In this document: piece by piece, positions 1 through 55,461 of the stretch
How the letters are laid out: each line of letters begins with the position of its first letter
Position numbering within the stretch: position 1 is the first letter of the stretch
Assembly: GCF_017432245.1 (NCBI RefSeq)
Contig: NZ_JAFRJO010000098.1
Span: forward strand, 1-55,461
Source of the DNA: Methanobrevibacter sp.
GTDB taxonomy: Archaea; Methanobacteriota; Methanobacteria; Methanobacteriales; Methanobacteriaceae
Length of the DNA: 55,461 nt
Direction: 5' to 3'
Position numbers and translations under genes: made by a program
The notes under the pieces: generated by a model
The model's input: the letters and a program-made list of their open reading frames with translations, nothing else
Told to the model about the DNA's origin: nothing
Database searches by the model: none

Positions 1-236
1 AAAATTAAAAGTATTTATATTATTATTTATAAAAGTATAAATAATCTAAAATATTTTATATAATATTATTTTTTATAAAATTAATAATATTTATAATAAA
101 AATTTCAAAAACATTTAGAAATAAAAAAATTTAGATAAGTTTAAATAATTAAAAAATTAATTAAATATAACAATTAAATATTAATTAAATTAAGATAATA
201 CAAATAATGAAAATTATATAGTTTGGAGGAATATAT

Positions 237-956
<720 letters not shown>

Positions 957-986
957 TTTCAAATATTTATTCAATAGATGCTTAAT

Positions 987-1024
987 AATTATCTTAATTT
1001 TCTTAAATTAGGATAATTTTTTTT
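987..1024 (+). terminator. Intrinsic-type terminator after mfnB
   Basis: A 14-bp stem (987-1000 with 1005-1018, one G-T pair) closes a TCTT loop and runs straight into eight T residues. It begins 30 bases after the mfnB stop. This is the most bacterial-looking terminator in the window; in archaea the T-run alone may be enough, so the role of the stem is inferred. Confidence 0.7.
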
Positions 1025-1086
1025 AAATCATTTTCATTAATTTAATTATAATTTTTATTTTTTTACAATTTTTAGGAGGAAAAAAA

Positions 1087-2580
1087 TTGCAATTTTCAGA
1101 TAAGATATATAATGCAAAACCTGGTTACACTTATGATGATTTTTTATTAGTTCCTAATGCTTCCTGGATTGAAGCAAAAGATGTGGAAACTAAAGTAAAC
1201 TTAACTAAAGACATCCAATTAAATATACCTATTATGAGTGCTGCAATGGATACAGTTACTGAAGCTAATTTAGCTATTGCACTTGCTCAGGAAGGAGGAA
1301 TCGGTGTAATTCACCGTAACATCACTCAAGAGGCACAAGTGGAAGAGGTTAAGAAAGTAAAAAGCGCTGAAGATATTACTGTACGTGATGTAGTGACAAT
1401 CAGTCCTGAATCTTCCATTGAAACAGTCCAAGATATTATGGAAAATGAATCTGTTAGCGGTCTTCCAGTTATAGAAAATGAGAAGATTGTAGGAATTATC
1501 TCAAAAAGAGATGTCAGACCGTTTTTGAAATCTGATGCTAAAAAATTAGTTAAAGACATTATGACTTCTGAAGTTGTTACAATTAAAGAGGACATAAGTT
1601 CTGAAGAGGCATTGGATATTGCTTATGAAAACAAGGTCGAAAGGTTGCCTGTTGTTAGTGAAGATGGTGATTTGGTAGGTATTCTTACCATTAAGGATAT
1701 CTTAAATCAAGATCAACATCCTAATGCTGCACTTGATAAGAAAGGCAAATATTTAGTGGCAGCAGCTTGTGGTCCTTTTGATTTGGACAGAGCTATGGCA
1801 TTGGATGAAGCTGGTGCAGACATCATTTCAATTGATTGTGCTCATGCTCATAACATGAATGTAGTTAAATTTGCAGAAACCATTAAGGACAATATTGATG
1901 CAGACTTATGTATGGGTAACATTGCAACCCGTGAAGCTGCAGAAGACTTGATTGCTCATGGTGCAGATGGTCTTAAAGTAGGTATTGGTCCTGGTTCCAT
2001 TTGTACTACCCGTATTGTAGCAGGTATTGGAGTGCCTCAAGTAACAGCAATTTCAGAAGTTGCTGATGTTGCAAGCGAAGCTGGAATTCCTGTCATTGCG
2101 GATGGGGGACTTAGATACTCCGGTGACATTGCAAAAGCTATTGGAGCAGGTGCAGATGTTGTAATGCTTGGTAACTTGCTTGCAGGAACCTTGGAAGCTC
2201 CTGGTGACATTGTTACCATGAATGGTAGAAAATACAAGACCTACCGTGGAATGGGTTCCATTGGAGCTATGACTGGCGGATCCGGTGGTGGAGCTGACAG
2301 ATACTTCCAAGAATTGGATAAAGGCACCCATATGAAACATTCAAAATTGGTAGCTGAAGGAGTGGAAGGTGTAGTTCCATATAAGGGAACTGTAGCTGAA
2401 GTTGTCTTCCAATTGGTTGGAGGATTAAAGTCTTCCATGGGTTACTGTGGTGCTCGTGACATTCCAACCATGAAGGAAGTTGCTCGTTTCGTTAGAATCA
2501 CTGCAAGTGGTATTAAGGAATCACATCCTCATGAATTGATGATTACTAACGAAAGTCCAAACTATCCAAACTTTGAATAA
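1087..2580 (+). CDS. guaB: Inosine-5'-monophosphate dehydrogenase
   Basis: Oxidises IMP to XMP with NAD+, the committed step of GMP synthesis. The 497-residue protein has the usual order: an N-terminal barrel half, a two-CBS-domain insert at about residues 95-205 ([19 protein letters not shown] and [20 protein letters not shown]), then the catalytic half. The catalytic loop [13 protein letters not shown] puts the nucleophile at Cys306, and the flap motif GMGSIGAM is present. The start is TTG at 1087 behind AGGAGGA (1074-1080). It has the same orientation as mfnB, but a terminator lies between them. Full length, no anomalies. Confidence 0.97.
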
Positions 2581-2615
2581 TTTTTTAGTTTTAAAAATTA
2601 TTCATTTTTTTCTTT

Positions 2616-2651
2616 TTTTACTTATTTTACTTATTTTACTTATTTTACTTA
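2616..2651. repeat. 9-bp tandem repeat (TTTTACTTA) x4
   Basis: Four exact head-to-tail copies of TTTTACTTA follow the guaB stop. With the preceding T-runs this is probably the guaB 3' end and transcription stop; the copy number suggests a slippage-prone microsatellite. Confidence 0.85.
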
Positions 2652-2866
2652 TTTGCCTATCTTTTCTATTTTTTCATTCAATTAATTAATTCTTCTTATT
2701 TTAATGTTTTATGAATTATTTACTTAACGAATTTAATTTATATTTCTTAAAACGAATACTTTATTAAATTAAAGGAATAAACTACTATTATAAATTAATT
2801 AACAATTATACTGTTAAGAAGTTTTATAGTGATTATTAATTTGTATAGTTTTTTGGAGTTAATGAA

Positions 2867-3634
2867 ATGAGAGAAAACAACGAAAGAAGTTGGAAAATCA
2901 GATTTGCAATAATCATGTTTGTCTTGGCTGTTGTCATCTTTTTAGCTAGATATCTCATCTTTGGAGATGGTGAAGAGATTATTGCTTATCTTTGGAAACA
3001 TATAGGTTTCATTCCAATTGACATATTGATTGTCGCATTCTTGCTTGAAGGAATAATGGGCAAAAAGGAACACGAAGCTATTTTAGAGAAAATAGACATG
3101 CTTATGGGTACTTTCTTCTCAGAAATTGGAAATGATCTTTTAGCTGAGCTCAGCAAAGTCAATAAAAACAAGATAAACACTGAAAACCTAAAGGATATCA
3201 GGAACTGGGAAGAAAAGGATTTCGATAATAAGATGAAGGAATTGAAAGAAAATGGCCTTGACTTCAAAGCCGACATTCCGCCAGAGGAAAGGGAAGAGTT
3301 CTTGACAAATATCCATTCTCTTCTTATGGAAAAAAGAGAATTTTTAGTAAACCTCATCAATAACCCTAACCTATTGGAAAAAGATGAATTCTCATCACTC
3401 TTGCTTGCTTTATTGCATTTGGATGAGGAACTTTCCCGTAGAGGTGAATTCTCAGACATAAAAGATGCTGATTTCAATCACTTAAACGGTGACATGAAGA
3501 GAGTTTACTCTAAATTGGTATATGAATGGGTTTACTATTTAAAATACCTTAAAAAATATTATCCTTACATGATTTCACTCGCTATTCGTACCAATCCATT
3601 TGACAGCGAAGCTGATGTTCATGTAAATGAATAG
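2867..3634 (+). CDS. Two-TM membrane protein of unknown function
   Basis: Not recognised. The 255-residue product starts with a charged stretch, then two hydrophobic segments at about residues 10-30 (IMFVLAVVIFLARYLIF) and 44-62 (FIPIDILIVAFLLEGIMG), followed by a charged, largely helical cytoplasmic part of about 190 residues rich in K and E. It has no signal peptide, cysteine cluster or catalytic motif that I can see. The ATG at 2867 follows GGAG with 8 bases spacing. It stands alone, ending in a hairpin plus T-run. A membrane-anchored scaffold or sensor is possible, but no function can be assigned. Confidence 0.8.
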   Translation: MRENNERSWKIRFAIIMFVLAVVIFLARYLIFGDGEEIIAYLWKHIGFIPIDILIVAFLLEGIMGKKEHEAILEKIDMLMGTFFSEIGNDLLAELSKVNKNKINTENLKDIRNWEEKDFDNKMKELKENGLDFKADIPPEEREEFLTNIHSLLMEKREFLVNLINNPNLLEKDEFSSLLLALLHLDEELSRRGEFSDIKDADFNHLNGDMKRVYSKLVYEWVYYLKYLKKYYPYMISLAIRTNPFDSEADVHVNE

Positions 3635-3648
3635 ATTTATTTAATTAT

Positions 3649-3691
3649 GGTTAATTGATATTTTCAATTAATCAACACTTTTCTTTTTTTA
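3649..3691 (+). terminator. Hairpin terminator after the 2867 gene
   Basis: TTAATTGA (3651-3658) pairs with TCAATTAA (3664-3671) around a 5-base loop, extended by G-T and G-C pairs, and is followed by a stretch dominated by T. It lies directly downstream of the stop codon. Confidence 0.55.
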
Positions 3692-3722
3692 ATTTTTTAC
3701 TTTTATTTTAAAGATGATTATT

Positions 3723-4451
3723 ATGAATGGTCAAAAATTGTATTCTTGCATAGTTTTATCAGGAGGAAAGAGTAGAAGAATGGGTCAAGATAAGGGATCT
3801 ATGATTATTCAAGAGAAACCTATGATTTTACACATACTTGATAGATTAAACTATAAAATAAATGACGCTGTAATCGTTTTAAATGATGCAGAAAGAATAG
3901 CTGATTATCAATCACTTCTTAACCAGTATTGTGAAGGAAATATTGAAGACAATTTTGATTATTCATTATTCTTTGTTGAAGATGAAATCAAGGAAAAGGG
4001 TCCAATATCAGGAATCATGACTGGGCTCAAGAATATAAAAACAAATTATGCACTTGTTTTGCCTTCTGATTCACCTTTTATAAGTGAATGTTTTATAGAT
4101 TCCATGTTTAATCTCTTGGAAGAAAAATTGGAATCTCATATTGATGCAATCATTCCATTTCACATAAAATCAAATAAGGAGAAGTTCAAGGATACTGAGG
4201 AATTTAACTTTGATGATGCAAGTGAAATGACAATGGATATGAAAATAGCAAACTCTGAGCCATTGCATTCAATTTACAAAAAAGAGAATTTGAATAATAT
4301 TGATGAGCTTTTAAAAGAAGATAATTTATATGTCAAATCATTCATTAAAGGCTTGAAAAATCCTTGTTTTATAGAAGTGGACAATAAAGTTCTTTTTGAA
4401 AAGGACTTTAGAAACTTCAACAGAAAAGAAGATCTTGAAGATTTAGAATAA
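3723..4451 (+). CDS. mobA: Molybdenum cofactor guanylyltransferase-like NTP transferase (MobA)
   Basis: Probably transfers GMP from GTP to molybdopterin, giving the guanine-dinucleotide cofactor used by formylmethanofuran dehydrogenase and formate dehydrogenase. The N-terminal nucleotide loop LSGGKSRRMGQDKG is diagnostic of the MobA/NTP-transferase fold, and VLPSDSPFIS is the usual metal/nucleotide DxP motif. The C-terminal half is longer and more acidic than in bacterial MobA (242 residues here). Two ATGs compete (3714 and 3723); 3723 is preferred because GATGATT sits at RBS distance. It converges with cbiT, with 37 bases between the two stops. MobA is favoured over other nucleotidyltransferases because mop and moaE lie within 4 kb. 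Confidence 0.82.
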   Translation: MNGQKLYSCIVLSGGKSRRMGQDKGSMIIQEKPMILHILDRLNYKINDAVIVLNDAERIADYQSLLNQYCEGNIEDNFDYSLFFVEDEIKEKGPISGIMTGLKNIKTNYALVLPSDSPFISECFIDSMFNLLEEKLESHIDAIIPFHIKSNKEKFKDTEEFNFDDASEMTMDMKIANSEPLHSIYKKENLNNIDELLKEDNLYVKSFIKGLKNPCFIEVDNKVLFEKDFRNFNRKEDLEDLE

Positions 4452-4488
4452 TTCAATTAAATTTCTTTTTAAAAGCTATTTTTTACAA

Positions 4489-5052
4489 TCATCTTTTTTT
4501 AGCAAAAATGATAGTCATTGGATCTTGACTTTCCATTTTTATTCCTTTATACAATAATTGTCCTTTTGAAATGTTTACTTGAGTGATTTGTGGGTTGTAA
4601 TTCAGTTCATCCAATTTATTAATTATATTCACTTCAATGTCAAGGAAATTGGTTAAAAATAGCATTCTGCCTTTAGCATTGATTTTTTCATGGATTGTAT
4701 CTATAAATTCATTGCAATTGCCATTTTTAGCATGCAGGATAGCAATATCAAAATTTTCTATTTTTTCAATTGCAGATAATCCATCTTCATTAATTATTTC
4801 AACATTATCGATATTTCCATGCTTTTTAATATTCTCTTGGCTTATTGTGGTGGCTTGGGGACTTTCATCAATTGCATATACCTTTTGAGCAAGATTGGAA
4901 AATTCTGAAGATATCTCTCCAACACCACAATTGATGTCTAAAACAATATCTGAATCCTTCACATCAGATTTATAGATTAGGATGGAACGGATTTCTTCTT
5001 TTAAAAATCCTGAAATGTCACATGTTGTTAAAAAATCGAAGTCATTAATCAT
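4489..5052 (-). CDS. cbiT: Cobalt-precorrin-6B C15-methyltransferase (decarboxylating), CbiT-like
   Basis: Predicted SAM-dependent methyltransferase of the anaerobic cobalamin pathway, which methylates C15 and decarboxylates the precorrin ring. The product has the CbiT layout: MINDFDF..., then KEEIRSILI, motif I LDINCGVGEIS, and YAIDESPQA. Its 187 residues agree with archaeal CbiT. I place the start at 5052 rather than the longer frame from 5112: MINDF matches the family N-terminus, GAGTGG lies upstream, and the longer version would overlap ubiX by 32 bases. Motif I is unusual, with Asn and Val where CbiT normally has GCGTG, and the Gly-rich GGSGG loop is replaced by HAKNGN. Activity is therefore less certain than family membership. 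Confidence 0.75.
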   Translation of the reverse strand: MINDFDFLTTCDISGFLKEEIRSILIYKSDVKDSDIVLDINCGVGEISSEFSNLAQKVYAIDESPQATTISQENIKKHGNIDNVEIINEDGLSAIEKIENFDIAILHAKNGNCNEFIDTIHEKINAKGRMLFLTNFLDIEVNIINKLDELNYNPQITQVNISKGQLLYKGIKMESQDPMTIIFAKKR

Positions 5053-5080
5053 ATTTCCACTCAAGAGATTATGGGGGTCA

Positions 5081-5638
5081 TTATGGCTTTTCCCATCTTT
5101 TAAACATTTCATTATCTATTTTCAAGACATCCAATACTTTTCCAACTATAAAATCAGTAATGTCATTTATGCTTTCAGGATTATGATAGAATGCAGGCAT
5201 TGCAGGTAATATTATGCCTCCCTCTTTAGATATTCTAAGCATATTTTCAAGATGAGCGCTTCTTAATGGAGTTTCCCTTGGCACTAAGACAAGGTCTCTT
5301 CTTTCCTTTAATGCAACATCTGCTACACGGGTAATGGAATTGGATGCATAGCCGTTAGCTATTGCAGAGACTGTTTTCATGGAGCAAGGAATTATTACCA
5401 GTGAATCGAATTTGAATGAACCGCTGTTTATTGATGAATCTATTTCATTAGCTTCAAAGAAATGGGCTGCCAATGATTTTATCTCATCTAAGTCATAGTC
5501 TTCAAGTTCATATTTAATCACTATCTTAGCAGGATCGCTAATCAATAATCCGGTTTCAATATTCAGTTCTTTCAATGCCTTAAGCAGTTCCACTCCATAG
5601 ATTACTCCGCTTGCACCTGTAATAGCTATTACTATCAT
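5081..5638 (-). CDS. ubiX: UbiX/Pad1-family flavin prenyltransferase
   Basis: Builds prenylated FMN, the cofactor of UbiD-type decarboxylases. The 185-residue protein starts MIVIAITGASGVIYG, the FMN-binding loop of the family. It carries PRETPLRSAHLENMLRISKEG and PAMPAFYHNPESI, the conserved phosphate and prenyl-binding segments. It has the same strand as cbiT, whose probable start lies 29 bases further on, so the two may be co-transcribed. The ATG follows GAGAGGAAAAC. The partner UbiD is not in the window. Full length. Confidence 0.92.
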   Translation of the reverse strand: MIVIAITGASGVIYGVELLKALKELNIETGLLISDPAKIVIKYELEDYDLDEIKSLAAHFFEANEIDSSINSGSFKFDSLVIIPCSMKTVSAIANGYASNSITRVADVALKERRDLVLVPRETPLRSAHLENMLRISKEGGIILPAMPAFYHNPESINDITDFIVGKVLDVLKIDNEMFKRWEKP

Positions 5639-5685
5639 GTTTTCCTCTCTTAAAAATAATAAATTTATAATTTTATAATTTTGAT

Positions 5686-6903
5686 TTAAAACAATGTTGA
5701 CTGTTCAAAATGGATTGTATCAAATTTATTCACTCTTTCTGGCAAATCAATGTAATTGTCTAGTTTTAACCTATTTAATTTTTCCATATCTTCCTTAGGG
5801 ACATAAAGTGAAATATCCGCTGAATTGAACCTTGCACTGCTTAATGCACCTACTATACTTGAAATTTCATTTAGGTGATAAAGGTTTTCTCCAAAGGAAA
5901 CCCAGGTTTTCATTTCATCAAAGCTTGGATATTCTGATACATTTAGAATAACATAATTTCTATCCAAACCGAAGTCTTCACTGATTTCCTCTTCGGCCTT
6001 TGCCAGTTTTTCCTTTTCGATTTTAAATATTTGCTCTGGCTTTTCAAATCCGTTTACAGGTTCTGATTTAGCTACCTTCAATAGCTGCCTGTTGTCAATT
6101 CGCTCCATAATGTCTCTTGAAAATCCTTCAGAGCTTCTGCACATGCTTATCATGTCTGAATCATCGTACTTATACATCTCATTAGGATTGACAATATCTT
6201 GGCTTATCATATGCCTTAGACATCTTCTAAACATTGCATTGATGATTCTTGTAGTGTGATGCTGATAAACACTTGGATACATTAGATAACGAGCTGTTAA
6301 AGCAGCTTCTGCAGCTTGAACCCCTTTGATGTCCAATATCAATTCTCTCTTTAGCTTTAAATTGCTTATGATACGCTCGGTATCGATTACTCCATAAGCC
6401 ACACCTGTATAATGTGAATCCCTAATGAGGTAATCCATACGATCCATATCCAATTCACCAGAGATTATTGGGCCTAACCTACCTTTACCGTTTATTATGT
6501 CAACGATTTCCTGTGTGTCAAATTTCTCAGAAAGCTTGTCTGCCAAGCTTGTTTTTTTAACAACAAATCCAGTCAATTCCTCGTGTGGAACTTCAAAAAC
6601 AGCTTCTGAAACATGTGAAAATGGTCCATGGCCTGCATCGTGCAATAATCCTGCCATTCTAACCAATTCCTTATCATGTTCATCCAATTCCAATTGTTCA
6701 GCAAGCTTTGATGCAAGATGCATTGTTCCAATGCAATGCTCAAAACGGGAGTGGTTAGCTCCAGGATAAATCAATGAAATGAATCCTAATTGCTTCACCC
6801 TTCTTAATCTTTGAACTTGCGGATAATCCAATATTTCCACTTCAAATTCACTTAGTGGCAAGTTTCCATGTATGCTGTCTCTGATGAATTTCTGTCGTGA
6901 CAT
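5686..6903 (-). CDS. HD-superfamily phosphohydrolase (dGTPase-like)
   Basis: A metal-dependent phosphohydrolase of the family that contains dGTP triphosphohydrolases and YwfO. The HD site is intact: His56 in RFEHCIGTMHLA, His88-Asp89 in LLHDAGHGPFSH, and a later Asp in GELDMDRMDYLIRD. The 405-residue length is normal for this COG1078-type family. The C-terminal 150 residues lack obvious motifs. The substrate is unknown; dNTPs are the best guess. It is transcribed away from mop across a 495-base intergenic region and towards ubiX. The ATG at 6903 has only a weak upstream RBS. Confidence 0.88.
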   Translation of the reverse strand: MSRQKFIRDSIHGNLPLSEFEVEILDYPQVQRLRRVKQLGFISLIYPGANHSRFEHCIGTMHLASKLAEQLELDEHDKELVRMAGLLHDAGHGPFSHVSEAVFEVPHEELTGFVVKKTSLADKLSEKFDTQEIVDIINGKGRLGPIISGELDMDRMDYLIRDSHYTGVAYGVIDTERIISNLKLKRELILDIKGVQAAEAALTARYLMYPSVYQHHTTRIINAMFRRCLRHMISQDIVNPNEMYKYDDSDMISMCRSSEGFSRDIMERIDNRQLLKVAKSEPVNGFEKPEQIFKIEKEKLAKAEEEISEDFGLDRNYVILNVSEYPSFDEMKTWVSFGENLYHLNEISSIVGALSSARFNSADISLYVPKEDMEKLNRLKLDNYIDLPERVNKFDTIHFEQSTLF

Positions 6904-7215
6904 AATAACACATCTTAGTTATTTTGAATTTTTAAAAATTATTTATTTTTAATTCTCTATTTTATATTTTCATTCATTTTTGATTATTAAATCTTAAAAT
7001 ATTCAATAATTATCTAATGGTATTTATAAAAGACTTATTTAATAAAGTTTTCTAATATTTAGATAGTTTTAAGCTTTTTATTCCTATTTTTTTGAGAGTT
7101 TAATTATAATTTTTTAATTTTAATCAATATTTTTCTTTATTTGAAATTTTTAATCTCATTTTAATATTGTTTTCATTGAAATAATTCTTAAATTAAATAA
7201 TATTTTAATTGAACT

Positions 7216-7237
7216 TTTTTTTATTCGAATAAAAAAA
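7216..7237. repeat. 22-bp perfect palindrome centred on TTCGAA
   Basis: A run of T, then ATTCGAAT, then a run of A gives a perfect 22-bp dyad. It lies between the divergently transcribed HD phosphohydrolase and mop, so it is not an obvious 3' end. It could be a regulator site or simply an A/T-rich cruciform. Confidence 0.6.
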
Positions 7238-7270
7238 TCATAAAATTTGTCTTTTTTTAAAGATTATATT

Positions 7271-7298
7271 ATTATCGATATATATAAAATAATTATCG
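7271..7298. promoter_or_regulatory. ATTATCG direct repeats upstream of mop
   Basis: ATTATCG occurs at 7271-7277 and 7292-7298, 21 bases apart (two helical turns), and a third copy at 7358-7364 forms part of the palindrome near the start of mop. CGATA (7276-7280) and TATCG (7294-7298) also form an inverted pair. The arrangement suggests a multi-site regulator; ModE-like or TupR-like control by molybdate/tungstate is inference from the gene it precedes. Confidence 0.45.
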
Positions 7299-7351
7299 TA
7301 AAAAACTATTTTAACTGTAATATTTAAATAATATAAAGCATAATTATAATA

Positions 7352-7373
7352 TATACAATTATCGAATTGTATA
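7352..7373. promoter_or_regulatory. Palindromic operator-like site at the mop promoter
   Basis: Arms TATACAATT and AATTGTATA match perfectly around ATCG and end 25 bases before the mop ATG. A TATA-like AATATAAAG lies at 7329-7337, so the dyad would sit at the expected transcription start. That is a typical place for a repressor. Confidence 0.55.
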
Positions 7374-7398
7374 CTTATTAATTTCAAGAGGTATTATT

Positions 7399-7605
7399 AT
7401 GGAAATTAGTGCAAGAAATGGATTAAAAGGAAAAGTTGAAAATGTAAAATTAGGAGAAGTTATGGCAAGCATTAAGATTGCTGTAGACGAACCCGGCATA
7501 ATTACTGCAATAATTACTAGAGAATCTGCTGAAAAATTGGAATTAAAAGAAGGAGATGAAGTAAAAGCAGTTATTAAATCTACTGAAATAATGGTTGCTA
7601 AATAG
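7399..7605 (+). CDS. mop: Molybdenum-pterin/molybdate-binding protein (Mop, single TOBE domain)
   Basis: A 68-residue single Mop/TOBE domain, probably oligomeric, that binds molybdate or tungstate in the cytoplasm. The start MEISARNGLKGKVENVKLG and the end LELKEGDEVKAVIKSTEIMVAK are typical of molbindins and of the C-terminal part of ModE/ModC. It is likely a Mo/W storage or buffering protein serving the tungsten or molybdenum enzymes of methanogenesis. The ATG at 7399 follows AGAGG. Its promoter region carries repeats and a palindrome listed separately, which fits metal-responsive control. It ends in a structured, T-rich 3' region. Confidence 0.92.
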   Translation: MEISARNGLKGKVENVKLGEVMASIKIAVDEPGIITAIITRESAEKLELKEGDEVKAVIKSTEIMVAK

Positions 7606-7685
7606 ATTTGTTATAAAATAAGTTTAATTAGCAAAATTTAATTTTGCATTCTAGGGATTTAAAATCAATCTATCTTTTTTTATTT
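7603..7685 (+). terminator. Structured 3' end of mop
   Basis: TAGATT, which includes the mop stop codon, can pair with AATCTA at 7667-7672. Inside lies a clean hairpin, GCAAAAT (7631-7637) with ATTTTGC (7641-7647). A T-rich tract follows at 7674-7685. I read this as a terminator that could also stabilise the short mRNA. Confidence 0.45.
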
Positions 7686-7761
7686 TTATTTTTTTATTAT
7701 TTTAAAATTGGTTTTTGGTTTTCCTATGGTGTTTTTTAAAATGGTGGTATTAATGACAGAA

Positions 7762-8199
7762 TCATCCTCCTGCCATTATAACTTTAGTTCCTTGATTGGA
7801 AAGCTCTTCTTTCTTAAAGTCAATTTCATGTTTCACTCTTTCTATAACTTCTGTAAGAGCTTCTAAGGTTTCTCCTCTGTGTGGTCCGAGAACTACAACC
7901 AAGAACAATTGATCTCCAGTGTAGAACTCTCCAATGTAATGTATAACACTTATTTCAAATACTCCATGCTTTACTTTAGCGGTTTCTACAATGGATTCTA
8001 TTTCTGCTAATGCCTTTTCCTTATCTGGAAGAGTTAATGTAAGTTTATCTACTGTCTTGTTTTCTTCTGTACCCCTTACAATTCCTTCAAAACTGTAAAT
8101 AGCTCCAGCTTCGTCAACTCTTTGTGATTTCTTAATATCTTCAATTAAATCTCCAATAGTGAAATATTCGTCGTCTTTTTCTATAATTTTTATTACCAT
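7762..8199 (-). CDS. moaE: Molybdopterin synthase catalytic subunit (MoaE)
   Basis: The large subunit of molybdopterin synthase, which with thiocarboxylated MoaD converts cyclic pyranopterin phosphate to molybdopterin. Diagnostic segments are GAIYSFEGIVRGTEENKTV, YIGEFYTGDQLFLVVVLGPHRGETLEAL and ERVKHEIDFKKEE, carrying the conserved active-site lysines. The protein has 145 residues, normal for the family. It is transcribed towards mop, with 156 bases between their 3' ends. The ATG at 8199 follows AGGATGATAAA. No moaD is visible nearby. The C-terminus ends in GTKVIMAGG rather than the longer tail of bacterial MoaE. Confidence 0.93.
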   Translation of the reverse strand: MVIKIIEKDDEYFTIGDLIEDIKKSQRVDEAGAIYSFEGIVRGTEENKTVDKLTLTLPDKEKALAEIESIVETAKVKHGVFEISVIHYIGEFYTGDQLFLVVVLGPHRGETLEALTEVIERVKHEIDFKKEELSNQGTKVIMAGG

Positions 8200-8351
8200 T
8201 TTATCATCCTAATAAATAATGAATTATATAAATTTAAGTTTGATACTTAAAGTTATTTTGTCTTATTCCATTAATATATTTAATTTTTTTATTAATAAAT
8301 ATAACGATTGTTATATTATTATTTTAAAAAAATAGAATAAGAAAAAAATGA

Positions 8352-8897
<546 letters not shown>

Positions 8898-9128
8898 TTA
8901 TATCCCTTATAATATTAATATTTGATTATTTGATTTTATTTATTTATGAAATCCTATTGATTTGATAATCTATAATACTAATCATTTTTATCTAAAAATG
9001 TCTGATTTTTTACTTAATTTCTTTAATAAATATTTTCTTTTCTTTATTAATAATTTAATCAGTTTTTAGTTAAAATCTAATCATTTAACCTATCGAAATT
9101 AATTATTTTTTTCAATCCATAGAAAACT

Positions 9129-9158
9129 TTATATGTTATATAGAACTGATTTAAAATT
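9129..9158 (+). promoter_or_regulatory. Promoter of cofH, probably leaderless
   Basis: TTTATATG (9128-9135) and an overlapping GTTATATA form an archaeal TATA element whose centre is about 25 bases before the cofH ATG. No GGAG/GGTG precedes the ATG. Transcription would start at or within a few bases of the start codon. Confidence 0.5.
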
Positions 9159-10280
9159 ATGTACGATAGAATTAATGTGGCATCCAAAACTAAGAAGATT
9201 TTAGATAGCGCTTTTGATGAGCCTATCTCAGTTGAAGATGGGAATTACTTAATGAACCTAAAGGGTTCAGAAATTTATCCGCTTTTAGCTGCTGCAGATG
9301 CAGTCCGTGAAGAGATTGTTGGTGATAAGGTCACCTTCATCAATAACTGCAATATCAATTTCACAAACATCTGTCATGTACGCTGTGGATTCTGTGCTTT
9401 CGGTAAGGACCCGGATGATCCTGAAGCTTACCTATTGGATGATGAAGGCATTTTGAATAAGGCTGAAGGAGGTTATCGTGATGGTGCTCGTGAATTCACC
9501 TTGATGGGTGGAGTGCTTGAAGATGCAACAATCGAGTATTATGAGCATCTTTTGAAATTGCTTAAGTCACATTACCCTAAAGTTGAAATCCATGGATTTT
9601 CACCAACAATGATTAGAGATGCTGCATTAAATAGTGAAATACCTGTAGATGAGGCGTTCAAGATATTGAAAAAGGCAGGTTTGGACACATTGCCTGGAAC
9701 CGCTGCTGAAATATTGACGGATAGGTCAAGAGAAATCATCTGTCCAAAGAAAGTTACAACTCAAGAATGGATTGATGTCATTAAGATAGCTCAGAAAGCA
9801 GGAATCACAGGTTCTGCAACAATGATGTACGGTCATGTAGAGACTATGGAAGAAAGGGTTGAACACTTGGATATTCTTAGACAGATTCAACTTGATACAG
9901 GCGGATTCAATGAATTCATTCCAATGACATTCATGCATGAGCATTCACCAATATTCCTTGAAGGACAAAGGGATTTGGGAGCTACTGGTACTCAAGATTT
10001 AAAGCTTTATGCAGTTGCTAGATTGATGTTTAGAGACATCATTCCTAATATTCAAGTCTCTTGGGTAAAGATGGGCTTTAGATTTGCTCAAGTTTCTCTT
10101 TTGGCAGGTGCTAATGACTTAGGTGGAACTTTAGGCGGGGATGAATTGTCTGAAGCTTCTGGAGCTCCAGATGGAGTGAATGCAAGTATCAGAGACCTAA
10201 CTAAATTAGTCAATGACTTGGGAAGAGATCCAATAGAAAGAAACTCCACTTATACAGAATTCTATCCAATTGAATTCTAA
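9159..10280 (+). CDS. cofH: 5-amino-6-(D-ribitylamino)uracil--L-tyrosine 4-hydroxyphenyl transferase, FO synthase subunit 2 (CofH)
   Basis: A radical SAM enzyme that with CofG builds 7,8-didemethyl-8-hydroxy-5-deazariboflavin, the chromophore of coenzyme F420. The cluster motif CHVRCGFC gives Cys72, Cys76 and Cys79. ARLMFRDIIPNIQVSWVKMG and GGTLGGDELSEASGAPDG are typical CofH segments. The 373-residue length is normal. Two features separate it from CofG: TNICHVRCGFCAFGKD and the C-terminal ELSEASG block. CofG is not in the window. The ATG appears leaderless, directly after a TATA element. Confidence 0.95.
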   Translation: MYDRINVASKTKKILDSAFDEPISVEDGNYLMNLKGSEIYPLLAAADAVREEIVGDKVTFINNCNINFTNICHVRCGFCAFGKDPDDPEAYLLDDEGILNKAEGGYRDGAREFTLMGGVLEDATIEYYEHLLKLLKSHYPKVEIHGFSPTMIRDAALNSEIPVDEAFKILKKAGLDTLPGTAAEILTDRSREIICPKKVTTQEWIDVIKIAQKAGITGSATMMYGHVETMEERVEHLDILRQIQLDTGGFNEFIPMTFMHEHSPIFLEGQRDLGATGTQDLKLYAVARLMFRDIIPNIQVSWVKMGFRFAQVSLLAGANDLGGTLGGDELSEASGAPDGVNASIRDLTKLVNDLGRDPIERNSTYTEFYPIEF

Positions 10281-10396
10281 TTTACTTTTTTAGTATTTTT
10301 TAACTTATTTTACTATTTTAACAAGGATGAAAGTATATCTAAGGCAAATCAAACCTGTTAACTTTTTGTAAAATTCGACTATCGTGAAACTACAGT

Positions 10397-10471
10397 TTAT
10401 TCAATGAAAATTAAGATCATTTGAATTATGAAAAGGATAACAAGCAAAACTTGTCTCAAAGTCACGACCAT
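10397..10471 (-). CDS. 24-residue hydrophobic peptide, possible small membrane protein or type I toxin
   Basis: Not in any family I recognise. The frame begins ATG-GTC-GTG at 10471 and ends TAA at 10397, giving MVVTLRQVLLV... followed by a nearly uninterrupted I/L/F/V stretch and a final IFIE. It has one predicted transmembrane segment (about residues 8-23) preceded by a single Arg. It is far below normal ORF cutoffs, but the context is strong: GGAGGTGA (10476-10483) at ideal spacing, one of the best RBS sequences in the window, and a TATA element (TTTATAAAT) about 80 bases upstream. Size and composition resemble Ibs/Fst-type toxins; a small subunit of a membrane complex is an equal alternative. 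Confidence 0.5.
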   Translation of the reverse strand: MVVTLRQVLLVILFIIQMILIFIE

Positions 10472-10558
10472 AATTTCACCTCCTTTAATTTGGGAAATTG
10501 AGGATTTGTTTTAGATATCGAAACCTTGATATTAGTTTAAATTAATTATTTATAAATT
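10472..10558 (-). promoter_or_regulatory. Promoter, leader and strong RBS of the 24-codon ORF
   Basis: Read on the minus strand: a TTTATAAAT box at about 10548-10556, a predicted start near 10525, a leader containing CAATTTCCCAA (10490-10500), and the GGAGGTGA RBS. The leader block recurs in inverted orientation at 10788-10805. Confidence 0.45.
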
Positions 10559-10747
10559 TAACCAATTTTATGCCTTTTATTTACATTTTAATTACTATAT
10601 TGATATTATTTTGTAAAAAACAATCTTTTTTGAATATTTATATTAAATTGAATTATGTAAAAATAGTATTTTTTTTAAAAATTAGTTTGAGAAATAGTTA
10701 GAGTATGTTAAAATTTTTAAATTATAAAAAAATAGCAAGTAATAGTT

Positions 10748-10840
10748 AACGTTAAAAGAATCCAAAAAGGAGGATTCTTCAACGTTTCAATTTCCCAATA
10801 AAGGAGTTTACATAAAGGTGTAAACCCTTAATCTTATTTT
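10748..10840 (+). ncRNA. Candidate structured RNA with two hairpins
   Basis: Hairpin 1: AGAATCC (10757-10763) pairs with GGATTCT (10772-10778), flanked by an outer AACGTT/AACGTT pair (10748-10753, 10781-10786). Hairpin 2: AAGG-a-GTTTACA (10801-10812) pairs with TGTAAAC-CCTT (10819-10829) with one bulged A. A TATA-like TTATAAAAAA lies at about 10723-10732, correctly placed for a start near 10750, and the segment ends in T-rich DNA. No ORF is present. It could be an independent sRNA or a distal leader of the component A2 gene 240 bases downstream. Confidence 0.45.
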
Positions 10841-11075
10841 AAGATTTATATTATTTAAATCTTATCAATTATGAATGAATTAAGTTTATTTTACAGTCAA
10901 TATTGCTTTGATTTCGTTATTTTCAATTTTTTCAGGAATTTTGAAAAGGTTTTAAATATAGGTAATTTAATATTATATAATGTATAAATATTTTTAATAT
11001 ATTTAAAATTAAAAAAATTATTAAATTAATTATTCCAATTAATAATAATCATTTAAAAATTTAAATCGTGGTATA

Positions 11076-12785
11076 ATGATAAGTATTAAAAACCTTTCTA
11101 AATCATACAAATTAGATAATGGGGAAGAAGTGAAAGCCCTAAATAACATTAATCTTGAAGTTAAAGAAGGAGAAATCGTAGGTATTTTAGGAACAAGCGG
11201 TTCCGGTAAAACAACCCTTTTAAGAATATTAAGAGGAGTTGAAAAATTTGATGAAGGTGAAGTTAGAGTAGAAAGATACACCCTAAAGCCGGATTCAACT
11301 CAATTTTATTTCAATCAAGTAAAAAAGGAAACTGCAATTCACTTGCAAAGATCTTTTGGTATTTGGCCAGAAACCGTACTTGACAATGTTGTTAGAAAGC
11401 TATACGGTGCAAAATACGGTGATGAGGCAGGAACCGACTTTGAATTGGCTCATGACCAATTCGATAAGGAAGCTTATGAACTATTGGAGCTTGTAGGCCT
11501 TAAGGAAAAGTCTGGTCACTTGGCTTCCGTATTAAGTGGTGGTGAGAAACAAAGACTTATCATGGCAAGGCAGCTTGCTAAAAAGCCTAAAGTAATGCTT
11601 CTTGACGAACCTGCTACAATGGCATGTCCTAAAACAAAACAGGAAATTTTGGATGCTGTTAAAAAGATCAATGAAGAGTTAAACATCACTATTGTTTTAG
11701 TATCACACTTGCCTGAGATTCATAAGTTCTTAGCTGAAAGGGTAATCCTTTTGGAAGACGGTGAAATTGCTAAAGAGGGTGATGTTGATGAGATCATTGA
11801 TGAGTTCCTATCAGACATTGAAGACCCTGTTGACATTAAACTTGAATCTACAGATGAAACCCTTATTAAAGCATGTGATTTGGATAAAAGGTTCTATTTG
11901 CTTAAAGGTAAAGATGTTTTGCACATGAAGGATATCAGCTTTGAAGTAAAAAGAGGGGATGTCCTATCTTTAGTAGGTCCAAGTGGAGCAGGTAAGACAA
12001 TTCTTCTTCGTATGTTAGGTGGTATGGATGTGCCTGACAGCGGTGATGTATTTTTCAAGCTTGACAAGGATGGAGAAACCAAATGGGTAGACATCAGAAA
12101 AGCAAGCCTTGACAGGATGGAAGTTAGAAGAAACATCGGTTTCATGCATCAGGAATTCGCTTTGGTATACTGGGCTACCGTTCAAAGCCAATTGGCTAAG
12201 AAATTAGGATACAAAAGATTTGATATGGTTCAGGAAGCAAAAGAAAGGGCTAAGGAAGAAGGATTGCCTGACATCTTGCTTGATGCATTATATCAATTGA
12301 CAGACCTTCCAGAAAGGGAAGCAAAAGCTCGTCTTGAGCAAGTTGGACTTGAACCAAGCATTTTAGATGAATTGTTCCCTAAATTCCCTGAAACTGAAAT
12401 TGCAGAGCAAGTTTCAGACCTCTTTGAAGCACTTGACTTGCCTTTAGACATTTTAGGAAGAAGATCATTTGAATTATCTGGTGGTCAAAAGGTAAGGGCT
12501 ATGCTTGCACTTGTGCTTGTATCCAAACCTGATATTTTATTACTTGATGAACCGTTTGGAGACTTGGACCCAAAAACCTTGAGAACAGTCACCAATTCAC
12601 TTAAGAGAATCTGCAAGGAGTTTGGAACTACCATTGTAATGGTTTCACACAATACAGACTTCATTAGGGAATTAAGTAACAGGGCTATCTTCATTGATCA
12701 AGGGCTTCTTAAAGATGACACTAAAGATGTTGACAGGTTAGTTGATGACTTCATTGGATTCTGTAAGGCTGATTACTTGATGTAA
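11076..12785 (+). CDS. atwA: Methyl-coenzyme M reductase activation system, component A2 (double ABC ATPase)
   Basis: A soluble protein with two ABC ATPase domains that drives ATP-dependent reductive activation of methyl-coenzyme M reductase. Domain 1 carries Walker A GTSGSGKT (39-46) and the signature LSGGEKQRL. Domain 2 carries GPSGAGKT, LSGGQKVRAM and LLLDEPFGDLDP. It has no membrane segment. The 569-residue length, the N-terminus MISIKNLSKSYKLDNGEEVKA and the long insert with PDSTQFYFNQVKK and SFGIWPETVLDNV are characteristic of A2 and distinguish it from transporter ATPases. Domain 1 has EPATMACPKTKQE after Walker B, an unusual D-loop also seen in A2 proteins. Transcribed alone; the RBS is weak (GTGGTATA). 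Confidence 0.92.
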   Translation: MISIKNLSKSYKLDNGEEVKALNNINLEVKEGEIVGILGTSGSGKTTLLRILRGVEKFDEGEVRVERYTLKPDSTQFYFNQVKKETAIHLQRSFGIWPETVLDNVVRKLYGAKYGDEAGTDFELAHDQFDKEAYELLELVGLKEKSGHLASVLSGGEKQRLIMARQLAKKPKVMLLDEPATMACPKTKQEILDAVKKINEELNITIVLVSHLPEIHKFLAERVILLEDGEIAKEGDVDEIIDEFLSDIEDPVDIKLESTDETLIKACDLDKRFYLLKGKDVLHMKDISFEVKRGDVLSLVGPSGAGKTILLRMLGGMDVPDSGDVFFKLDKDGETKWVDIRKASLDRMEVRRNIGFMHQEFALVYWATVQSQLAKKLGYKRFDMVQEAKERAKEEGLPDILLDALYQLTDLPEREAKARLEQVGLEPSILDELFPKFPETEIAEQVSDLFEALDLPLDILGRRSFELSGGQKVRAMLALVLVSKPDILLLDEPFGDLDPKTLRTVTNSLKRICKEFGTTIVMVSHNTDFIRELSNRAIFIDQGLLKDDTKDVDRLVDDFIGFCKADYLM

Positions 12786-12870
12786 TCAGTTAATTTTTTA
12801 TTTTTTAGTATTTTTTAATTTTTTAAATTATTTTTTCAATAATGATTTTTATTCTTTTTAAGATGATAAT

Positions 12871-13281
12871 ATGTTTAAGAATATTTTAGTTGCTAGCGAT
12901 GGTTCCAAATGTGGAGACAAGGCAGTTGATTTAGCTATTGATTTGGCAAGCAAATACGGTGCAAAGATTTCCGCTTTATATGTTATGGATTTTGCTCTTG
13001 ACTTTTCATATGATGACTTGGATGATGCTGGCGGAGCGGTCCTTGATGAGATTACAGCTAAGGGAAAGGAAAAGGATGTTGTTGTAGTTGAGCATATCAT
13101 CACTGCAGATCCGATTCAGGATATGGCAACAATGATTAGAAAGATAAATCCGGACATTGCTGTCTTTGGAGCTTTTGGAAAGTCTATGGACAAGGAAGAG
13201 AATATTGATTATTCTAAAATTGGAAGTGTTGCAGAAAATGCTTTAAAAGTCTCTAAAGTCCCTGTAATTTTAGTTAAATAA
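12871..13281 (+). CDS. Universal stress protein, UspA family
   Basis: A 136-residue single Usp domain with the nucleotide-binding alpha/beta fold. The start MFKNILVASDGSKCGDKAVDLAIDLA and the end SVAENALKVSKVPVILVK are canonical. The ATP-binding loop is present in stretched form (GAFGKSMDKEENIDYSKIGS), longer than the common G-2x-G-9x-GS. It lies 85 bases after atwA and about 100 bases before two rubredoxins and ferritin on the same strand, which suggests a shared stress role. Biochemical function unknown. Confidence 0.92.
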   Translation: MFKNILVASDGSKCGDKAVDLAIDLASKYGAKISALYVMDFALDFSYDDLDDAGGAVLDEITAKGKEKDVVVVEHIITADPIQDMATMIRKINPDIAVFGAFGKSMDKEENIDYSKIGSVAENALKVSKVPVILVK

Positions 13282-13384
13282 TTATTACTTTTTTCTGTTT
13301 TTTAAAATAAGTTGTAATAAAATAAAACAATTTATATATTATTAGAATTAAAGATATTATTAATTATTATTGGAGGTTAAAATT

Positions 13385-13543
13385 ATGGCTGAATACAAAT
13401 GTACTGTTTGCGGATACATATACGACACTGAAAAAGGTGAATCAAGAAGAAACGTCGAAGCAGGAACTGCATGGGAAGACGTACCTGATGATTTCAGATG
13501 CCCTTTATGCGGTGCAGTAAAAACTATGTTTAAAGCATTATAA
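13385..13543 (+). CDS. rub: Rubredoxin (first of a tandem pair)
   Basis: A 52-residue rubredoxin: MAEYKCTVCGYIYD...FRCPLCGAVK. Its one Fe ion is held by four cysteines in two CxxCG knuckles (Cys6, Cys9, Cys39, Cys42). It is an electron carrier, in methanogens usually feeding superoxide reductase, rubrerythrin or the F420H2 oxidase FprA. It has a strong RBS, GGAGGT, and its own TATA element (AATTTATATATT, about 13329-13340). Compared with the second copy, the loop before the second knuckle reads TAWEDVPDDFRCP. The C-terminus ends in the more basic KTMFKAL. Confidence 0.95.
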   Translation: MAEYKCTVCGYIYDTEKGESRRNVEAGTAWEDVPDDFRCPLCGAVKTMFKAL

Positions 13544-13595
13544 TTGATTTAAACTTTTTAGTATACGACTTCTAATTTTATTGAAGGTGAATAAA

Positions 13596-13751
13596 ATGGT
13601 ATTTGTATGTGATATTTGCGGATACGAATATAATCCTGATGCTGGCGACCCAGATAATGGCGTAGAACCAGGCACTGCTTTTGAAGACTTACCAGATGAC
13701 TGGACTTGCCCATTATGCGGTGCAGAAAAAGGAGATTTCGTAGAAGAATAA
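13596..13751 (+). CDS. rub: Rubredoxin (second of a tandem pair)
   Basis: A 51-residue rubredoxin: [31 protein letters not shown] and [12 protein letters not shown], with both CxxC knuckles (Cys5, Cys8, Cys38, Cys41). It is closer to the classical [22 protein letters not shown] consensus than its neighbour 52 bases upstream, and more acidic, so the two copies may serve different partners. The RBS is AAGGTGAATAAA. It lies between rubredoxin 1 and ferritin, probably in one transcript. Confidence 0.95.
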
Positions 13752-13835
13752 ATAAATTTTAATCATGATTATTAAATTATCATTTCAATGTTTAATTTAA
13801 TAAAAATTTTATTTTTTTAATTTTAAGGTGTTATA

Positions 13836-14333
13836 ATGGTAAATGAAAAAATGGAAGCAGCATTAAATGCTCAATTAAACGCAGAAGTATATTCTGGATA
13901 CTTATACTTATCTATGGCAGCTTACTTTGAAGACATCGACTTAGCAGGATTTGCTAACTGGATGAGAGTACAAGCTGCAGAAGAATTAGAACATGGTATG
14001 AAATTCTATGATTACATCATTAGAAGAGGGGCAAGCGTAACCCTTACTGCAATTGAAGCTCCACAAACCGAATGGGAATCTCCACTTGCAGCATTCGAAC
14101 ATGTTTTATCCCACGAAAAAATGGTTACCGGCTTAATCAATGATTTAGTTGACTTAGCTATTGAAGAAAAAGACCATGCAACCAACAACTTCTTGCAATG
14201 GTTCGTAGAAGAACAAGTTGAAGAAGAAGAAAACGCTATGGAAAACTTAGCTAAACTCAAATTAGCTGGCGACGACAACTCTTTATTATACAAACTCAAT
14301 GAAGAGTTCGCAGGTCGTGGAACTGCAGAATAG
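13836..14333 (+). CDS. ftnA: Non-haem ferritin
   Basis: Stores iron as ferric mineral in a 24-subunit shell and consumes Fe(II) plus oxidant. The 165-residue four-helix protein has ferroxidase ligands Glu17, Glu50 and His53 ([15 protein letters not shown]), and later [12 protein letters not shown] and [16 protein letters not shown]. It matches FtnA rather than bacterioferritin (no haem Met motif). The RBS is AAGGTGTTATA. It is the last gene of the UspA-rubredoxin-rubredoxin-ferritin run; a hairpin terminator overlaps its stop codon. Confidence 0.95.
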
Positions 14334-14359
14334 ATTTGATCTATTCTTTTCTTTTTTTA
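14328..14359 (+). terminator. Ferritin terminator overlapping the stop codon
   Basis: GAATAGAT (14328-14335, containing the TAG stop) pairs perfectly with ATCTATTC (14339-14346) around TTG, then runs into a T-rich tract. The stem forms only once ribosomes have cleared the stop codon. Confidence 0.6.
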
Positions 14360-14552
14360 TTTTTTAATTTTTTCTAATTATCTATTTTTAAAACTATTTT
14401 TCTCTAAATTTAAACAATTATTTAATCTCTTATTTTTATGAAATAACATCAATTTGATTGAATAATTATAATGTAACAATTAAAATGAAAGTAAACTCCT
14501 AAAAAAACTATAATACTTATTAATAATGAAAATTAAGTATCAATTGAAGGTT

Positions 14553-14595
14553 TTTTATGCCTGCAGAAAATATACCCAAAACCGGAGGCATAAAA
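14553..14595 (+). promoter_or_regulatory. RBS-masking hairpin in front of the 39-codon ORF
   Basis: TTTTATGCCT (14553-14562) is the perfect reverse complement of AGGCATAAAA (14586-14595). The right arm contains the end of the GGAGG RBS (14584-14588), the spacer and the A of the ATG. A 23-base loop separates the arms. This is the geometry of a translation switch. A 13-codon frame starting at the ATG inside the left arm (14557) also ends in a TGA overlapping the ATG at 14595. Confidence 0.6.
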
Positions 14596-14714
14596 TGAAA
14601 ACTGAAATTGGAGAAATTCTTAAACATTCTTTTGAAGTCTTTAAAGAACATTTTAAAGACATTCTTGGATATTCATTAGAAATCTTGAAAATTTTCATTT
14701 TGCTAATGAAATAA
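14595..14714 (+). CDS. 39-residue small protein of unknown function
   Basis: Encodes MKTEIGEILKHSFEVFKEHF followed by a short hydrophobic tail ending ILLMK. The first half is an amphipathic, charged helix; the last 15 residues are hydrophobic enough to insert in a membrane. The start at 14595 is preferred over the in-frame ATG at 14526 because GGAGG lies 6 bases before it. The N-terminus resembles the beginning of larger polytopic membrane proteins of Methanobacteriales, so this may be a truncated relic. The conserved-looking control hairpin argues for a real gene. No function assigned. Confidence 0.5.
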   Translation: MKTEIGEILKHSFEVFKEHFKDILGYSLEILKIFILLMK

Positions 14715-14827
14715 ATTTGTAACTTGCTGTTGAATTTTAAAAAAAATTTTGTTTAATATTTTCATTGGGTAGTTTTTTTCCCTTCATAAATAAGTAAAGA
14801 TTATATATTCTAAAAATATAATATTAC

Positions 14828-14928
14828 TTAGAGTTTATTTCAAACTCCGGTTTATGGGAAAAATTTAAAGTTAAGAATTCTATTTGAATTCTTATACTTT
14901 AAGTTTTAAAACTATCTTTTTTTATATT
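14828..14928 (+). ncRNA. Candidate small RNA or leader upstream of malate dehydrogenase
   Basis: TATA-like TTATATATT at about 14801-14809 is followed by GAGTTT-ATTTC-AAACTC (14831-14847), then a long dyad. In the dyad AAGAATTC (14873-14880) pairs with GAATTCTT (14886-14893), extended by TTAAAGT/ACTTTAA across a small internal loop. A run of seven T follows near 14919. It could be a free ~95-nt sRNA, or the 5' leader of mdh if transcription reads through. No ORF inside. Confidence 0.4.
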
Positions 14929-15044
14929 ATTTTAAAATTAATTTTGTTTTATTTTTAGTAAACTATTTCTATTAGAAATAAAATAATATAACTATATTAA
15001 GTGATTTATTATTTTAATCAAAATTGACCTTAAGGAGGCAAATT

Positions 15045-15998
15045 ATGGTAAAGGTAAGTGTAATGGGTTCAACCGGTGTAATAGGTAAAAACGTTACTTT
15101 CAAATTGGCTAGAGCAGATACAATAAGTGAAGTTGTATTGTTTGCAAGACCTGAAAGCATTGACAAGGCAAAGGGCCAAAGCTATGACATGTATGATGCA
15201 TTGGCTGCTGAGGATATTGATTGTTTACTCACCCCATCATGCAATTATGAAGATCTTGCAGATTCTCACATTGTATTGATTTCTGCAGGTGCTCCAAGGC
15301 ATGAGGGCATGAGCAGAAGGGATTTGGCTTTTGTAAATGCTAAAATAGTTTCCAATTATGCTAAGCAGATATCCATTCATGCGCCAGATGCCATTATTTT
15401 GGTTGCTACAAATCCTGTGGATGTAATGACCACTATCGCTTTGGACGCTTCTGGTTTCGATAGGGATAAGGTCATTGGTGTAGGAAACCACTTGGATTCC
15501 TTAAGACTCAAAAATTACTTTGCAAGACGTTTGAACATCAACAGCAGTGAAATCCATACAAGGGTTATCGGTGAGCATGGAGACAATATGGTTCCTCTTT
15601 TAAGTTCAACCACCATTGGTGGTATTCCATTGAAATACTTTATTCGAGAGGTGGAATTGGACATCAAGGAAATCATTCAGACCCTTAGAAATGCGGGAAA
15701 CACTATCATTTCCAAGAAGGGAGCTACTGAGTATGGTCCTGCCTATGCTATTTCAAACCTGATCATTACACTCATTACAAATTCCCATAAGATATTGACT
15801 GTAAGCTTGTATTTGGATGGTGAAATTGCTGGTGTCAAGGGAGTTTCCTTAGGTGTTCCTTCTGTTTTATCCAAGAAAGGAAATGCTATGATTGTTCCTA
15901 TTCATATGAATGATTATGAGACTAAAAAGTTCCAATCAGCTGCAGAACAGATTGGAAAGCTTACAGAAGAAGTCAGAGAAAGTCTAAAAGAAGAATAA
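15045..15998 (+). CDS. mdh: Malate dehydrogenase, LDH/MDH superfamily
   Basis: Interconverts malate and oxaloacetate, part of the incomplete reductive TCA route of Methanobacteriales. The 317-residue protein has the dinucleotide loop GSTGVIGKNVTFKLA, the substrate arginine motif GAPRHEGMSRRDLA (Arg rather than the Gln of lactate dehydrogenases), NPVDVMT, GNHLDSLRLK and the catalytic GEHGDNMVP. A longer frame from TTG at 15024 exists. ATG at 15045 is chosen because TAAGGAGG ends 6 bases upstream and the Rossmann strand then starts at residue 2, as in the family. NAD versus NADP preference is not clear from sequence. Confidence 0.93.
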   Translation: MVKVSVMGSTGVIGKNVTFKLARADTISEVVLFARPESIDKAKGQSYDMYDALAAEDIDCLLTPSCNYEDLADSHIVLISAGAPRHEGMSRRDLAFVNAKIVSNYAKQISIHAPDAIILVATNPVDVMTTIALDASGFDRDKVIGVGNHLDSLRLKNYFARRLNINSSEIHTRVIGEHGDNMVPLLSSTTIGGIPLKYFIREVELDIKEIIQTLRNAGNTIISKKGATEYGPAYAISNLIITLITNSHKILTVSLYLDGEIAGVKGVSLGVPSVLSKKGNAMIVPIHMNDYETKKFQSAAEQIGKLTEEVRESLKEE

Positions 15999-16029
15999 TT
16001 TTTTAACTTCTATATTTTTTTATAATTTC

Positions 16030-16137
16030 TTTTTATCTATTCTTTTAAAAAGAGTATTTTATTTATCTTAACTATTTTTATCTATTTTTTTTAAAAAGAG
16101 TATTTTATTTATCTTAACTATTTTTATCTATTTTTTT
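16030..16137. repeat. 46-bp tandem repeat, about 2.3 copies, after mdh
   Basis: Units 16030-16074 and 16075-16120 are nearly identical (TTTTTATCTAT, T-run, AAAAAGAGTATTTTATTTATC, TTAACTA), and a partial third copy follows. The TAACTATTTTTATCTA core recurs after other genes and in reverse orientation at 41304-41347. Confidence 0.8.
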
Positions 16138-16238
16138 TACTTTTAGACTATTTTTAATCAATTAATATTTTAAAAAAGATTTTTCGTATGGATTGGTTAA
16201 TTTGATTTTAAAAAAAGAAAAATAAGTTTATAATTTAA

Positions 16239-16673
16239 TCATAAATTATAAACTTCTTCAGCTGGTACAAGAGGAACCTTATAAGCAGTTAAAATGTTTA
16301 TAAGATTGTCCAAATCTTCTGCTTGCAATAATAGAATAGCTTTTTCAGTCTTTTCATGAGTGAATGCATAAAGATATTCAAGATCAATCTCTTCATCATT
16401 CAATATCTTTAAGACAGAAGACAATCCACCAGGGGTATCATCGAGTTCAGCTCCAACGATTGGAGTGTTTTTAACAATGTACCAGTGTTCTTCAAGTATT
16501 TTTTTAGCTTTTATAGGGTCTTGAACAACCAATCTTAAAATACCGAATTCAGTTGTGTCTGCTAATGATAAAGCTCTTATGTTTATGTCATTTGCAGCAA
16601 GCAAATCTAATGTGTTATAAAGATTCCCTCTTTTGTTTTCCAAAAATATGGATAATTGTGTTATTTTATACAT
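16239..16673 (-). CDS. Tandem ACT-domain protein
   Basis: A 144-residue protein of two ACT domains, about residues 1-70 (YKITQLSIFLENKRGNLYNTLDLLAANDINIRALSLAD) and 71-144. ACT domains bind amino acids and control linked enzymes. It sits 15 bases downstream of a phenylacetate-CoA ligase gene on the same strand. This pairing is common in archaea that recycle aryl acids to aromatic amino acids through indolepyruvate:ferredoxin oxidoreductase. It probably senses an aromatic amino acid. The ATG at 16673 follows GGGAG. Confidence 0.88.
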   Translation of the reverse strand: MYKITQLSIFLENKRGNLYNTLDLLAANDINIRALSLADTTEFGILRLVVQDPIKAKKILEEHWYIVKNTPIVGAELDDTPGGLSSVLKILNDEEIDLEYLYAFTHEKTEKAILLLQAEDLDNLINILTAYKVPLVPAEEVYNL

Positions 16674-16688
16674 TTTAAAACTCCCTAA

Positions 16689-17990
16689 TTAATGTAAATT
16701 ACGTTTATCAATCACTCTTTGTATTTTACCTTTTGTGCTTCTTGGAATGCTCTTAGGTGCTACTAAACTAACATTTACTGCAATTCCAATCTCATTTTGA
16801 ATGTATTCACCAATTTTACGTTTTACACCCATCATCTCTTTGATGTCGTCTGAGAAAAGAGCTTCTGAAGCTTCTACTTTAATTTCAATTTCATCCATTA
16901 TATCCGGTCTTGTAACGATGATTTGATAGTGAGGCTCGATGTCACTGACCTTAAGAAGTGCCTTTTCGATTTGTGATGGGAATACAGCCACTCCTTTAAC
17001 CTTAATCATGTCATCAGACCTTCCAGTGATCCTTTCCATTCTTGCAAGTGTCCTACCGCATTCACAGGTGTCATAGTGAAGTGCAGTGAGATCCTTTGTT
17101 CTGAATCTGATTATAGGCATGCTTTCCCTTTCAAGGTTAGTCAATACCAATTCACCGTGAGTTCCTTCAGGCAAGGTGTTTCCTGTGTTTGGGTCAATGA
17201 TTTCAGGATAGAAGAAATCTTCTGCAATGTGCAAACCGTTCTGTGCACAACATTCCATACCGATTCCAGGACCCATCAATTCGGTAAGTCCATAGATGTT
17301 GTAAGCTTTGGTCTTGAATGTTTCCTCGATTCGGTCTCTCATTTCAGCTGTCCACATTTCAGCTCCAAAACCAATTGCCTTAAGACCGAGCTTTTCAAAG
17401 TCTATTCCTTCCTCTTTAGCAACTTCTCCAAGGTAGATACCATAGGATGGTGTGAAAATAAGGCAGGTAGTTCCGAAGTCTGCCATGATTTCAACTTGTC
17501 TTCTGGTCTGTCCAGTTGAAATAGGGATGATTGTAGCTCCTAATCTATGAGCACCATAGTGAACACCGAATCCACCTGTAAACAATCCGTAACCATGAGT
17601 GTTCTGTATGATATCGTCTTCATCAAGACCCATCATAGTAAGCCCTCGTGCAACGATTTCTCCCCAATTATCAATGTCTCCTTGGGTGTATCCGCTTACG
17701 ACAGGCTTTCCAGTAGTTCCGGATGAGGAGTGTACCTCTATGATTTCCTTTTTATCAACTGCAAACATTCCAAATGGATAACATGCTCTTAAATCATCTT
17801 TAGTAAGGAATGGCAACTTTTCAATATCCTTTAAGGTTTCTATGTCTTCAGGGAAAACATTTGCATTGGTATACTTTTCTGTGTAAAATGGGATCTTGTC
17901 AAATGCCCTTTTTACAGTAGCTTGCAACTTCTTCAACTGAAGTTCAAAAATGTCTTCTCTTGACATGCATTCAATTTCTTCATTCCACAT
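16689..17990 (-). CDS. paaK: Phenylacetate-CoA ligase-type aryl-CoA synthetase
   Basis: An adenylate-forming enzyme activating phenylacetate or related aryl acids to CoA thioesters with ATP. The 433-residue length is typical of PaaK. The ATP loop HSSSGTTGKPVVSGYT, the acyl-adenylate segment YNIYGLTELMGPG, and the hinge with ITGRSDDMIKVKGVAVFPSQIE and PRSTKGKIQRVID are all intact. It is upstream of, and probably co-transcribed with, the ACT protein. In rumen and gut methanogens this enzyme allows aromatic amino acid synthesis from external arylacetates; that role is inference. RBS AGGTTAGAAT. Confidence 0.92.
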   Translation of the reverse strand: MWNEEIECMSREDIFELQLKKLQATVKRAFDKIPFYTEKYTNANVFPEDIETLKDIEKLPFLTKDDLRACYPFGMFAVDKKEIIEVHSSSGTTGKPVVSGYTQGDIDNWGEIVARGLTMMGLDEDDIIQNTHGYGLFTGGFGVHYGAHRLGATIIPISTGQTRRQVEIMADFGTTCLIFTPSYGIYLGEVAKEEGIDFEKLGLKAIGFGAEMWTAEMRDRIEETFKTKAYNIYGLTELMGPGIGMECCAQNGLHIAEDFFYPEIIDPNTGNTLPEGTHGELVLTNLERESMPIIRFRTKDLTALHYDTCECGRTLARMERITGRSDDMIKVKGVAVFPSQIEKALLKVSDIEPHYQIIVTRPDIMDEIEIKVEASEALFSDDIKEMMGVKRKIGEYIQNEIGIAVNVSLVAPKSIPRSTKGKIQRVIDKRNLH

Positions 17991-18104
17991 ATTCTAACCT
18001 TTTTGTTTTTGTGTAATTTTTGAATTTTTGTAATTATTATGATTATAATTAAATTTCTTATTTTTTATATATGCTAATTTGCATAATTAATTTTTTTTTA
18101 AGTT

Positions 18105-18878
18105 TTATTTAATTAATCCTAAATTTTTCATATATTCTAAACTTTTTTCAATGAAATCTACAGACATTAACTCTAACATGTAGATGCCATCATACTTTTT
18201 CTTAGTAAAAACATCAAAGAACCCATTTACATCAAAAGTCCCATCACCTAATGCAAGGTGTGTGTCATCATCACCAGGATTATCATGCACATGTATGTGT
18301 TTAATTGAGTCGAAGTAAATTTCATCTGGAGTGAATCCATTTGTATGGGCATGACCTATATCCATAGTCATAGGAAGGTCAAGTTTAACTAATGTATCAT
18401 TCAGTTGATTCACATCCATGAACATGAAGTCAGTGATGTTGGGGAGATTTTCAATGCATGCATCAACTCCACTGTCTTTTGCATAATCCCCAACTACTTT
18501 AAGGTGTTCCTCAGATATTTGATATACAATCTCTTCCCTACCTCTTCCATGGAATCCAAGAATTCCAGGATGAACAACTACAAGATTGCTGTCAATCAGG
18601 TTTGCAAGATCGATAGACCTCTCTATTTCGTTAACGGAAAATTCTGCAACAGCTGGATTCAAGGAAGCGATATTGATGTCAATGAATGGAGCGTGAACAG
18701 TGTATTTCAAGTCATATGAGTTAATAAGGTCTATTAATTCACTATTGTCATTAATATCTCTATAAGGATAATCATGCACTATTTCAACATAATCAATATA
18801 TTTATTGCTATCAAAGTATTCTAAAGCTTCTTCTATTGTTCTGTCTTCTGTTGCTAACATTGAAGCCCCTATTTTCAT
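18105..18878 (-). CDS. Sugar phosphate isomerase/epimerase-like TIM barrel (AP endonuclease 2 family), copy A
   Basis: A 257-residue xylose-isomerase-like barrel. Metal-ligand segments typical of the fold are visible: YTVHAPFIDINIAS, VVVHPGILG, CIENLPN, MDIGHAHTNG and HIHVHDNPGDDDTHLALGDGTFD. Substrate unknown; the family includes DNA endonuclease IV, sugar isomerases and epimerases, and the DDTHLALGDG ending fits the isomerase-like branch. It is a tandem duplicate of the gene 33 bases upstream (18912-19685), roughly half identical by eye. RBS GAGGT with 6 bases spacing. Confidence 0.85.
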   Translation of the reverse strand: MKIGASMLATEDRTIEEALEYFDSNKYIDYVEIVHDYPYRDINDNSELIDLINSYDLKYTVHAPFIDINIASLNPAVAEFSVNEIERSIDLANLIDSNLVVVHPGILGFHGRGREEIVYQISEEHLKVVGDYAKDSGVDACIENLPNITDFMFMDVNQLNDTLVKLDLPMTMDIGHAHTNGFTPDEIYFDSIKHIHVHDNPGDDDTHLALGDGTFDVNGFFDVFTKKKYDGIYMLELMSVDFIEKSLEYMKNLGLIK

Positions 18879-18911
18879 TTTTTTACCTCAATTTTTAATC
18901 ATTTATAAATA

Positions 18912-19685
18912 TTATATTAATTTTAAGCTTTTCAGATATTCGATGCTCTTTTCAATGTAATCTTTTGAACTCAATTCAAAGTTATAGATTCCATCATAGT
19001 TGTTTTTTGAGAATATTTCAAAGAACTTCTTAAAGTCGATTATTCCATCTCCTAAAGGAAGATGGGAGTCATGAACACCGTCATTGTCATGGATATGGAT
19101 GTGCTTGATGTTATCAAAATATACATCATCTACAGTAAATCCTGCTGTATAAGCATGGCCTATATCCAATGTCATAGGCAAATCAGTTCTTTCCAGAGAG
19201 TCATGGAGCTGATTGATGTCCTGATACATGAATCCCCTTAGTCTTGGAAGGTTCTCAATGCAGGTATGCACTCCATTGTCCTTAGCATATTCACCAATGG
19301 TCTTAAGGTTCTTTTCTGCTATGGCATAAACTTCTTTCATGTATTCCTTGTCATTATTGAATATGCTTCTTCCTGGATGAATTACAACTATATCACTGTC
19401 AAGTGTATTTGCAAGGTCTATTGATCTTTTTATCTCCTCAATTGCCGCTTTTGAAAGAGCCGGATTGACAGAGGCAGGATTCACTTCAATGAATGGAGCA
19501 TGAACAGTATATTTCAAGTCATAGGAGTTCATCTTATCTATTAAGTCCTTTTCTTCATTCATATCCCTGTTAGGATAGTCATGAAAGAGTTCCATATAGT
19601 CAATATACCTGTTTGATTCGAAGTATTCCAATGATTTTTCTATAGGAATCATCTTTCTTGGGAATACTGAAGCTCCTAATTTCAT
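18912..19685 (-). CDS. Sugar phosphate isomerase/epimerase-like TIM barrel, copy B
   Basis: A paralogue of copy A with the same motif order: YTVHAPFIEVNPAS, VVIHPGRS, CIENLPRLRGF, LDIGHAYTAG and HIHIHDNDGVHDSHLPLGDG. Two ATGs are adjacent (19688, 19685); the second is preferred because GAGGT then has the same 6-base spacing as copy A. It is transcribed first, followed by copy A. All putative metal ligands (His, Glu, Asp, His) are kept in both copies, so both should be active. The AP-endonuclease alternative is less likely because typical Nfo zinc ligands are not all obvious. Confidence 0.85.
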   Translation of the reverse strand: MKLGASVFPRKMIPIEKSLEYFESNRYIDYMELFHDYPNRDMNEEKDLIDKMNSYDLKYTVHAPFIEVNPASVNPALSKAAIEEIKRSIDLANTLDSDIVVIHPGRSIFNNDKEYMKEVYAIAEKNLKTIGEYAKDNGVHTCIENLPRLRGFMYQDINQLHDSLERTDLPMTLDIGHAYTAGFTVDDVYFDNIKHIHIHDNDGVHDSHLPLGDGIIDFKKFFEIFSKNNYDGIYNFELSSKDYIEKSIEYLKSLKLI

Positions 19686-19739
19686 CATTTTACCTCTAAT
19701 ATTTAAATAATATTTAATTTTGCAACAGTTATCATCCTT

Positions 19740-21875
19740 TTAATCTCTAACTCTTGCAACAACTCTTAATCCTTGATCTAATCCTTCCATTATCTCTTCA
19801 GTCAGGTCAAGATTCTTATGAAGCTTTACATAACCTCTTTTTCCTACTGTTGCTGTGAATAAATATTTATCTTCCAAAAGAATGTCAAAAGCACAGCCAA
19901 TGTATTTTTTGCCAATAGGCAATACGAGATGGTCTTTTCTTATTTCAGGATAGAGTTCAAAGACTTCATAATAAAATTCAGATGTTTCTCCTTCATCATA
20001 ATCGTCATCGTAGTCATCTGAATCTTCACTTAAGTCAAAGTAATTGTCCTTGCTGTAATCCTTCTTTCCTTCATCGATAATGTAATCATCAATATTATCA
20101 TTATACTCTTTCAATTGGGACTTTTTAGACTTCTTATGCTTGTCTTTCTTATCCTTTTTAGATTTTTTAGACCTTTTTGAAAGTCTTTCAGCAAAGCTGT
20201 CAGGTGCCTTTTCAAGAGGTTCAACATTCATGCTAATTCCAATCTCATTTTCAAGTTCGGTGATTCTCTTTCCGCCTTTTCCAATGATTTTAGGAATGTA
20301 TTTCTCACTCATGTAAATGTTGACCCTTCTGTCGTTTTCCATGCTCACTTCAATAGCGGCCTTAGGAGCTATTCTTTTCATGGTCCTTAGGATTTCCTTT
20401 TCAGCAATCAATTGTACAGGTGTTTTATCCTTCTTAGTTGCCTTTTTGGACTTTTCAACCATTCCAATGTCCATTACGATAGTCTGTTCACCGTAAGTGT
20501 AGATTTCGTTAACTAAAGTTCCGCTTTCAAAGTCTCTCACTTCAATTACAGGTCTTGCAAGGTCTCTTTCTTCCATGCCTGTTGGAACTTTTACAGTAAG
20601 CTTGTTTTCATATATTGCGCTTATCTCTCCATCTTCAATATAGATTGTAGTGTCTACGATTGATGGAATGGTACCTAAGTCAACTCTGCTTGCAATCCTT
20701 TGAATAGCATCGATAGGCCTTGTAGCGTGAACAACTCCAATCATTCCTACACCTGCAAGTCTCATGTCTGCAAATATCTTGAAGTCATGGTTCTTTCTAA
20801 GCTCATCATAGATTGTAAAGTCAGGTCTGACCAATAGCAATATGTCTGCAGTGTTTTCCATATCCCCTTCAAGAGGGGCATATTGGGTTATTGTATCTCC
20901 AACCTGCAAGTCTCTTGGAGATTCCATGGTTTTAACTACCTTGTTCAAGTCTTCATCATAGAATTTAGCTATTGCCTGTGCAAATGTACTTTTACCCGCT
21001 CCAGGTGAACCGGATATCAATATTCCTCTTGCACTGTTGGTCAATCTTTCAATCAATTGACTTGATAAATGATAATCGTCAAGTGAAACTTCAGCTACTG
21101 GCCTTACTGCAGTAATCTCCAATCCTTCAGAGAAAGGAGGTCTAGCTATTGATATCCTAAGGTCTCTTGATTGCACTACAATAGCCCCTTGCCTATCAAC
21201 TTCCAAGTATGTTTTAGGATCATACCTTTCCTTTTCAAGGATTTCCTCTGCAATAAGCTCCAATTGCTTGTAAGTGAATTTCTCATCTGCAAGCTTTACA
21301 AGTTCAATATGTCCTGGCTTTCCCTTTTTAGCCATTGGTACAACATTTTCCTTTAAATGAACACTCATTGTGTCTTCATCAAAGAATTTAGCTATCTTTA
21401 AATCTATTGCTCCCTTGTATTCCTGTGCATAGTAAATGGTAGGTATTCCTTGAGCTTCTGCAGTTTTAGCCTGAATCTTATCGCTTGTTAAGAGTAGTGC
21501 AAGTTCATCCTTTGCAACATCTCTGATTAATCCATCTATTTCTCCAAGTTTTGCATTGTCCTTTTCAAATTTAGTAGGTCTTCGGCCAGTTATTCTTATG
21601 GACATTTTGCCGATTTCAGCTAAATCCTGAAGTTTCTTAATATTTTCAAGACCTCTGATTCCTGTAGGTCTTTGATTGTTAGCTTGATGTTCAAGTTCAG
21701 CGATTACTGCTTCTGGTATGATGATTTCAGGATAGTTCAATCCTTTTTCATTTATTATCTTTTCCACATTTCCTTCTATGATTGCACTTGTATCCGGTAC
21801 GATTCTCTTTATTTCATCATTCAAGTCATCTTCATCATTATAATCGCTATTGTATTCATATTCATTAAAATCCAT
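19740..21875 (-). CDS. PIN-domain, PilT-type ATPase and KH-domain protein (COG1855-like)
   Basis: An archaeal multidomain protein. An N-terminal PIN nuclease-like domain covers about residues 25-150 ([26 protein letters not shown]). It is followed by a RecA/PilT-like ATPase with Walker [10 protein letters not shown] and [26 protein letters not shown]-binding domain ([18 protein letters not shown]) comes next, then a Lys-rich linker ([18 protein letters not shown]), an Asp/Tyr-rich stretch and a small beta-rich C-terminus. An RNA-processing ATPase is the likely role. Start 21875 is preferred to 21902 because AAAGGAGGTG lies just upstream. It is downstream of hisI and hisS and probably co-transcribed with them. 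Confidence 0.87.
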
Positions 21876-21923
21876 ATTTTCACCTCCTTTGAGGTTTATC
21901 AATTATTTTAATAATTTTAAATA

Positions 21924-22337
21924 TTATCCATACATTTCCTTTGGATCAAACAATCTTTCTGAGATTATTTTAATATCATCATCTGTAAGATTGTCAATGT
22001 CAATATTCTCCTTATCTATGTCCAATTGCCTAAAGAAGCAAGATCTGTATCCTTCGTGGCATGCTGCACCGATTTGCTCAACCTTCATTATGATTGCATC
22101 TGCATCACAGTCAATGTACATTTCCTTAACGGTTTGAACATTTCCAGAGCTTTCTCCCTTTAGCCATTGCTTTTGTCTTGAAGTGGAGTAGTAGTGTGCC
22201 TTTTTGGTCTTTAAGGTTTGCTCTACAGCTTCCTTATTCATGAAAGCCACCATCAAGACTTCGTTTGTTTGCCAATCTTGTGCAATACCGATTACTAAAT
22301 CTTCTCCACCCATGTTAAGTCTGAAATTCAATTCCAT
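21924..22337 (-). CDS. hisI: Phosphoribosyl-AMP cyclohydrolase
   Basis: Third step of histidine synthesis: Zn-dependent ring opening of phosphoribosyl-AMP. Motifs are EVLMVAFMNKEAVEQTLKT, HYYSTSRQKQWLKGESSGN, and metal-binding DCDADA with CHEGYRSCFFR. The 137-residue length is the monofunctional archaeal form without HisE. Start ATG 22337 follows AAGGTG; an in-frame GTG two codons upstream is possible. It lies between hisS and the PIN-KH ATPase, all on the minus strand. Confidence 0.95.
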   Translation of the reverse strand: MELNFRLNMGGEDLVIGIAQDWQTNEVLMVAFMNKEAVEQTLKTKKAHYYSTSRQKQWLKGESSGNVQTVKEMYIDCDADAIIMKVEQIGAACHEGYRSCFFRQLDIDKENIDIDNLTDDDIKIISERLFDPKEMYG

Positions 22338-22390
22338 TGTCACACCTTTATTATAAAATAAAAATTAATAATTAAAATTGCATATTTTTC

Positions 22391-23695
22391 TTAATTGTAT
22401 AATTTATCTTTAATGTAATCTACTACATTATCAATATCAACTAATTCCTGTTCTCCAGAGAGCATGTCCTTAACGGTAACTTTTCCTTCTTCCAAGTCAC
22501 GTTCTCCAACTAAAACAGTGTATTTAACGTCAGTCTTGTTTGCATAAGCCAAGATCTTCTTGAATTTCTTTCTGGACAAGTCAACTTCAGTTGGAATGTC
22601 TGCCTTTCTTAAATCCTGTGCTATGCTGAATGCATCCTGTCTTGTAGAGTCTGAAATAGCTGCAACATAAGTGCTTACTATAGGTTCAAGTTCTGGCTTT
22701 CCATTAAGCTCTTCGATTGCATTCATTAATCTGTCAAATCCTAATGCAAATCCTGTAGAGACAACGTCTTCTCCTCCAAATAATTTAACGAGATTGTAAG
22801 TTCCTCCACCGCACACTTGCTTTTGTGCACCAAGTCCTTCCACATATACCTCAAACACTATTCCAGTATAGTAGTCAAGTCCTCTTGCAACTCCAAGATT
22901 AAGTTTGTAATTGAAGACTTGGAAACTTTCAAGGGTCTTTACAAGTTCCTTGAACTCTTCAAGAGCTTCCTTGGTTTCTTCGTAAGGTGATACGAGCTCT
23001 TCAATATCTGTGATAATTGATGAGTCACCAACCATATCCATAAGCTTGAACAATACTTTGTTTAATTCTGGCTTGTCTTTGATGATAGGGTTTTCTCCAA
23101 TCAATGATTCTTTTAGGAGATCCTTATCTCCCTTATCGATGACAACCATGATTTCTCTTTGTGTAGCAGTATCAATATCAAAGTGAGCGAATAATCCTCT
23201 AATGATTCCTAAGTGGTTTACATTGAATTCTGCAGTAGTGATTCCAAGCTCTTCAATAGCATTGTTACACATAGCTATTACTTCAGCTTCACCTTCTGGA
23301 GTCTTTGCACCAATCAATTCACATCCGAATTGCCAAAATTGTCTGAATCTGCCTTTTTGTGGTCTTTCATATCTGAAACAGCTTCCATAGTAGTAAATCT
23401 TGATTGGCTTTGAGGTTTTCTGTAATTCATTTAAGTATAATCTTGCAATAGGGGCAGTTATCTCTGGTCTGAGTGCAAGGTCTCTGTCTCCCTTATCCTT
23501 GAAGTTGTATAATTGATCTACAATTTCCTCTCCTGATTTTGTAGTGAATAATTTCAAGTCTTCAAATAAAGGTGTCTGCACTTCACCAAAACCATAGTTT
23601 TCAAATACATTTCTTAAGATGTCTTCCGCCTGTTTCCTTTCTCTCATTTCTTCGAAGAGGAAATCCCTTGTTCCTCTTGGTCTTTCAAATTCAAT
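22391..23695 (-). CDS. hisS: Histidyl-tRNA synthetase, apparent AUU start
   Basis: A class II synthetase charging tRNA-His. Motif 2 (CFRYERPQKGRFRQFWQFG) and the histidine motif LGVARGLDYYTGIVFE are intact, with a C-terminal anticodon-binding domain. The first ATG (23647) would remove the family N-terminus EFERPRGTRDFLFEE, which is encoded in frame directly upstream. Between that and the upstream in-frame TAA there is no ATG, GTG or TTG. The codon aligned with the usual initiator Met is ATT at 23695, 8 bases after GGAG; ATA at 23698 is the alternative. The product would have 434 residues, normal length. First gene of the hisS-hisI-PIN/KH run. Confidence 0.9.
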   Translation of the reverse strand: MEFERPRGTRDFLFEEMRERKQAEDILRNVFENYGFGEVQTPLFEDLKLFTTKSGEEIVDQLYNFKDKGDRDLALRPEITAPIARLYLNELQKTSKPIKIYYYGSCFRYERPQKGRFRQFWQFGCELIGAKTPEGEAEVIAMCNNAIEELGITTAEFNVNHLGIIRGLFAHFDIDTATQREIMVVIDKGDKDLLKESLIGENPIIKDKPELNKVLFKLMDMVGDSSIITDIEELVSPYEETKEALEEFKELVKTLESFQVFNYKLNLGVARGLDYYTGIVFEVYVEGLGAQKQVCGGGTYNLVKLFGGEDVVSTGFALGFDRLMNAIEELNGKPELEPIVSTYVAAISDSTRQDAFSIAQDLRKADIPTEVDLSRKKFKKILAYANKTDVKYTVLVGERDLEEGKVTVKDMLSGEQELVDIDNVVDYIKDKLYN

Positions 23696-23999
23696 TATAG
23701 ACTCTCCAATGTTTTTAAATAATTTTTATCAGATTAATGTGTCAATAATAAATGTATATTTTTATTAATAGTTAATCATTTAACAATATTATATTTAATA
23801 TTTATTTTATATAATAGTTGTTGATATTATAATGATATTTTAATATTTTCTTAAATCCATTGGAGTTAATTCAGTTAAGATTTGAAAAATATTCAGATAT
23901 TTAATTGAATACTAAATAATATCCATTTTTTTAGATAAAATTATATAATCATTTATATAAACATAGTATTAACTCTAAATTTTATTTAGGAGGATTTTT
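23696..23999. other. Divergent promoter region hisS / adhesin
   Basis: AT-rich spacer with TATA-like elements for both sides: TTTATATAA at about 23952-23960 (plus strand, towards the adhesin) and TTATATAAAATAAA-type sequence read on the minus strand near 23800-23815. No hairpin or ORF that I can support. Confidence 0.5.
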
Positions 24000-26339
24000 A
24001 TGAAGAGTGGGAAGTTTTTATTTATAGCAATGATATTCCTTGTTAGCTTACTGTGTCTATCTGCAGTAAGTGCGGCAGATGATGCAGCAAGTGATGTGAT
24101 TGCTGATACAATTGATGAACCTATATTAGAGGAAAGCATCGATGATGCTGATCTTGGAGATATTGAAAGCGATGAGAACATTTTAACTGATGGGGATACA
24201 CCTCCTCTTCCTCCAATTCCTAGACCTTTTTCCATGTTAAATAAGACTATTGGGGATAGTGGTGATGAGGTTAATTTATCTATAGATTATTACCAATTTG
24301 ATGAAACTGATTTCAAAGAGGGTATTTACATTGATCGTGATTTAACTATTAATGGAAATGGCCATTCAATTAATGGAAATAATCAAGCACGTATTTTCTT
24401 TGTTGAATCAGGTTGTATAGTAACATTCAAAAACATTAATTTCGTAGATGCTAATGCTTCTGATTGTGTAAATACTGGCAACTATGGTGGTGCTATTTGT
24501 TCATTTGGTAATGTTACAGTTATAAATTGTACTTTTACTGATAATTCTGCAGAATATGATGGTGGTGCTATTGCTACAGGTATTGATGGTGAGTGTAATG
24601 TTATAAATTGTACTTTTACTGGTAATTCTGCAGATCGTGGTGGTGCCCTTTATTATTATGAAAGTGAGGGTACTGTTATAAATTGTACTTTTACTGGTAA
24701 TTTTGCTGGCGAATGGGGTGGTGCTATTTGTGTTGATGATTATGCTGAGTGCACTGCTAAAAATTGTAATTTTACTGATAATTCTGCAGGAGAGTATAGT
24801 GGTGCTATTGATTGTGGTAATGCTATATATTGTAATTTTATTAATAATACTTCAGAAAAAGCTGGTGCTCTTTATGGAGGTAATGTAACTAATTGTATTT
24901 TCACTGGTAATTCTGCTACTGAGGGTGGTGCTATTTTAGAGGGTAATGCTGAGAAATGTACTTTCATTAATAATAATGCAGATAATGGTGGAGCAATGGT
25001 TAATTCCTCTGCTATCAATTGTAATTTCATAGACAACTCTGCAACTAATGAAGGTGGAGCTATTTATAAAAGTAATGCAACCGATTGTAACTTCATAGTA
25101 AACAGAGCAAGCTCTTCTGGAGGTGCTTTCCGTGGGGTTGATGATGCAAGTAATTTTGCTAAAAACTGTAACTTCATAGGAAATACCGCTTCTGATGGAG
25201 GAGCAATATTTTATGGTACTGCAATCAAATGTAACTTCACAGAAAACAAAGCAACCACAGGTGTTGGTGGAGCAATAGAATATGGTAGTGCAAGCAATTG
25301 CAACTTCATCAGCAACAATGCAAAAACTCTTGGTGGAGCAATGTATTATTCTGATGCAACCAACTGTGCTTTCATAGGCAACACCGCAGGTAATGAAGGT
25401 GGAGCAATGTTCAATGGTGCTGCTGAAAATTGTACTTTTGCTTTGAATTCTGCTTCAGTTGAAGGCACTAATGATTCTAGTGAAACTATGAAAGATGATA
25501 ATTGTAAGTCCTTTACTCCGGTATTAAGTGCTTCTGACTTTAGCACTGTATATAATTATGGTGAAAAGTTCACATTCAAATTTGCAGATGGCAATCAATT
25601 ATTTAATGGTTTAAATGCTGTAATCAGCATTTATAAAAATGGTACATTTGTTGGCAATTACTCTGTATTGACTGGAGAAGGTTGGGTTGTTAATTTGCCT
25701 GTAGGAACATACAATGCTATATTAAGCATTACAAACATTAATGTAGCACCTGCAAGTGCAACAATTACAGTTGCTAAAAACCCTGCTAAATTAATAGCAA
25801 GTTCAGTTACTGCTATTTATAACAACAACAAATATTTGGTCATCACTTTAAAAGATGGTAAAAACAGAGTGTTAAGCGGTATAAAGGTAACCGTAAACTT
25901 AGGTACTGCAAAAACATACACAACCGATAAAAACGGTCAAATAAAAATAAATGTAGCTAAATTAGTGCCAAAAACCTACACAGTAAAAATCGCTTATGCT
26001 GGAAATGCTTACTATGTGGCTGCTTCAAAATCCGTAAAAGTTGTGGTCAAAAAGGCAACTCCTAAAATGACTGCAAAAGCAAAGACCTTTAAGGTTAATG
26101 TGAAAACCAAAAAGTACACTGTTACCCTTAAAAACAATGTTAAGAAAGTGATGAAAAAGACCAAGCTCACCTTGAAAGTTGGCAAAAAAACCTACAAGGC
26201 AACAACCAACAGCAAAGGAAAAGCAACCTTTAAAATCACTAAATTAACCAAAAAAGGCAAATATAATGCAGTCATCAAATTTGCAGGAAACAAATACTAC
26301 AACAAATTAAGCAAAAAGGCAAAAATAACCATTAGGTAG
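24000..26339 (+). CDS. Adhesin-like secreted protein with right-handed beta-helix repeats
   Basis: A 779-residue cell-surface protein. The Sec signal peptide spans about 1-25 (FLFIAMIFLVSLLCLSAVSAA), followed by an acidic segment. About 15 repeats of roughly 24 residues follow with the pattern NCTFTGNSA..GGAI (residues ~100-490), which stack as a parallel beta-helix. Ig-like Big_1-type domains lie at about 560-720 (SAVTAIYNNNKYLVITLKDG) and a strongly Lys-rich C-terminus at 690-779. No transmembrane anchor, so retention may be through the basic tail on pseudomurein. Such proteins are expanded in gut and rumen Methanobrevibacter. RBS AGGAGGA. Codon choice shifts from T-ending to A/C-ending midway. 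Confidence 0.9.
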   Translation: MKSGKFLFIAMIFLVSLLCLSAVSAADDAASDVIADTIDEPILEESIDDADLGDIESDENILTDGDTPPLPPIPRPFSMLNKTIGDSGDEVNLSIDYYQFDETDFKEGIYIDRDLTINGNGHSINGNNQARIFFVESGCIVTFKNINFVDANASDCVNTGNYGGAICSFGNVTVINCTFTDNSAEYDGGAIATGIDGECNVINCTFTGNSADRGGALYYYESEGTVINCTFTGNFAGEWGGAICVDDYAECTAKNCNFTDNSAGEYSGAIDCGNAIYCNFINNTSEKAGALYGGNVTNCIFTGNSATEGGAILEGNAEKCTFINNNADNGGAMVNSSAINCNFIDNSATNEGGAIYKSNATDCNFIVNRASSSGGAFRGVDDASNFAKNCNFIGNTASDGGAIFYGTAIKCNFTENKATTGVGGAIEYGSASNCNFISNNAKTLGGAMYYSDATNCAFIGNTAGNEGGAMFNGAAENCTFALNSASVEGTNDSSETMKDDNCKSFTPVLSASDFSTVYNYGEKFTFKFADGNQLFNGLNAVISIYKNGTFVGNYSVLTGEGWVVNLPVGTYNAILSITNINVAPASATITVAKNPAKLIASSVTAIYNNNKYLVITLKDGKNRVLSGIKVTVNLGTAKTYTTDKNGQIKINVAKLVPKTYTVKIAYAGNAYYVAASKSVKVVVKKATPKMTAKAKTFKVNVKTKKYTVTLKNNVKKVMKKTKLTLKVGKKTYKATTNSKGKATFKITKLTKKGKYNAVIKFAGNKYYNKLSKKAKITIR

Positions 26340-26373
26340 ATGTTTAATAACATCTACTACTTTTTCTTTTTTT
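26336..26373 (+). terminator. Adhesin terminator overlapping the stop codon
   Basis: GTAGATGT (26336-26343, containing the TAG stop) pairs with ACATCTAC (26350-26357) around TTAATA, followed by a T-rich tract. Same design as the ferritin terminator. Confidence 0.6.
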
Positions 26374-26563
26374 AAATTTTTTCTTAGATTTGCCTATCTT
26401 TTTTAATTTTTTTAGATTTATTTTTCTTTTTTTAAATTTAATTAAGTTCTAAATTATTGAATAAGAAAAATTACATGAATTTTTAATAAATTATAATGAA
26501 TAATACATAAAATTTTAAATGATAAAATACTATAAATTATTATAAAAAAATTAAGTGTGAATT

Positions 26564-27127
26564 ATGTTTGAAGAATTGCATGAACTGTTAGAGGATAAAA
26601 AGATTTCAAAGAATGAGCTGTTGGCTATTTTAAAGGAAAAAGCTCAAAAGATATCTGTTTTTGATTTGATGGATGCCAATAAGTATATACTTCAGGATGT
26701 GGAGTTTGTACAGGATAAATATCAAGATGACTTCCGTCAAGCTTATGTCAAGCAATTCATTGGCCATATAAACAATATTAAAAAGGACAATACCGATTAT
26801 GACAGCAGGGGCAAAAAGGATAGGATTGATAAAAAACAGTTTGAAAAGTCATTAGAGGATTTGCATAATGTTTATGATGGTGTGGATTTTGATAAGGATA
26901 AGGTACAGCTTATTTACTGTTTGGTTTCCTTATATGCAACTTTCATATTGAATGAGCCTATTCATTCACTGGATACTCCTTTCCCAGGCAATTTGAAGAT
27001 AAAAAAGTTAGGTAAGTTTTATTATTGTCCTGTTAAGGCAACTCAAAAGAATACGGAAGGAGCTGTTTGCAATATCTGCATTTCACGTGAGATAGATTAT
27101 GATCCTAAATTGAATGCAAGCAGTTAA
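26564..27127 (+). CDS. DUF2115-like protein, copy A
   Basis: A 187-residue soluble protein, helical and charged, with a C-terminal cysteine signature YYCPVKATQKNTEGAVCNICIS (one Cys, then CxxC). This arrangement and HSLDTPFPG before it match what I recall of the methanogen DUF2115/UPF0305 family; function is unknown. The cysteines may bind a metal. A paralogue follows 100 bases downstream. The ATG at 26564 has a weak RBS (GTGTGAATT). Confidence 0.7.
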   Translation: MFEELHELLEDKKISKNELLAILKEKAQKISVFDLMDANKYILQDVEFVQDKYQDDFRQAYVKQFIGHINNIKKDNTDYDSRGKKDRIDKKQFEKSLEDLHNVYDGVDFDKDKVQLIYCLVSLYATFILNEPIHSLDTPFPGNLKIKKLGKFYYCPVKATQKNTEGAVCNICISREIDYDPKLNASS

Positions 27128-27227
27128 GGATTATTCTTTAAAAATAAGCATTATATAGTCCTATAATTTTACACTTTATGATTTTTTAAAAATAAGAGGT
27201 TTATAGTCATATATACTTTGTGATAAG

Positions 27228-27758
27228 ATGTTTGAAAAGTTTGATGCATTGATATGTGAAGATGATAAAATATCAAAGGACGATCTTATGATTGTCTTAA
27301 AGGAAGAGCTTGTTGATGTGTCTGTTTTTGATTTGATGATAATATCTGCGGATATAATTGAAAACAACAAATATGTTCAGGAATCCTATCAGGAAAAAAG
27401 CAAAAAGATCTATATAGACTTTTTCCTAAATAGAGTAAAGGAAATAAGAAGTAATGATACAGTTTATAATGATTATTTCAATAGGGATGACTTTGTAGAA
27501 AAACTAAACAATTTAAAGGATATTTACAAATCTATTTCTACAGATAGAAAAAACAAAAGCCCACTAATTAATTTGGTGGTATCCCTTTACACTACATTTG
27601 TGCTTGATGAGCCTATTCATCCTATTGGAACTCCTTTCCCTGGCTCTTTAGAGGTCATTATGGAAAATGGAGTCTATTATTGCCCAGTTAAAGAGGCTAA
27701 TATGAATACTCCAAATTCTGTGTGCAGACTTTGCATAGCAGAACAGTTGGATTTTTAA
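27228..27758 (+). CDS. DUF2115-like protein, copy B
   Basis: A 176-residue paralogue of the preceding gene: KISKDDLMIVLKEELVDVSVFDLM aligns with KISKNELLAILKEKAQKISVFDLM, and both share EPIHPIGTPFPG and YYCPVKEANMNTPNSVCRLCI. All three C-terminal cysteines are conserved, indicating they matter. The central region is less alike. The ATG follows GTGATAAG. It lies 52 bases upstream of aroE and may share its transcript. Confidence 0.7.
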   Translation: MFEKFDALICEDDKISKDDLMIVLKEELVDVSVFDLMIISADIIENNKYVQESYQEKSKKIYIDFFLNRVKEIRSNDTVYNDYFNRDDFVEKLNNLKDIYKSISTDRKNKSPLINLVVSLYTTFVLDEPIHPIGTPFPGSLEVIMENGVYYCPVKEANMNTPNSVCRLCIAEQLDF

Positions 27759-27810
27759 AGGAATCATTGAATTTGATGATGATAATTGGATTTTAAATAT
27801 AGGTGATATT

Positions 27811-28716
27811 GTGATAGATGGAAAAACAAAAATATTGGGAGTTATTGGAGACCCTATTGAACACACTTTCTCTCCAGCTATGCATAATGCAGGACTTAGT
27901 GAATTAGGTCTTAATTACATTTATCTTCCCTTCCATGTTAAGGAAGACAGATTAGGTGAATGCATTCAAGGTGCAAAGGCTATGGGAATAGAAGGTTTGA
28001 ATGTAACAATACCCCATAAAACCAATGTCATGAAACACCTTGATGATATCGATTCAGTAGCTTCAATGATTGGTGCAGTAAACACCATTCAATTTAATTT
28101 TGATGAAAATAATGAGTCATCCAATCAAAATAATGAAACAAGTGTTACAACAAAAGGATTTAACACTGATGGATATGGATGTGTCCGTGCAATTAAGGAA
28201 AAAACTTCAATAAATAACAAAAAAGTTACCATCACAGGTGCAGGTGGAGCAGCAAGAGCAGTTGCATTTCAGATAGCAAGCAGTGGAATAGATGAGCTGT
28301 CAATATTGAATCGTAATTTCGAAAAAGCTGTATCACTTGCAAATGATCTGGAATCCAATTTAAGTGAAGCAGGTATTGATATAACTATAAATAGCTGTGA
28401 AATTGAGAATCTGAAAAGGGAATTGGACAGTTCAGACATATTTATAGACACAACACCTATTGGAATGTATCCGAATGTGGATGATAAGGCAATTGCAAGT
28501 GCAGATATGCTTCATGAGGAGCTTGTTGTAAATGATATCGTTTACACTCCTATGGAAACATCCTTGATAAAGGAGGCATTAAAAGCCAATGCTGAAGTTG
28601 TTTATGGATATAAGATGCTATTGTATCAAGGAATCAGAAGCTTTGAAATCTGGTTAGGTCGTGAAGCGCCAGTGGATGTTATGGAAAAGGCATTATTGGA
28701 TGCTTTAGGTATTTGA
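27811..28716 (+). CDS. aroE: Shikimate dehydrogenase
   Basis: NADP-dependent reduction of 3-dehydroshikimate in aromatic amino acid synthesis. The substrate motif FSPAMHNAGL, catalytic lysine in NVTIPHKTNVMKHLDD, nucleotide loop ITGAGGAARAVAFQIA, and YTPMETSLIKEA with YGYKMLLYQG are all present. The 301-residue length is slightly above the usual ~285 because of an N/S-rich insert (NENNESSNQNNETS) after the first domain. Start is GTG at 27811 behind GGTGATATT. No other aro genes are nearby. Confidence 0.95.
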   Translation: MIDGKTKILGVIGDPIEHTFSPAMHNAGLSELGLNYIYLPFHVKEDRLGECIQGAKAMGIEGLNVTIPHKTNVMKHLDDIDSVASMIGAVNTIQFNFDENNESSNQNNETSVTTKGFNTDGYGCVRAIKEKTSINNKKVTITGAGGAARAVAFQIASSGIDELSILNRNFEKAVSLANDLESNLSEAGIDITINSCEIENLKRELDSSDIFIDTTPIGMYPNVDDKAIASADMLHEELVVNDIVYTPMETSLIKEALKANAEVVYGYKMLLYQGIRSFEIWLGREAPVDVMEKALLDALGI

Positions 28717-28761
28717 TTTTAATTTTTATTTTAACTTTAATTTTAATTTTTCAGTGATATT

Positions 28762-29523
28762 ATGGATGATTTTCTATCAAATTTTGTTTTGAAAGATGAA
28801 GAGAAGGAACTGTCCGATTCAAAGAAGGATGTTATGAAGTTCTTAAAGCAAATAGGTGTTGACACCCGTTTTGTTAGCTTCTTTGATGATGAAGGAGACA
28901 TTAAGCTTTATATAGAAAATCTCCGCTTTTCAAAGTTTTCCAAAAAAAGAAGAGAAACCTTCAACAAGCATTATCCCGATATGGAGGTTGTAAGGTCATC
29001 TCTTTTTCAAAAGATCTGTTCAAGGTCTTCAAAGACATTGGCAGAGTCCTTAAGCCCAAAGGAAAGGATTCTCATTCCAAGAATGGATAATGATTACAAC
29101 AAGTTTTTATACATAGTGATCGAGCCTTATTCAAGAAAATATGGCATAAGATTTATTGAATATGATGAAAATACCTGTGCAGATGACTTTGATTCAGTCA
29201 TTTCCCCACTGAACCTGAATCAGGAAGTAAATCATATCCTTAATGATATCTTTGATGGAAAGGGAATTGAATGGGATAGGAAATTAGACTTATCTAATAT
29301 TTATGATTTGGACTTAAAGGATAAGGACATCATATTTCCATTTATAAACGTTCCCCAAGAGTGGATTAATGACTTCTTAGGCATTGAAAAGGAATATGAG
29401 ATAGACTATGAAAATGAAGACATTGCAGAGTCATTCATGGGATTCTTGACTGAGATAAATCCACAATTCAAGGAGAATGTTTTGGCTGCATCTTCATTTT
29501 TGGAAAGTCATCAAAAACAATGA
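28762..29523 (+). CDS. Hypothetical protein
   Basis: Not recognised. 253 residues, acidic, no signal peptide or membrane segment. Basic patch FSKFSKKRRETFNKHYPD near residues 55-72, then RSSKTLAESLSPKERILIPRMDN. Alternating hydrophobic strands (KFLYIVIEPYSRKYGIRFIEYDE) suggest an alpha/beta fold. GTGATATT precedes the ATG. It starts 45 bases after aroE and is probably co-transcribed, but nothing in the sequence ties it to the shikimate pathway. Confidence 0.75.
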   Translation: MDDFLSNFVLKDEEKELSDSKKDVMKFLKQIGVDTRFVSFFDDEGDIKLYIENLRFSKFSKKRRETFNKHYPDMEVVRSSLFQKICSRSSKTLAESLSPKERILIPRMDNDYNKFLYIVIEPYSRKYGIRFIEYDENTCADDFDSVISPLNLNQEVNHILNDIFDGKGIEWDRKLDLSNIYDLDLKDKDIIFPFINVPQEWINDFLGIEKEYEIDYENEDIAESFMGFLTEINPQFKENVLAASSFLESHQKQ

Positions 29524-29624
29524 AATAATGAAAATTATTAAACATAGTTAAATACAATAAAGTATAAACATTATAAATAATTAATAAATTAAAAATTTTT
29601 TGTGATTATTAACGAGGTTTTAAC

Positions 29625-30038
29625 ATGGCAAATGAAATTACTGCAGAATTAAATGATGAACAATTTAAAAGATATCAAATCATGCAAGAAAATGGATTAA
29701 GCATTGGTGAAGCTATAGACTTGATTTTCTATTTACGTGATCAATATGGAGTTCGCAATGATCAGCTTCTTGAAGATAGGCTTGAACAGTTAATCATCAA
29801 AAAATCTGAATTAGAAGATGAAATGAAAAAATCTGGCAATGATTTAACTGCAGAATTACAAAAAGTAACTGCTGAAATGGAGGTCATTGACAAATTAAAA
29901 GATACTGCATATGACTTTGAAGCTAAAGAGAAAATCTTGGAAAAAGAGTATTCTCCACTTGATGATTCTTATGAAATGAAGATTCAAGCACATAAACGTG
30001 GAATCAAATGGGGAAAATTCTTCAACAACATTTTATGA
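29625..30038 (+). CDS. Coiled-coil hypothetical protein
   Basis: 137 residues, strongly helical. The middle (about 45-95, ELEDEMKKSGNDLTAELQ and onwards) has heptad-like spacing typical of a coiled coil. The N-terminus ELNDEQFKRYQIMQENGLSIGEAIDLIFYLRDQ looks like a short helix-turn-helix or dimerisation helix. The C-terminal AHKRGIKWGKFFNNIL is basic and amphipathic. RBS GAGGTTTTAAC. Separate promoter likely (AT-rich spacer upstream). Function unknown. Confidence 0.75.
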   Translation: MANEITAELNDEQFKRYQIMQENGLSIGEAIDLIFYLRDQYGVRNDQLLEDRLEQLIIKKSELEDEMKKSGNDLTAELQKVTAEMEVIDKLKDTAYDFEAKEKILEKEYSPLDDSYEMKIQAHKRGIKWGKFFNNIL

Positions 30039-30330
30039 TTTCACTTTTTTTAACCTTTTTTCTTTTCTTTTTTTTAATATATTTTTTTAACTATTTTTAA
30101 AAATCTTATTTTGTCTTTATTTTAAATTTTAAGCCTTAATAATGCTCTTTTTATATGCTTATCTAAAATCATAATTCCTTTAAATTTTTCAAATATTAGA
30201 TTCATAAGATAAGTTTTATATAATAAATTAAACTAATATTTTATTGAGTATTCATTATGGATTTTTTTATAATAATTTTATGAAAAATTCATATAAAAAT
30301 CAATATTAAATTTTTTAGGAGTGGATTTGT

Positions 30331-31956
30331 CTGACAAAATATATTATAATAACTGGTGGAGTAGTTAGTTCCATAGGAAAAGGAATTACTTCTGCATCCA
30401 TTGGTCGTATATTACGTTCATACGGCTTGAATGTTGCAGCAATTAAGATTGACCCATATTTAAACTGGGATTCTGGTACCTTAAACCCATATCAGCATGG
30501 GGAAGTGTTTGTAACTTATGATGGTATGGAAACTGATCTTGACTTAGGTCACTATGAAAGGTTCTTGGATGTAGAGCTTCCAGGAATATCTAACATCACT
30601 ACCGGTAAGGTTTATCAGTCAGTTATTTCCAAGGAAAGAAAAGGTGATTTCCTCGGAGCTTGTGTACAGATTATCCCTCATATCACCAATGAAATCAAGG
30701 AAATGGTTCGTGAAATCTCTGCTAAAGACAATTACGACGTTGTCCTTGTTGAATTGGGAGGTACTGTAGGGGATATTGAAAGTCAGCCATTCCTCGAGGC
30801 ATTAAGGCAATTGAGAAATGAGGAAGGCTCTCAAAATGTGATGTTTGTACACGTAACCTTTGTTCCTTACTTGAATGCTGCTGGTGAATTCAAGACAAAA
30901 CCAACTCAACACTCTTCAAAAGAACTCAGAAGTATGGGTATCAACCCTGATATGATTGTTTTAAGAAGCCAAGAGCATATTGACGATGATATTAAGAGAA
31001 AGATCGCTCACTTCTGTGACGTAGACTTTGATGCTGTTGTAAACACTCCTGATGCTCAATCAATCTACGAAGTCCCATTGGTATTGGACAGGGAAAACGC
31101 TGGCCAATTCATTTCAGACAGGATTAATTTAGGAATTGATTTTGAAAATGACAAGAATACTCTACATGAATGGGCAGAAATTGTGGATTCACTCAAGATT
31201 CAAGATCCAGTAGTAACTATTGGTATTGTAGGAAAATATGTGGAATTGGAAGATGCTTATATAAGCATAAGAGAATCATTGCACCACGCAGCAGCTAAAA
31301 ACGGAACTAAAATGAATATCGTTTACCTTAGTTCTGATGTGGATGTGGATAATGAAGATGAATTGAAAACTTTCCAAGATGAGCTTTCCAAGCTTGATGG
31401 TATCCTTATCCCTGGAGGATTCGGTGATAGGGGAGTGGAAGGTAAGCTACAGGCAGTTGATTATGCAATTGAAAATGAAGTTCCTATTTTCGGCATATGT
31501 TTAGGTATGCAATGTATGGTAATCCAATTTGCAAGAAGAATAGGAATGGATGGTGCAAACAGCAGTGAATTCAAAGATGGCCTTGAATATCCAGTTATTG
31601 ATATGATGGAAGAGCAAAAGAAAATCAAGAACATGGGCGGAACAATGCGTTTAGGTGCTTATGACTGTAAATTGATTGATGGCACCAAAACAAAAGAGGC
31701 ATACGGAGAGGACTTCATTCAAGAAAGACATAGACACAGATATGAATACAATAATGAATACAGGGATGTCTTAACTGAAAACGGTCTTGTCATTGCAGGA
31801 ACAACTCCAGATGACTTCTTGGTTGAAATCGTGGAATTGCCAGACCATCCTTGGTTTATTGGATGTCAATTCCATCCAGAATTTAAATCAAGACCAAATA
31901 ATGCTCACCCATTGTTTGCTTCATTTGTAAAGGCATCTTTTGATAATAAGAAATAA
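30331..31956 (+). CDS. pyrG: CTP synthase, apparent CUG start
   Basis: Converts UTP to CTP with glutamine. The N-terminal synthetase domain has the P-loop GGVVSSIGKGITSASIGR and KIDPYLNWDSGTLNPYQHGEV; the C-terminal class I glutamine amidotransferase has the nucleophile elbow FGICLGMQCM and the end HPEFKSRPNNAHPLF. The P-loop lies upstream of the first usable TTG (30427), so the gene must begin earlier. The frame is open from 30319, and the only codon matching the family start MTKYII is CTG at 30331, 9 bases after AGGAG. There is no ATG/GTG/TTG in frame. The product would have 541 residues, normal length. Confidence 0.93.
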   Translation: MTKYIIITGGVVSSIGKGITSASIGRILRSYGLNVAAIKIDPYLNWDSGTLNPYQHGEVFVTYDGMETDLDLGHYERFLDVELPGISNITTGKVYQSVISKERKGDFLGACVQIIPHITNEIKEMVREISAKDNYDVVLVELGGTVGDIESQPFLEALRQLRNEEGSQNVMFVHVTFVPYLNAAGEFKTKPTQHSSKELRSMGINPDMIVLRSQEHIDDDIKRKIAHFCDVDFDAVVNTPDAQSIYEVPLVLDRENAGQFISDRINLGIDFENDKNTLHEWAEIVDSLKIQDPVVTIGIVGKYVELEDAYISIRESLHHAAAKNGTKMNIVYLSSDVDVDNEDELKTFQDELSKLDGILIPGGFGDRGVEGKLQAVDYAIENEVPIFGICLGMQCMVIQFARRIGMDGANSSEFKDGLEYPVIDMMEEQKKIKNMGGTMRLGAYDCKLIDGTKTKEAYGEDFIQERHRHRYEYNNEYRDVLTENGLVIAGTTPDDFLVEIVELPDHPWFIGCQFHPEFKSRPNNAHPLFASFVKASFDNKK

Positions 31957-32050
31957 TATTTTTATTTCTTACTTTTTTTAATTTCTTTTTTTAACATTTT
32001 TTATCATTTTAACTATTTTTATACTTTTAACTATTTTTATGATTTTACAC

Positions 32051-32080
32051 GATTGTGATTTTGTGCAATTGTGCAATTGA
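32051..32080. promoter_or_regulatory. GTGCAATT repeats upstream of the RHH regulator
   Basis: GTGCAATT occurs twice head-to-tail (32063-32070, 32071-32078), preceded by a related TTGTGATT (32053-32060). They lie about 95 bases before the regulator's ATG, in an otherwise A/T-only spacer. Autoregulatory binding by the RHH protein is inferred. Confidence 0.45.
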
Positions 32081-32173
32081 TATTTTTATTTTTTTCGCAT
32101 TTCAAATCATTTTATATTGAATCAAGACCTATTTAATAACATATTCAATTAAATAAATTATTAAAGGGGTAAT

Positions 32174-32752
32174 ATGAGCGAAATAAGTAAAAACAATAAA
32201 GAAATTGGAAAAACAATAGCTACAAAGGTTCCAATAAATATACATAATCAATTGATAAATCTAATAGAAAATGGCGACTACTTAAGCATTTCAGATTTCT
32301 TAAGGGAAGCGATAAGGGAACAGTTGAAGACTTATAAGATTGCCAATTTCAGAGAAATAAATTATTTTGATGCAAAAAAAGAAGTTTTAAGCTATTTTAT
32401 AAAATATAATGATTGCTTTTTAGATGAGATAGCCATTGATTTGGAATTGGATTTTGAATTGGTCTTAAATATCCTCAATGACCTTATTCAAGAAGGAAGA
32501 ATAGTCAAGATTTCTAATGAGGAACTCTTTGAAAAAAGAGGAATTGATAATCATAATGAAAAATGCTCAAAAGTTGATAATCATGTCTATAAACTAGATG
32601 GAAAACGTTTGATTGTGGAATCAAGATCCAAAGATTATGAATTCATTAGCATAAGGCACAATGTGGATTATAAATCCATTTTTAAAAATAATGGTATTGT
32701 AGTGGAAAACGCTTCAGTAATTCTATCTGAGGCCTATTCCTTTATTAAATAG
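32174..32752 (+). CDS. Ribbon-helix-helix transcriptional regulator with a second wHTH-like part
   Basis: 192 residues. Residues 12-58 (IATKVPINIHNQLINLIENG, then LSISDFLREAIREQLK) form a classic RHH/CopG-type DNA-binding dimer unit. Residues 68-118 (KKEVLSYFIKYNDCFLDEIAIDLELDFELVLNILNDLIQEGRI) read as a winged helix. The C-terminal 70 residues are beta-rich and may sense a ligand. The combination is unusual. RBS AAGGGGT. It has its own spacer with repeats that could be its operator. Target genes unknown; the pilin-peptidase pair starts 290 bases downstream. Confidence 0.8.
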   Translation: MSEISKNNKEIGKTIATKVPINIHNQLINLIENGDYLSISDFLREAIREQLKTYKIANFREINYFDAKKEVLSYFIKYNDCFLDEIAIDLELDFELVLNILNDLIQEGRIVKISNEELFEKRGIDNHNEKCSKVDNHVYKLDGKRLIVESRSKDYEFISIRHNVDYKSIFKNNGIVVENASVILSEAYSFIK

Positions 32753-33038
32753 CATTAATTTTCAATAACTCATTTTATTTTTTTTTAAAATTTTTTTATT
32801 TTACATTTTGATTATAATTTTTTAATTAGATAGATTTTTCCAATGTGGCTTTATTTTTTTAATTTAACATCAATTTACATTTAAAAATAAATATAACAAT
32901 CAATTGGTACTTATTTTATTCTAAAAACTATTATATTTAAATATAATGAAAAAATAATTAATAATTGTCTTATAAAAACAATTTAAATTAATTAAATTAG
33001 TTTTTTTAAGATTAATAGTATAAATTGGAGGTTTCCTC

Positions 33039-33995
33039 TTGTATGCTTGTATTTTTATTGGGAATATTCTGGATTTATTAGTGAATCATTATTTTAGCAG
33101 TTCTCATCTTTTAATAAAATCATGTCAAATACATTTGTTCTTAATACTATTAATTCTATTGATTGCTGATTATTATGATTTGAAATTTGGAATAATTCCT
33201 AATAAATTAAGCTTAATCCTATTAATATACGGTTTATTTTTTAATTTAATCTTAGGCATATCTTTTAGCAATCCATTCATATTCATATTTTCCATAGCTT
33301 TAACAGCTTTAACCACTGTCATTTCATTTTTCCTATGGCATATTGGCTTTTGGGGAGGTGGAGACCTTAAGCTCTTCATTGGATTGTCATTATCATTATC
33401 CTTTTTGGATTTGGATTTAATCAATTTAAATTATTTTTCAAATCTAAATCTAGCAATCCTTAATCAATTGATTTTATATCCAAAGGTGATTTCCATACTT
33501 TTAAATGGTATTTTAATGGCTTTTGCATTGATTTTCATATCAATCATTTATGATGCAATAAGGAATAAAAATATTAAATCATTTACAAGATTATCAATTT
33601 TAAATTCTAACTTAGCATTTAGTCAATTGACTTCTAAAATAGTTTCTATTGAGAGCTTAGAGGAAGGTATGGTGTTAAATGAATATTACTTTAAAAATCA
33701 GATTGCATATGATAGGATTAATGATGAAAGGAATAAGAGCAATTCAAACATCAATTTGAATGCAATTCAAGAGGAGAATATCTATTATTTCTCTTCATTG
33801 AACAGAATGGGATTGACAAAAGAGGATATAAAATTAATAAATGCATTATACAAAATGGATATAATCAAGAATCCTAAGTTTAATATTAAGGTTGAGATTC
33901 CATTCATGCCTTTCATTACACTTGGATATATGGGTTTTTTAATCTTGGGAGACTTTATAGCCATTATTTCAGGATTTATAAAAATATTTTTTTAA
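33039..33995 (+). CDS. Prepilin/preflagellin peptidase, A24 family (EppA/FlaK-like)
   Basis: An integral-membrane aspartic protease cleaving class III signal peptides. The two catalytic aspartates are in place: Asp44 in IADYYDLKFGIIPNKLS and Asp109 in the GxGD motif WGGGDLKLFIGLS. About six hydrophobic segments are visible. At 318 residues it is longer than FlaK; a 110-residue charged insert (about 180-285) followed by a last TM (FITLGYMGFLILGDFIAIISGF) resembles the extended EppA type. TTG start at 33039 behind TTGGAGG. The next gene, 28 bases downstream, encodes a matching class III pilin. Confidence 0.88.
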   Translation: MYACIFIGNILDLLVNHYFSSSHLLIKSCQIHLFLILLILLIADYYDLKFGIIPNKLSLILLIYGLFFNLILGISFSNPFIFIFSIALTALTTVISFFLWHIGFWGGGDLKLFIGLSLSLSFLDLDLINLNYFSNLNLAILNQLILYPKVISILLNGILMAFALIFISIIYDAIRNKNIKSFTRLSILNSNLAFSQLTSKIVSIESLEEGMVLNEYYFKNQIAYDRINDERNKSNSNINLNAIQEENIYYFSSLNRMGLTKEDIKLINALYKMDIIKNPKFNIKVEIPFMPFITLGYMGFLILGDFIAIISGFIKIFF

Positions 33996-34023
33996 ATTAA
34001 ATTTAATATCTTAGGTAAAGACA

Positions 34024-34473
34024 ATGAAAAATATTAGAATGGACAATAAAGGTCAATTATCACTTGAATATGTTTTAAGTTCCATGATAGTAATCCTAAT
34101 TATCAGCCTAATCTCTGTTCCAATTTTATTGACTGCAATGGATTATTCCAATGATATTATAGATTCAATCAATTCTAAAAGTGAATTGTCTAAAATAAGT
34201 GATGCCATTGACTTTTGCTATGCATCGGGTAAGGGATCTAAAAGAATAGTGTTTGTAGATTTTAATAGAGATGTGGATATAAGATTCTATAATGATGGAA
34301 AAAAGGGTGTTGCATCAATAAATTTGAATCTATCAGATAATTCAAAGGAAATCACAAGTTCTTATGATTATAATGCTTTAAATGAAAATATTCATTTATC
34401 AAAGGGATTCAATAAAATTGCAGTAAAATGGGATGAGGATTCTAATGTGATTGAAGTAAAAAGATTAATTTAA
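34024..34473 (+). CDS. Class III signal peptide protein (archaeal type IV pilin-like)
   Basis: 149 residues with an N-terminal class III signal: MKNIRMDNKG, then Q-L-S-L-E-Y-V-L, fitting the QxSxExxxL motif cut between Gly10 and Gln11. The hydrophobic pilin helix SSMIVILIISLISVPILLTA follows, then a beta-rich globular domain of about 100 residues. It is likely a pilus or surface-fibre subunit processed by the peptidase encoded immediately upstream. The RBS AGGTAAAG is modest. No assembly ATPase or platform protein is in the window. Confidence 0.85.
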   Translation: MKNIRMDNKGQLSLEYVLSSMIVILIISLISVPILLTAMDYSNDIIDSINSKSELSKISDAIDFCYASGKGSKRIVFVDFNRDVDIRFYNDGKKGVASINLNLSDNSKEITSSYDYNALNENIHLSKGFNKIAVKWDEDSNVIEVKRLI

Positions 34474-34801
34474 TGTCTATTTTTAACTATTTTTTTTATC
34501 CACATTTAATTTTTTTTTTAAAATTTCACTTTCATAAAATATATAAATTAAGTTTTTTATATAAAAAATCTCTTTCATAAAATATATAAATTAAGTTTTT
34601 TATATATAATATGTAGAAAAATAATTCTTAATTTTACAATATTTATAATGAAATTGTTTAAAAACTTAAATAAATTGGATAAATTTCTTTTATTTTAAAA
34701 ATTAGGACTTATTTTAATGTAATATTTAATTATAAATTTATTTAACTGATTATAAACTGATTACGGTAAATTTATATGGAAAATTGTTAAAAGAGTTGAT
34801 T
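34474..34801. other. 328-bp spacer between the pilin and the 34802 gene
   Basis: Contains the pilin 3' T-rich tract (TAACTATTTTTTT type), the 35-bp direct repeat and a plain AT-rich promoter region. No ORF seen. Confidence 0.6.
34529..34606. repeat. Perfect 35-bp direct repeat containing a TATA box
   Basis: The 35-base unit starting CTTTCATAAAATATATAAAT occurs at 34529-34563 and, unchanged, at 34572-34606, with 8 bases between. Each copy contains a TATA-like ATATATAAAT. The pair lies in the spacer before the gene at 34802, so a duplicated promoter is one reading. Confidence 0.9.
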
Positions 34802-35620
34802 ATGATGGATTTAATTACTGGAATTATATATATAATCCTATTCCTTATTATTATGGTATTTGCCTTTTCAATGGGTATTCTGTCTCCATATGTAGGTAGA
34901 AAGGAAATAGTATCCATAATTTTAATAGGATTTGTTCTTGGCGCTATAGGAGGATACTTCTTCATTGACCCTATTTATGATGAAAGTCCATATATTGTAG
35001 GTAATGCTCAAGGGCTTTTTACATTGGATAGTGAAGTAATTAATCTTAATATTCCATCAACTTCAAATATCAGTGACATAACATATAAAATCAATAATTT
35101 GAATGGTGTAAATTCAGTTTCCACAAATGGTTTTGAGCTTAAAACGGGCTTCATAAAGAACAGCACCAAGACTTATGTTGAAAATCATTTAAGGGCTGAT
35201 CCTGAGGTTAAATCATTTAAAGTAACCAACAATTCAGTTGCTGTGGATTTAAAGAATCCTGCAAGTTCAACTACTACATTAGGATCTCTTGTCAATTGGT
35301 TAAGCAATAGGGCAGGAGTAGGTTCTGAATTCGCTTATGTTCATATACAGGTGCATGTAAATTCTAATGATGTAGTGGATGTCAGAGATTATCTAAAAGA
35401 AAACGATTACAATATAATTTCTATTGAAGGACCTGTACAAAATACAATTCATTATGTTGAAGATCATTTGGCTCCAACTTATATTATAATGTTTATATCA
35501 GGACTTGTTGGAGTGGCTGTAGCTATTGCAGGAGTCTTTGTTGAGCCTTTAACCAAATTCACTAGAAGATTTAAAAAAGACCAATCTGAAAGATTAAGAG
35601 GAAGAAGAAGGAGACGTTAA
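34802..35620 (+). CDS. Membrane protein with extracytoplasmic domain and Arg-rich tail
   Basis: Unrecognised, about 272 residues. Two hydrophobic segments at the N-terminus (TGIIYIILFLIIMVFAFSMG and IVSIILIGFVLGAIGGYFF), an extracytoplasmic region of about 165 residues with a beta-rich, possibly duplicated fold (INLNIPSTSNISDITYKINN), then a third TM (YIIMFISGLVGVAVAIAGVF). A short cytoplasmic tail ends LRGRRRRR. The ATG at 34802 (or 34805) is preferred over TTG 34784 by position of GAG and the hydrophobic N-terminus. It may be linked to the pilin locus upstream or to the zinc-ribbon protein 24 bases downstream; no direct evidence. Confidence 0.72.
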   Translation: MMDLITGIIYIILFLIIMVFAFSMGILSPYVGRKEIVSIILIGFVLGAIGGYFFIDPIYDESPYIVGNAQGLFTLDSEVINLNIPSTSNISDITYKINNLNGVNSVSTNGFELKTGFIKNSTKTYVENHLRADPEVKSFKVTNNSVAVDLKNPASSTTTLGSLVNWLSNRAGVGSEFAYVHIQVHVNSNDVVDVRDYLKENDYNIISIEGPVQNTIHYVEDHLAPTYIIMFISGLVGVAVAIAGVFVEPLTKFTRRFKKDQSERLRGRRRRR

Positions 35621-35644
35621 TTAGTTTTATTAAAGGGGGATAAT

Positions 35645-36235
35645 ATGGCTAAATTCTGTCCAGAATGTGGTTTCGAACAACACAGTGACAATAATCGTTA
35701 TTGTTCCAATTGCGGTTTTGACTTTTCTAAATTGGAAAGCAACGTCAAATCAGAAGATTCTGACAATTCTAGTATAGTTGTCCCTATTAGTTCAGATGAT
35801 AGTAGTGTATCCAAAGCTAAAGGTTCTGTTTCCAGTACATCTGCAAGCACTGAAAGTTCTTCCAGTACAAGTACAAAAAGTCCTGCTAGTTCTAGTTCTA
35901 AAACTACTGTTGCTTCTTCTGGTTCTAGTGCAAAGACTGCAAAAACCAATAGGTCCAATTCATCAAATAACGATTTTTTATCTAATTTAACATTCAATAA
36001 ATGCTTTTTAGCATTTGCTTTACTTTTAATTATACTGGCCCTTATAGGTATGATAAGTCAAGCAACTCAAAGTGAACCTTACTCTGATGATGGTTTGACT
36101 TCATTTATGGAAAGTTCAAGCAGTTATGGTTTTTCTGATTTTATTGAAGATTCCAATAATTATTACGATGACTCTGATTCCGATTATTTAAGTTATGGTG
36201 GCAGTGATGGCTTCACTGACTTTTTTGAAAATTGA
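35645..36235 (+). CDS. Zinc-ribbon membrane protein
   Basis: 196 residues. The N-terminal zinc ribbon MAKFCPECGFEQ and YCSNCGFDF (CxxC-14x-CxxC) is followed by an 80-residue Ser/Thr/Lys-rich linker, one TM at about 118-138 (CFLAFALLLIILALIGMISQ) and an acidic, Ser/Tyr-rich tail outside. Such zinc-ribbon TM proteins are common and mostly unexplained in Methanobacteriales. RBS AAGGGGGATAAT. It is 24 bases after the previous gene, so probably co-transcribed. The Ser repeat DNA is low complexity and likely variable. Confidence 0.85.
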   Translation: MAKFCPECGFEQHSDNNRYCSNCGFDFSKLESNVKSEDSDNSSIVVPISSDDSSVSKAKGSVSSTSASTESSSSTSTKSPASSSSKTTVASSGSSAKTAKTNRSNSSNNDFLSNLTFNKCFLAFALLLIILALIGMISQATQSEPYSDDGLTSFMESSSSYGFSDFIEDSNNYYDDSDSDYLSYGGSDGFTDFFEN

Positions 36236-36277
36236 AATTCAATTACTTTTTTTATTAAATTATTCATGGTGTAAATA

Positions 36278-36961
36278 ATGAAATCTGCTGTTTTGTTTTC
36301 AGGTGGAAAAGATAGTGTAATGGCTTTAAATTATGCTATAAACAATGGAGATGATGTTAAGTATCTTCTTTCAATCAAGTCTCAAAATGATGAGTCCTAT
36401 ATGTTTCACGTTCCAAATATTCATTTGACTGATTTGCAGGCAGAAGCTATTGGCATCCCTATCATAGAAGTGAAAACCGCAGGTGTAAAGGAAGAGGAGC
36501 TTGAAGACTTAAAAGAGGGATTTAAGCAATTGAAAAACCTTGGAGTTGAAGCCATCTACACAGGTGCATTGTTTTCCACTTATCAAAAATCCAGAATAGA
36601 AAGATTAGCAGATGAACTTGGTATTGAAGCCATTTCACCATATTGGCATGCAGATCCAAAGGAATATATGAATTTGGTGATTGATTCTGGATTTAAGGTT
36701 ATAATCAGTGGTGTTTTTGCTGATGGGCTTGATGAATTATGGTTAGGCAGACTCATTGACTATGAGGCATTGGCAGAACTTGAAAAAATCAGTGAAAAGA
36801 CTTATCTGCATCTTGCATTTGAAGGTGGAGAGGCTGAAACATTAGTAATTGATGGACCTATCTTTAAAAAAAGAATTGAAATATTGGATGCAGATATAGA
36901 TTGGCATCATGATAATGGTACATATAATATAACAAATGCACAATTGGTTGATAAGGAATGA
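36278..36961 (+). CDS. dph6: Diphthine--ammonia ligase family ATP pyrophosphatase (Dph6/TIGR00289-like)
   Basis: A PP-loop enzyme, probably the last step of diphthamide synthesis on elongation factor 2. The start MKSAVLFSGGKDSVMALNYA is the PP-loop; IYTGALFSTYQKSRIERLADELG and FEGGEAETLVIDGPIFKKRI are family hallmarks. The 227-residue length is normal. RBS GGTGTAAATA. The last five codons and the stop have been duplicated immediately downstream (listed as a repeat) without changing the protein. TIGR00289-type paralogues of unproven function remain an alternative. Confidence 0.85.
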   Translation: MKSAVLFSGGKDSVMALNYAINNGDDVKYLLSIKSQNDESYMFHVPNIHLTDLQAEAIGIPIIEVKTAGVKEEELEDLKEGFKQLKNLGVEAIYTGALFSTYQKSRIERLADELGIEAISPYWHADPKEYMNLVIDSGFKVIISGVFADGLDELWLGRLIDYEALAELEKISEKTYLHLAFEGGEAETLVIDGPIFKKRIEILDADIDWHHDNGTYNITNAQLVDKE

Positions 36962-37038
36962 TTTCAGTTATTGTAAAGCATTAATAAAAATTGGTTGATA
37001 AAGATTGATTTCAGTTTATTGAAAAGCATTAATAAAAA
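36944..37038. repeat. 47-48 bp tandem duplication spanning the dph6-like stop codon
   Basis: Copies at 36944-36990 and 36991-37038 share TTGGTTGATAA, TGATTTCAGT and AAGCATTAATAAAAA; a third partial copy begins at 37039. The first copy contains the last codons and the TGA. The second still encodes the same LVDK-D-stop tail but is downstream of the stop. Confidence 0.85.
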
Positions 37039-37114
37039 TTGATTGATATGAATAATTGCAAATATTTATATATAAGAATGATTATCTATATGTATAGCTA
37101 ATGGGGGTGTAAGT

Positions 37115-37714
37115 ATAGCAAAAGGTTTTAAAAAAAGTATTTTCACTATTTCACTTGTTTTAATGATTCTTTTATCATCAGTGATAATTATGGATTCAAT
37201 TTCTGCTGAAGAGAATGTTCCAAAGGGCTTTGAAACTTATTATATGAGAGGATATGGATTTAATGTCCCTAGTTCATATAAACTGATTAATGAAGGATGG
37301 GATGAAATTAATCATTTGAATTACATGAACTTTCAAAAAGGAAAAAATTATGTAAACATCAGTTTGGAAAGACATTCTACAAGCTTTAATAAGAACATAA
37401 TGGATGGATTCGCTTACTTTAAACTGAATGATTTAAAATTGCATAAGACTTCAATTTCTGGAATCACTGGATTTTACAATAAAAGGAATAAAGTAAAGAC
37501 ATTTGTTTTTGCATCCGAAGATGATATGATTTATTTGCACATAAGGGGGCCAAGAGTATCTCATGTGGTTTCATCCATCACTCAAAGGGATTATAAGCCA
37601 TACCACAGCAATGAATATGATTTCGATGATGATGCATATTATGAATCAGATGCTTATGATGACTCTTTTGATGATTCCTTTGATGATGCGTCATATTATA
37701 ATTACAGATGGTAA
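37115..37714 (+). CDS. Secreted or surface protein, apparent AUA start
   Basis: Unrecognised; about 199 residues. The frame upstream of the first ATG (37163) encodes a proper signal peptide: AKGFKKSIFTISLVLMILL, with a basic n-region and an SISA cleavage site. The only start-like codon in front of it is ATA at 37115, 5 bases after GGGGGTG. ATG 37163 would leave a signal without positive charges and without an RBS. The mature part has GYGFNVPSSYKLINEGW, similar in tone to the secreted protein at 39789, and ends in an Asp/Ser/Tyr-rich tail (DDSFDDSFDDAS). Function unknown. Confidence 0.7.
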   Translation: MAKGFKKSIFTISLVLMILLSSVIIMDSISAEENVPKGFETYYMRGYGFNVPSSYKLINEGWDEINHLNYMNFQKGKNYVNISLERHSTSFNKNIMDGFAYFKLNDLKLHKTSISGITGFYNKRNKVKTFVFASEDDMIYLHIRGPRVSHVVSSITQRDYKPYHSNEYDFDDDAYYESDAYDDSFDDSFDDASYYNYRW

Positions 37715-37765
37715 AATCATTTTTTCATCCATATTTTTTAAAATAAGCTTTAAATTTTTTATTTT

Positions 37766-38347
37766 TTAAAAAACAATCTTATAATCTATTTTATTCTTTT
37801 CTCTCTTTAGAGAATCCATTTTAACAAGGTCAAAGATTAACTTATCTTCGGTTAAGCTTTCCCACATTTTATATATCTTTTTTAGGAAATCCTCATTCAA
37901 ATCCATTTTTTCAGCTATGATTGGGCATTGGTATGTCATGTCATCCACATCATAGATCAAATGCAAGTTGTTGTTCTTATCGAAATGCGGGCTTAAAGGG
38001 AAAGATCTGCATTGAATTGGCCTTAATCGTCTATTGCAGTGTGGCGGATTGGTGCATTTTATATAATAGACCTCCCCATCCCAAGAATCTGGATATTCAA
38101 TCTCATCAGTTGTTTCATAAAACATTTCAAACCAATCAGACTCATTTTCAAGCATCTCCTCTTCACCAGGAAGCAAATACAAAACCATTTCTTCCATCAC
38201 ATCATTTCTTTCACCATTTTCAACAGTGCAGCAAATGGAATTGCATAATTCTCCGCAATTGAACTTGCCTAATGGAGATGCATTATTGGTCATATTATAT
38301 ATTTTCATATAATCCTTTTTTCTTATTGAGCATTTCATTTTTTTCAC
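37766..38347 (-). CDS. YkgJ-like cysteine cluster protein
   Basis: 193 residues with the Cys-rich signature of the YkgJ/UPF0153 group: CGELCNSICC near the N-terminus, then CTNPPHCNRRLRPIQCRSFPL and a final YQCPI. These proteins are thought to hold a Zn or Fe-S site; function is unknown. It converges with the 37115 gene, with 51 bases between stops. The start at 38347 gives a basic leader MKKMKCSIRKKDYMK, whose extra Cys is outside the signature; ATG 38338 or 38308 are alternatives. No clear RBS. Confidence 0.82.
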   Translation of the reverse strand: MKKMKCSIRKKDYMKIYNMTNNASPLGKFNCGELCNSICCTVENGERNDVMEEMVLYLLPGEEEMLENESDWFEMFYETTDEIEYPDSWDGEVYYIKCTNPPHCNRRLRPIQCRSFPLSPHFDKNNNLHLIYDVDDMTYQCPIIAEKMDLNEDFLKKIYKMWESLTEDKLIFDLVKMDSLKREKNKIDYKIVF

Positions 38348-38509
38348 ATTATAAATTTTATTTTAGAAAATATTTTGTACTTTTTCAAGTAATATTTATG
38401 TGTCTTTTTCTTAAAAACTTATTGATTAAAAGAATAATTTGCTAAATCATTCTTTTTTTTAAAAAATCATTTTTAAATCATTTTTTTATCAAATCTATGC
38501 ACTAAAGAC

Positions 38510-38592
38510 TTTACATAAATTTTTGATTTTTTACAAAAAATAGCCATTTACCTTATAAAACTTTCGATTATGTAAAAAATAGATTACATTTA
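38510..38592. promoter_or_regulatory. Nested dyads and TATA box upstream of the DUF1002 gene
   Basis: TTTACATAA (38510-38518) mirrors TTATGTAAA (38568-38576), and TTTTTTACA (38527-38535) mirrors TGTAAAAAA (38571-38579). A TATA-like TTTATATAC follows at about 38590. The recurring TTTACA half-site suggests a regulator site; A/T bias could also produce it. Confidence 0.35.
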
Positions 38593-38640
38593 TATACTAG
38601 TTTAACAAAATAAGATTATGAATTTATAAGAGGTGATAAA

Positions 38641-39522
38641 ATGCATAAAAGAATTCTAGCTATATGCCTTGCCATATTTTTGGCATTTGCTGTTATTCCA
38701 ACTGGATTTGCAGACAATTCAGATCAAGTTGTAATAACCTATGGTGAAACTGCATATATGAATCAGCAATACAAATCAATTGTTGACAATTATTTTGCAA
38801 GCAAAACTAATGTAGATTTAAATGATGTAGAATCAAAAGTGATCACTGCTGGAGATGTAAACAAGATTTCCGGTGGTTTTTCAGGAAAATATTACAATTC
38901 AAACCAAATTTTCTCATCCGCTCTTCTTGACTTGAACCAAAATGGGGAAATTACCGTAGAGGTGGATGATTCAATTACCACTATCACTCCTGAAATGTAC
39001 ATGTCAGCACTTAAGTCTGCAGGTATTCAAGGAGGACATGTCTATGTGACTAGTCCAGTAAGCGCTACTGGCGAATCTGCTCTTGCAGGTATTATGGATT
39101 GTTATGAGGAAGCTACTGATGTGGAAATTCCGGATAATGTAAAAGAGGCAGCAAATCAAGAGATTGCAACTCAAGCAGAAATCCTAAACAATTCAAATGT
39201 CAGTGCAGATGACTTATCCAAACTAGTGGATGATGTTAAGGAAAAGGTTAATGAGGAAAACATTACAGATCATGCAACCATTGTAAACATTATCAATGAT
39301 TACAGTACAACTTACAATATCAACATTTCTGATAATGATATAGAAAACCTCGCAAATACCATTGAACAAGTGCAATCCGTTCAAGATGATGCTAATGCAT
39401 ACAAAGAGCAAATAAGCGATTTTGTAGACAGTTCATCTTCTGGAAATGGATTTTCCCTGGATGGATTTTCCTTAGATGGTTTGTTCAATAGCATTTTAAG
39501 CATTTTTAATTTTAGTATTTAA
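38641..39522 (+). CDS. Secreted DUF1002-family protein
   Basis: 293 residues. The signal peptide is MHKRILAICLAIFLAFAVIP with cleavage near GFA-D. VVITYGETAYMNQQYKSIVDNYF and the central ISGGFSGKYYNSNQIFSSALL with SPVSATGESALAGIMDCYEEAT match the DUF1002 family known from Firmicutes (YpuA) and Methanobrevibacter. It ends in a hydrophobic, Phe/Leu-rich repeat (GFSLDGFSLDGLFNSILSIF) that could pack on a membrane or partner. RBS GAGGTGATAAA. Function unknown; exchange with gut Firmicutes is plausible given the distribution. Confidence 0.85.
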   Translation: MHKRILAICLAIFLAFAVIPTGFADNSDQVVITYGETAYMNQQYKSIVDNYFASKTNVDLNDVESKVITAGDVNKISGGFSGKYYNSNQIFSSALLDLNQNGEITVEVDDSITTITPEMYMSALKSAGIQGGHVYVTSPVSATGESALAGIMDCYEEATDVEIPDNVKEAANQEIATQAEILNNSNVSADDLSKLVDDVKEKVNEENITDHATIVNIINDYSTTYNINISDNDIENLANTIEQVQSVQDDANAYKEQISDFVDSSSSGNGFSLDGFSLDGLFNSILSIFNFSI

Positions 39523-39527
39523 AGTAA

Positions 39528-39567
39528 TTTAGTGGTCTAAATCACTAAAATTATTTTTCTTTTTTTC
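39528..39567 (+). terminator. Terminator after the DUF1002 gene
   Basis: TTTAGTG (39528-39534) pairs with CACTAAA (39543-39549) around an 8-base loop, extended by A-T pairs, then T-rich DNA. Confidence 0.6.
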
Positions 39568-39788
39568 TTTTTTTATTTTAAATTAATATATTATTTAATA
39601 ATTATTTTTCTTTTTGTTTAAATTTCATAAAATTTTCATTTTTTATTTTACAATCTTGCAATTTTTATAGAAAATCTAAAAAAATATCAAAAATTATTTA
39701 TTGCTAATTTTATAAACTATTATTAATTAATTTAAATAATCTAATAAGTCTATGATTTATTATTTTATTAAATTAAGGAGGAATGAAA

Positions 39789-40316
39789 ATGAGATTTAAT
39801 AGGATTGCAATTATAGCTATTTTGGCAATTTTAACTGTTGTTTTAGCAGGTTCTGCATCTGCATTTGATTTAGGTTTCTTAACTGGTGGTGACAGTGAAC
39901 CTCAACAAATAACTGTAGGTGGTATTGACTTCAATATTCCTGCTGGTTTTACTGAAAACGAAGATTACAAGATGGAAAATGAAAAAAGTAGCTCCACCAC
40001 TGGAGTTGACTATTACATGTCTGCTGCTGGTTATGAAGATGCTTCAAAACAAAATGCAATTTATGTTTTAGTAGGAGATTATGGAAATTATAATGTAACT
40101 GATCAAATAATCGAATATGTTTTAGATGATATGGACTATGAAAAGAAAACCATTAATGGTAAAGATGGATATTTAGTTCAACAAAGCAGTTCCGACAGTT
40201 CCGCCTTAATGGCAACAGAACAACCTGTGTACATGTTCGTTTATGAAGAAAATGGGGATATTGTATTCATTGGTGCAACTGATGAATCCTATTTAGGTGA
40301 TGTTATAATCGAATAG
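39789..40316 (+). CDS. Small secreted protein of unknown function
   Basis: 175 residues. The signal peptide is MRFNRIAIIAILAILTVVLA with cleavage near SASA-F. The mature part starts with an acidic linker, then ITVGGIDFNIPAGFTENEDYK, MSAAGYEDASKQNAIYVLVGDYG and VDEIYTLDD-like acidic helices. This beta-sandwich-like layout is frequent in small Methanobrevibacter surface proteins. ATG 39789 is preferred to 39783 because AAGGAGG then has 7-base spacing. No anchor. The stop codon begins TAGATTAATCTA, a short palindrome before a T-rich tract. Confidence 0.8.
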   Translation: MRFNRIAIIAILAILTVVLAGSASAFDLGFLTGGDSEPQQITVGGIDFNIPAGFTENEDYKMENEKSSSTTGVDYYMSAAGYEDASKQNAIYVLVGDYGNYNVTDQIIEYVLDDMDYEKKTINGKDGYLVQQSSSDSSALMATEQPVYMFVYEENGDIVFIGATDESYLGDVIIE

Positions 40317-40676
40317 ATTAATCTACCTTTTCTTTTTTAATTTTATTTTTTTACTTTTTTACTTTTTTACTTTCTTTACTTATTTTTTGCTTATTTTTTT
40401 ATTAATTTACTCTTTTTTATCAAAATTTTTAAGTATATTTTATTTTAATTATTTTCTCTTCTTCCAATCCAATAATTTTATAAAACTTTATAATGTATTA
40501 TCAATATATAATTACTTAATTGAGTTATATATGATATCAATTCTTTAGAAAAAATTGGATTGAAAATACAATTAATTAAAATAAAATAATGTTTAATAAT
40601 TTTAATAGTAATCATTTTAAAATACATTTTAAATAATCATATAATCATTTATTTTAATTGTCTGTGAGATGTTACA
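40317..40676. other. 360-bp spacer before tmk
   Basis: Begins with a T-rich tract containing three TTTTTTACT units (about 40345-40375), the probable 3' end of the secreted protein gene. It continues as AT-rich promoter DNA with TATA-like ACTTTATAAT near 40482-40496. No ORF or hairpin supported. Confidence 0.55.
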
Positions 40677-41273
40677 ATGAAGAGGTTTATTGCTATAGAT
40701 GGGCTTGATGGTTCTGGTAAAGATACGCAAGCTAGACTCATTAAAGAGAAATATGAAAAGGAAGGAACTGTCGTCATTCGTTCTCATCCAACATCAGACA
40801 ACTTTTTTGGTCGTAACTCTAAGGCAGCTCTCGAAAGGGGTGGAAAGCTTAATAAGATAATAGCTACCTTATGTTACGGGGCTGATGCAATCAGATCTGT
40901 TATAAAATATTATGGGAAGGCAGATACAGTTATTTTTGTAAGGTATACATTGGCTGTTTCATACTTGAACAAGGCAATTTCCGTACCTGTCTACAAGCTT
41001 GTTTGCTTTGCGCTTCCTGTTTCTGAATATTTCTTCTATTTGGATGTTTCTCCTGAAAAGCTAGTGGAACGTGTACAGAAGAGAAATGAAAAGGAAGAGA
41101 TGTTTGAAAATTATGAGGCATTTGTTAAAGTAAGGCAAAAGGCAGAGCCGGTCTTATACAATTGGCATGTGATTCCAGCAGATGATTCTCCAGAGGAAAT
41201 ATTTGCAAAAATAGAGACTATTTTAGATGAATTGGATTCAAAGCTATTGAATGAACCAAAAAAATTAGAATAA
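40677..41273 (+). CDS. tmk: Thymidylate kinase
   Basis: Phosphorylates dTMP to dTDP. The 198-residue protein has P-loop GLDGSGKDT (9-17) and a later YLDVSPEKLVERVQKRNEKEEMFE segment containing the lid arginines. The DRY-type motif is replaced by VRYTLAVSYL, so the dTMP-binding region is diverged from standard Tmk. A thymidylate-kinase-like nucleotide kinase of other specificity is therefore possible. The RBS GTGAGATG is weak. It converges with the UPF0200 gene. Confidence 0.8.
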   Translation: MKRFIAIDGLDGSGKDTQARLIKEKYEKEGTVVIRSHPTSDNFFGRNSKAALERGGKLNKIIATLCYGADAIRSVIKYYGKADTVIFVRYTLAVSYLNKAISVPVYKLVCFALPVSEYFFYLDVSPEKLVERVQKRNEKEEMFENYEAFVKVRQKAEPVLYNWHVIPADDSPEEIFAKIETILDELDSKLLNEPKKLE

Positions 41274-41303
41274 TTGCATACTCTTTTTTTAAAATAAGTT
41301 TAA

Positions 41304-41347
41304 ATAGATAAAAAATGATAAAAATAGATAAAAATAGATAAAAATAG
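41304..41347. repeat. TAGATAAAAA tandem repeat between convergent genes
   Basis: Four imperfect 10-base units (TAGATAAAAA/ATGATAAAAA) lie between the convergent tmk and UPF0200 genes. Read on the minus strand this is CTATTTTTATC, the same core as the repeat after mdh, placing T-rich 3' signals for the minus-strand gene. Confidence 0.75.
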
Positions 41348-41396
41348 TCAATAAATAATTAATAAAATTAAAAATAAAAAAAGTAATAAAATGGAT

Positions 41397-41939
41397 TTAA
41401 TCCATTTCTTTTTCTATAAATTCAGCAACTTTTTGTTTGAATTCTTCAAGAGAGCATTCATTTTCGATTAAATAATCGGTAGTTGATACAACATTACCTA
41501 TACCGAAACCTAATTCTCTGTTTTCTCTTACCATAAACTCATCAAAATCAGTTGTATCGTCTTCTCTTCCTCTTAAAGAAATTCTTTTGAATCTGGTTTG
41601 AGGACTTGCATAAATGGAAACAGAAATGAAATCGTCAAAGTTTTCTTTAAAAAGTTCAATTTCATATGGGCTTCTTATTCCATCAATCAAAACTGTTTTA
41701 ATATTCTTGTCTTCTTCAAAAAGATCTTTTATTTTTTGTACAGTTAATTCAGCCACAATATATTGTCCAAATTCTTCTCTTAAAGTTCTGGCAGTTGTAC
41801 CTGTATCTTCCCCTCTTTCTGCAGCCTTTTCTCTAATTATGTCACCCATACTAACTACGAGTGCACCTTTTTCCATTGCAGTGTCGAAAAAAATACTTTT
41901 TCCAGATCCTTGCAAACCAGTTACTCCTATTACTTTCAT
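41397..41939 (-). CDS. UPF0200 nucleotide kinase-like protein
   Basis: 180 residues with P-loop GLQGSGKS (8-15) and the family block MGDIIREKAAERGEDTGTTARTLREEFGQYIVAEL. These archaeal proteins resemble dephospho-CoA or adenylate kinases; the substrate is unproven. The phosphopantothenate synthetase gene directly upstream on the same strand makes a CoA link attractive, but that is inference. The RBS is weak. Full length for the family. Confidence 0.88.
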   Translation of the reverse strand: MKVIGVTGLQGSGKSIFFDTAMEKGALVVSMGDIIREKAAERGEDTGTTARTLREEFGQYIVAELTVQKIKDLFEEDKNIKTVLIDGIRSPYEIELFKENFDDFISVSIYASPQTRFKRISLRGREDDTTDFDEFMVRENRELGFGIGNVVSTTDYLIENECSLEEFKQKVAEFIEKEMD

Positions 41940-42053
41940 TCTATCCCATTTGATTTTATTTTTTCAATTGTTTTTAAATATCAGTTTTAGAAAAATATAT
42001 CTTTATTTTTAATTATTATTAAGTTTATCTTAAAAATTAAAGTTATTCTAAGA

Positions 42054-42800
42054 TTATTTCAATTTAATCGCAGCCAATGAATCCTTTAGGTTTTGTTCGT
42101 TGGAGAAATTATTAACGATATTCTCTAAAAATTCCTTGTCATCTGCTTTTCCAGATGCCTTGAATTCCTTAGCTATTTCAGTCATTAAAGGAACAGCTCT
42201 TACAACATTGTCTACAATTGATATGGTGGACATCTTAGCAGTCCTTGAGAGAGGATTCAAGTCAATGCATATGATCTTCTTGCCATTTTGAACCAAAACC
42301 TCTGCCCTGTCACCATCTTCAAGAGGAACAAGCATGACATCAGCGATATAGCTTCCTTCCTTGCTTGCTGTTGCTCTTGGACTGTTAAGATTATCAATAT
42401 AAGCCAATTCCTCATCATTTGTACCTAGAATGTCTTCCCAACCTTTTTCCTTAAACATTCTTGTAATGATTTCAACACGTTCAGGAGTTCTATAAAACAG
42501 ATTGATTTCTATTTTTGAATCAGTTGCCTTAGCAAGTTCTATGATTTCATCAATAGCCAGTGCAGTTGTATTTCCATTCACTGACAAGACAGGATTTTCA
42601 GCAAGCAATATTGTAGCAACAGCAGCTTCACATGCCTTTTTAGCAGTTTCAGTTGTTTTCTCTCCAATCAAGTAATCGAATGTTTCCCCTCTTCCATGGG
42701 CAATCATGCCGGAATCTGCCAAATAACCTTCCTTAAAGGCATTTTTCACTTTATCTCTTAATAATAATGATTTATAACGTGGATGAGTTTTAGGTATCAT
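42054..42800 (-). CDS. 4-phosphopantoate--beta-alanine ligase (archaeal phosphopantothenate synthetase)
   Basis: Archaeal route to CoA: joins 4-phosphopantoate and beta-alanine with ATP. The 248-residue protein shows family segments [81 protein letters not shown]. It matches the DUF137 family by eye. It is transcribed before the UPF0200 kinase gene. The start ATG at 42800 lacks an obvious RBS, so it may be leaderless. Confidence 0.9.
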
Positions 42801-42981
42801 GTTTAATATTATAGTTAAATTGATTAATAAAATTATAGTAAATGTATTCCGTAAAGGTGTTTAGTTGTATTATATTTATATGATAAATTATAAACTATAA
42901 TTAATTGTTAATTATTTAATGATTTATTTATTTAATTAAAATTTTTAAGAATTTTTTTACAAATCCTATGGAGAAATATTT

Positions 42982-43476
42982 ATGGATGAAAGAGTTGAAA
43001 ATCCTGAACTTAAGGAAATCATGAAAACAAAACCTGAAGAAATGACTGAAGAGCAATTGGAAGCTTTTGTAGATGCATTTATGGAAGCTACCTTTATCAT
43101 TCCAGCTGAATTGAACTCAGATATTGAAGCTCTTGAAGGAAAAACCGACGAGGAAATAGCTTTGGATGAAGAGATAGACCTAGAAATCATGAGGCTTGAA
43201 GATGAGGATGGAAATGTTCTCTTCCCAATTTACACCGATGATGATGAGCTTGAAAAATTAGCTGAAGAAGAGGATTTCGATATTTTCGGTCTAGTTATTT
43301 CAACTGAAGACCTTGCTATGCTACTCTCTGATATTGAAGATGATGATTTTGATGGAGTTGTGATCAATCCATTCCATGAAAATGCTGTAGAGCTTCCTTT
43401 AGAAGCTATTCTTGAGCTTTATGACTTTGAGGAATGTGATGATCCTGATTGTGATGACCCAACCCATAATCATTAA
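42982..43476 (+). CDS. SseB N-terminal domain-like acidic protein
   Basis: 164 residues, very acidic. The segment GNVLFPIYTDDDELEKLAEEEDFDIFGLVISTEDLAMLLSDIEDDDFDGVVINPFHENAVELPLEAILELYD has the pattern of SseB domains (a P-x-x-T-D motif and xxVINPF). The C-terminus DFEECDDPDCDDPTHNH has two Cys and three His and could bind a metal. The SseB family has no settled function. RBS GGAG, 8-base spacing. Followed after 15 bases by the next gene, probably co-transcribed. Confidence 0.62.
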   Translation: MDERVENPELKEIMKTKPEEMTEEQLEAFVDAFMEATFIIPAELNSDIEALEGKTDEEIALDEEIDLEIMRLEDEDGNVLFPIYTDDDELEKLAEEEDFDIFGLVISTEDLAMLLSDIEDDDFDGVVINPFHENAVELPLEAILELYDFEECDDPDCDDPTHNH

Positions 43477-43491
43477 ATAAACGATAAAGAC

Positions 43492-43959
43492 ATGTTGTTT
43501 AGCAGATTTAGAAGAAAGAACAATGATCTAATGGTTAAGAAGCCGTCTAAAGAAGTCTTAAAAGCCCATAATGATGCTGAAATCATCATCAAGGAGAACA
43601 ATATAGACAGATTCCTTTTGAACATGTTTATGGATAAGAAAGGAATCAATAAGTTCCATACCACTCCTGAGCTTGTAAATGAATTCCTAAATTCAGATTG
43701 GTTCTTAAACCTTGACTTGAAATGTCTTCTTCAAAAAAACGATGAATCAAAAAGAATCCGCACTAATGCTTATTTAACTAAAAAAGAGATAATATTCAAA
43801 GAAAAAGTAGATATAAAAATAAGTTATGACAGTATCATGGATAGTAAAATTGATGGGAAAAAAGTGGATATGATCTGTGATGATGTCTCTTATAGGGTCA
43901 TGTTCACCAATAAGAACTTGGCTGAGCTATTCTTTGATTATATCTCAAGTCAATCTTAA
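43492..43959 (+). CDS. Hypothetical protein with PH-like C-terminal part
   Basis: 155 residues, basic at the N-terminus (MLFSRFRRKNNDLMVKKPSK), no TM or signal peptide. The last 60 residues (AYLTKKEIIFKEKVDIKISY, then MFTNKNLAELFFDYI) look like a bacterial PH-like or SHOCT-associated beta domain. The ATG at 43492 has no strong RBS and may depend on coupling to the SseB-like gene 15 bases upstream. It converges with uvrC. Function unknown. Confidence 0.7.
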   Translation: MLFSRFRRKNNDLMVKKPSKEVLKAHNDAEIIIKENNIDRFLLNMFMDKKGINKFHTTPELVNEFLNSDWFLNLDLKCLLQKNDESKRIRTNAYLTKKEIIFKEKVDIKISYDSIMDSKIDGKKVDMICDDVSYRVMFTNKNLAELFFDYISSQS

Positions 43960-43988
43960 GCTTTCACTATGCAAGTTAAAAATTAGCT

Positions 43989-45833
43989 TTAGTCATTAGT
44001 TTCATCATGGAAATAGTCATAAACATTAGTTGCTGCTTTTTCATTCATTCCATTAACTTCTTTTATTTCATCTATGCTTGCATTTTTAATAGATTCTAAA
44101 TCTCCAAAATGTCTTAAAAGCTCTATTTTTCTTTTTTTGCCTATTCCAACAATATTATCCAATGGAGATTCCTCAATCTTTTTGGACCTTAATTTTCTAT
44201 GATAAGTAACAGCGAATCTGTGGGATTCGTCCCTAACTTGCTGAAGCAAATGCAAAGCTTCATTGTCTTGAGGAATTCTTATTGGGAAACTGCTGTTTGG
44301 AATATAAATTTCTTCAAATTCCTTAGCAAGACCGATTATAGGTATATGTGTAAGATTATATTCTTTCAATACATCAACAGCCATGCCTAATTGTCCTTTT
44401 CCACCATCAATTACGATAAGATTTGGCTCTTCTCCTAATTTTAATGGAACGATTCTTTCAGTTTCTGCTTCGTTCTTTTTCAAGTGTTCCTCATTGATTC
44501 TTATCTTTTCGTAATGTTCCTTAAGTGGCTTTAATCTTCTCTCAAGAAGTTCCTGCATCATTGCAAAATCGTTAGGTCCTGGTGTATTCATCTTGAATTT
44601 CTTGTACTGCTTCTTATTTGGCTTTCCATCTAAGAAGGAAACCTTGGATCCAACAGCCAATTTACCTGAAATGTTTGAAATGTCATATCCTTCAATCACT
44701 CTTGGAAGCTTTTCAAGCTTGAGGTACTTCTTAAGCTCTATCATGGAGTTTTCCATCTTTTGCTTTTGATTTTTAATAATGTCAGCATTTTTGCTTGCCA
44801 TTCTAACTAATCTGAGCTTATTTCCCTTTTGAGGAACTTTTATAGACACCTTGTTTCCCCTTAAGTCACTTAGCCATTCTTCAATAAGCTTGTCATCAGG
44901 TATTTCCTCTTCGATTAAAATCTCCTTAGGAATATGCCTATTTATTCCATAGAATTGCTTGATGAATGCTGAAATGACCTCATCAGAAGTTGTATGTTGG
45001 GAACCGTCCATTAGGAAATCATCCTTTCCAATGATTTTGCCGTTTCTGATATTCATAACAACTACAACTGCATTTTGAGTGGTGTATGAAATGGCTATGA
45101 TGTCTTGGTCAAGCTCATTGTTCAATTCAACGAATTGCTTGTTCATGACTTCCTCAATGGAACTGATTTGGTCTCTTATGACTGCTGCCTTTTCAAATTC
45201 CTGATTTAAAGCAGCCTCTTTCATCTCGGATTCAAGGTCCTTTATGATCTTATTGTACTTTCCTTGGAAGAAAAGGTCTATCTTTTTGATATGCTCATGA
45301 TATTCCTCTTTGGAAATGCTTCCATTGCATGGAGCGTAACATAAGTCTATCTGACTGTTCAAGCATGGTCCGTCCATTCTTTTGCAGGTTCTTATTCTAA
45401 ACAGTTGCTTTAGGAACTTTACTGTTTGTCTTACTGCAGTAACATCTGTAAAAGGACCATAATATGAACCTTTTTTACCTATATCCCTTGTAATGACTAT
45501 TTTAGGGAAATCCTCATCTGTTATCTTTACATAAGGGTACCTCTTGTCATCCTTTAGGTTGATATTGTATCTTGGCTTATGCTTCTTAATTAGGTTCGCT
45601 TCAAGAATAAGTGCCTCTTTTTCAGTATTTGTTACAATGTACTCGAGGCTGTTGAAATGACTCATCAGGACTTGAGTCTTAGGCCTATCAAGGTTTTTTT
45701 GAAAATAGGATCTCACTCTGCTTCTAAGTGATTTTGACTTTCCCACATAGATGATTTCCTCATTCTTGTCCTTCATTATGTATATTCCAGGCTTTCTAGG
45801 AAGTTCATCTGGTGAGTTAACTTTAGTTGACAT
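43989..45833 (-). CDS. uvrC: UvrABC system protein C
   Basis: The nuclease subunit of bacterial-type nucleotide excision repair, making the 3' and 5' incisions. Domains in order: GIY-YIG (KPGIYIMKDKNEEIIYVGKSKSLRSRVRSYF), Cys-rich region (CKRMDGPCLNSQIDLCYAPC), UVR motif (LNQEFEKAAVIRDQI), RNase H-like C-terminal nuclease (EGYDISNISGKLAVGS, VIDGGKGQLGMAV), and HhH repeats at the end. The 614-residue length is normal. Archaeal Uvr genes came from bacteria. UvrB is 5 kb away in the same orientation; uvrA is not in the window. Confidence 0.96.
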   Translation of the reverse strand: MSTKVNSPDELPRKPGIYIMKDKNEEIIYVGKSKSLRSRVRSYFQKNLDRPKTQVLMSHFNSLEYIVTNTEKEALILEANLIKKHKPRYNINLKDDKRYPYVKITDEDFPKIVITRDIGKKGSYYGPFTDVTAVRQTVKFLKQLFRIRTCKRMDGPCLNSQIDLCYAPCNGSISKEEYHEHIKKIDLFFQGKYNKIIKDLESEMKEAALNQEFEKAAVIRDQISSIEEVMNKQFVELNNELDQDIIAISYTTQNAVVVVMNIRNGKIIGKDDFLMDGSQHTTSDEVISAFIKQFYGINRHIPKEILIEEEIPDDKLIEEWLSDLRGNKVSIKVPQKGNKLRLVRMASKNADIIKNQKQKMENSMIELKKYLKLEKLPRVIEGYDISNISGKLAVGSKVSFLDGKPNKKQYKKFKMNTPGPNDFAMMQELLERRLKPLKEHYEKIRINEEHLKKNEAETERIVPLKLGEEPNLIVIDGGKGQLGMAVDVLKEYNLTHIPIIGLAKEFEEIYIPNSSFPIRIPQDNEALHLLQQVRDESHRFAVTYHRKLRSKKIEESPLDNIVGIGKKRKIELLRHFGDLESIKNASIDEIKEVNGMNEKAATNVYDYFHDETND

Positions 45834-46050
45834 TTTAATACCTTGATAATTATTGAATTAATGAATATTGTTAAATTTTGTTATTGCTTAAATAGTTTCA
45901 ATTGTTTTACTAATACTATTTTGATTATTCTTAACTTATAATGATTTTTATTTTTTATAAATCTTTGTTTAAAAATTAAATATTATTTAAAAAATTTTAT
46001 ATTAATTGAAAACATATAATTATATGTTTAATTCAATAAGGGGGAATCAT

Positions 46051-47106
46051 ATGGAAAAATCTGCTTTTAGCACATTAGAAAAAACTTTTTTGATAATAGT
46101 TTCATTCATTCCTTTTTTAAATGGGATGACTTTTGTCTATATGGGGTCAAAAGAATCCAGTAAGAACTGGATTATTGAAGGATTGGTCTATGAAATTCCT
46201 TGGTTTTTACAATTTTTATTTGCTGAAAATGATGATCTTGCCACTACATTTGCAGGTTTCGGCTTATTATTCATGTTCATATGCCTATTGAGAACATTAT
46301 ATATCATTTTCACCTATAAGAAAGAGATTGACACTAATAATAGGCCAATGAGGAAAAAATCAAGTTCCTTTTGGGTAGTATTTTCTCTAATCATGTTCTT
46401 GAATGGTATAGGATTGATTATTGTAGGATATAGAAGAAATGTTCAAAGATGGATATTAGAAGGTGCATTATTTGAATTCCTATGGGTTCTATATTTCATT
46501 ACATATAGTGTTAATGATGGAATTATAAATTTTTTCATTGCAATAGCAGTGATTGGATGGGTATTGTCAATTGCAAGAACAATCATGATTTACTTTGAGG
46601 AAAAAAGAATGGATAACCTCTCATTTTATCCGTCACCTCAACCTGTAGTCAGTGCACCTGCTCCTGATATCAGTCCAAAACCAGTTGAAAATGCTATTGC
46701 TGATATTATTCCAGAGTTTAAGCCATATAAGACGGAAATAGATAATCAAAAGCAAGCATTTGATAAAAAGGAAGAGAATATCACTGACTTAATCAATAAA
46801 CGATTCGAAAGTGGTGAATTAAGCCATAATCGTTTCATGTCAGTTATAGATAATTGCCATAAGCTATTCTATCACCAATCCGATTCTGCTACAAGCATTA
46901 TTGAAATGGCTCCAGAATACAGTGAAAGACTGGATGAGGCCGTTAAAGACAAAATAATCATTATGGAATCAATCAATCATGAGATGAATAATCTAATAGA
47001 AGAGCTTATCATTCATGATGGTGACAATGAAAAATCAGAAGAGGACCTAAAGGAACTCTTTGCAAATATGGATAATTTGATAAATTCTGTAAAGGATTAT
47101 AAGTAA
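46051..47106 (+). CDS. Membrane protein with two tandem NG-x-x-x-Y-x-G-type repeats and a helical C-terminal domain, copy A
   Basis: Unrecognised, 351 residues. The N-terminal 170 residues hold two related membrane units: FIPFLNGMTFVYMGSKESSKNWIIEGLVYEIPW and LIMFLNGIGLIIVGYRRNVQRWILEGALFEFLW, each with flanking TMs (four in all). A Pro-rich linker follows (PSPQPVVSAPAPDISPKP), then a 120-residue cytosolic helical domain (TDLINKRFESGELSHNRFMSVIDNCHKLFY) shared with copy B. ATG 46051 follows AAGGGGG; the longer frame from 46006 is not supported. It faces the K+ channel gene, with 46 bases between stops. Confidence 0.82.
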   Translation: MEKSAFSTLEKTFLIIVSFIPFLNGMTFVYMGSKESSKNWIIEGLVYEIPWFLQFLFAENDDLATTFAGFGLLFMFICLLRTLYIIFTYKKEIDTNNRPMRKKSSSFWVVFSLIMFLNGIGLIIVGYRRNVQRWILEGALFEFLWVLYFITYSVNDGIINFFIAIAVIGWVLSIARTIMIYFEEKRMDNLSFYPSPQPVVSAPAPDISPKPVENAIADIIPEFKPYKTEIDNQKQAFDKKEENITDLINKRFESGELSHNRFMSVIDNCHKLFYHQSDSATSIIEMAPEYSERLDEAVKDKIIIMESINHEMNNLIEELIIHDGDNEKSEEDLKELFANMDNLINSVKDYK

Positions 47107-47152
47107 ATAATCCTTTTTTCCTTTTTAAAAATAGGTTTGTTTTTTTATTATT

Positions 47153-48007
47153 TTAATTCTTTAAGTTTTCATTTAAGCTTTTTATTTCATCATTTAACTG
47201 CTTATTTAACTCTTTTAATTCATTTATCTCATTTTTAAGTTGCTCAACATCACGGTCTATACCATCCACTTTAGTATGAACTTCAGTAAGATTCTGCTTG
47301 TTAAATCTTAGATTCTCTTTTAAATTCTTAATGTTGGTGTCGTTTTCTGTAATGTTGAAGTCTTCATTCATCAAAATTCTTCTTGCAAAATAGGAAGCGA
47401 TAGCTCCTGTAACTGTACTGAAGATCAATACTCCAACAATCAAGGTAATGAGTCCAATTATCTTTCCAGCACCGGATTGAGGCAATATGTCACCGTAACC
47501 GACTGTTGTAATTGTTGAAAGAACAAACCATAGGCTGTCAAATAAGCTGTTTATGCTTGGATCAAAGAGATATAATCCAAGTGTGGAAGCAAGTACAACA
47601 AGCAGTGTTATGCCAAAAATCTCATCTAGATGAGTCTTTTTAAGGAAAAAGTCAATTGTTTCAAAGAATTGTGAAAAGAGAGCAATTACCTTGATGAATT
47701 TTAAAACCTTGAACACTCTTAATAGAGAACCATTCAAGACAAATGGTAGCATAATCAAATCAAATGGAATTGCAGCTATCAGTTCTGTCCAGTTCTTGAT
47801 TAGGAAATGCTTCTTGTCATCGCTATCAGATAATCTTGTAAAAAAGTCAATAAAGAGGATAATACATAAGATTGTATCAAAGACAATTATGCTGAAATAT
47901 AGGTCAGCCCCTATATCTGAAATCAATGTTAGTGTAATCAAGATTAGATCTAATATAATCAATATTGATAAAAAGTAATTAAACTTGCTGTTTTGATAAA
48001 AGCTCAT
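47153..48007 (-). CDS. Voltage-gated-type potassium channel
   Basis: 284 residues with six TM segments. The selectivity filter TTVGYGD (Thr167-Asp173) and pore helix are intact. The S4-like segment GSLLRVFKVLKFIKVIALF carries regularly spaced basic residues, as in voltage sensors, though fewer than in classical Kv channels. The C-terminal 60 residues form a coiled coil (TKVDGIDRDVEQLKNEINEL), which should hold the tetramer together. It lies between two paralogous membrane proteins on the plus strand. K+ uptake or membrane potential control is likely; gating is not established. RBS AGAGAGGC. Confidence 0.92.
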   Translation of the reverse strand: MSFYQNSKFNYFLSILIILDLILITLTLISDIGADLYFSIIVFDTILCIILFIDFFTRLSDSDDKKHFLIKNWTELIAAIPFDLIMLPFVLNGSLLRVFKVLKFIKVIALFSQFFETIDFFLKKTHLDEIFGITLLVVLASTLGLYLFDPSINSLFDSLWFVLSTITTVGYGDILPQSGAGKIIGLITLIVGVLIFSTVTGAIASYFARRILMNEDFNITENDTNIKNLKENLRFNKQNLTEVHTKVDGIDRDVEQLKNEINELKELNKQLNDEIKSLNENLKN

Positions 48008-48355
48008 GTTTTGCCTCTCTTATAATTTTTAATTTGCAAAGAATTTAAAAAATTTTCATTCCTAATTAAAATTATTGTTTTATTCATTATAAATTTATTT
48101 AAAATTTTCATGAATATTCAAAATATCTAAAATCATATAAATTTTTCCTAATTTTTTTATAAATTTCAAAAAAAGTATACATTTTTAAAAAATAAATACA
48201 AAAACTTATATACTAAAAATATTATAGTAACTTTAGGATATGAAAATATCCTAACAAATACATTAGAAACTAATAGAAACTGAAATTTAATTAAATATTT
48301 AATTAAAAATTTAAAGAAATAAAGAAAATATTTGAAAAAGTTGTAGGTGGGGGTT

Positions 48356-49447
48356 ATGACACGAACTATTTTTTCAAAGATTACAAGCTCTTTATGGGTA
48401 TTGGTATCCTTTATTCCATTCTTTAATGGTTTGGGATTTGTCTATATTGGAAACAAATATGCAAATGCCCAATGGTTTGCAGAGGGAATACTTTATGAAT
48501 TGCCTCTTATATTGGGATTGTTGACTTTGCCAAATCTTACGGTATCAACTCCAATGTTCATTTTTGGTACTTTAGCATCATTGGTTTCCATTATCAGAAG
48601 TTTTATGGTAGATTATACACTTCAAAAGGACTTGGATCAATCCAATATTATAGAAACAAGCTTGGATGAAAAGATTGATGGCATCATCAATTCCTTATGG
48701 GTCTTAATTTCATTCATTCCATTATTCAATGGTCTTGGTTTGGTCTATAAAGGTAAAAATGCTCCAAATAAAACCTGGTATCTTGAGGGAATTCTCTATG
48801 AGATTCCTTGGATAGTTGGAATTTTAGGCATAGGATTTTCACAGGTCAGATTTGTTGCATTTGAAGCTGCAGTTCTTTTCTACTTTGTATCCATAATCAG
48901 ATCCATAATGGTTGCCACTGAACCTGAGCCATTATATAAATTTAGGAAATCAATCGCTGAAGAGATTAAATCAAATATCAAATCAAATGATGTAAAAGAA
49001 GTTATAATTGAAGAAGAAACAATCAGTGAAAATAGCGAAGGAGTAATTTCAGCATTTAAATTCTATGAGAAACAGTTCAATGAATTGGAAAGAATTTATC
49101 CTAAAAAAGAGAAAAGTACAATGGAGCTAATTGAAAAGAGATTTGCTCCTCCTCAATTGACTTATTCAAGATTCAAGAGAGTTGTTGATGATTCTCATGA
49201 AACTTTCTACAGCCAATTGAATGCAGGATATAATATTCTTGAATTAAGTACTGAATACAGCACAAAAGTAGAGGACGAGCTTAAGAATAAGCTTCTTGTC
49301 TTAAATTCGATTATAAAAGGTTTAGATAAACTGTCTGAAGAATTGGTTCTCAACATTTCTCAAGTTGACACTGAATCAGATGATGATATTGACCATTTGT
49401 TTGATGAATTTAAAAGGGCAACACGTTCTGTAAGCGCTTATGAATAA
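48356..49447 (+). CDS. Membrane protein with two tandem NG-x-x-x-Y-x-G-type repeats and a helical C-terminal domain, copy B
   Basis: A 363-residue paralogue of copy A. Two membrane units, FIPFFNGLGFVYIGNKYANAQWFAEGILYELP and FIPLFNGLGLVYKGKNAPNKTWYLEGILYEIPW, are better conserved with each other than in copy A. The C-terminal domain aligns with copy A: MELIEKRFAPPQLTYSRFKRVVDDSHETFYSQ versus TDLINKRFESGELSHNRFMSVIDNCHKLFYHQ. ATG 48356 follows GGTGGGGG; GTG 48347 is less likely. It is transcribed away from the divergent K+ channel gene with a 348-base spacer. Function unknown. Confidence 0.82.
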   Translation: MTRTIFSKITSSLWVLVSFIPFFNGLGFVYIGNKYANAQWFAEGILYELPLILGLLTLPNLTVSTPMFIFGTLASLVSIIRSFMVDYTLQKDLDQSNIIETSLDEKIDGIINSLWVLISFIPLFNGLGLVYKGKNAPNKTWYLEGILYEIPWIVGILGIGFSQVRFVAFEAAVLFYFVSIIRSIMVATEPEPLYKFRKSIAEEIKSNIKSNDVKEVIIEEETISENSEGVISAFKFYEKQFNELERIYPKKEKSTMELIEKRFAPPQLTYSRFKRVVDDSHETFYSQLNAGYNILELSTEYSTKVEDELKNKLLVLNSIIKGLDKLSEELVLNISQVDTESDDDIDHLFDEFKRATRSVSAYE

Positions 49448-49618
49448 ATTAATTGATTTTAATTAATTTATTCTAATTATTTTTTATTTTTTATTTTTTA
49501 ATAATTTTAATCTTTTTTTATTAAATTTCCTTTATTTTTATTTCTTATTTTCCCTAAATTCATAAAAATTTATTAAACATATTCAATATATTATATATTG
49601 AAAGATTTGAGTGATAAC

Positions 49619-49978
49619 ATGACTATGAAAACAGGTAGCAATTTAAAATTCAATGATCAATATGAATATTTAACATTTGATTTAGACCAGGAATTCCTAT
49701 TAGGTGAATTAAAAGGAGAGGAAATAAGAGATAAAATGATTTCCGCTCAAGAAATATTGGATAATCACTTGGAAAACAATTACAGTCCTGGAGATGAAAT
49801 AGAAATTGACAATCCTTTTGATGAACCAAGACTTAGGAAATTCATTAAGATAAATGATGTAACAGATGACATGCTTGATATAATCTATTATCAGCATCAA
49901 ATAAACAAGGATGTTTATAAGTTTGTTACAATGTCTGAACCTCCTGTAAGGGGTCGTATCTTAATTTCAAAGGAATAG
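49619..49978 (+). CDS. Hypothetical acidic protein
   Basis: 119 residues, acidic, no membrane segment. Segments LTFDLDQEFLLGELKGEEIRDKM and LRKFIKINDVTDDMLDIIYYQHQINKDVYKFVTMSEPP suggest a small alpha/beta fold. ATG 49619 follows GAGTGATAAC at good spacing; an in-frame TTG at 49598 is less likely. A TATA element (AATATATTATATATTG, about 49585-49600) lies close, so the leader is short. Unrecognised. Confidence 0.72.
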   Translation: MTMKTGSNLKFNDQYEYLTFDLDQEFLLGELKGEEIRDKMISAQEILDNHLENNYSPGDEIEIDNPFDEPRLRKFIKINDVTDDMLDIIYYQHQINKDVYKFVTMSEPPVRGRILISKE

Positions 49979-50163
49979 ATTCTTTTTTTATTCTTCCTCT
50001 ATTTTTTCTTTATTTTTATGATTTTTCTTTGTTTTTATAATTTTTTCTTTAATTTTTTTAATATTTTATTCAATTTTTTGACTATTTTCCTAATATTTTT
50101 TAATCCTTCAACTATTTTTTACTATTTAATTATCTAAAAATTCAAATATAATGATAAATTTTA

Positions 50164-50177
50164 TTAACACGTGTTAA
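50164..50177. promoter_or_regulatory. 14-bp palindrome TTAACACGTGTTAA next to a TATA box
   Basis: A perfect dyad, positioned immediately upstream of the TATA-like AATATAAAAC (50180-50189) and 72 bases before the TPR gene ATG. This is a standard place for an archaeal regulator that blocks or recruits TBP/TFB. The GC core stands out in an A/T-only spacer. Confidence 0.55.
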
Positions 50178-50248
50178 CAAAATATAAAACAGGAAAAATA
50201 TTAATTAATAGTTTTTAAATTTAAAATTATTCTTATCCAGGTGATTCT

Positions 50249-50722
50249 ATGGGATTCGATGAATTGATGGAGAAAGGAAATCAATTAAGAAAAGAAAACA
50301 AGTATGAAGAAGCATTAGATGCTTATCAAGCTGCATTGAAGGCTGATAAAAGACGTACTGAAGCTTGGAATATGAAAGCAAGTACCTTAGGTCTTTTAGG
50401 AAAAACCGATGAAGCCATTGAATGTTTTGACAGATCATTGGAACTTGACTTAGAAAATGAGCAAACCTGGTTTTTAAAGGGAATGACTTTATTTGCTGTC
50501 AATCGTTTCAATGAAGCGAATTCCTGTTTTGATAAAGCAGTAAATGCAGATCCTCACAATCCTGTATATTGGAAATACAAAGGAATGGTTTTAAGTCAAT
50601 TAAATCACAATGCAGATGCCTTAAAATGCTTGGATAATGCATTGGAATTAAATCCCGATGATGAAGCTGTTCTTGTATTTAGGCATACAGTTATAGAAGC
50701 GTTAGAAAAAGAAGAAAATTAA
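50249..50722 (+). CDS. TPR repeat protein
   Basis: 157 residues, nearly all tetratricopeptide repeats: NQLRKENKYEEALDAYQAALKADKRRTEAWNMKASTLGLLGKTDEAIECFDRSLELD and two further units, about four repeats. This is a protein-protein interaction scaffold. RBS AGGTGATTCT. Its promoter carries a palindrome listed separately. It converges with uvrB; its terminator is a hairpin plus T-run. No partner can be named. Confidence 0.92.
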   Translation: MGFDELMEKGNQLRKENKYEEALDAYQAALKADKRRTEAWNMKASTLGLLGKTDEAIECFDRSLELDLENEQTWFLKGMTLFAVNRFNEANSCFDKAVNADPHNPVYWKYKGMVLSQLNHNADALKCLDNALELNPDDEAVLVFRHTVIEALEKEEN

Positions 50723-50725
50723 GTC

Positions 50726-50752
50726 GTAGGAAAGTTCCTACAACTCTTTTTT
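50726..50752 (+). terminator. Terminator after the TPR gene
   Basis: GTAGGA (50726-50731) pairs with TCCTAC (50736-50741) around AAGT, followed by AACTC and seven T. Confidence 0.65.
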
Positions 50753-50831
50753 TATTAAATTTTAGAGATATTGTAATAGAATTTATATCATTTTAACTAT
50801 TTTTCACATTTTTTTATAATTATTGATTATT

Positions 50832-52793
50832 TTAGAACTTTTTAATACTCTTCAAGGCAACAATTTGATCTCTTAAAACAGCTGCTCTTTCGAAGTCTAA
50901 ATCGTTAGCAGCCTCTTTCATTTCTGCTTCTAAGTCCTTGATTAATAGCTTAAGCTCATCCTTAGGCATGCCCTTAAGGTCATCTCTTGAAGGCGTCTTC
51001 TTGGTAGACATCTTCTTGTCCTTAAGAGTTCTGTATGTTGATTGAGGAGTGATGTTATACTTTTCATTGTATGCCATTTGAAGCTTTCTTCTCTTGTTAG
51101 TAATGTCAACAGCATTCCTCACTGAATCTGTCATGTCATCAACATACATAAGAACTTCACCATCTACATTCCTTGCAGCTCTTCCTATTGTCTGGATAAG
51201 AGATGTTTCAGACCTTAGGAATCCTTCCTTATCTGCATCCAAAATAGCTACAAGTCCCACTTCAGGTAGGTCAAGCCCTTCTCTAAGCAGGTTAACACCA
51301 ACAAGAACATCAAACTCTCCACGCCTTAAATCATCGATGATCTCCACTCTCTCTAATGTATCAATCTCTGAATGAAGATACCTTACTTTGATTCCGATTC
51401 TGGCATAGTAATCGGTCAAGTCTTCAGCCATTCTTTTGGTAAGTGTAGTGACGAGGATCCTTTGGTCTTTTGCCACTTTCTTTCTAACCTCAGCAAGCAA
51501 ATCCTCAACTTGCCCTTGAACCGGTCTGATTGTGATTTTAGGGTCAACCAGTCCAGTTGGTCTGATGATTTGCTCAACAACATTTTGGCTTCTGGACATT
51601 TCATAAGGTCCCGGAGTAGCTGAAACATAAAGAACCTGATTTTGAATTGCTTCAAACTCATCAAATCTAAGTGGCCTGTTTTCCTTTGCAGAAGGCAATC
51701 TGAAACCGTATTCCACAAGTGTTTCCTTTCTTGACCTGTCCCCATTGTACATTCCTCTAATTTGAGGAACTGTTACATGGGATTCATCAATTATTGTCAA
51801 GTAGTCATCTGGGAAATATTTTAGCAATGAATAAGGCATATCTCCCCAATTTCTGCCAGATAGGTGCATGGAATAGTTTTCAATTCCTGGACAATAGCCC
51901 ATTTCCTGAAGCATTTCTATATCAAAACGGGTTCTTTGCTCCAATCTTTGAGCTTCCACATATTTTCCATTGAGATTCAATTCCCTAAGTCTGCTTTCAA
52001 GCTCCTCATTGATGTCCTTTAAAGCTTGATCCATTCTGTCAGCACCTACAACGAAGTGCTTTGCTGGAAATATCATATATCTTTGAAGTGGCTCTTCCTT
52101 TTTCCCTGTAACAGGGTCAATCAAGCTGATTGCATCTATTTCATCACCAAAGAGTTCAATTCTTATTGGAGGTGTTCCATGAACAGGATTGATTTCAATA
52201 ACATCTCCCCTTACCCTGAACTGACCTCTTTCAAATGCAATGTCATTTCTCTCATATTGCATGAAAATAAGCTTTCTTAAAATGTCGCTGCGTTCATAGA
52301 TATCTCCTACAGCGATGGAAAATGCAAATTCTCCATAATCCTCAGGTGAACCTATACCATAGATGCAACTTACACTGCTAACAACGATCACATCATCTCT
52401 GGATAAAAGTGATTGGGTGGCTGAGTGCCTCATTATGTCTATCTCTTCATTGATTGATGCCTCTTTGTCAATGAATGTGTCTGTTCTTGGCACATAAGCT
52501 TCTGGCTGGTAGTAATCATAATAGCTGACAAAGTATTCCACTGCATTTTCAGGGAAAAACACCTTGAATTCTTCGTATAATTGTGCAGCCAATGTCTTGT
52601 TGTGAGATATGATCACTGTTGGCTTTTGCACCTTTTCAATGATGTTAGCCATTGTATAGGTCTTTCCAGAACCGGTGACACCTAATAGTGTCTGTTCATG
52701 ATATCCCTTCTTAATGCCGTTTACAAGGGATTCAATGGCTTGTGGCTGGTCACCAAGTGGCTTATATGGAGATTTAAGTTTGAATTCTTTCAT
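50832..52793 (-). CDS. uvrB: UvrABC system protein B
   Basis: The DNA helicase-like damage verifier of nucleotide excision repair. Walker A GVTGSGKT (38-45), the beta-hairpin [23 protein letters not shown], Walker B-type DESH, motif [16 protein letters not shown] and a C-terminal UVR motif ([17 protein letters not shown]) that binds UvrC. 653 residues, normal length. RBS AGGTG. Same strand as uvrC. Its promoter is divergent from the second adhesin-like gene. Confidence 0.97.
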
Positions 52794-52981
52794 TTTTGCA
52801 CCTATTAATTTAAGTTTTAAAGGTAATTTTCATAATATACTTTTAGCTTTATTTCTTATAATAGTATGTATTTTTTAAACTATTTTCATTTTAGAATATT
52901 AATAACTTAAGTTAAGTTTATATGTATTAAAGCAAAAATGATATATAATATTATAAAAATATTATATAATGTATTAATTAT

Positions 52982-53023
52982 AAGTGAGGATTTTGGACTA
53001 AATCCAAAAACTAATAATCACTT
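52982..53023 (+). promoter_or_regulatory. Hairpin in the 5' leader of the second adhesin-like gene
   Basis: AAGTGA (52982-52987) pairs with TCACTT (53018-53023), and inside TTTTGGA (52991-52997) pairs with TCCAAAA (53003-53009) around CTAAA. It begins about 20 bases after TATA-like TATATAATG and ends 100 bases before the ATG, so it would form the start of the leader RNA. Confidence 0.5.
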
Positions 53024-53122
53024 AAATTATATAATATGAGAAAATTAGAAATATATGAATTAATTCAAACTAATAAGAATTTATGTATTTGACTGAAATT
53101 AATTAAGGAGGATACAAAATTT

Positions 53123-55461
53123 ATGAAATTTAAAAAATCAAATATCCTATTGATTTCATTGATATCTATATTTTTATTATTAAGTATGAGTGCGGTATCA
53201 GCTGCAGATATTGCAGATAATGCTGGCTCTGATTTAGCAGCAGATATTGATGGTGTCTGGGATATTGATAATGATGATGTAAATCATGCTAATGGTTTAT
53301 CTCAAGCAGATAATAACATCATCTCTGATGATCCTGAACTATATGGGGATGAGGGAGATGGTGAAATCAATGATGATGATCCTATTCCAATAGAAACTAC
53401 AATTGAATCAAATGATGAAAATTATACCCTTGGAGACGATATTGTATTAAATGTCACTGTAAAGGATAATGAAAGCAATGTTATTGGTGATATTGGAGCA
53501 GATGATTTATGGGTTAGCTACAAAAATGAAGCTGATGAAGACTTTACAGACATAGGTTTCACTTTAAATAATGAATCTCAAATAGTGATATCTTCTTCCA
53601 CAAATACATTTCCTGTAGGAAATTATACTATAAAAATCGGATTTAACGGAATAACAAGAGATGGTATCGCTTATGGAGAATCAAATACTACCATTGATTT
53701 AAAGATCAAGGAACCTATTCCAATGGATACTTCAATTGAATCAAATAATGAAACTTATACCTTTGGAGACAATATCATATTAAATGTCACTGTAAAGGAT
53801 AATGAAAGTAATGCAATTGATTTCGAAAAATCTGATTTATGGGTTAGCTACAAAAATGGAACTGATGAAAACTTTACAAATATAACTTTCACTTTAAATA
53901 ATGAATCTCAAATAGTGATATCCTTTGCAACAAATAAGACATTTCCTGTAGCCAATTATACTATTAATATTGGATTTAAAGGTGCAACAAGAGACGGTTT
54001 TGCTTATGGAGAGTCAGAAACCAACATTACCTTAAATATCACCCCATCTGATACTAGAATCAATGCAAGTGATGTGAAAGTTCAGATCGGGGATGATGTA
54101 ATAATTCCTCTTGTCATGTATGTTGAATCCAATAAGACTCTAAACTACAATGAAACAAGGTTGGAAGTTTATTTGGTTCACGATGATATCGAAGAGAAAA
54201 TTAACTACACTAAAGTTAGTGGTGGCATAAAATTAATCGATTTTAGTCAGGAATTTGGCAATTACATTATTAAAATAAAATATACAGGCAATCAGAATTG
54301 TAATCCATCTAATACCACAGTTTCTGTTGCTATTCTTGAAAATAACACTATAATTTTTGGTGATGTAAGTGTAGATTTCCAAACTAAAAACATTACTATT
54401 CCTATTGTTATAGATAATAACGGAAATGCAATAGAATTTTCTGGAGAAAACTTTACTTTAGAGTTAGTTTATTATAATGGAACTGATTATGAAACTGTCT
54501 ACATTGATGATTTTGATTTCATCAGTGAAGATGGCAATTATACAATTAGTTTTGCAAATGATACTATTCAATTTAAAGATGTGAAATTAACTGTTATTTA
54601 TGCTAATGGCACTTTAAATGAAACAAGTAATATCATTAAGATTGTTGATAAGAACACCATTATTGCTGATGGCACTATAAATGTGAACAATCACACACAT
54701 AATGTGACTATTCCTATTAGTGTAAATCATACTACTATCATTAGTTATGATGGTAAGAACAGTACTAATGTAACTGTATTGAATCTCACACAAGATAACA
54801 TTGTTTTAGTATTGGCTTATAATAATGGAACTGATAATCTTACTATCACTGATTTTGAATTGAATGGCGATAATGGTAATTATACTATTAGTTTCCTTAT
54901 TACTGACGAACAGTTAAACAGTACTAAATTAACTATCATCTATGGAAATGGTACTTTAAATGAAACTAATAAAACTGTAACATTAAAAGGAATTGTTGAA
55001 GCTTATATTGTTCCTATAAACGTTTCAGCAGATTATCAGGATGGTGAATTTAAATTCCAAGTATTTGATGCTTATGATAATGGTACTCAAACTATGATTT
55101 TATCAAATGTAACCATTACAGTTAGTGGAGTAATCTTTGTTACTAAAACAGGAGACTCATCATACAATTTCGGTTCAAAGGATTTCACAACTGATGAAAA
55201 CGGATTTATTGTGATTAAAAACAACAACACTTTTTATAATGATAATATTCTTGAGAATTTCTTGTATGCAGGCAACTATAATTTAACCTTCAGAGGCCAT
55301 GAACCTTATGTTTTAAATAGTACAATCGAAATTACTATCAACAAGGTTCAAGCTGAAATTGTTGCCTCTCCAAGTGTAGAAGAATATGAAGAGGGTAAGA
55401 AATTAAACTCTATCTTCCAAGTAATCAATTCAAATACAGGAGAAGCAATCAAATCAGCTCT
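53123..55461 (+). CDS. Adhesin-like secreted protein (partial, runs off the window)
   Basis: At least 779 residues without a stop before the window end. The signal peptide MKFKKSNILLISLISIFLLL has cleavage near VSAA-D, followed by an acidic Asp/Asn-rich linker. Then come tandem Ig-like beta-sandwich domains: two closely similar copies (ESNDENYTLGDDIVLNVTVK and ESNNETYTFGDNIILNVTVK), then units with ITIPIVIDNNGNAIEF and similar strands. It is rich in N-x-S/T sites. No beta-helix repeats so far, so the architecture differs from the adhesin at 24 kb. RBS AAGGAGGA. The anchor, if any, lies beyond the window. Confidence 0.9.
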   Translation, partial: MKFKKSNILLISLISIFLLLSMSAVSAADIADNAGSDLAADIDGVWDIDNDDVNHANGLSQADNNIISDDPELYGDEGDGEINDDDPIPIETTIESNDENYTLGDDIVLNVTVKDNESNVIGDIGADDLWVSYKNEADEDFTDIGFTLNNESQIVISSSTNTFPVGNYTIKIGFNGITRDGIAYGESNTTIDLKIKEPIPMDTSIESNNETYTFGDNIILNVTVKDNESNAIDFEKSDLWVSYKNGTDENFTNITFTLNNESQIVISFATNKTFPVANYTINIGFKGATRDGFAYGESETNITLNITPSDTRINASDVKVQIGDDVIIPLVMYVESNKTLNYNETRLEVYLVHDDIEEKINYTKVSGGIKLIDFSQEFGNYIIKIKYTGNQNCNPSNTTVSVAILENNTIIFGDVSVDFQTKNITIPIVIDNNGNAIEFSGENFTLELVYYNGTDYETVYIDDFDFISEDGNYTISFANDTIQFKDVKLTVIYANGTLNETSNIIKIVDKNTIIADGTINVNNHTHNVTIPISVNHTTIISYDGKNSTNVTVLNLTQDNIVLVLAYNNGTDNLTITDFELNGDNGNYTISFLITDEQLNSTKLTIIYGNGTLNETNKTVTLKGIVEAYIVPINVSADYQDGEFKFQVFDAYDNGTQTMILSNVTITVSGVIFVTKTGDSSYNFGSKDFTTDENGFIVIKNNNTFYNDNILENFLYAGNYNLTFRGHEPYVLNSTIEITINKVQAEIVASPSVEEYEEGKKLNSIFQVINSNTGEAIKSA
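53381..54040 (+). repeat. Two ~330-bp direct repeats within the second adhesin-like gene
   Basis: Unit 1 is 53381-53713 and unit 2 starts at 53714 with the same CCTATTCCAAT. Stretches such as TTATGGGTTAGCTACAAAAA and TTTAAATAATGAATCTCAAA are identical, with small in-frame indels. Each encodes one Ig-like domain. A recent domain duplication. Confidence 0.85.

Follow-up and report, generated by a model that had tools for sequence, protein, structure and literature searches.

A locus in Methanobrevibacter sp. probably represents a two-gene antisense-RNA module working like a bacterial type I toxin-antitoxin pair, in which a short helical peptide would be controlled by an adjacent small RNA (sRNA) complementary to the Shine-Dalgarno (SD) region of its mRNA. 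This is an assignment, known here from sequence; full membership of the type I class requires both toxicity and repression. The locus forms part of a 55,461-nucleotide stretch of DNA (the window), in which the original prediction had drawn attention to a hairpin covering the ribosome-binding site of a 39-codon ORF. That observation was correct yet incomplete, since an antisense partner ~ 260 nt downstream, long-range pairing between the 5′ and 3′ parts of the mRNA and a further pair on the minus strand had all been missed. Judged by comparison of related copies, both the hairpin and the 39-codon ORF belong to a larger module, at one end of it.

The hairpin and its proposed functions

The left arm of the hairpin, TTTTATGCCT (14553-14562, plus strand), was confirmed as perfectly complementary over 10 bp to the right arm AGGCATAAAA (14586-14595), which spans the AGG of the SD sequence GGAGG (14584-14588), the spacer and the A of the ATG (14595) that opens the 39-codon ORF (14595-14714). 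The upstream 13-codon frame starting from ATG 14557 is also present, with its TGA overlapping the ATG of the ORF. RNA folding of positions 14500-14720 gave −40.7 kcal/mol (z = −3.3, with 1 of 200 dinucleotide shuffles as good) and placed the hairpin in both the MFE and centroid structures, the probability of an unpaired SD in the computed leader fold being ~ 0.21.

Covariation in related species, originally suggested as a check, gave a divided answer. Within the subfamily with 39-aa peptides (the window, L076/L078, L077, L061, L075 and L070 in this comparison), the hairpin arm pairs with the segment from SD to start codon in 58 of 60 cells, and both-sided changes occur at 4 of 10 pairs, with registers set by hand. 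Relatives with 25-aa peptides have the ORF without the stem, so the situation named in advance as refuting the idea, a stem lost while the ORF is kept, was partly encountered. These data support a real, selected, SD-sequestering structure in the 39-aa subfamily, and with it the idea of a small hydrophobic or amphipathic peptide placed under such a hairpin.

The functions proposed for the hairpin fared less well. A stand-alone RNA thermometer, ligand switch or device coupling translation to the upstream frame, serving a small protein tied to ferritin, would agree with a genuine hairpin that sequesters the SD and shows compensatory change, but we consider it highly improbable. No riboswitch or thermometer family was matched in a search with Rfam covariance models, and the 25-aa relatives do without the stem. 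In the two closest orthologues (genomes G009 and G016) the upstream ATG instead shares the reading frame of the ORF, and the 13-codon frame is not conserved in the remaining copies. Ferritin is a neighbour in only 3 of 15 copies, the others lying beside orc1/cdc6, dtd, a biotin carboxylase gene and others. Such a device would moreover leave the sRNA complementarity described below unexplained.

In the window itself, a cluster encoding a universal stress protein, two rubredoxins and ferritin (12871-14333) is situated just upstream of the hairpin and ORF, while a 46-bp AT-rich tandem repeat (16030-16139; 2.4 copies, 96% alike) follows the malate/lactate dehydrogenase gene.

The peptide

A tblastn search of 100 relatives returned convincing relatives of the peptide in the same genus only, and DNA searches recovered whole units of ~ 430 nt. 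Fifteen intact copies were found in one Methanobrevibacter genus, encoding peptides of 25 or 39-40 aa that share a conserved end block, [LF]E[ILV]xKI[FIV]I; the window locus has an orthologue in G016, a Methanobrevibacter olleyae MAG contig. Between closely related copies dN was much smaller than dS (dS 0.70 and dN 0.08; dS 0.46 and dN 0.11), as for an ORF that encodes a real peptide under purifying selection.

The 39-aa toxin-like product of the window, MKTEIGEILKHSFEVFKEHFKDILGYSLEILKIFILLMK (14595-14714, plus strand), was modelled by AlphaFold, from sequence alone, as one helix covering residues 4-38 (mean pLDDT 96), and the best 18-residue windows are hydrophobic and amphipathic. Across this family and the second one described below, peptides are 24-40 aa long with GRAVY values of 0.0-2.35 and amphipathic windows; helices of this kind (25-40 aa, amphipathic or hydrophobic) are probably membrane-active. 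Searches of Pfam, NCBIfam, PHROGs and PADLOC gave no significant match to the peptide, which has no homology to any known type I toxin, and no relatives were detected in viral contigs. A peptide-based contig search, limited by the shortness of the query, returned one relative only, from an M. olleyae MAG.

Predicted transcripts of the unit

Comparison of the copies suggests two tandem transcripts, each with a predicted start site. The putative mRNA promoter (14501-14526, plus strand) consists of an A-rich BRE-like stretch and the TATA box CTTATTAATA, which in an ungapped alignment stands at an unvarying distance (~ 29 nt) from TTGAAGG in 15 of 15 copies; the likely 5′ end of the mRNA is at TGAAGG (14545-14550). 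A conserved non-coding stretch follows the ORF in all copies. The predicted mRNA 3′ end, which reads ..GGTAAGTTTTTTCCTTCA in many of them, corresponds in the window to 14756-14786 (plus strand).

The second predicted transcript, an antitoxin-like sRNA (~ 14830-14923), begins ~ 115 nt 3′ of the ORF on the same strand. Its unit comprises a TATA-like box (14798-14808) ~ 30 nt before AGAGTT (AGAGTTT in the window), a small hairpin H2 (14831-14847), a variable linker CTCCGGTTTATGGG (14845-14858), a strong terminal hairpin H3 (~ 14859-14908) and a T-run to 14923. Antisense transcription from the minus strand, by way of the palindromic TATA of the sRNA unit, was considered and rejected: covariation resides in the linker and not in the overlap, which favours the sense-strand reading.

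Cognate-specific complementarity between sRNA and SD region

In the window, the linker matches the target CCCAAAACCGGAG (14575-14587, plus strand), made up of the hairpin loop and SD, except for one bulged base, and the loop of H2 extends the pairing to the AUG. Few parts of the unit change as fast as the linker and the segment preceding the SD, yet these two do so jointly. When leader:sRNA duplexes were computed all against all for the 15 pairs, the mean energy was −26.5 kcal/mol for cognate and −15.1 kcal/mol (sd 3.7) for non-cognate combinations. The cognate partner ranked first in 13 of 15 rows and columns, and 0 of 20,000 permutations were as good, although permutation values overstate independence because the copies are related. 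Eleven of the 15 pairs also outperformed all 500 dinucleotide shuffles of their own sRNA. Locus L062 was a weak exception (cognate pairing −17.2, rank 4 of 15).

Compensation can be followed directly at the ferritin|mdh locus, where both partners have changed together: the window carries CCCAAAACC in the mRNA and GGTTTATGGG in the sRNA, compared with TTCATTACTT and AAGTAATGAA in the G009 and G016 orthologues, and in the latter two TTCATTACTTGGAG in the mRNA is met by its exact complement in the sRNA. Genome G012 holds five paralogous pairs which are largely orthogonal, L062 being less so. These results point to a partner RNA forming a cognate-specific, covarying duplex over the SD and start codon, and on this complementarity the main regulator, missed in the original prediction, would be the adjacent sRNA.

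Multiple copies, several chromosomal sites and hairpins would also suit a non-autonomous, MITE-like mobile element with conserved ends, whose inverted repeats could be mistaken for antisense complementarity. Several observations leave this with next to no probability. Copies at a single site are common to several species, those within one genome have diverged considerably and, in the copies seen, show no sign of recent transposition, the complementary segments lie internally and evolve quickly as a pair, and the ORF is under codon-level selection.

Long-range folds of the mRNA

In all copies a 5′ stretch can pair with the mRNA 3′ end through three helices. P1 (TGAAGG/CCTTCA) becomes TGGAGG/CCTCCA in L072, P2 reads TTGCY/GRYAA across copies, and P3 (AAAATAT/ATATTTT) becomes AAAATTA/TAATTTT in L063/L064. 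In the window, TGAAGG at 14545-14550 supplies the 5′ half of P1, the left hairpin arm overlaps the 5′ half of P2, and the 3′ halves of P3 (ATATTTT), P2 (GGGTAG) and P1 (CCTTCA) make up the predicted 3′ end. With registers again set by hand, 96-100% of cells in P1-P3 were paired and both-sided changes were seen at six pairs. Full-length folds contained P1 in nearly all copies, about seven of them with a longer form of ~ 20 pairs. An ENE-like triple helix involving a U-rich loop between P1 and P2 was also considered, as a speculative element.

The predicted mRNA combines 5′/3′ long-range pairing with, in one subfamily, an SD-sequestering fold, the usual auxiliary trait of type I systems. These helices and the SD-hiding hairpin match known type I mRNAs, namely AapA1, with a 5′/3′ long-distance interaction, AapA3, with transient SD-hiding stem-loops, and ZorO, with an SD-hiding leader (PMC8167048). 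As the sRNA target lies in the loop of the hairpin, we infer that the hairpin may serve as both brake and landing pad.

A second family on the minus strand

A model of the sRNA (R1) gave a second, weak match in the window at 10864-10743 on the minus strand (E 0.0027). The adjoining sequence has a leader, CAAGG..CAATTTCCCAAATTAAAGGAGG, preceded by an archaeal promoter, and a hydrophobic 24-codon ORF, MVVTLRQVLLVILFIIQMILIFIE (10471-10397). The divergent pair (10870-10320, minus strand) is arranged with the sRNA before the mRNA, the opposite of family 1. All its predicted elements are on the minus strand: a TATA-like sRNA promoter (10843-10863); the sRNA (10743-10829) with H2, linker (10806-10788) and H3 (10786-10748); the TATA promoter of the peptide mRNA (10529-10563); the target CAATTTCCCAAATTAAAGGAGG, including the SD (10479-10500); the ORF for the 24-aa peptide (10397-10471); and the mRNA 3′ end (10322-10342), where GATAT..CCTTG pairs with the 5′ CAAGG..GATATC. 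The SD region matches its own sRNA linker, CTCCTTTATTGGGAAATTG, at −36 kcal/mol. As far as sequence features go, a prediction made from the sRNA model alone came true in this second pair.

Genus-wide, family 2 comprises 12 intact pairs, one pair whose ORF is frameshifted (L173) and three loci with the sRNA only (L160, L161 and L170). Covariation is seen among the seven pairs of subfamily 2a (cognate −38.1 against −28.3 for non-cognate; permutation p 0.0003), and there is no cross-match between 2a and 2b (about −19). The 2a peptide is identical in four genomes over DNA that is ~ 82% identical, and the genome of the window carries a second 2a copy (G000:C82:1084-1607, L169).

Distribution of intact pairs and orphan sRNAs

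Collectively, 27 intact pairs were identified in the two families (15 + 12). In a sample consisting mostly of MAGs, up to 10 sRNAs had no intact peptide gene beside them, and the reverse was never seen. Family-1 sRNAs without an intact mRNA unit are the tandem copy in L061, L066, L068, L097, L102 and, with a decayed ORF, L065; the second L061 copy and L102 are duplications rather than losses. The locus between orc1/cdc6-like and MptE-like genes (names assigned by eye and not by profile) carries a full pair in G005 (L067), an sRNA whose mRNA has been lost between two T-runs in G016 (L068), and an sRNA only in G006 (L066). The marR|dtd locus has pairs in three genomes and an sRNA alone in G013 (L097), which retains complementarity to the mRNA type absent there (−31.0 kcal/mol). 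Searching to the same depth with a leader model (R2) gave 16 strong matches, of which 15 were the intact units and one the remnant at L068, and no peptide gene lacking an sRNA.

Two neighbourhoods of these loci may be recorded. The orphan sRNA of L102 (1138-1625, G012) lies directly downstream of a 106-aa RelE/HigB-like ORF, ~ 2.3 kb from the intact L064, and an HsdR-like helicase/nuclease gene adjoins both the orphan sRNA in G013 (L097, 1-1640) and an intact pair in G017 (L072).

Beyond the genus, R1, a leader pattern, R2 and a family-2 model (R3) found nothing convincing in 139 genomes of the family and 60 of the order; one leader match, in G023, was discarded as it falls in coding sequence. 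Weak R1 matches at L141, L142, L143, L147 and L149 have no clear SD-like partner nearby, L141 (~ 1501-1616, minus strand, G014) showing a two-hairpin fold that may belong to a third family. Restriction to one genus may reflect the reach of sequence searching.

The orphan units bear on whether there is a separate sRNA at all. Both parts lie in tandem on one strand and termination between them is deduced from T-runs only, so a single long RNA, an mRNA with a structured 3′ UTR of ~ 200 nt whose linker pairs with the SD in cis, could be imagined. We regard it as improbable: the downstream unit stands alone with its own TATA-like box in L066, L097, L102 and L170, and a 3′ UTR cannot be the general arrangement because the order is reversed in family 2. 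A TATA box at archaeal spacing and a terminal hairpin with T-run join these stand-alone copies and the reversed order as features that would suit a separate sRNA.

The same distribution helps with the nature of the peptide. All of the RNA evidence would fit any antisense-controlled small protein, including a small membrane protein with a physiological, non-toxic role (modulation of a membrane complex, for example) under an ordinary regulatory sRNA. This is nevertheless unlikely, given up to 10 sRNAs without an intact peptide gene and never the reverse, several largely orthogonal paralogues per genome, and short bare amphipathic/hydrophobic helices with 5′/3′ closed mRNAs, typical of type I toxins (PMC8167048, PMC8309996).

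Discussion

Under the toxin-antitoxin reading, the first gene would produce an mRNA of ~ 240 nt for an amphipathic or hydrophobic helix of 25-40 aa, and the second, in tandem on the same strand and with its own TATA promoter, an sRNA of ~ 90 nt with two hairpins and a linker. Pairing of the linker and H2 loop with the mRNA, over a segment that begins slightly 5′ of the SD and reaches into the start codon, would block ribosome entry; repression of translation is proposed because the duplex covers both SD and start codon. During synthesis of the 5′ end, the 10-bp hairpin of the 39-aa subfamily would hide the SD and expose the sRNA target in its loop, stopping translation of the nascent mRNA, with 5′/3′ closure holding the finished molecule. 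The sRNA would then keep the SD covered and, should it fall behind, the peptide would be made and probably act on the membrane. Loss of the sRNA alone would be costly, and loss of the peptide gene would not.

A site at which a trigger might act can be suggested. Immediately upstream of the peptide promoter, the G012 copies carry 19-bp direct repeats (TCAATTTAACGAAATGAAA type) of up to ~ 12 units (L077, 2662-2942; L062, 1632-1785; also L061, L063 and L064), decayed in the window; a possible role is that of an operator array. A similar ATTGATTTTAAAATATTAAA array with a TATA box and TTGAAGG start is found in L134 and L120 (reverse strand, near locus position 1500) upstream of a gene for an adhesin-like secreted protein, which may share a regulator with the peptide mRNAs. 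A 333-bp tandem repeat of the window (53381-54016, 1.9 copies) lies within an apparent adhesin-type repeat protein gene.

More broadly, type I (antisense-RNA) toxin-antitoxin systems probably exist in Archaea, as at least two divergent peptide families of Methanobrevibacter with one design of RNA control (a tandem sRNA covering the SD, SD-hiding mRNA folds and a 5′/3′ closed mRNA) and several largely orthogonal pairs per genome. Within the part of the literature covered, we found no report of an archaeal type I system, only type II systems with antisense RNAs (PMC6523106). If true, methanogens would possess a peptide toxin under RNA control, and the type I class would reach a second domain, where promoters are archaeal and membranes are built of ether lipids; candidate growth-arrest peptides in rumen methanogens would be a further gain. 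Natural covariation in cognate RNA-mRNA pairs makes specificity directly testable, and an architecture-based search, for covarying SD complementarity beside a hairpin RNA, finds pairs that homology search misses.

A 2025 paper placed type I systems otherwise only in Proteobacteria, Firmicutes and Tenericutes, its cyanobacterial case being the first outside them (PMC12390103). That case, MsoT1/MsoA1 of Microcystis aeruginosa, resembles ours as a type I module outside the classical phyla, but is bacterial and cis-antisense (PMC12390103). RNA-based toxin-antitoxin control is shared with CreTA, a CRISPR-regulated system (PMC10097628). In CreTA, however, an RNA acts as the toxin and a CRISPR effector is guided by the antitoxin, whereas here a toxin-like peptide would be subject to antisense pairing at the SD. 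Archaeal cases of CreTA-type systems exist.

Closer parallels are found among bacterial type I pairs. AapA/IsoA of Helicobacter pylori has a small hydrophobic helix, a 5′/3′ interaction, SD-sequestering 5′ stem-loops and an antisense RNA (PMC8167048). The present sRNA differs in being a separate same-strand unit with archaeal promoters in the system and no sequence relation. IsoA is encoded antisense to the toxin gene. TisB/IstR-1 and ZorO/OrzO of Escherichia coli share a small amphipathic or hydrophobic helix, a neighbouring, non-overlapping sRNA with limited complementarity to the leader, a leader fold that hides the ribosome site, and paralogous pairs that discriminate (PMC8167048, PMC8309996). 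IstR-1 targets an upstream standby site, whereas here the SD itself would be covered; the tandem one-strand order is a further difference, and there is no homology. In Hok/Sok, the mRNA 5′ and 3′ ends pair, the SD region is hidden, and an antisense RNA controls a membrane-acting peptide. Our module has no conserved mok-like overlapping frame, its sRNA is non-overlapping and its peptide unrelated, but it would resemble Hok/Sok in 5′/3′ mRNA pairing, a hidden SD, an antisense RNA and a peptide predicted to act on the membrane.
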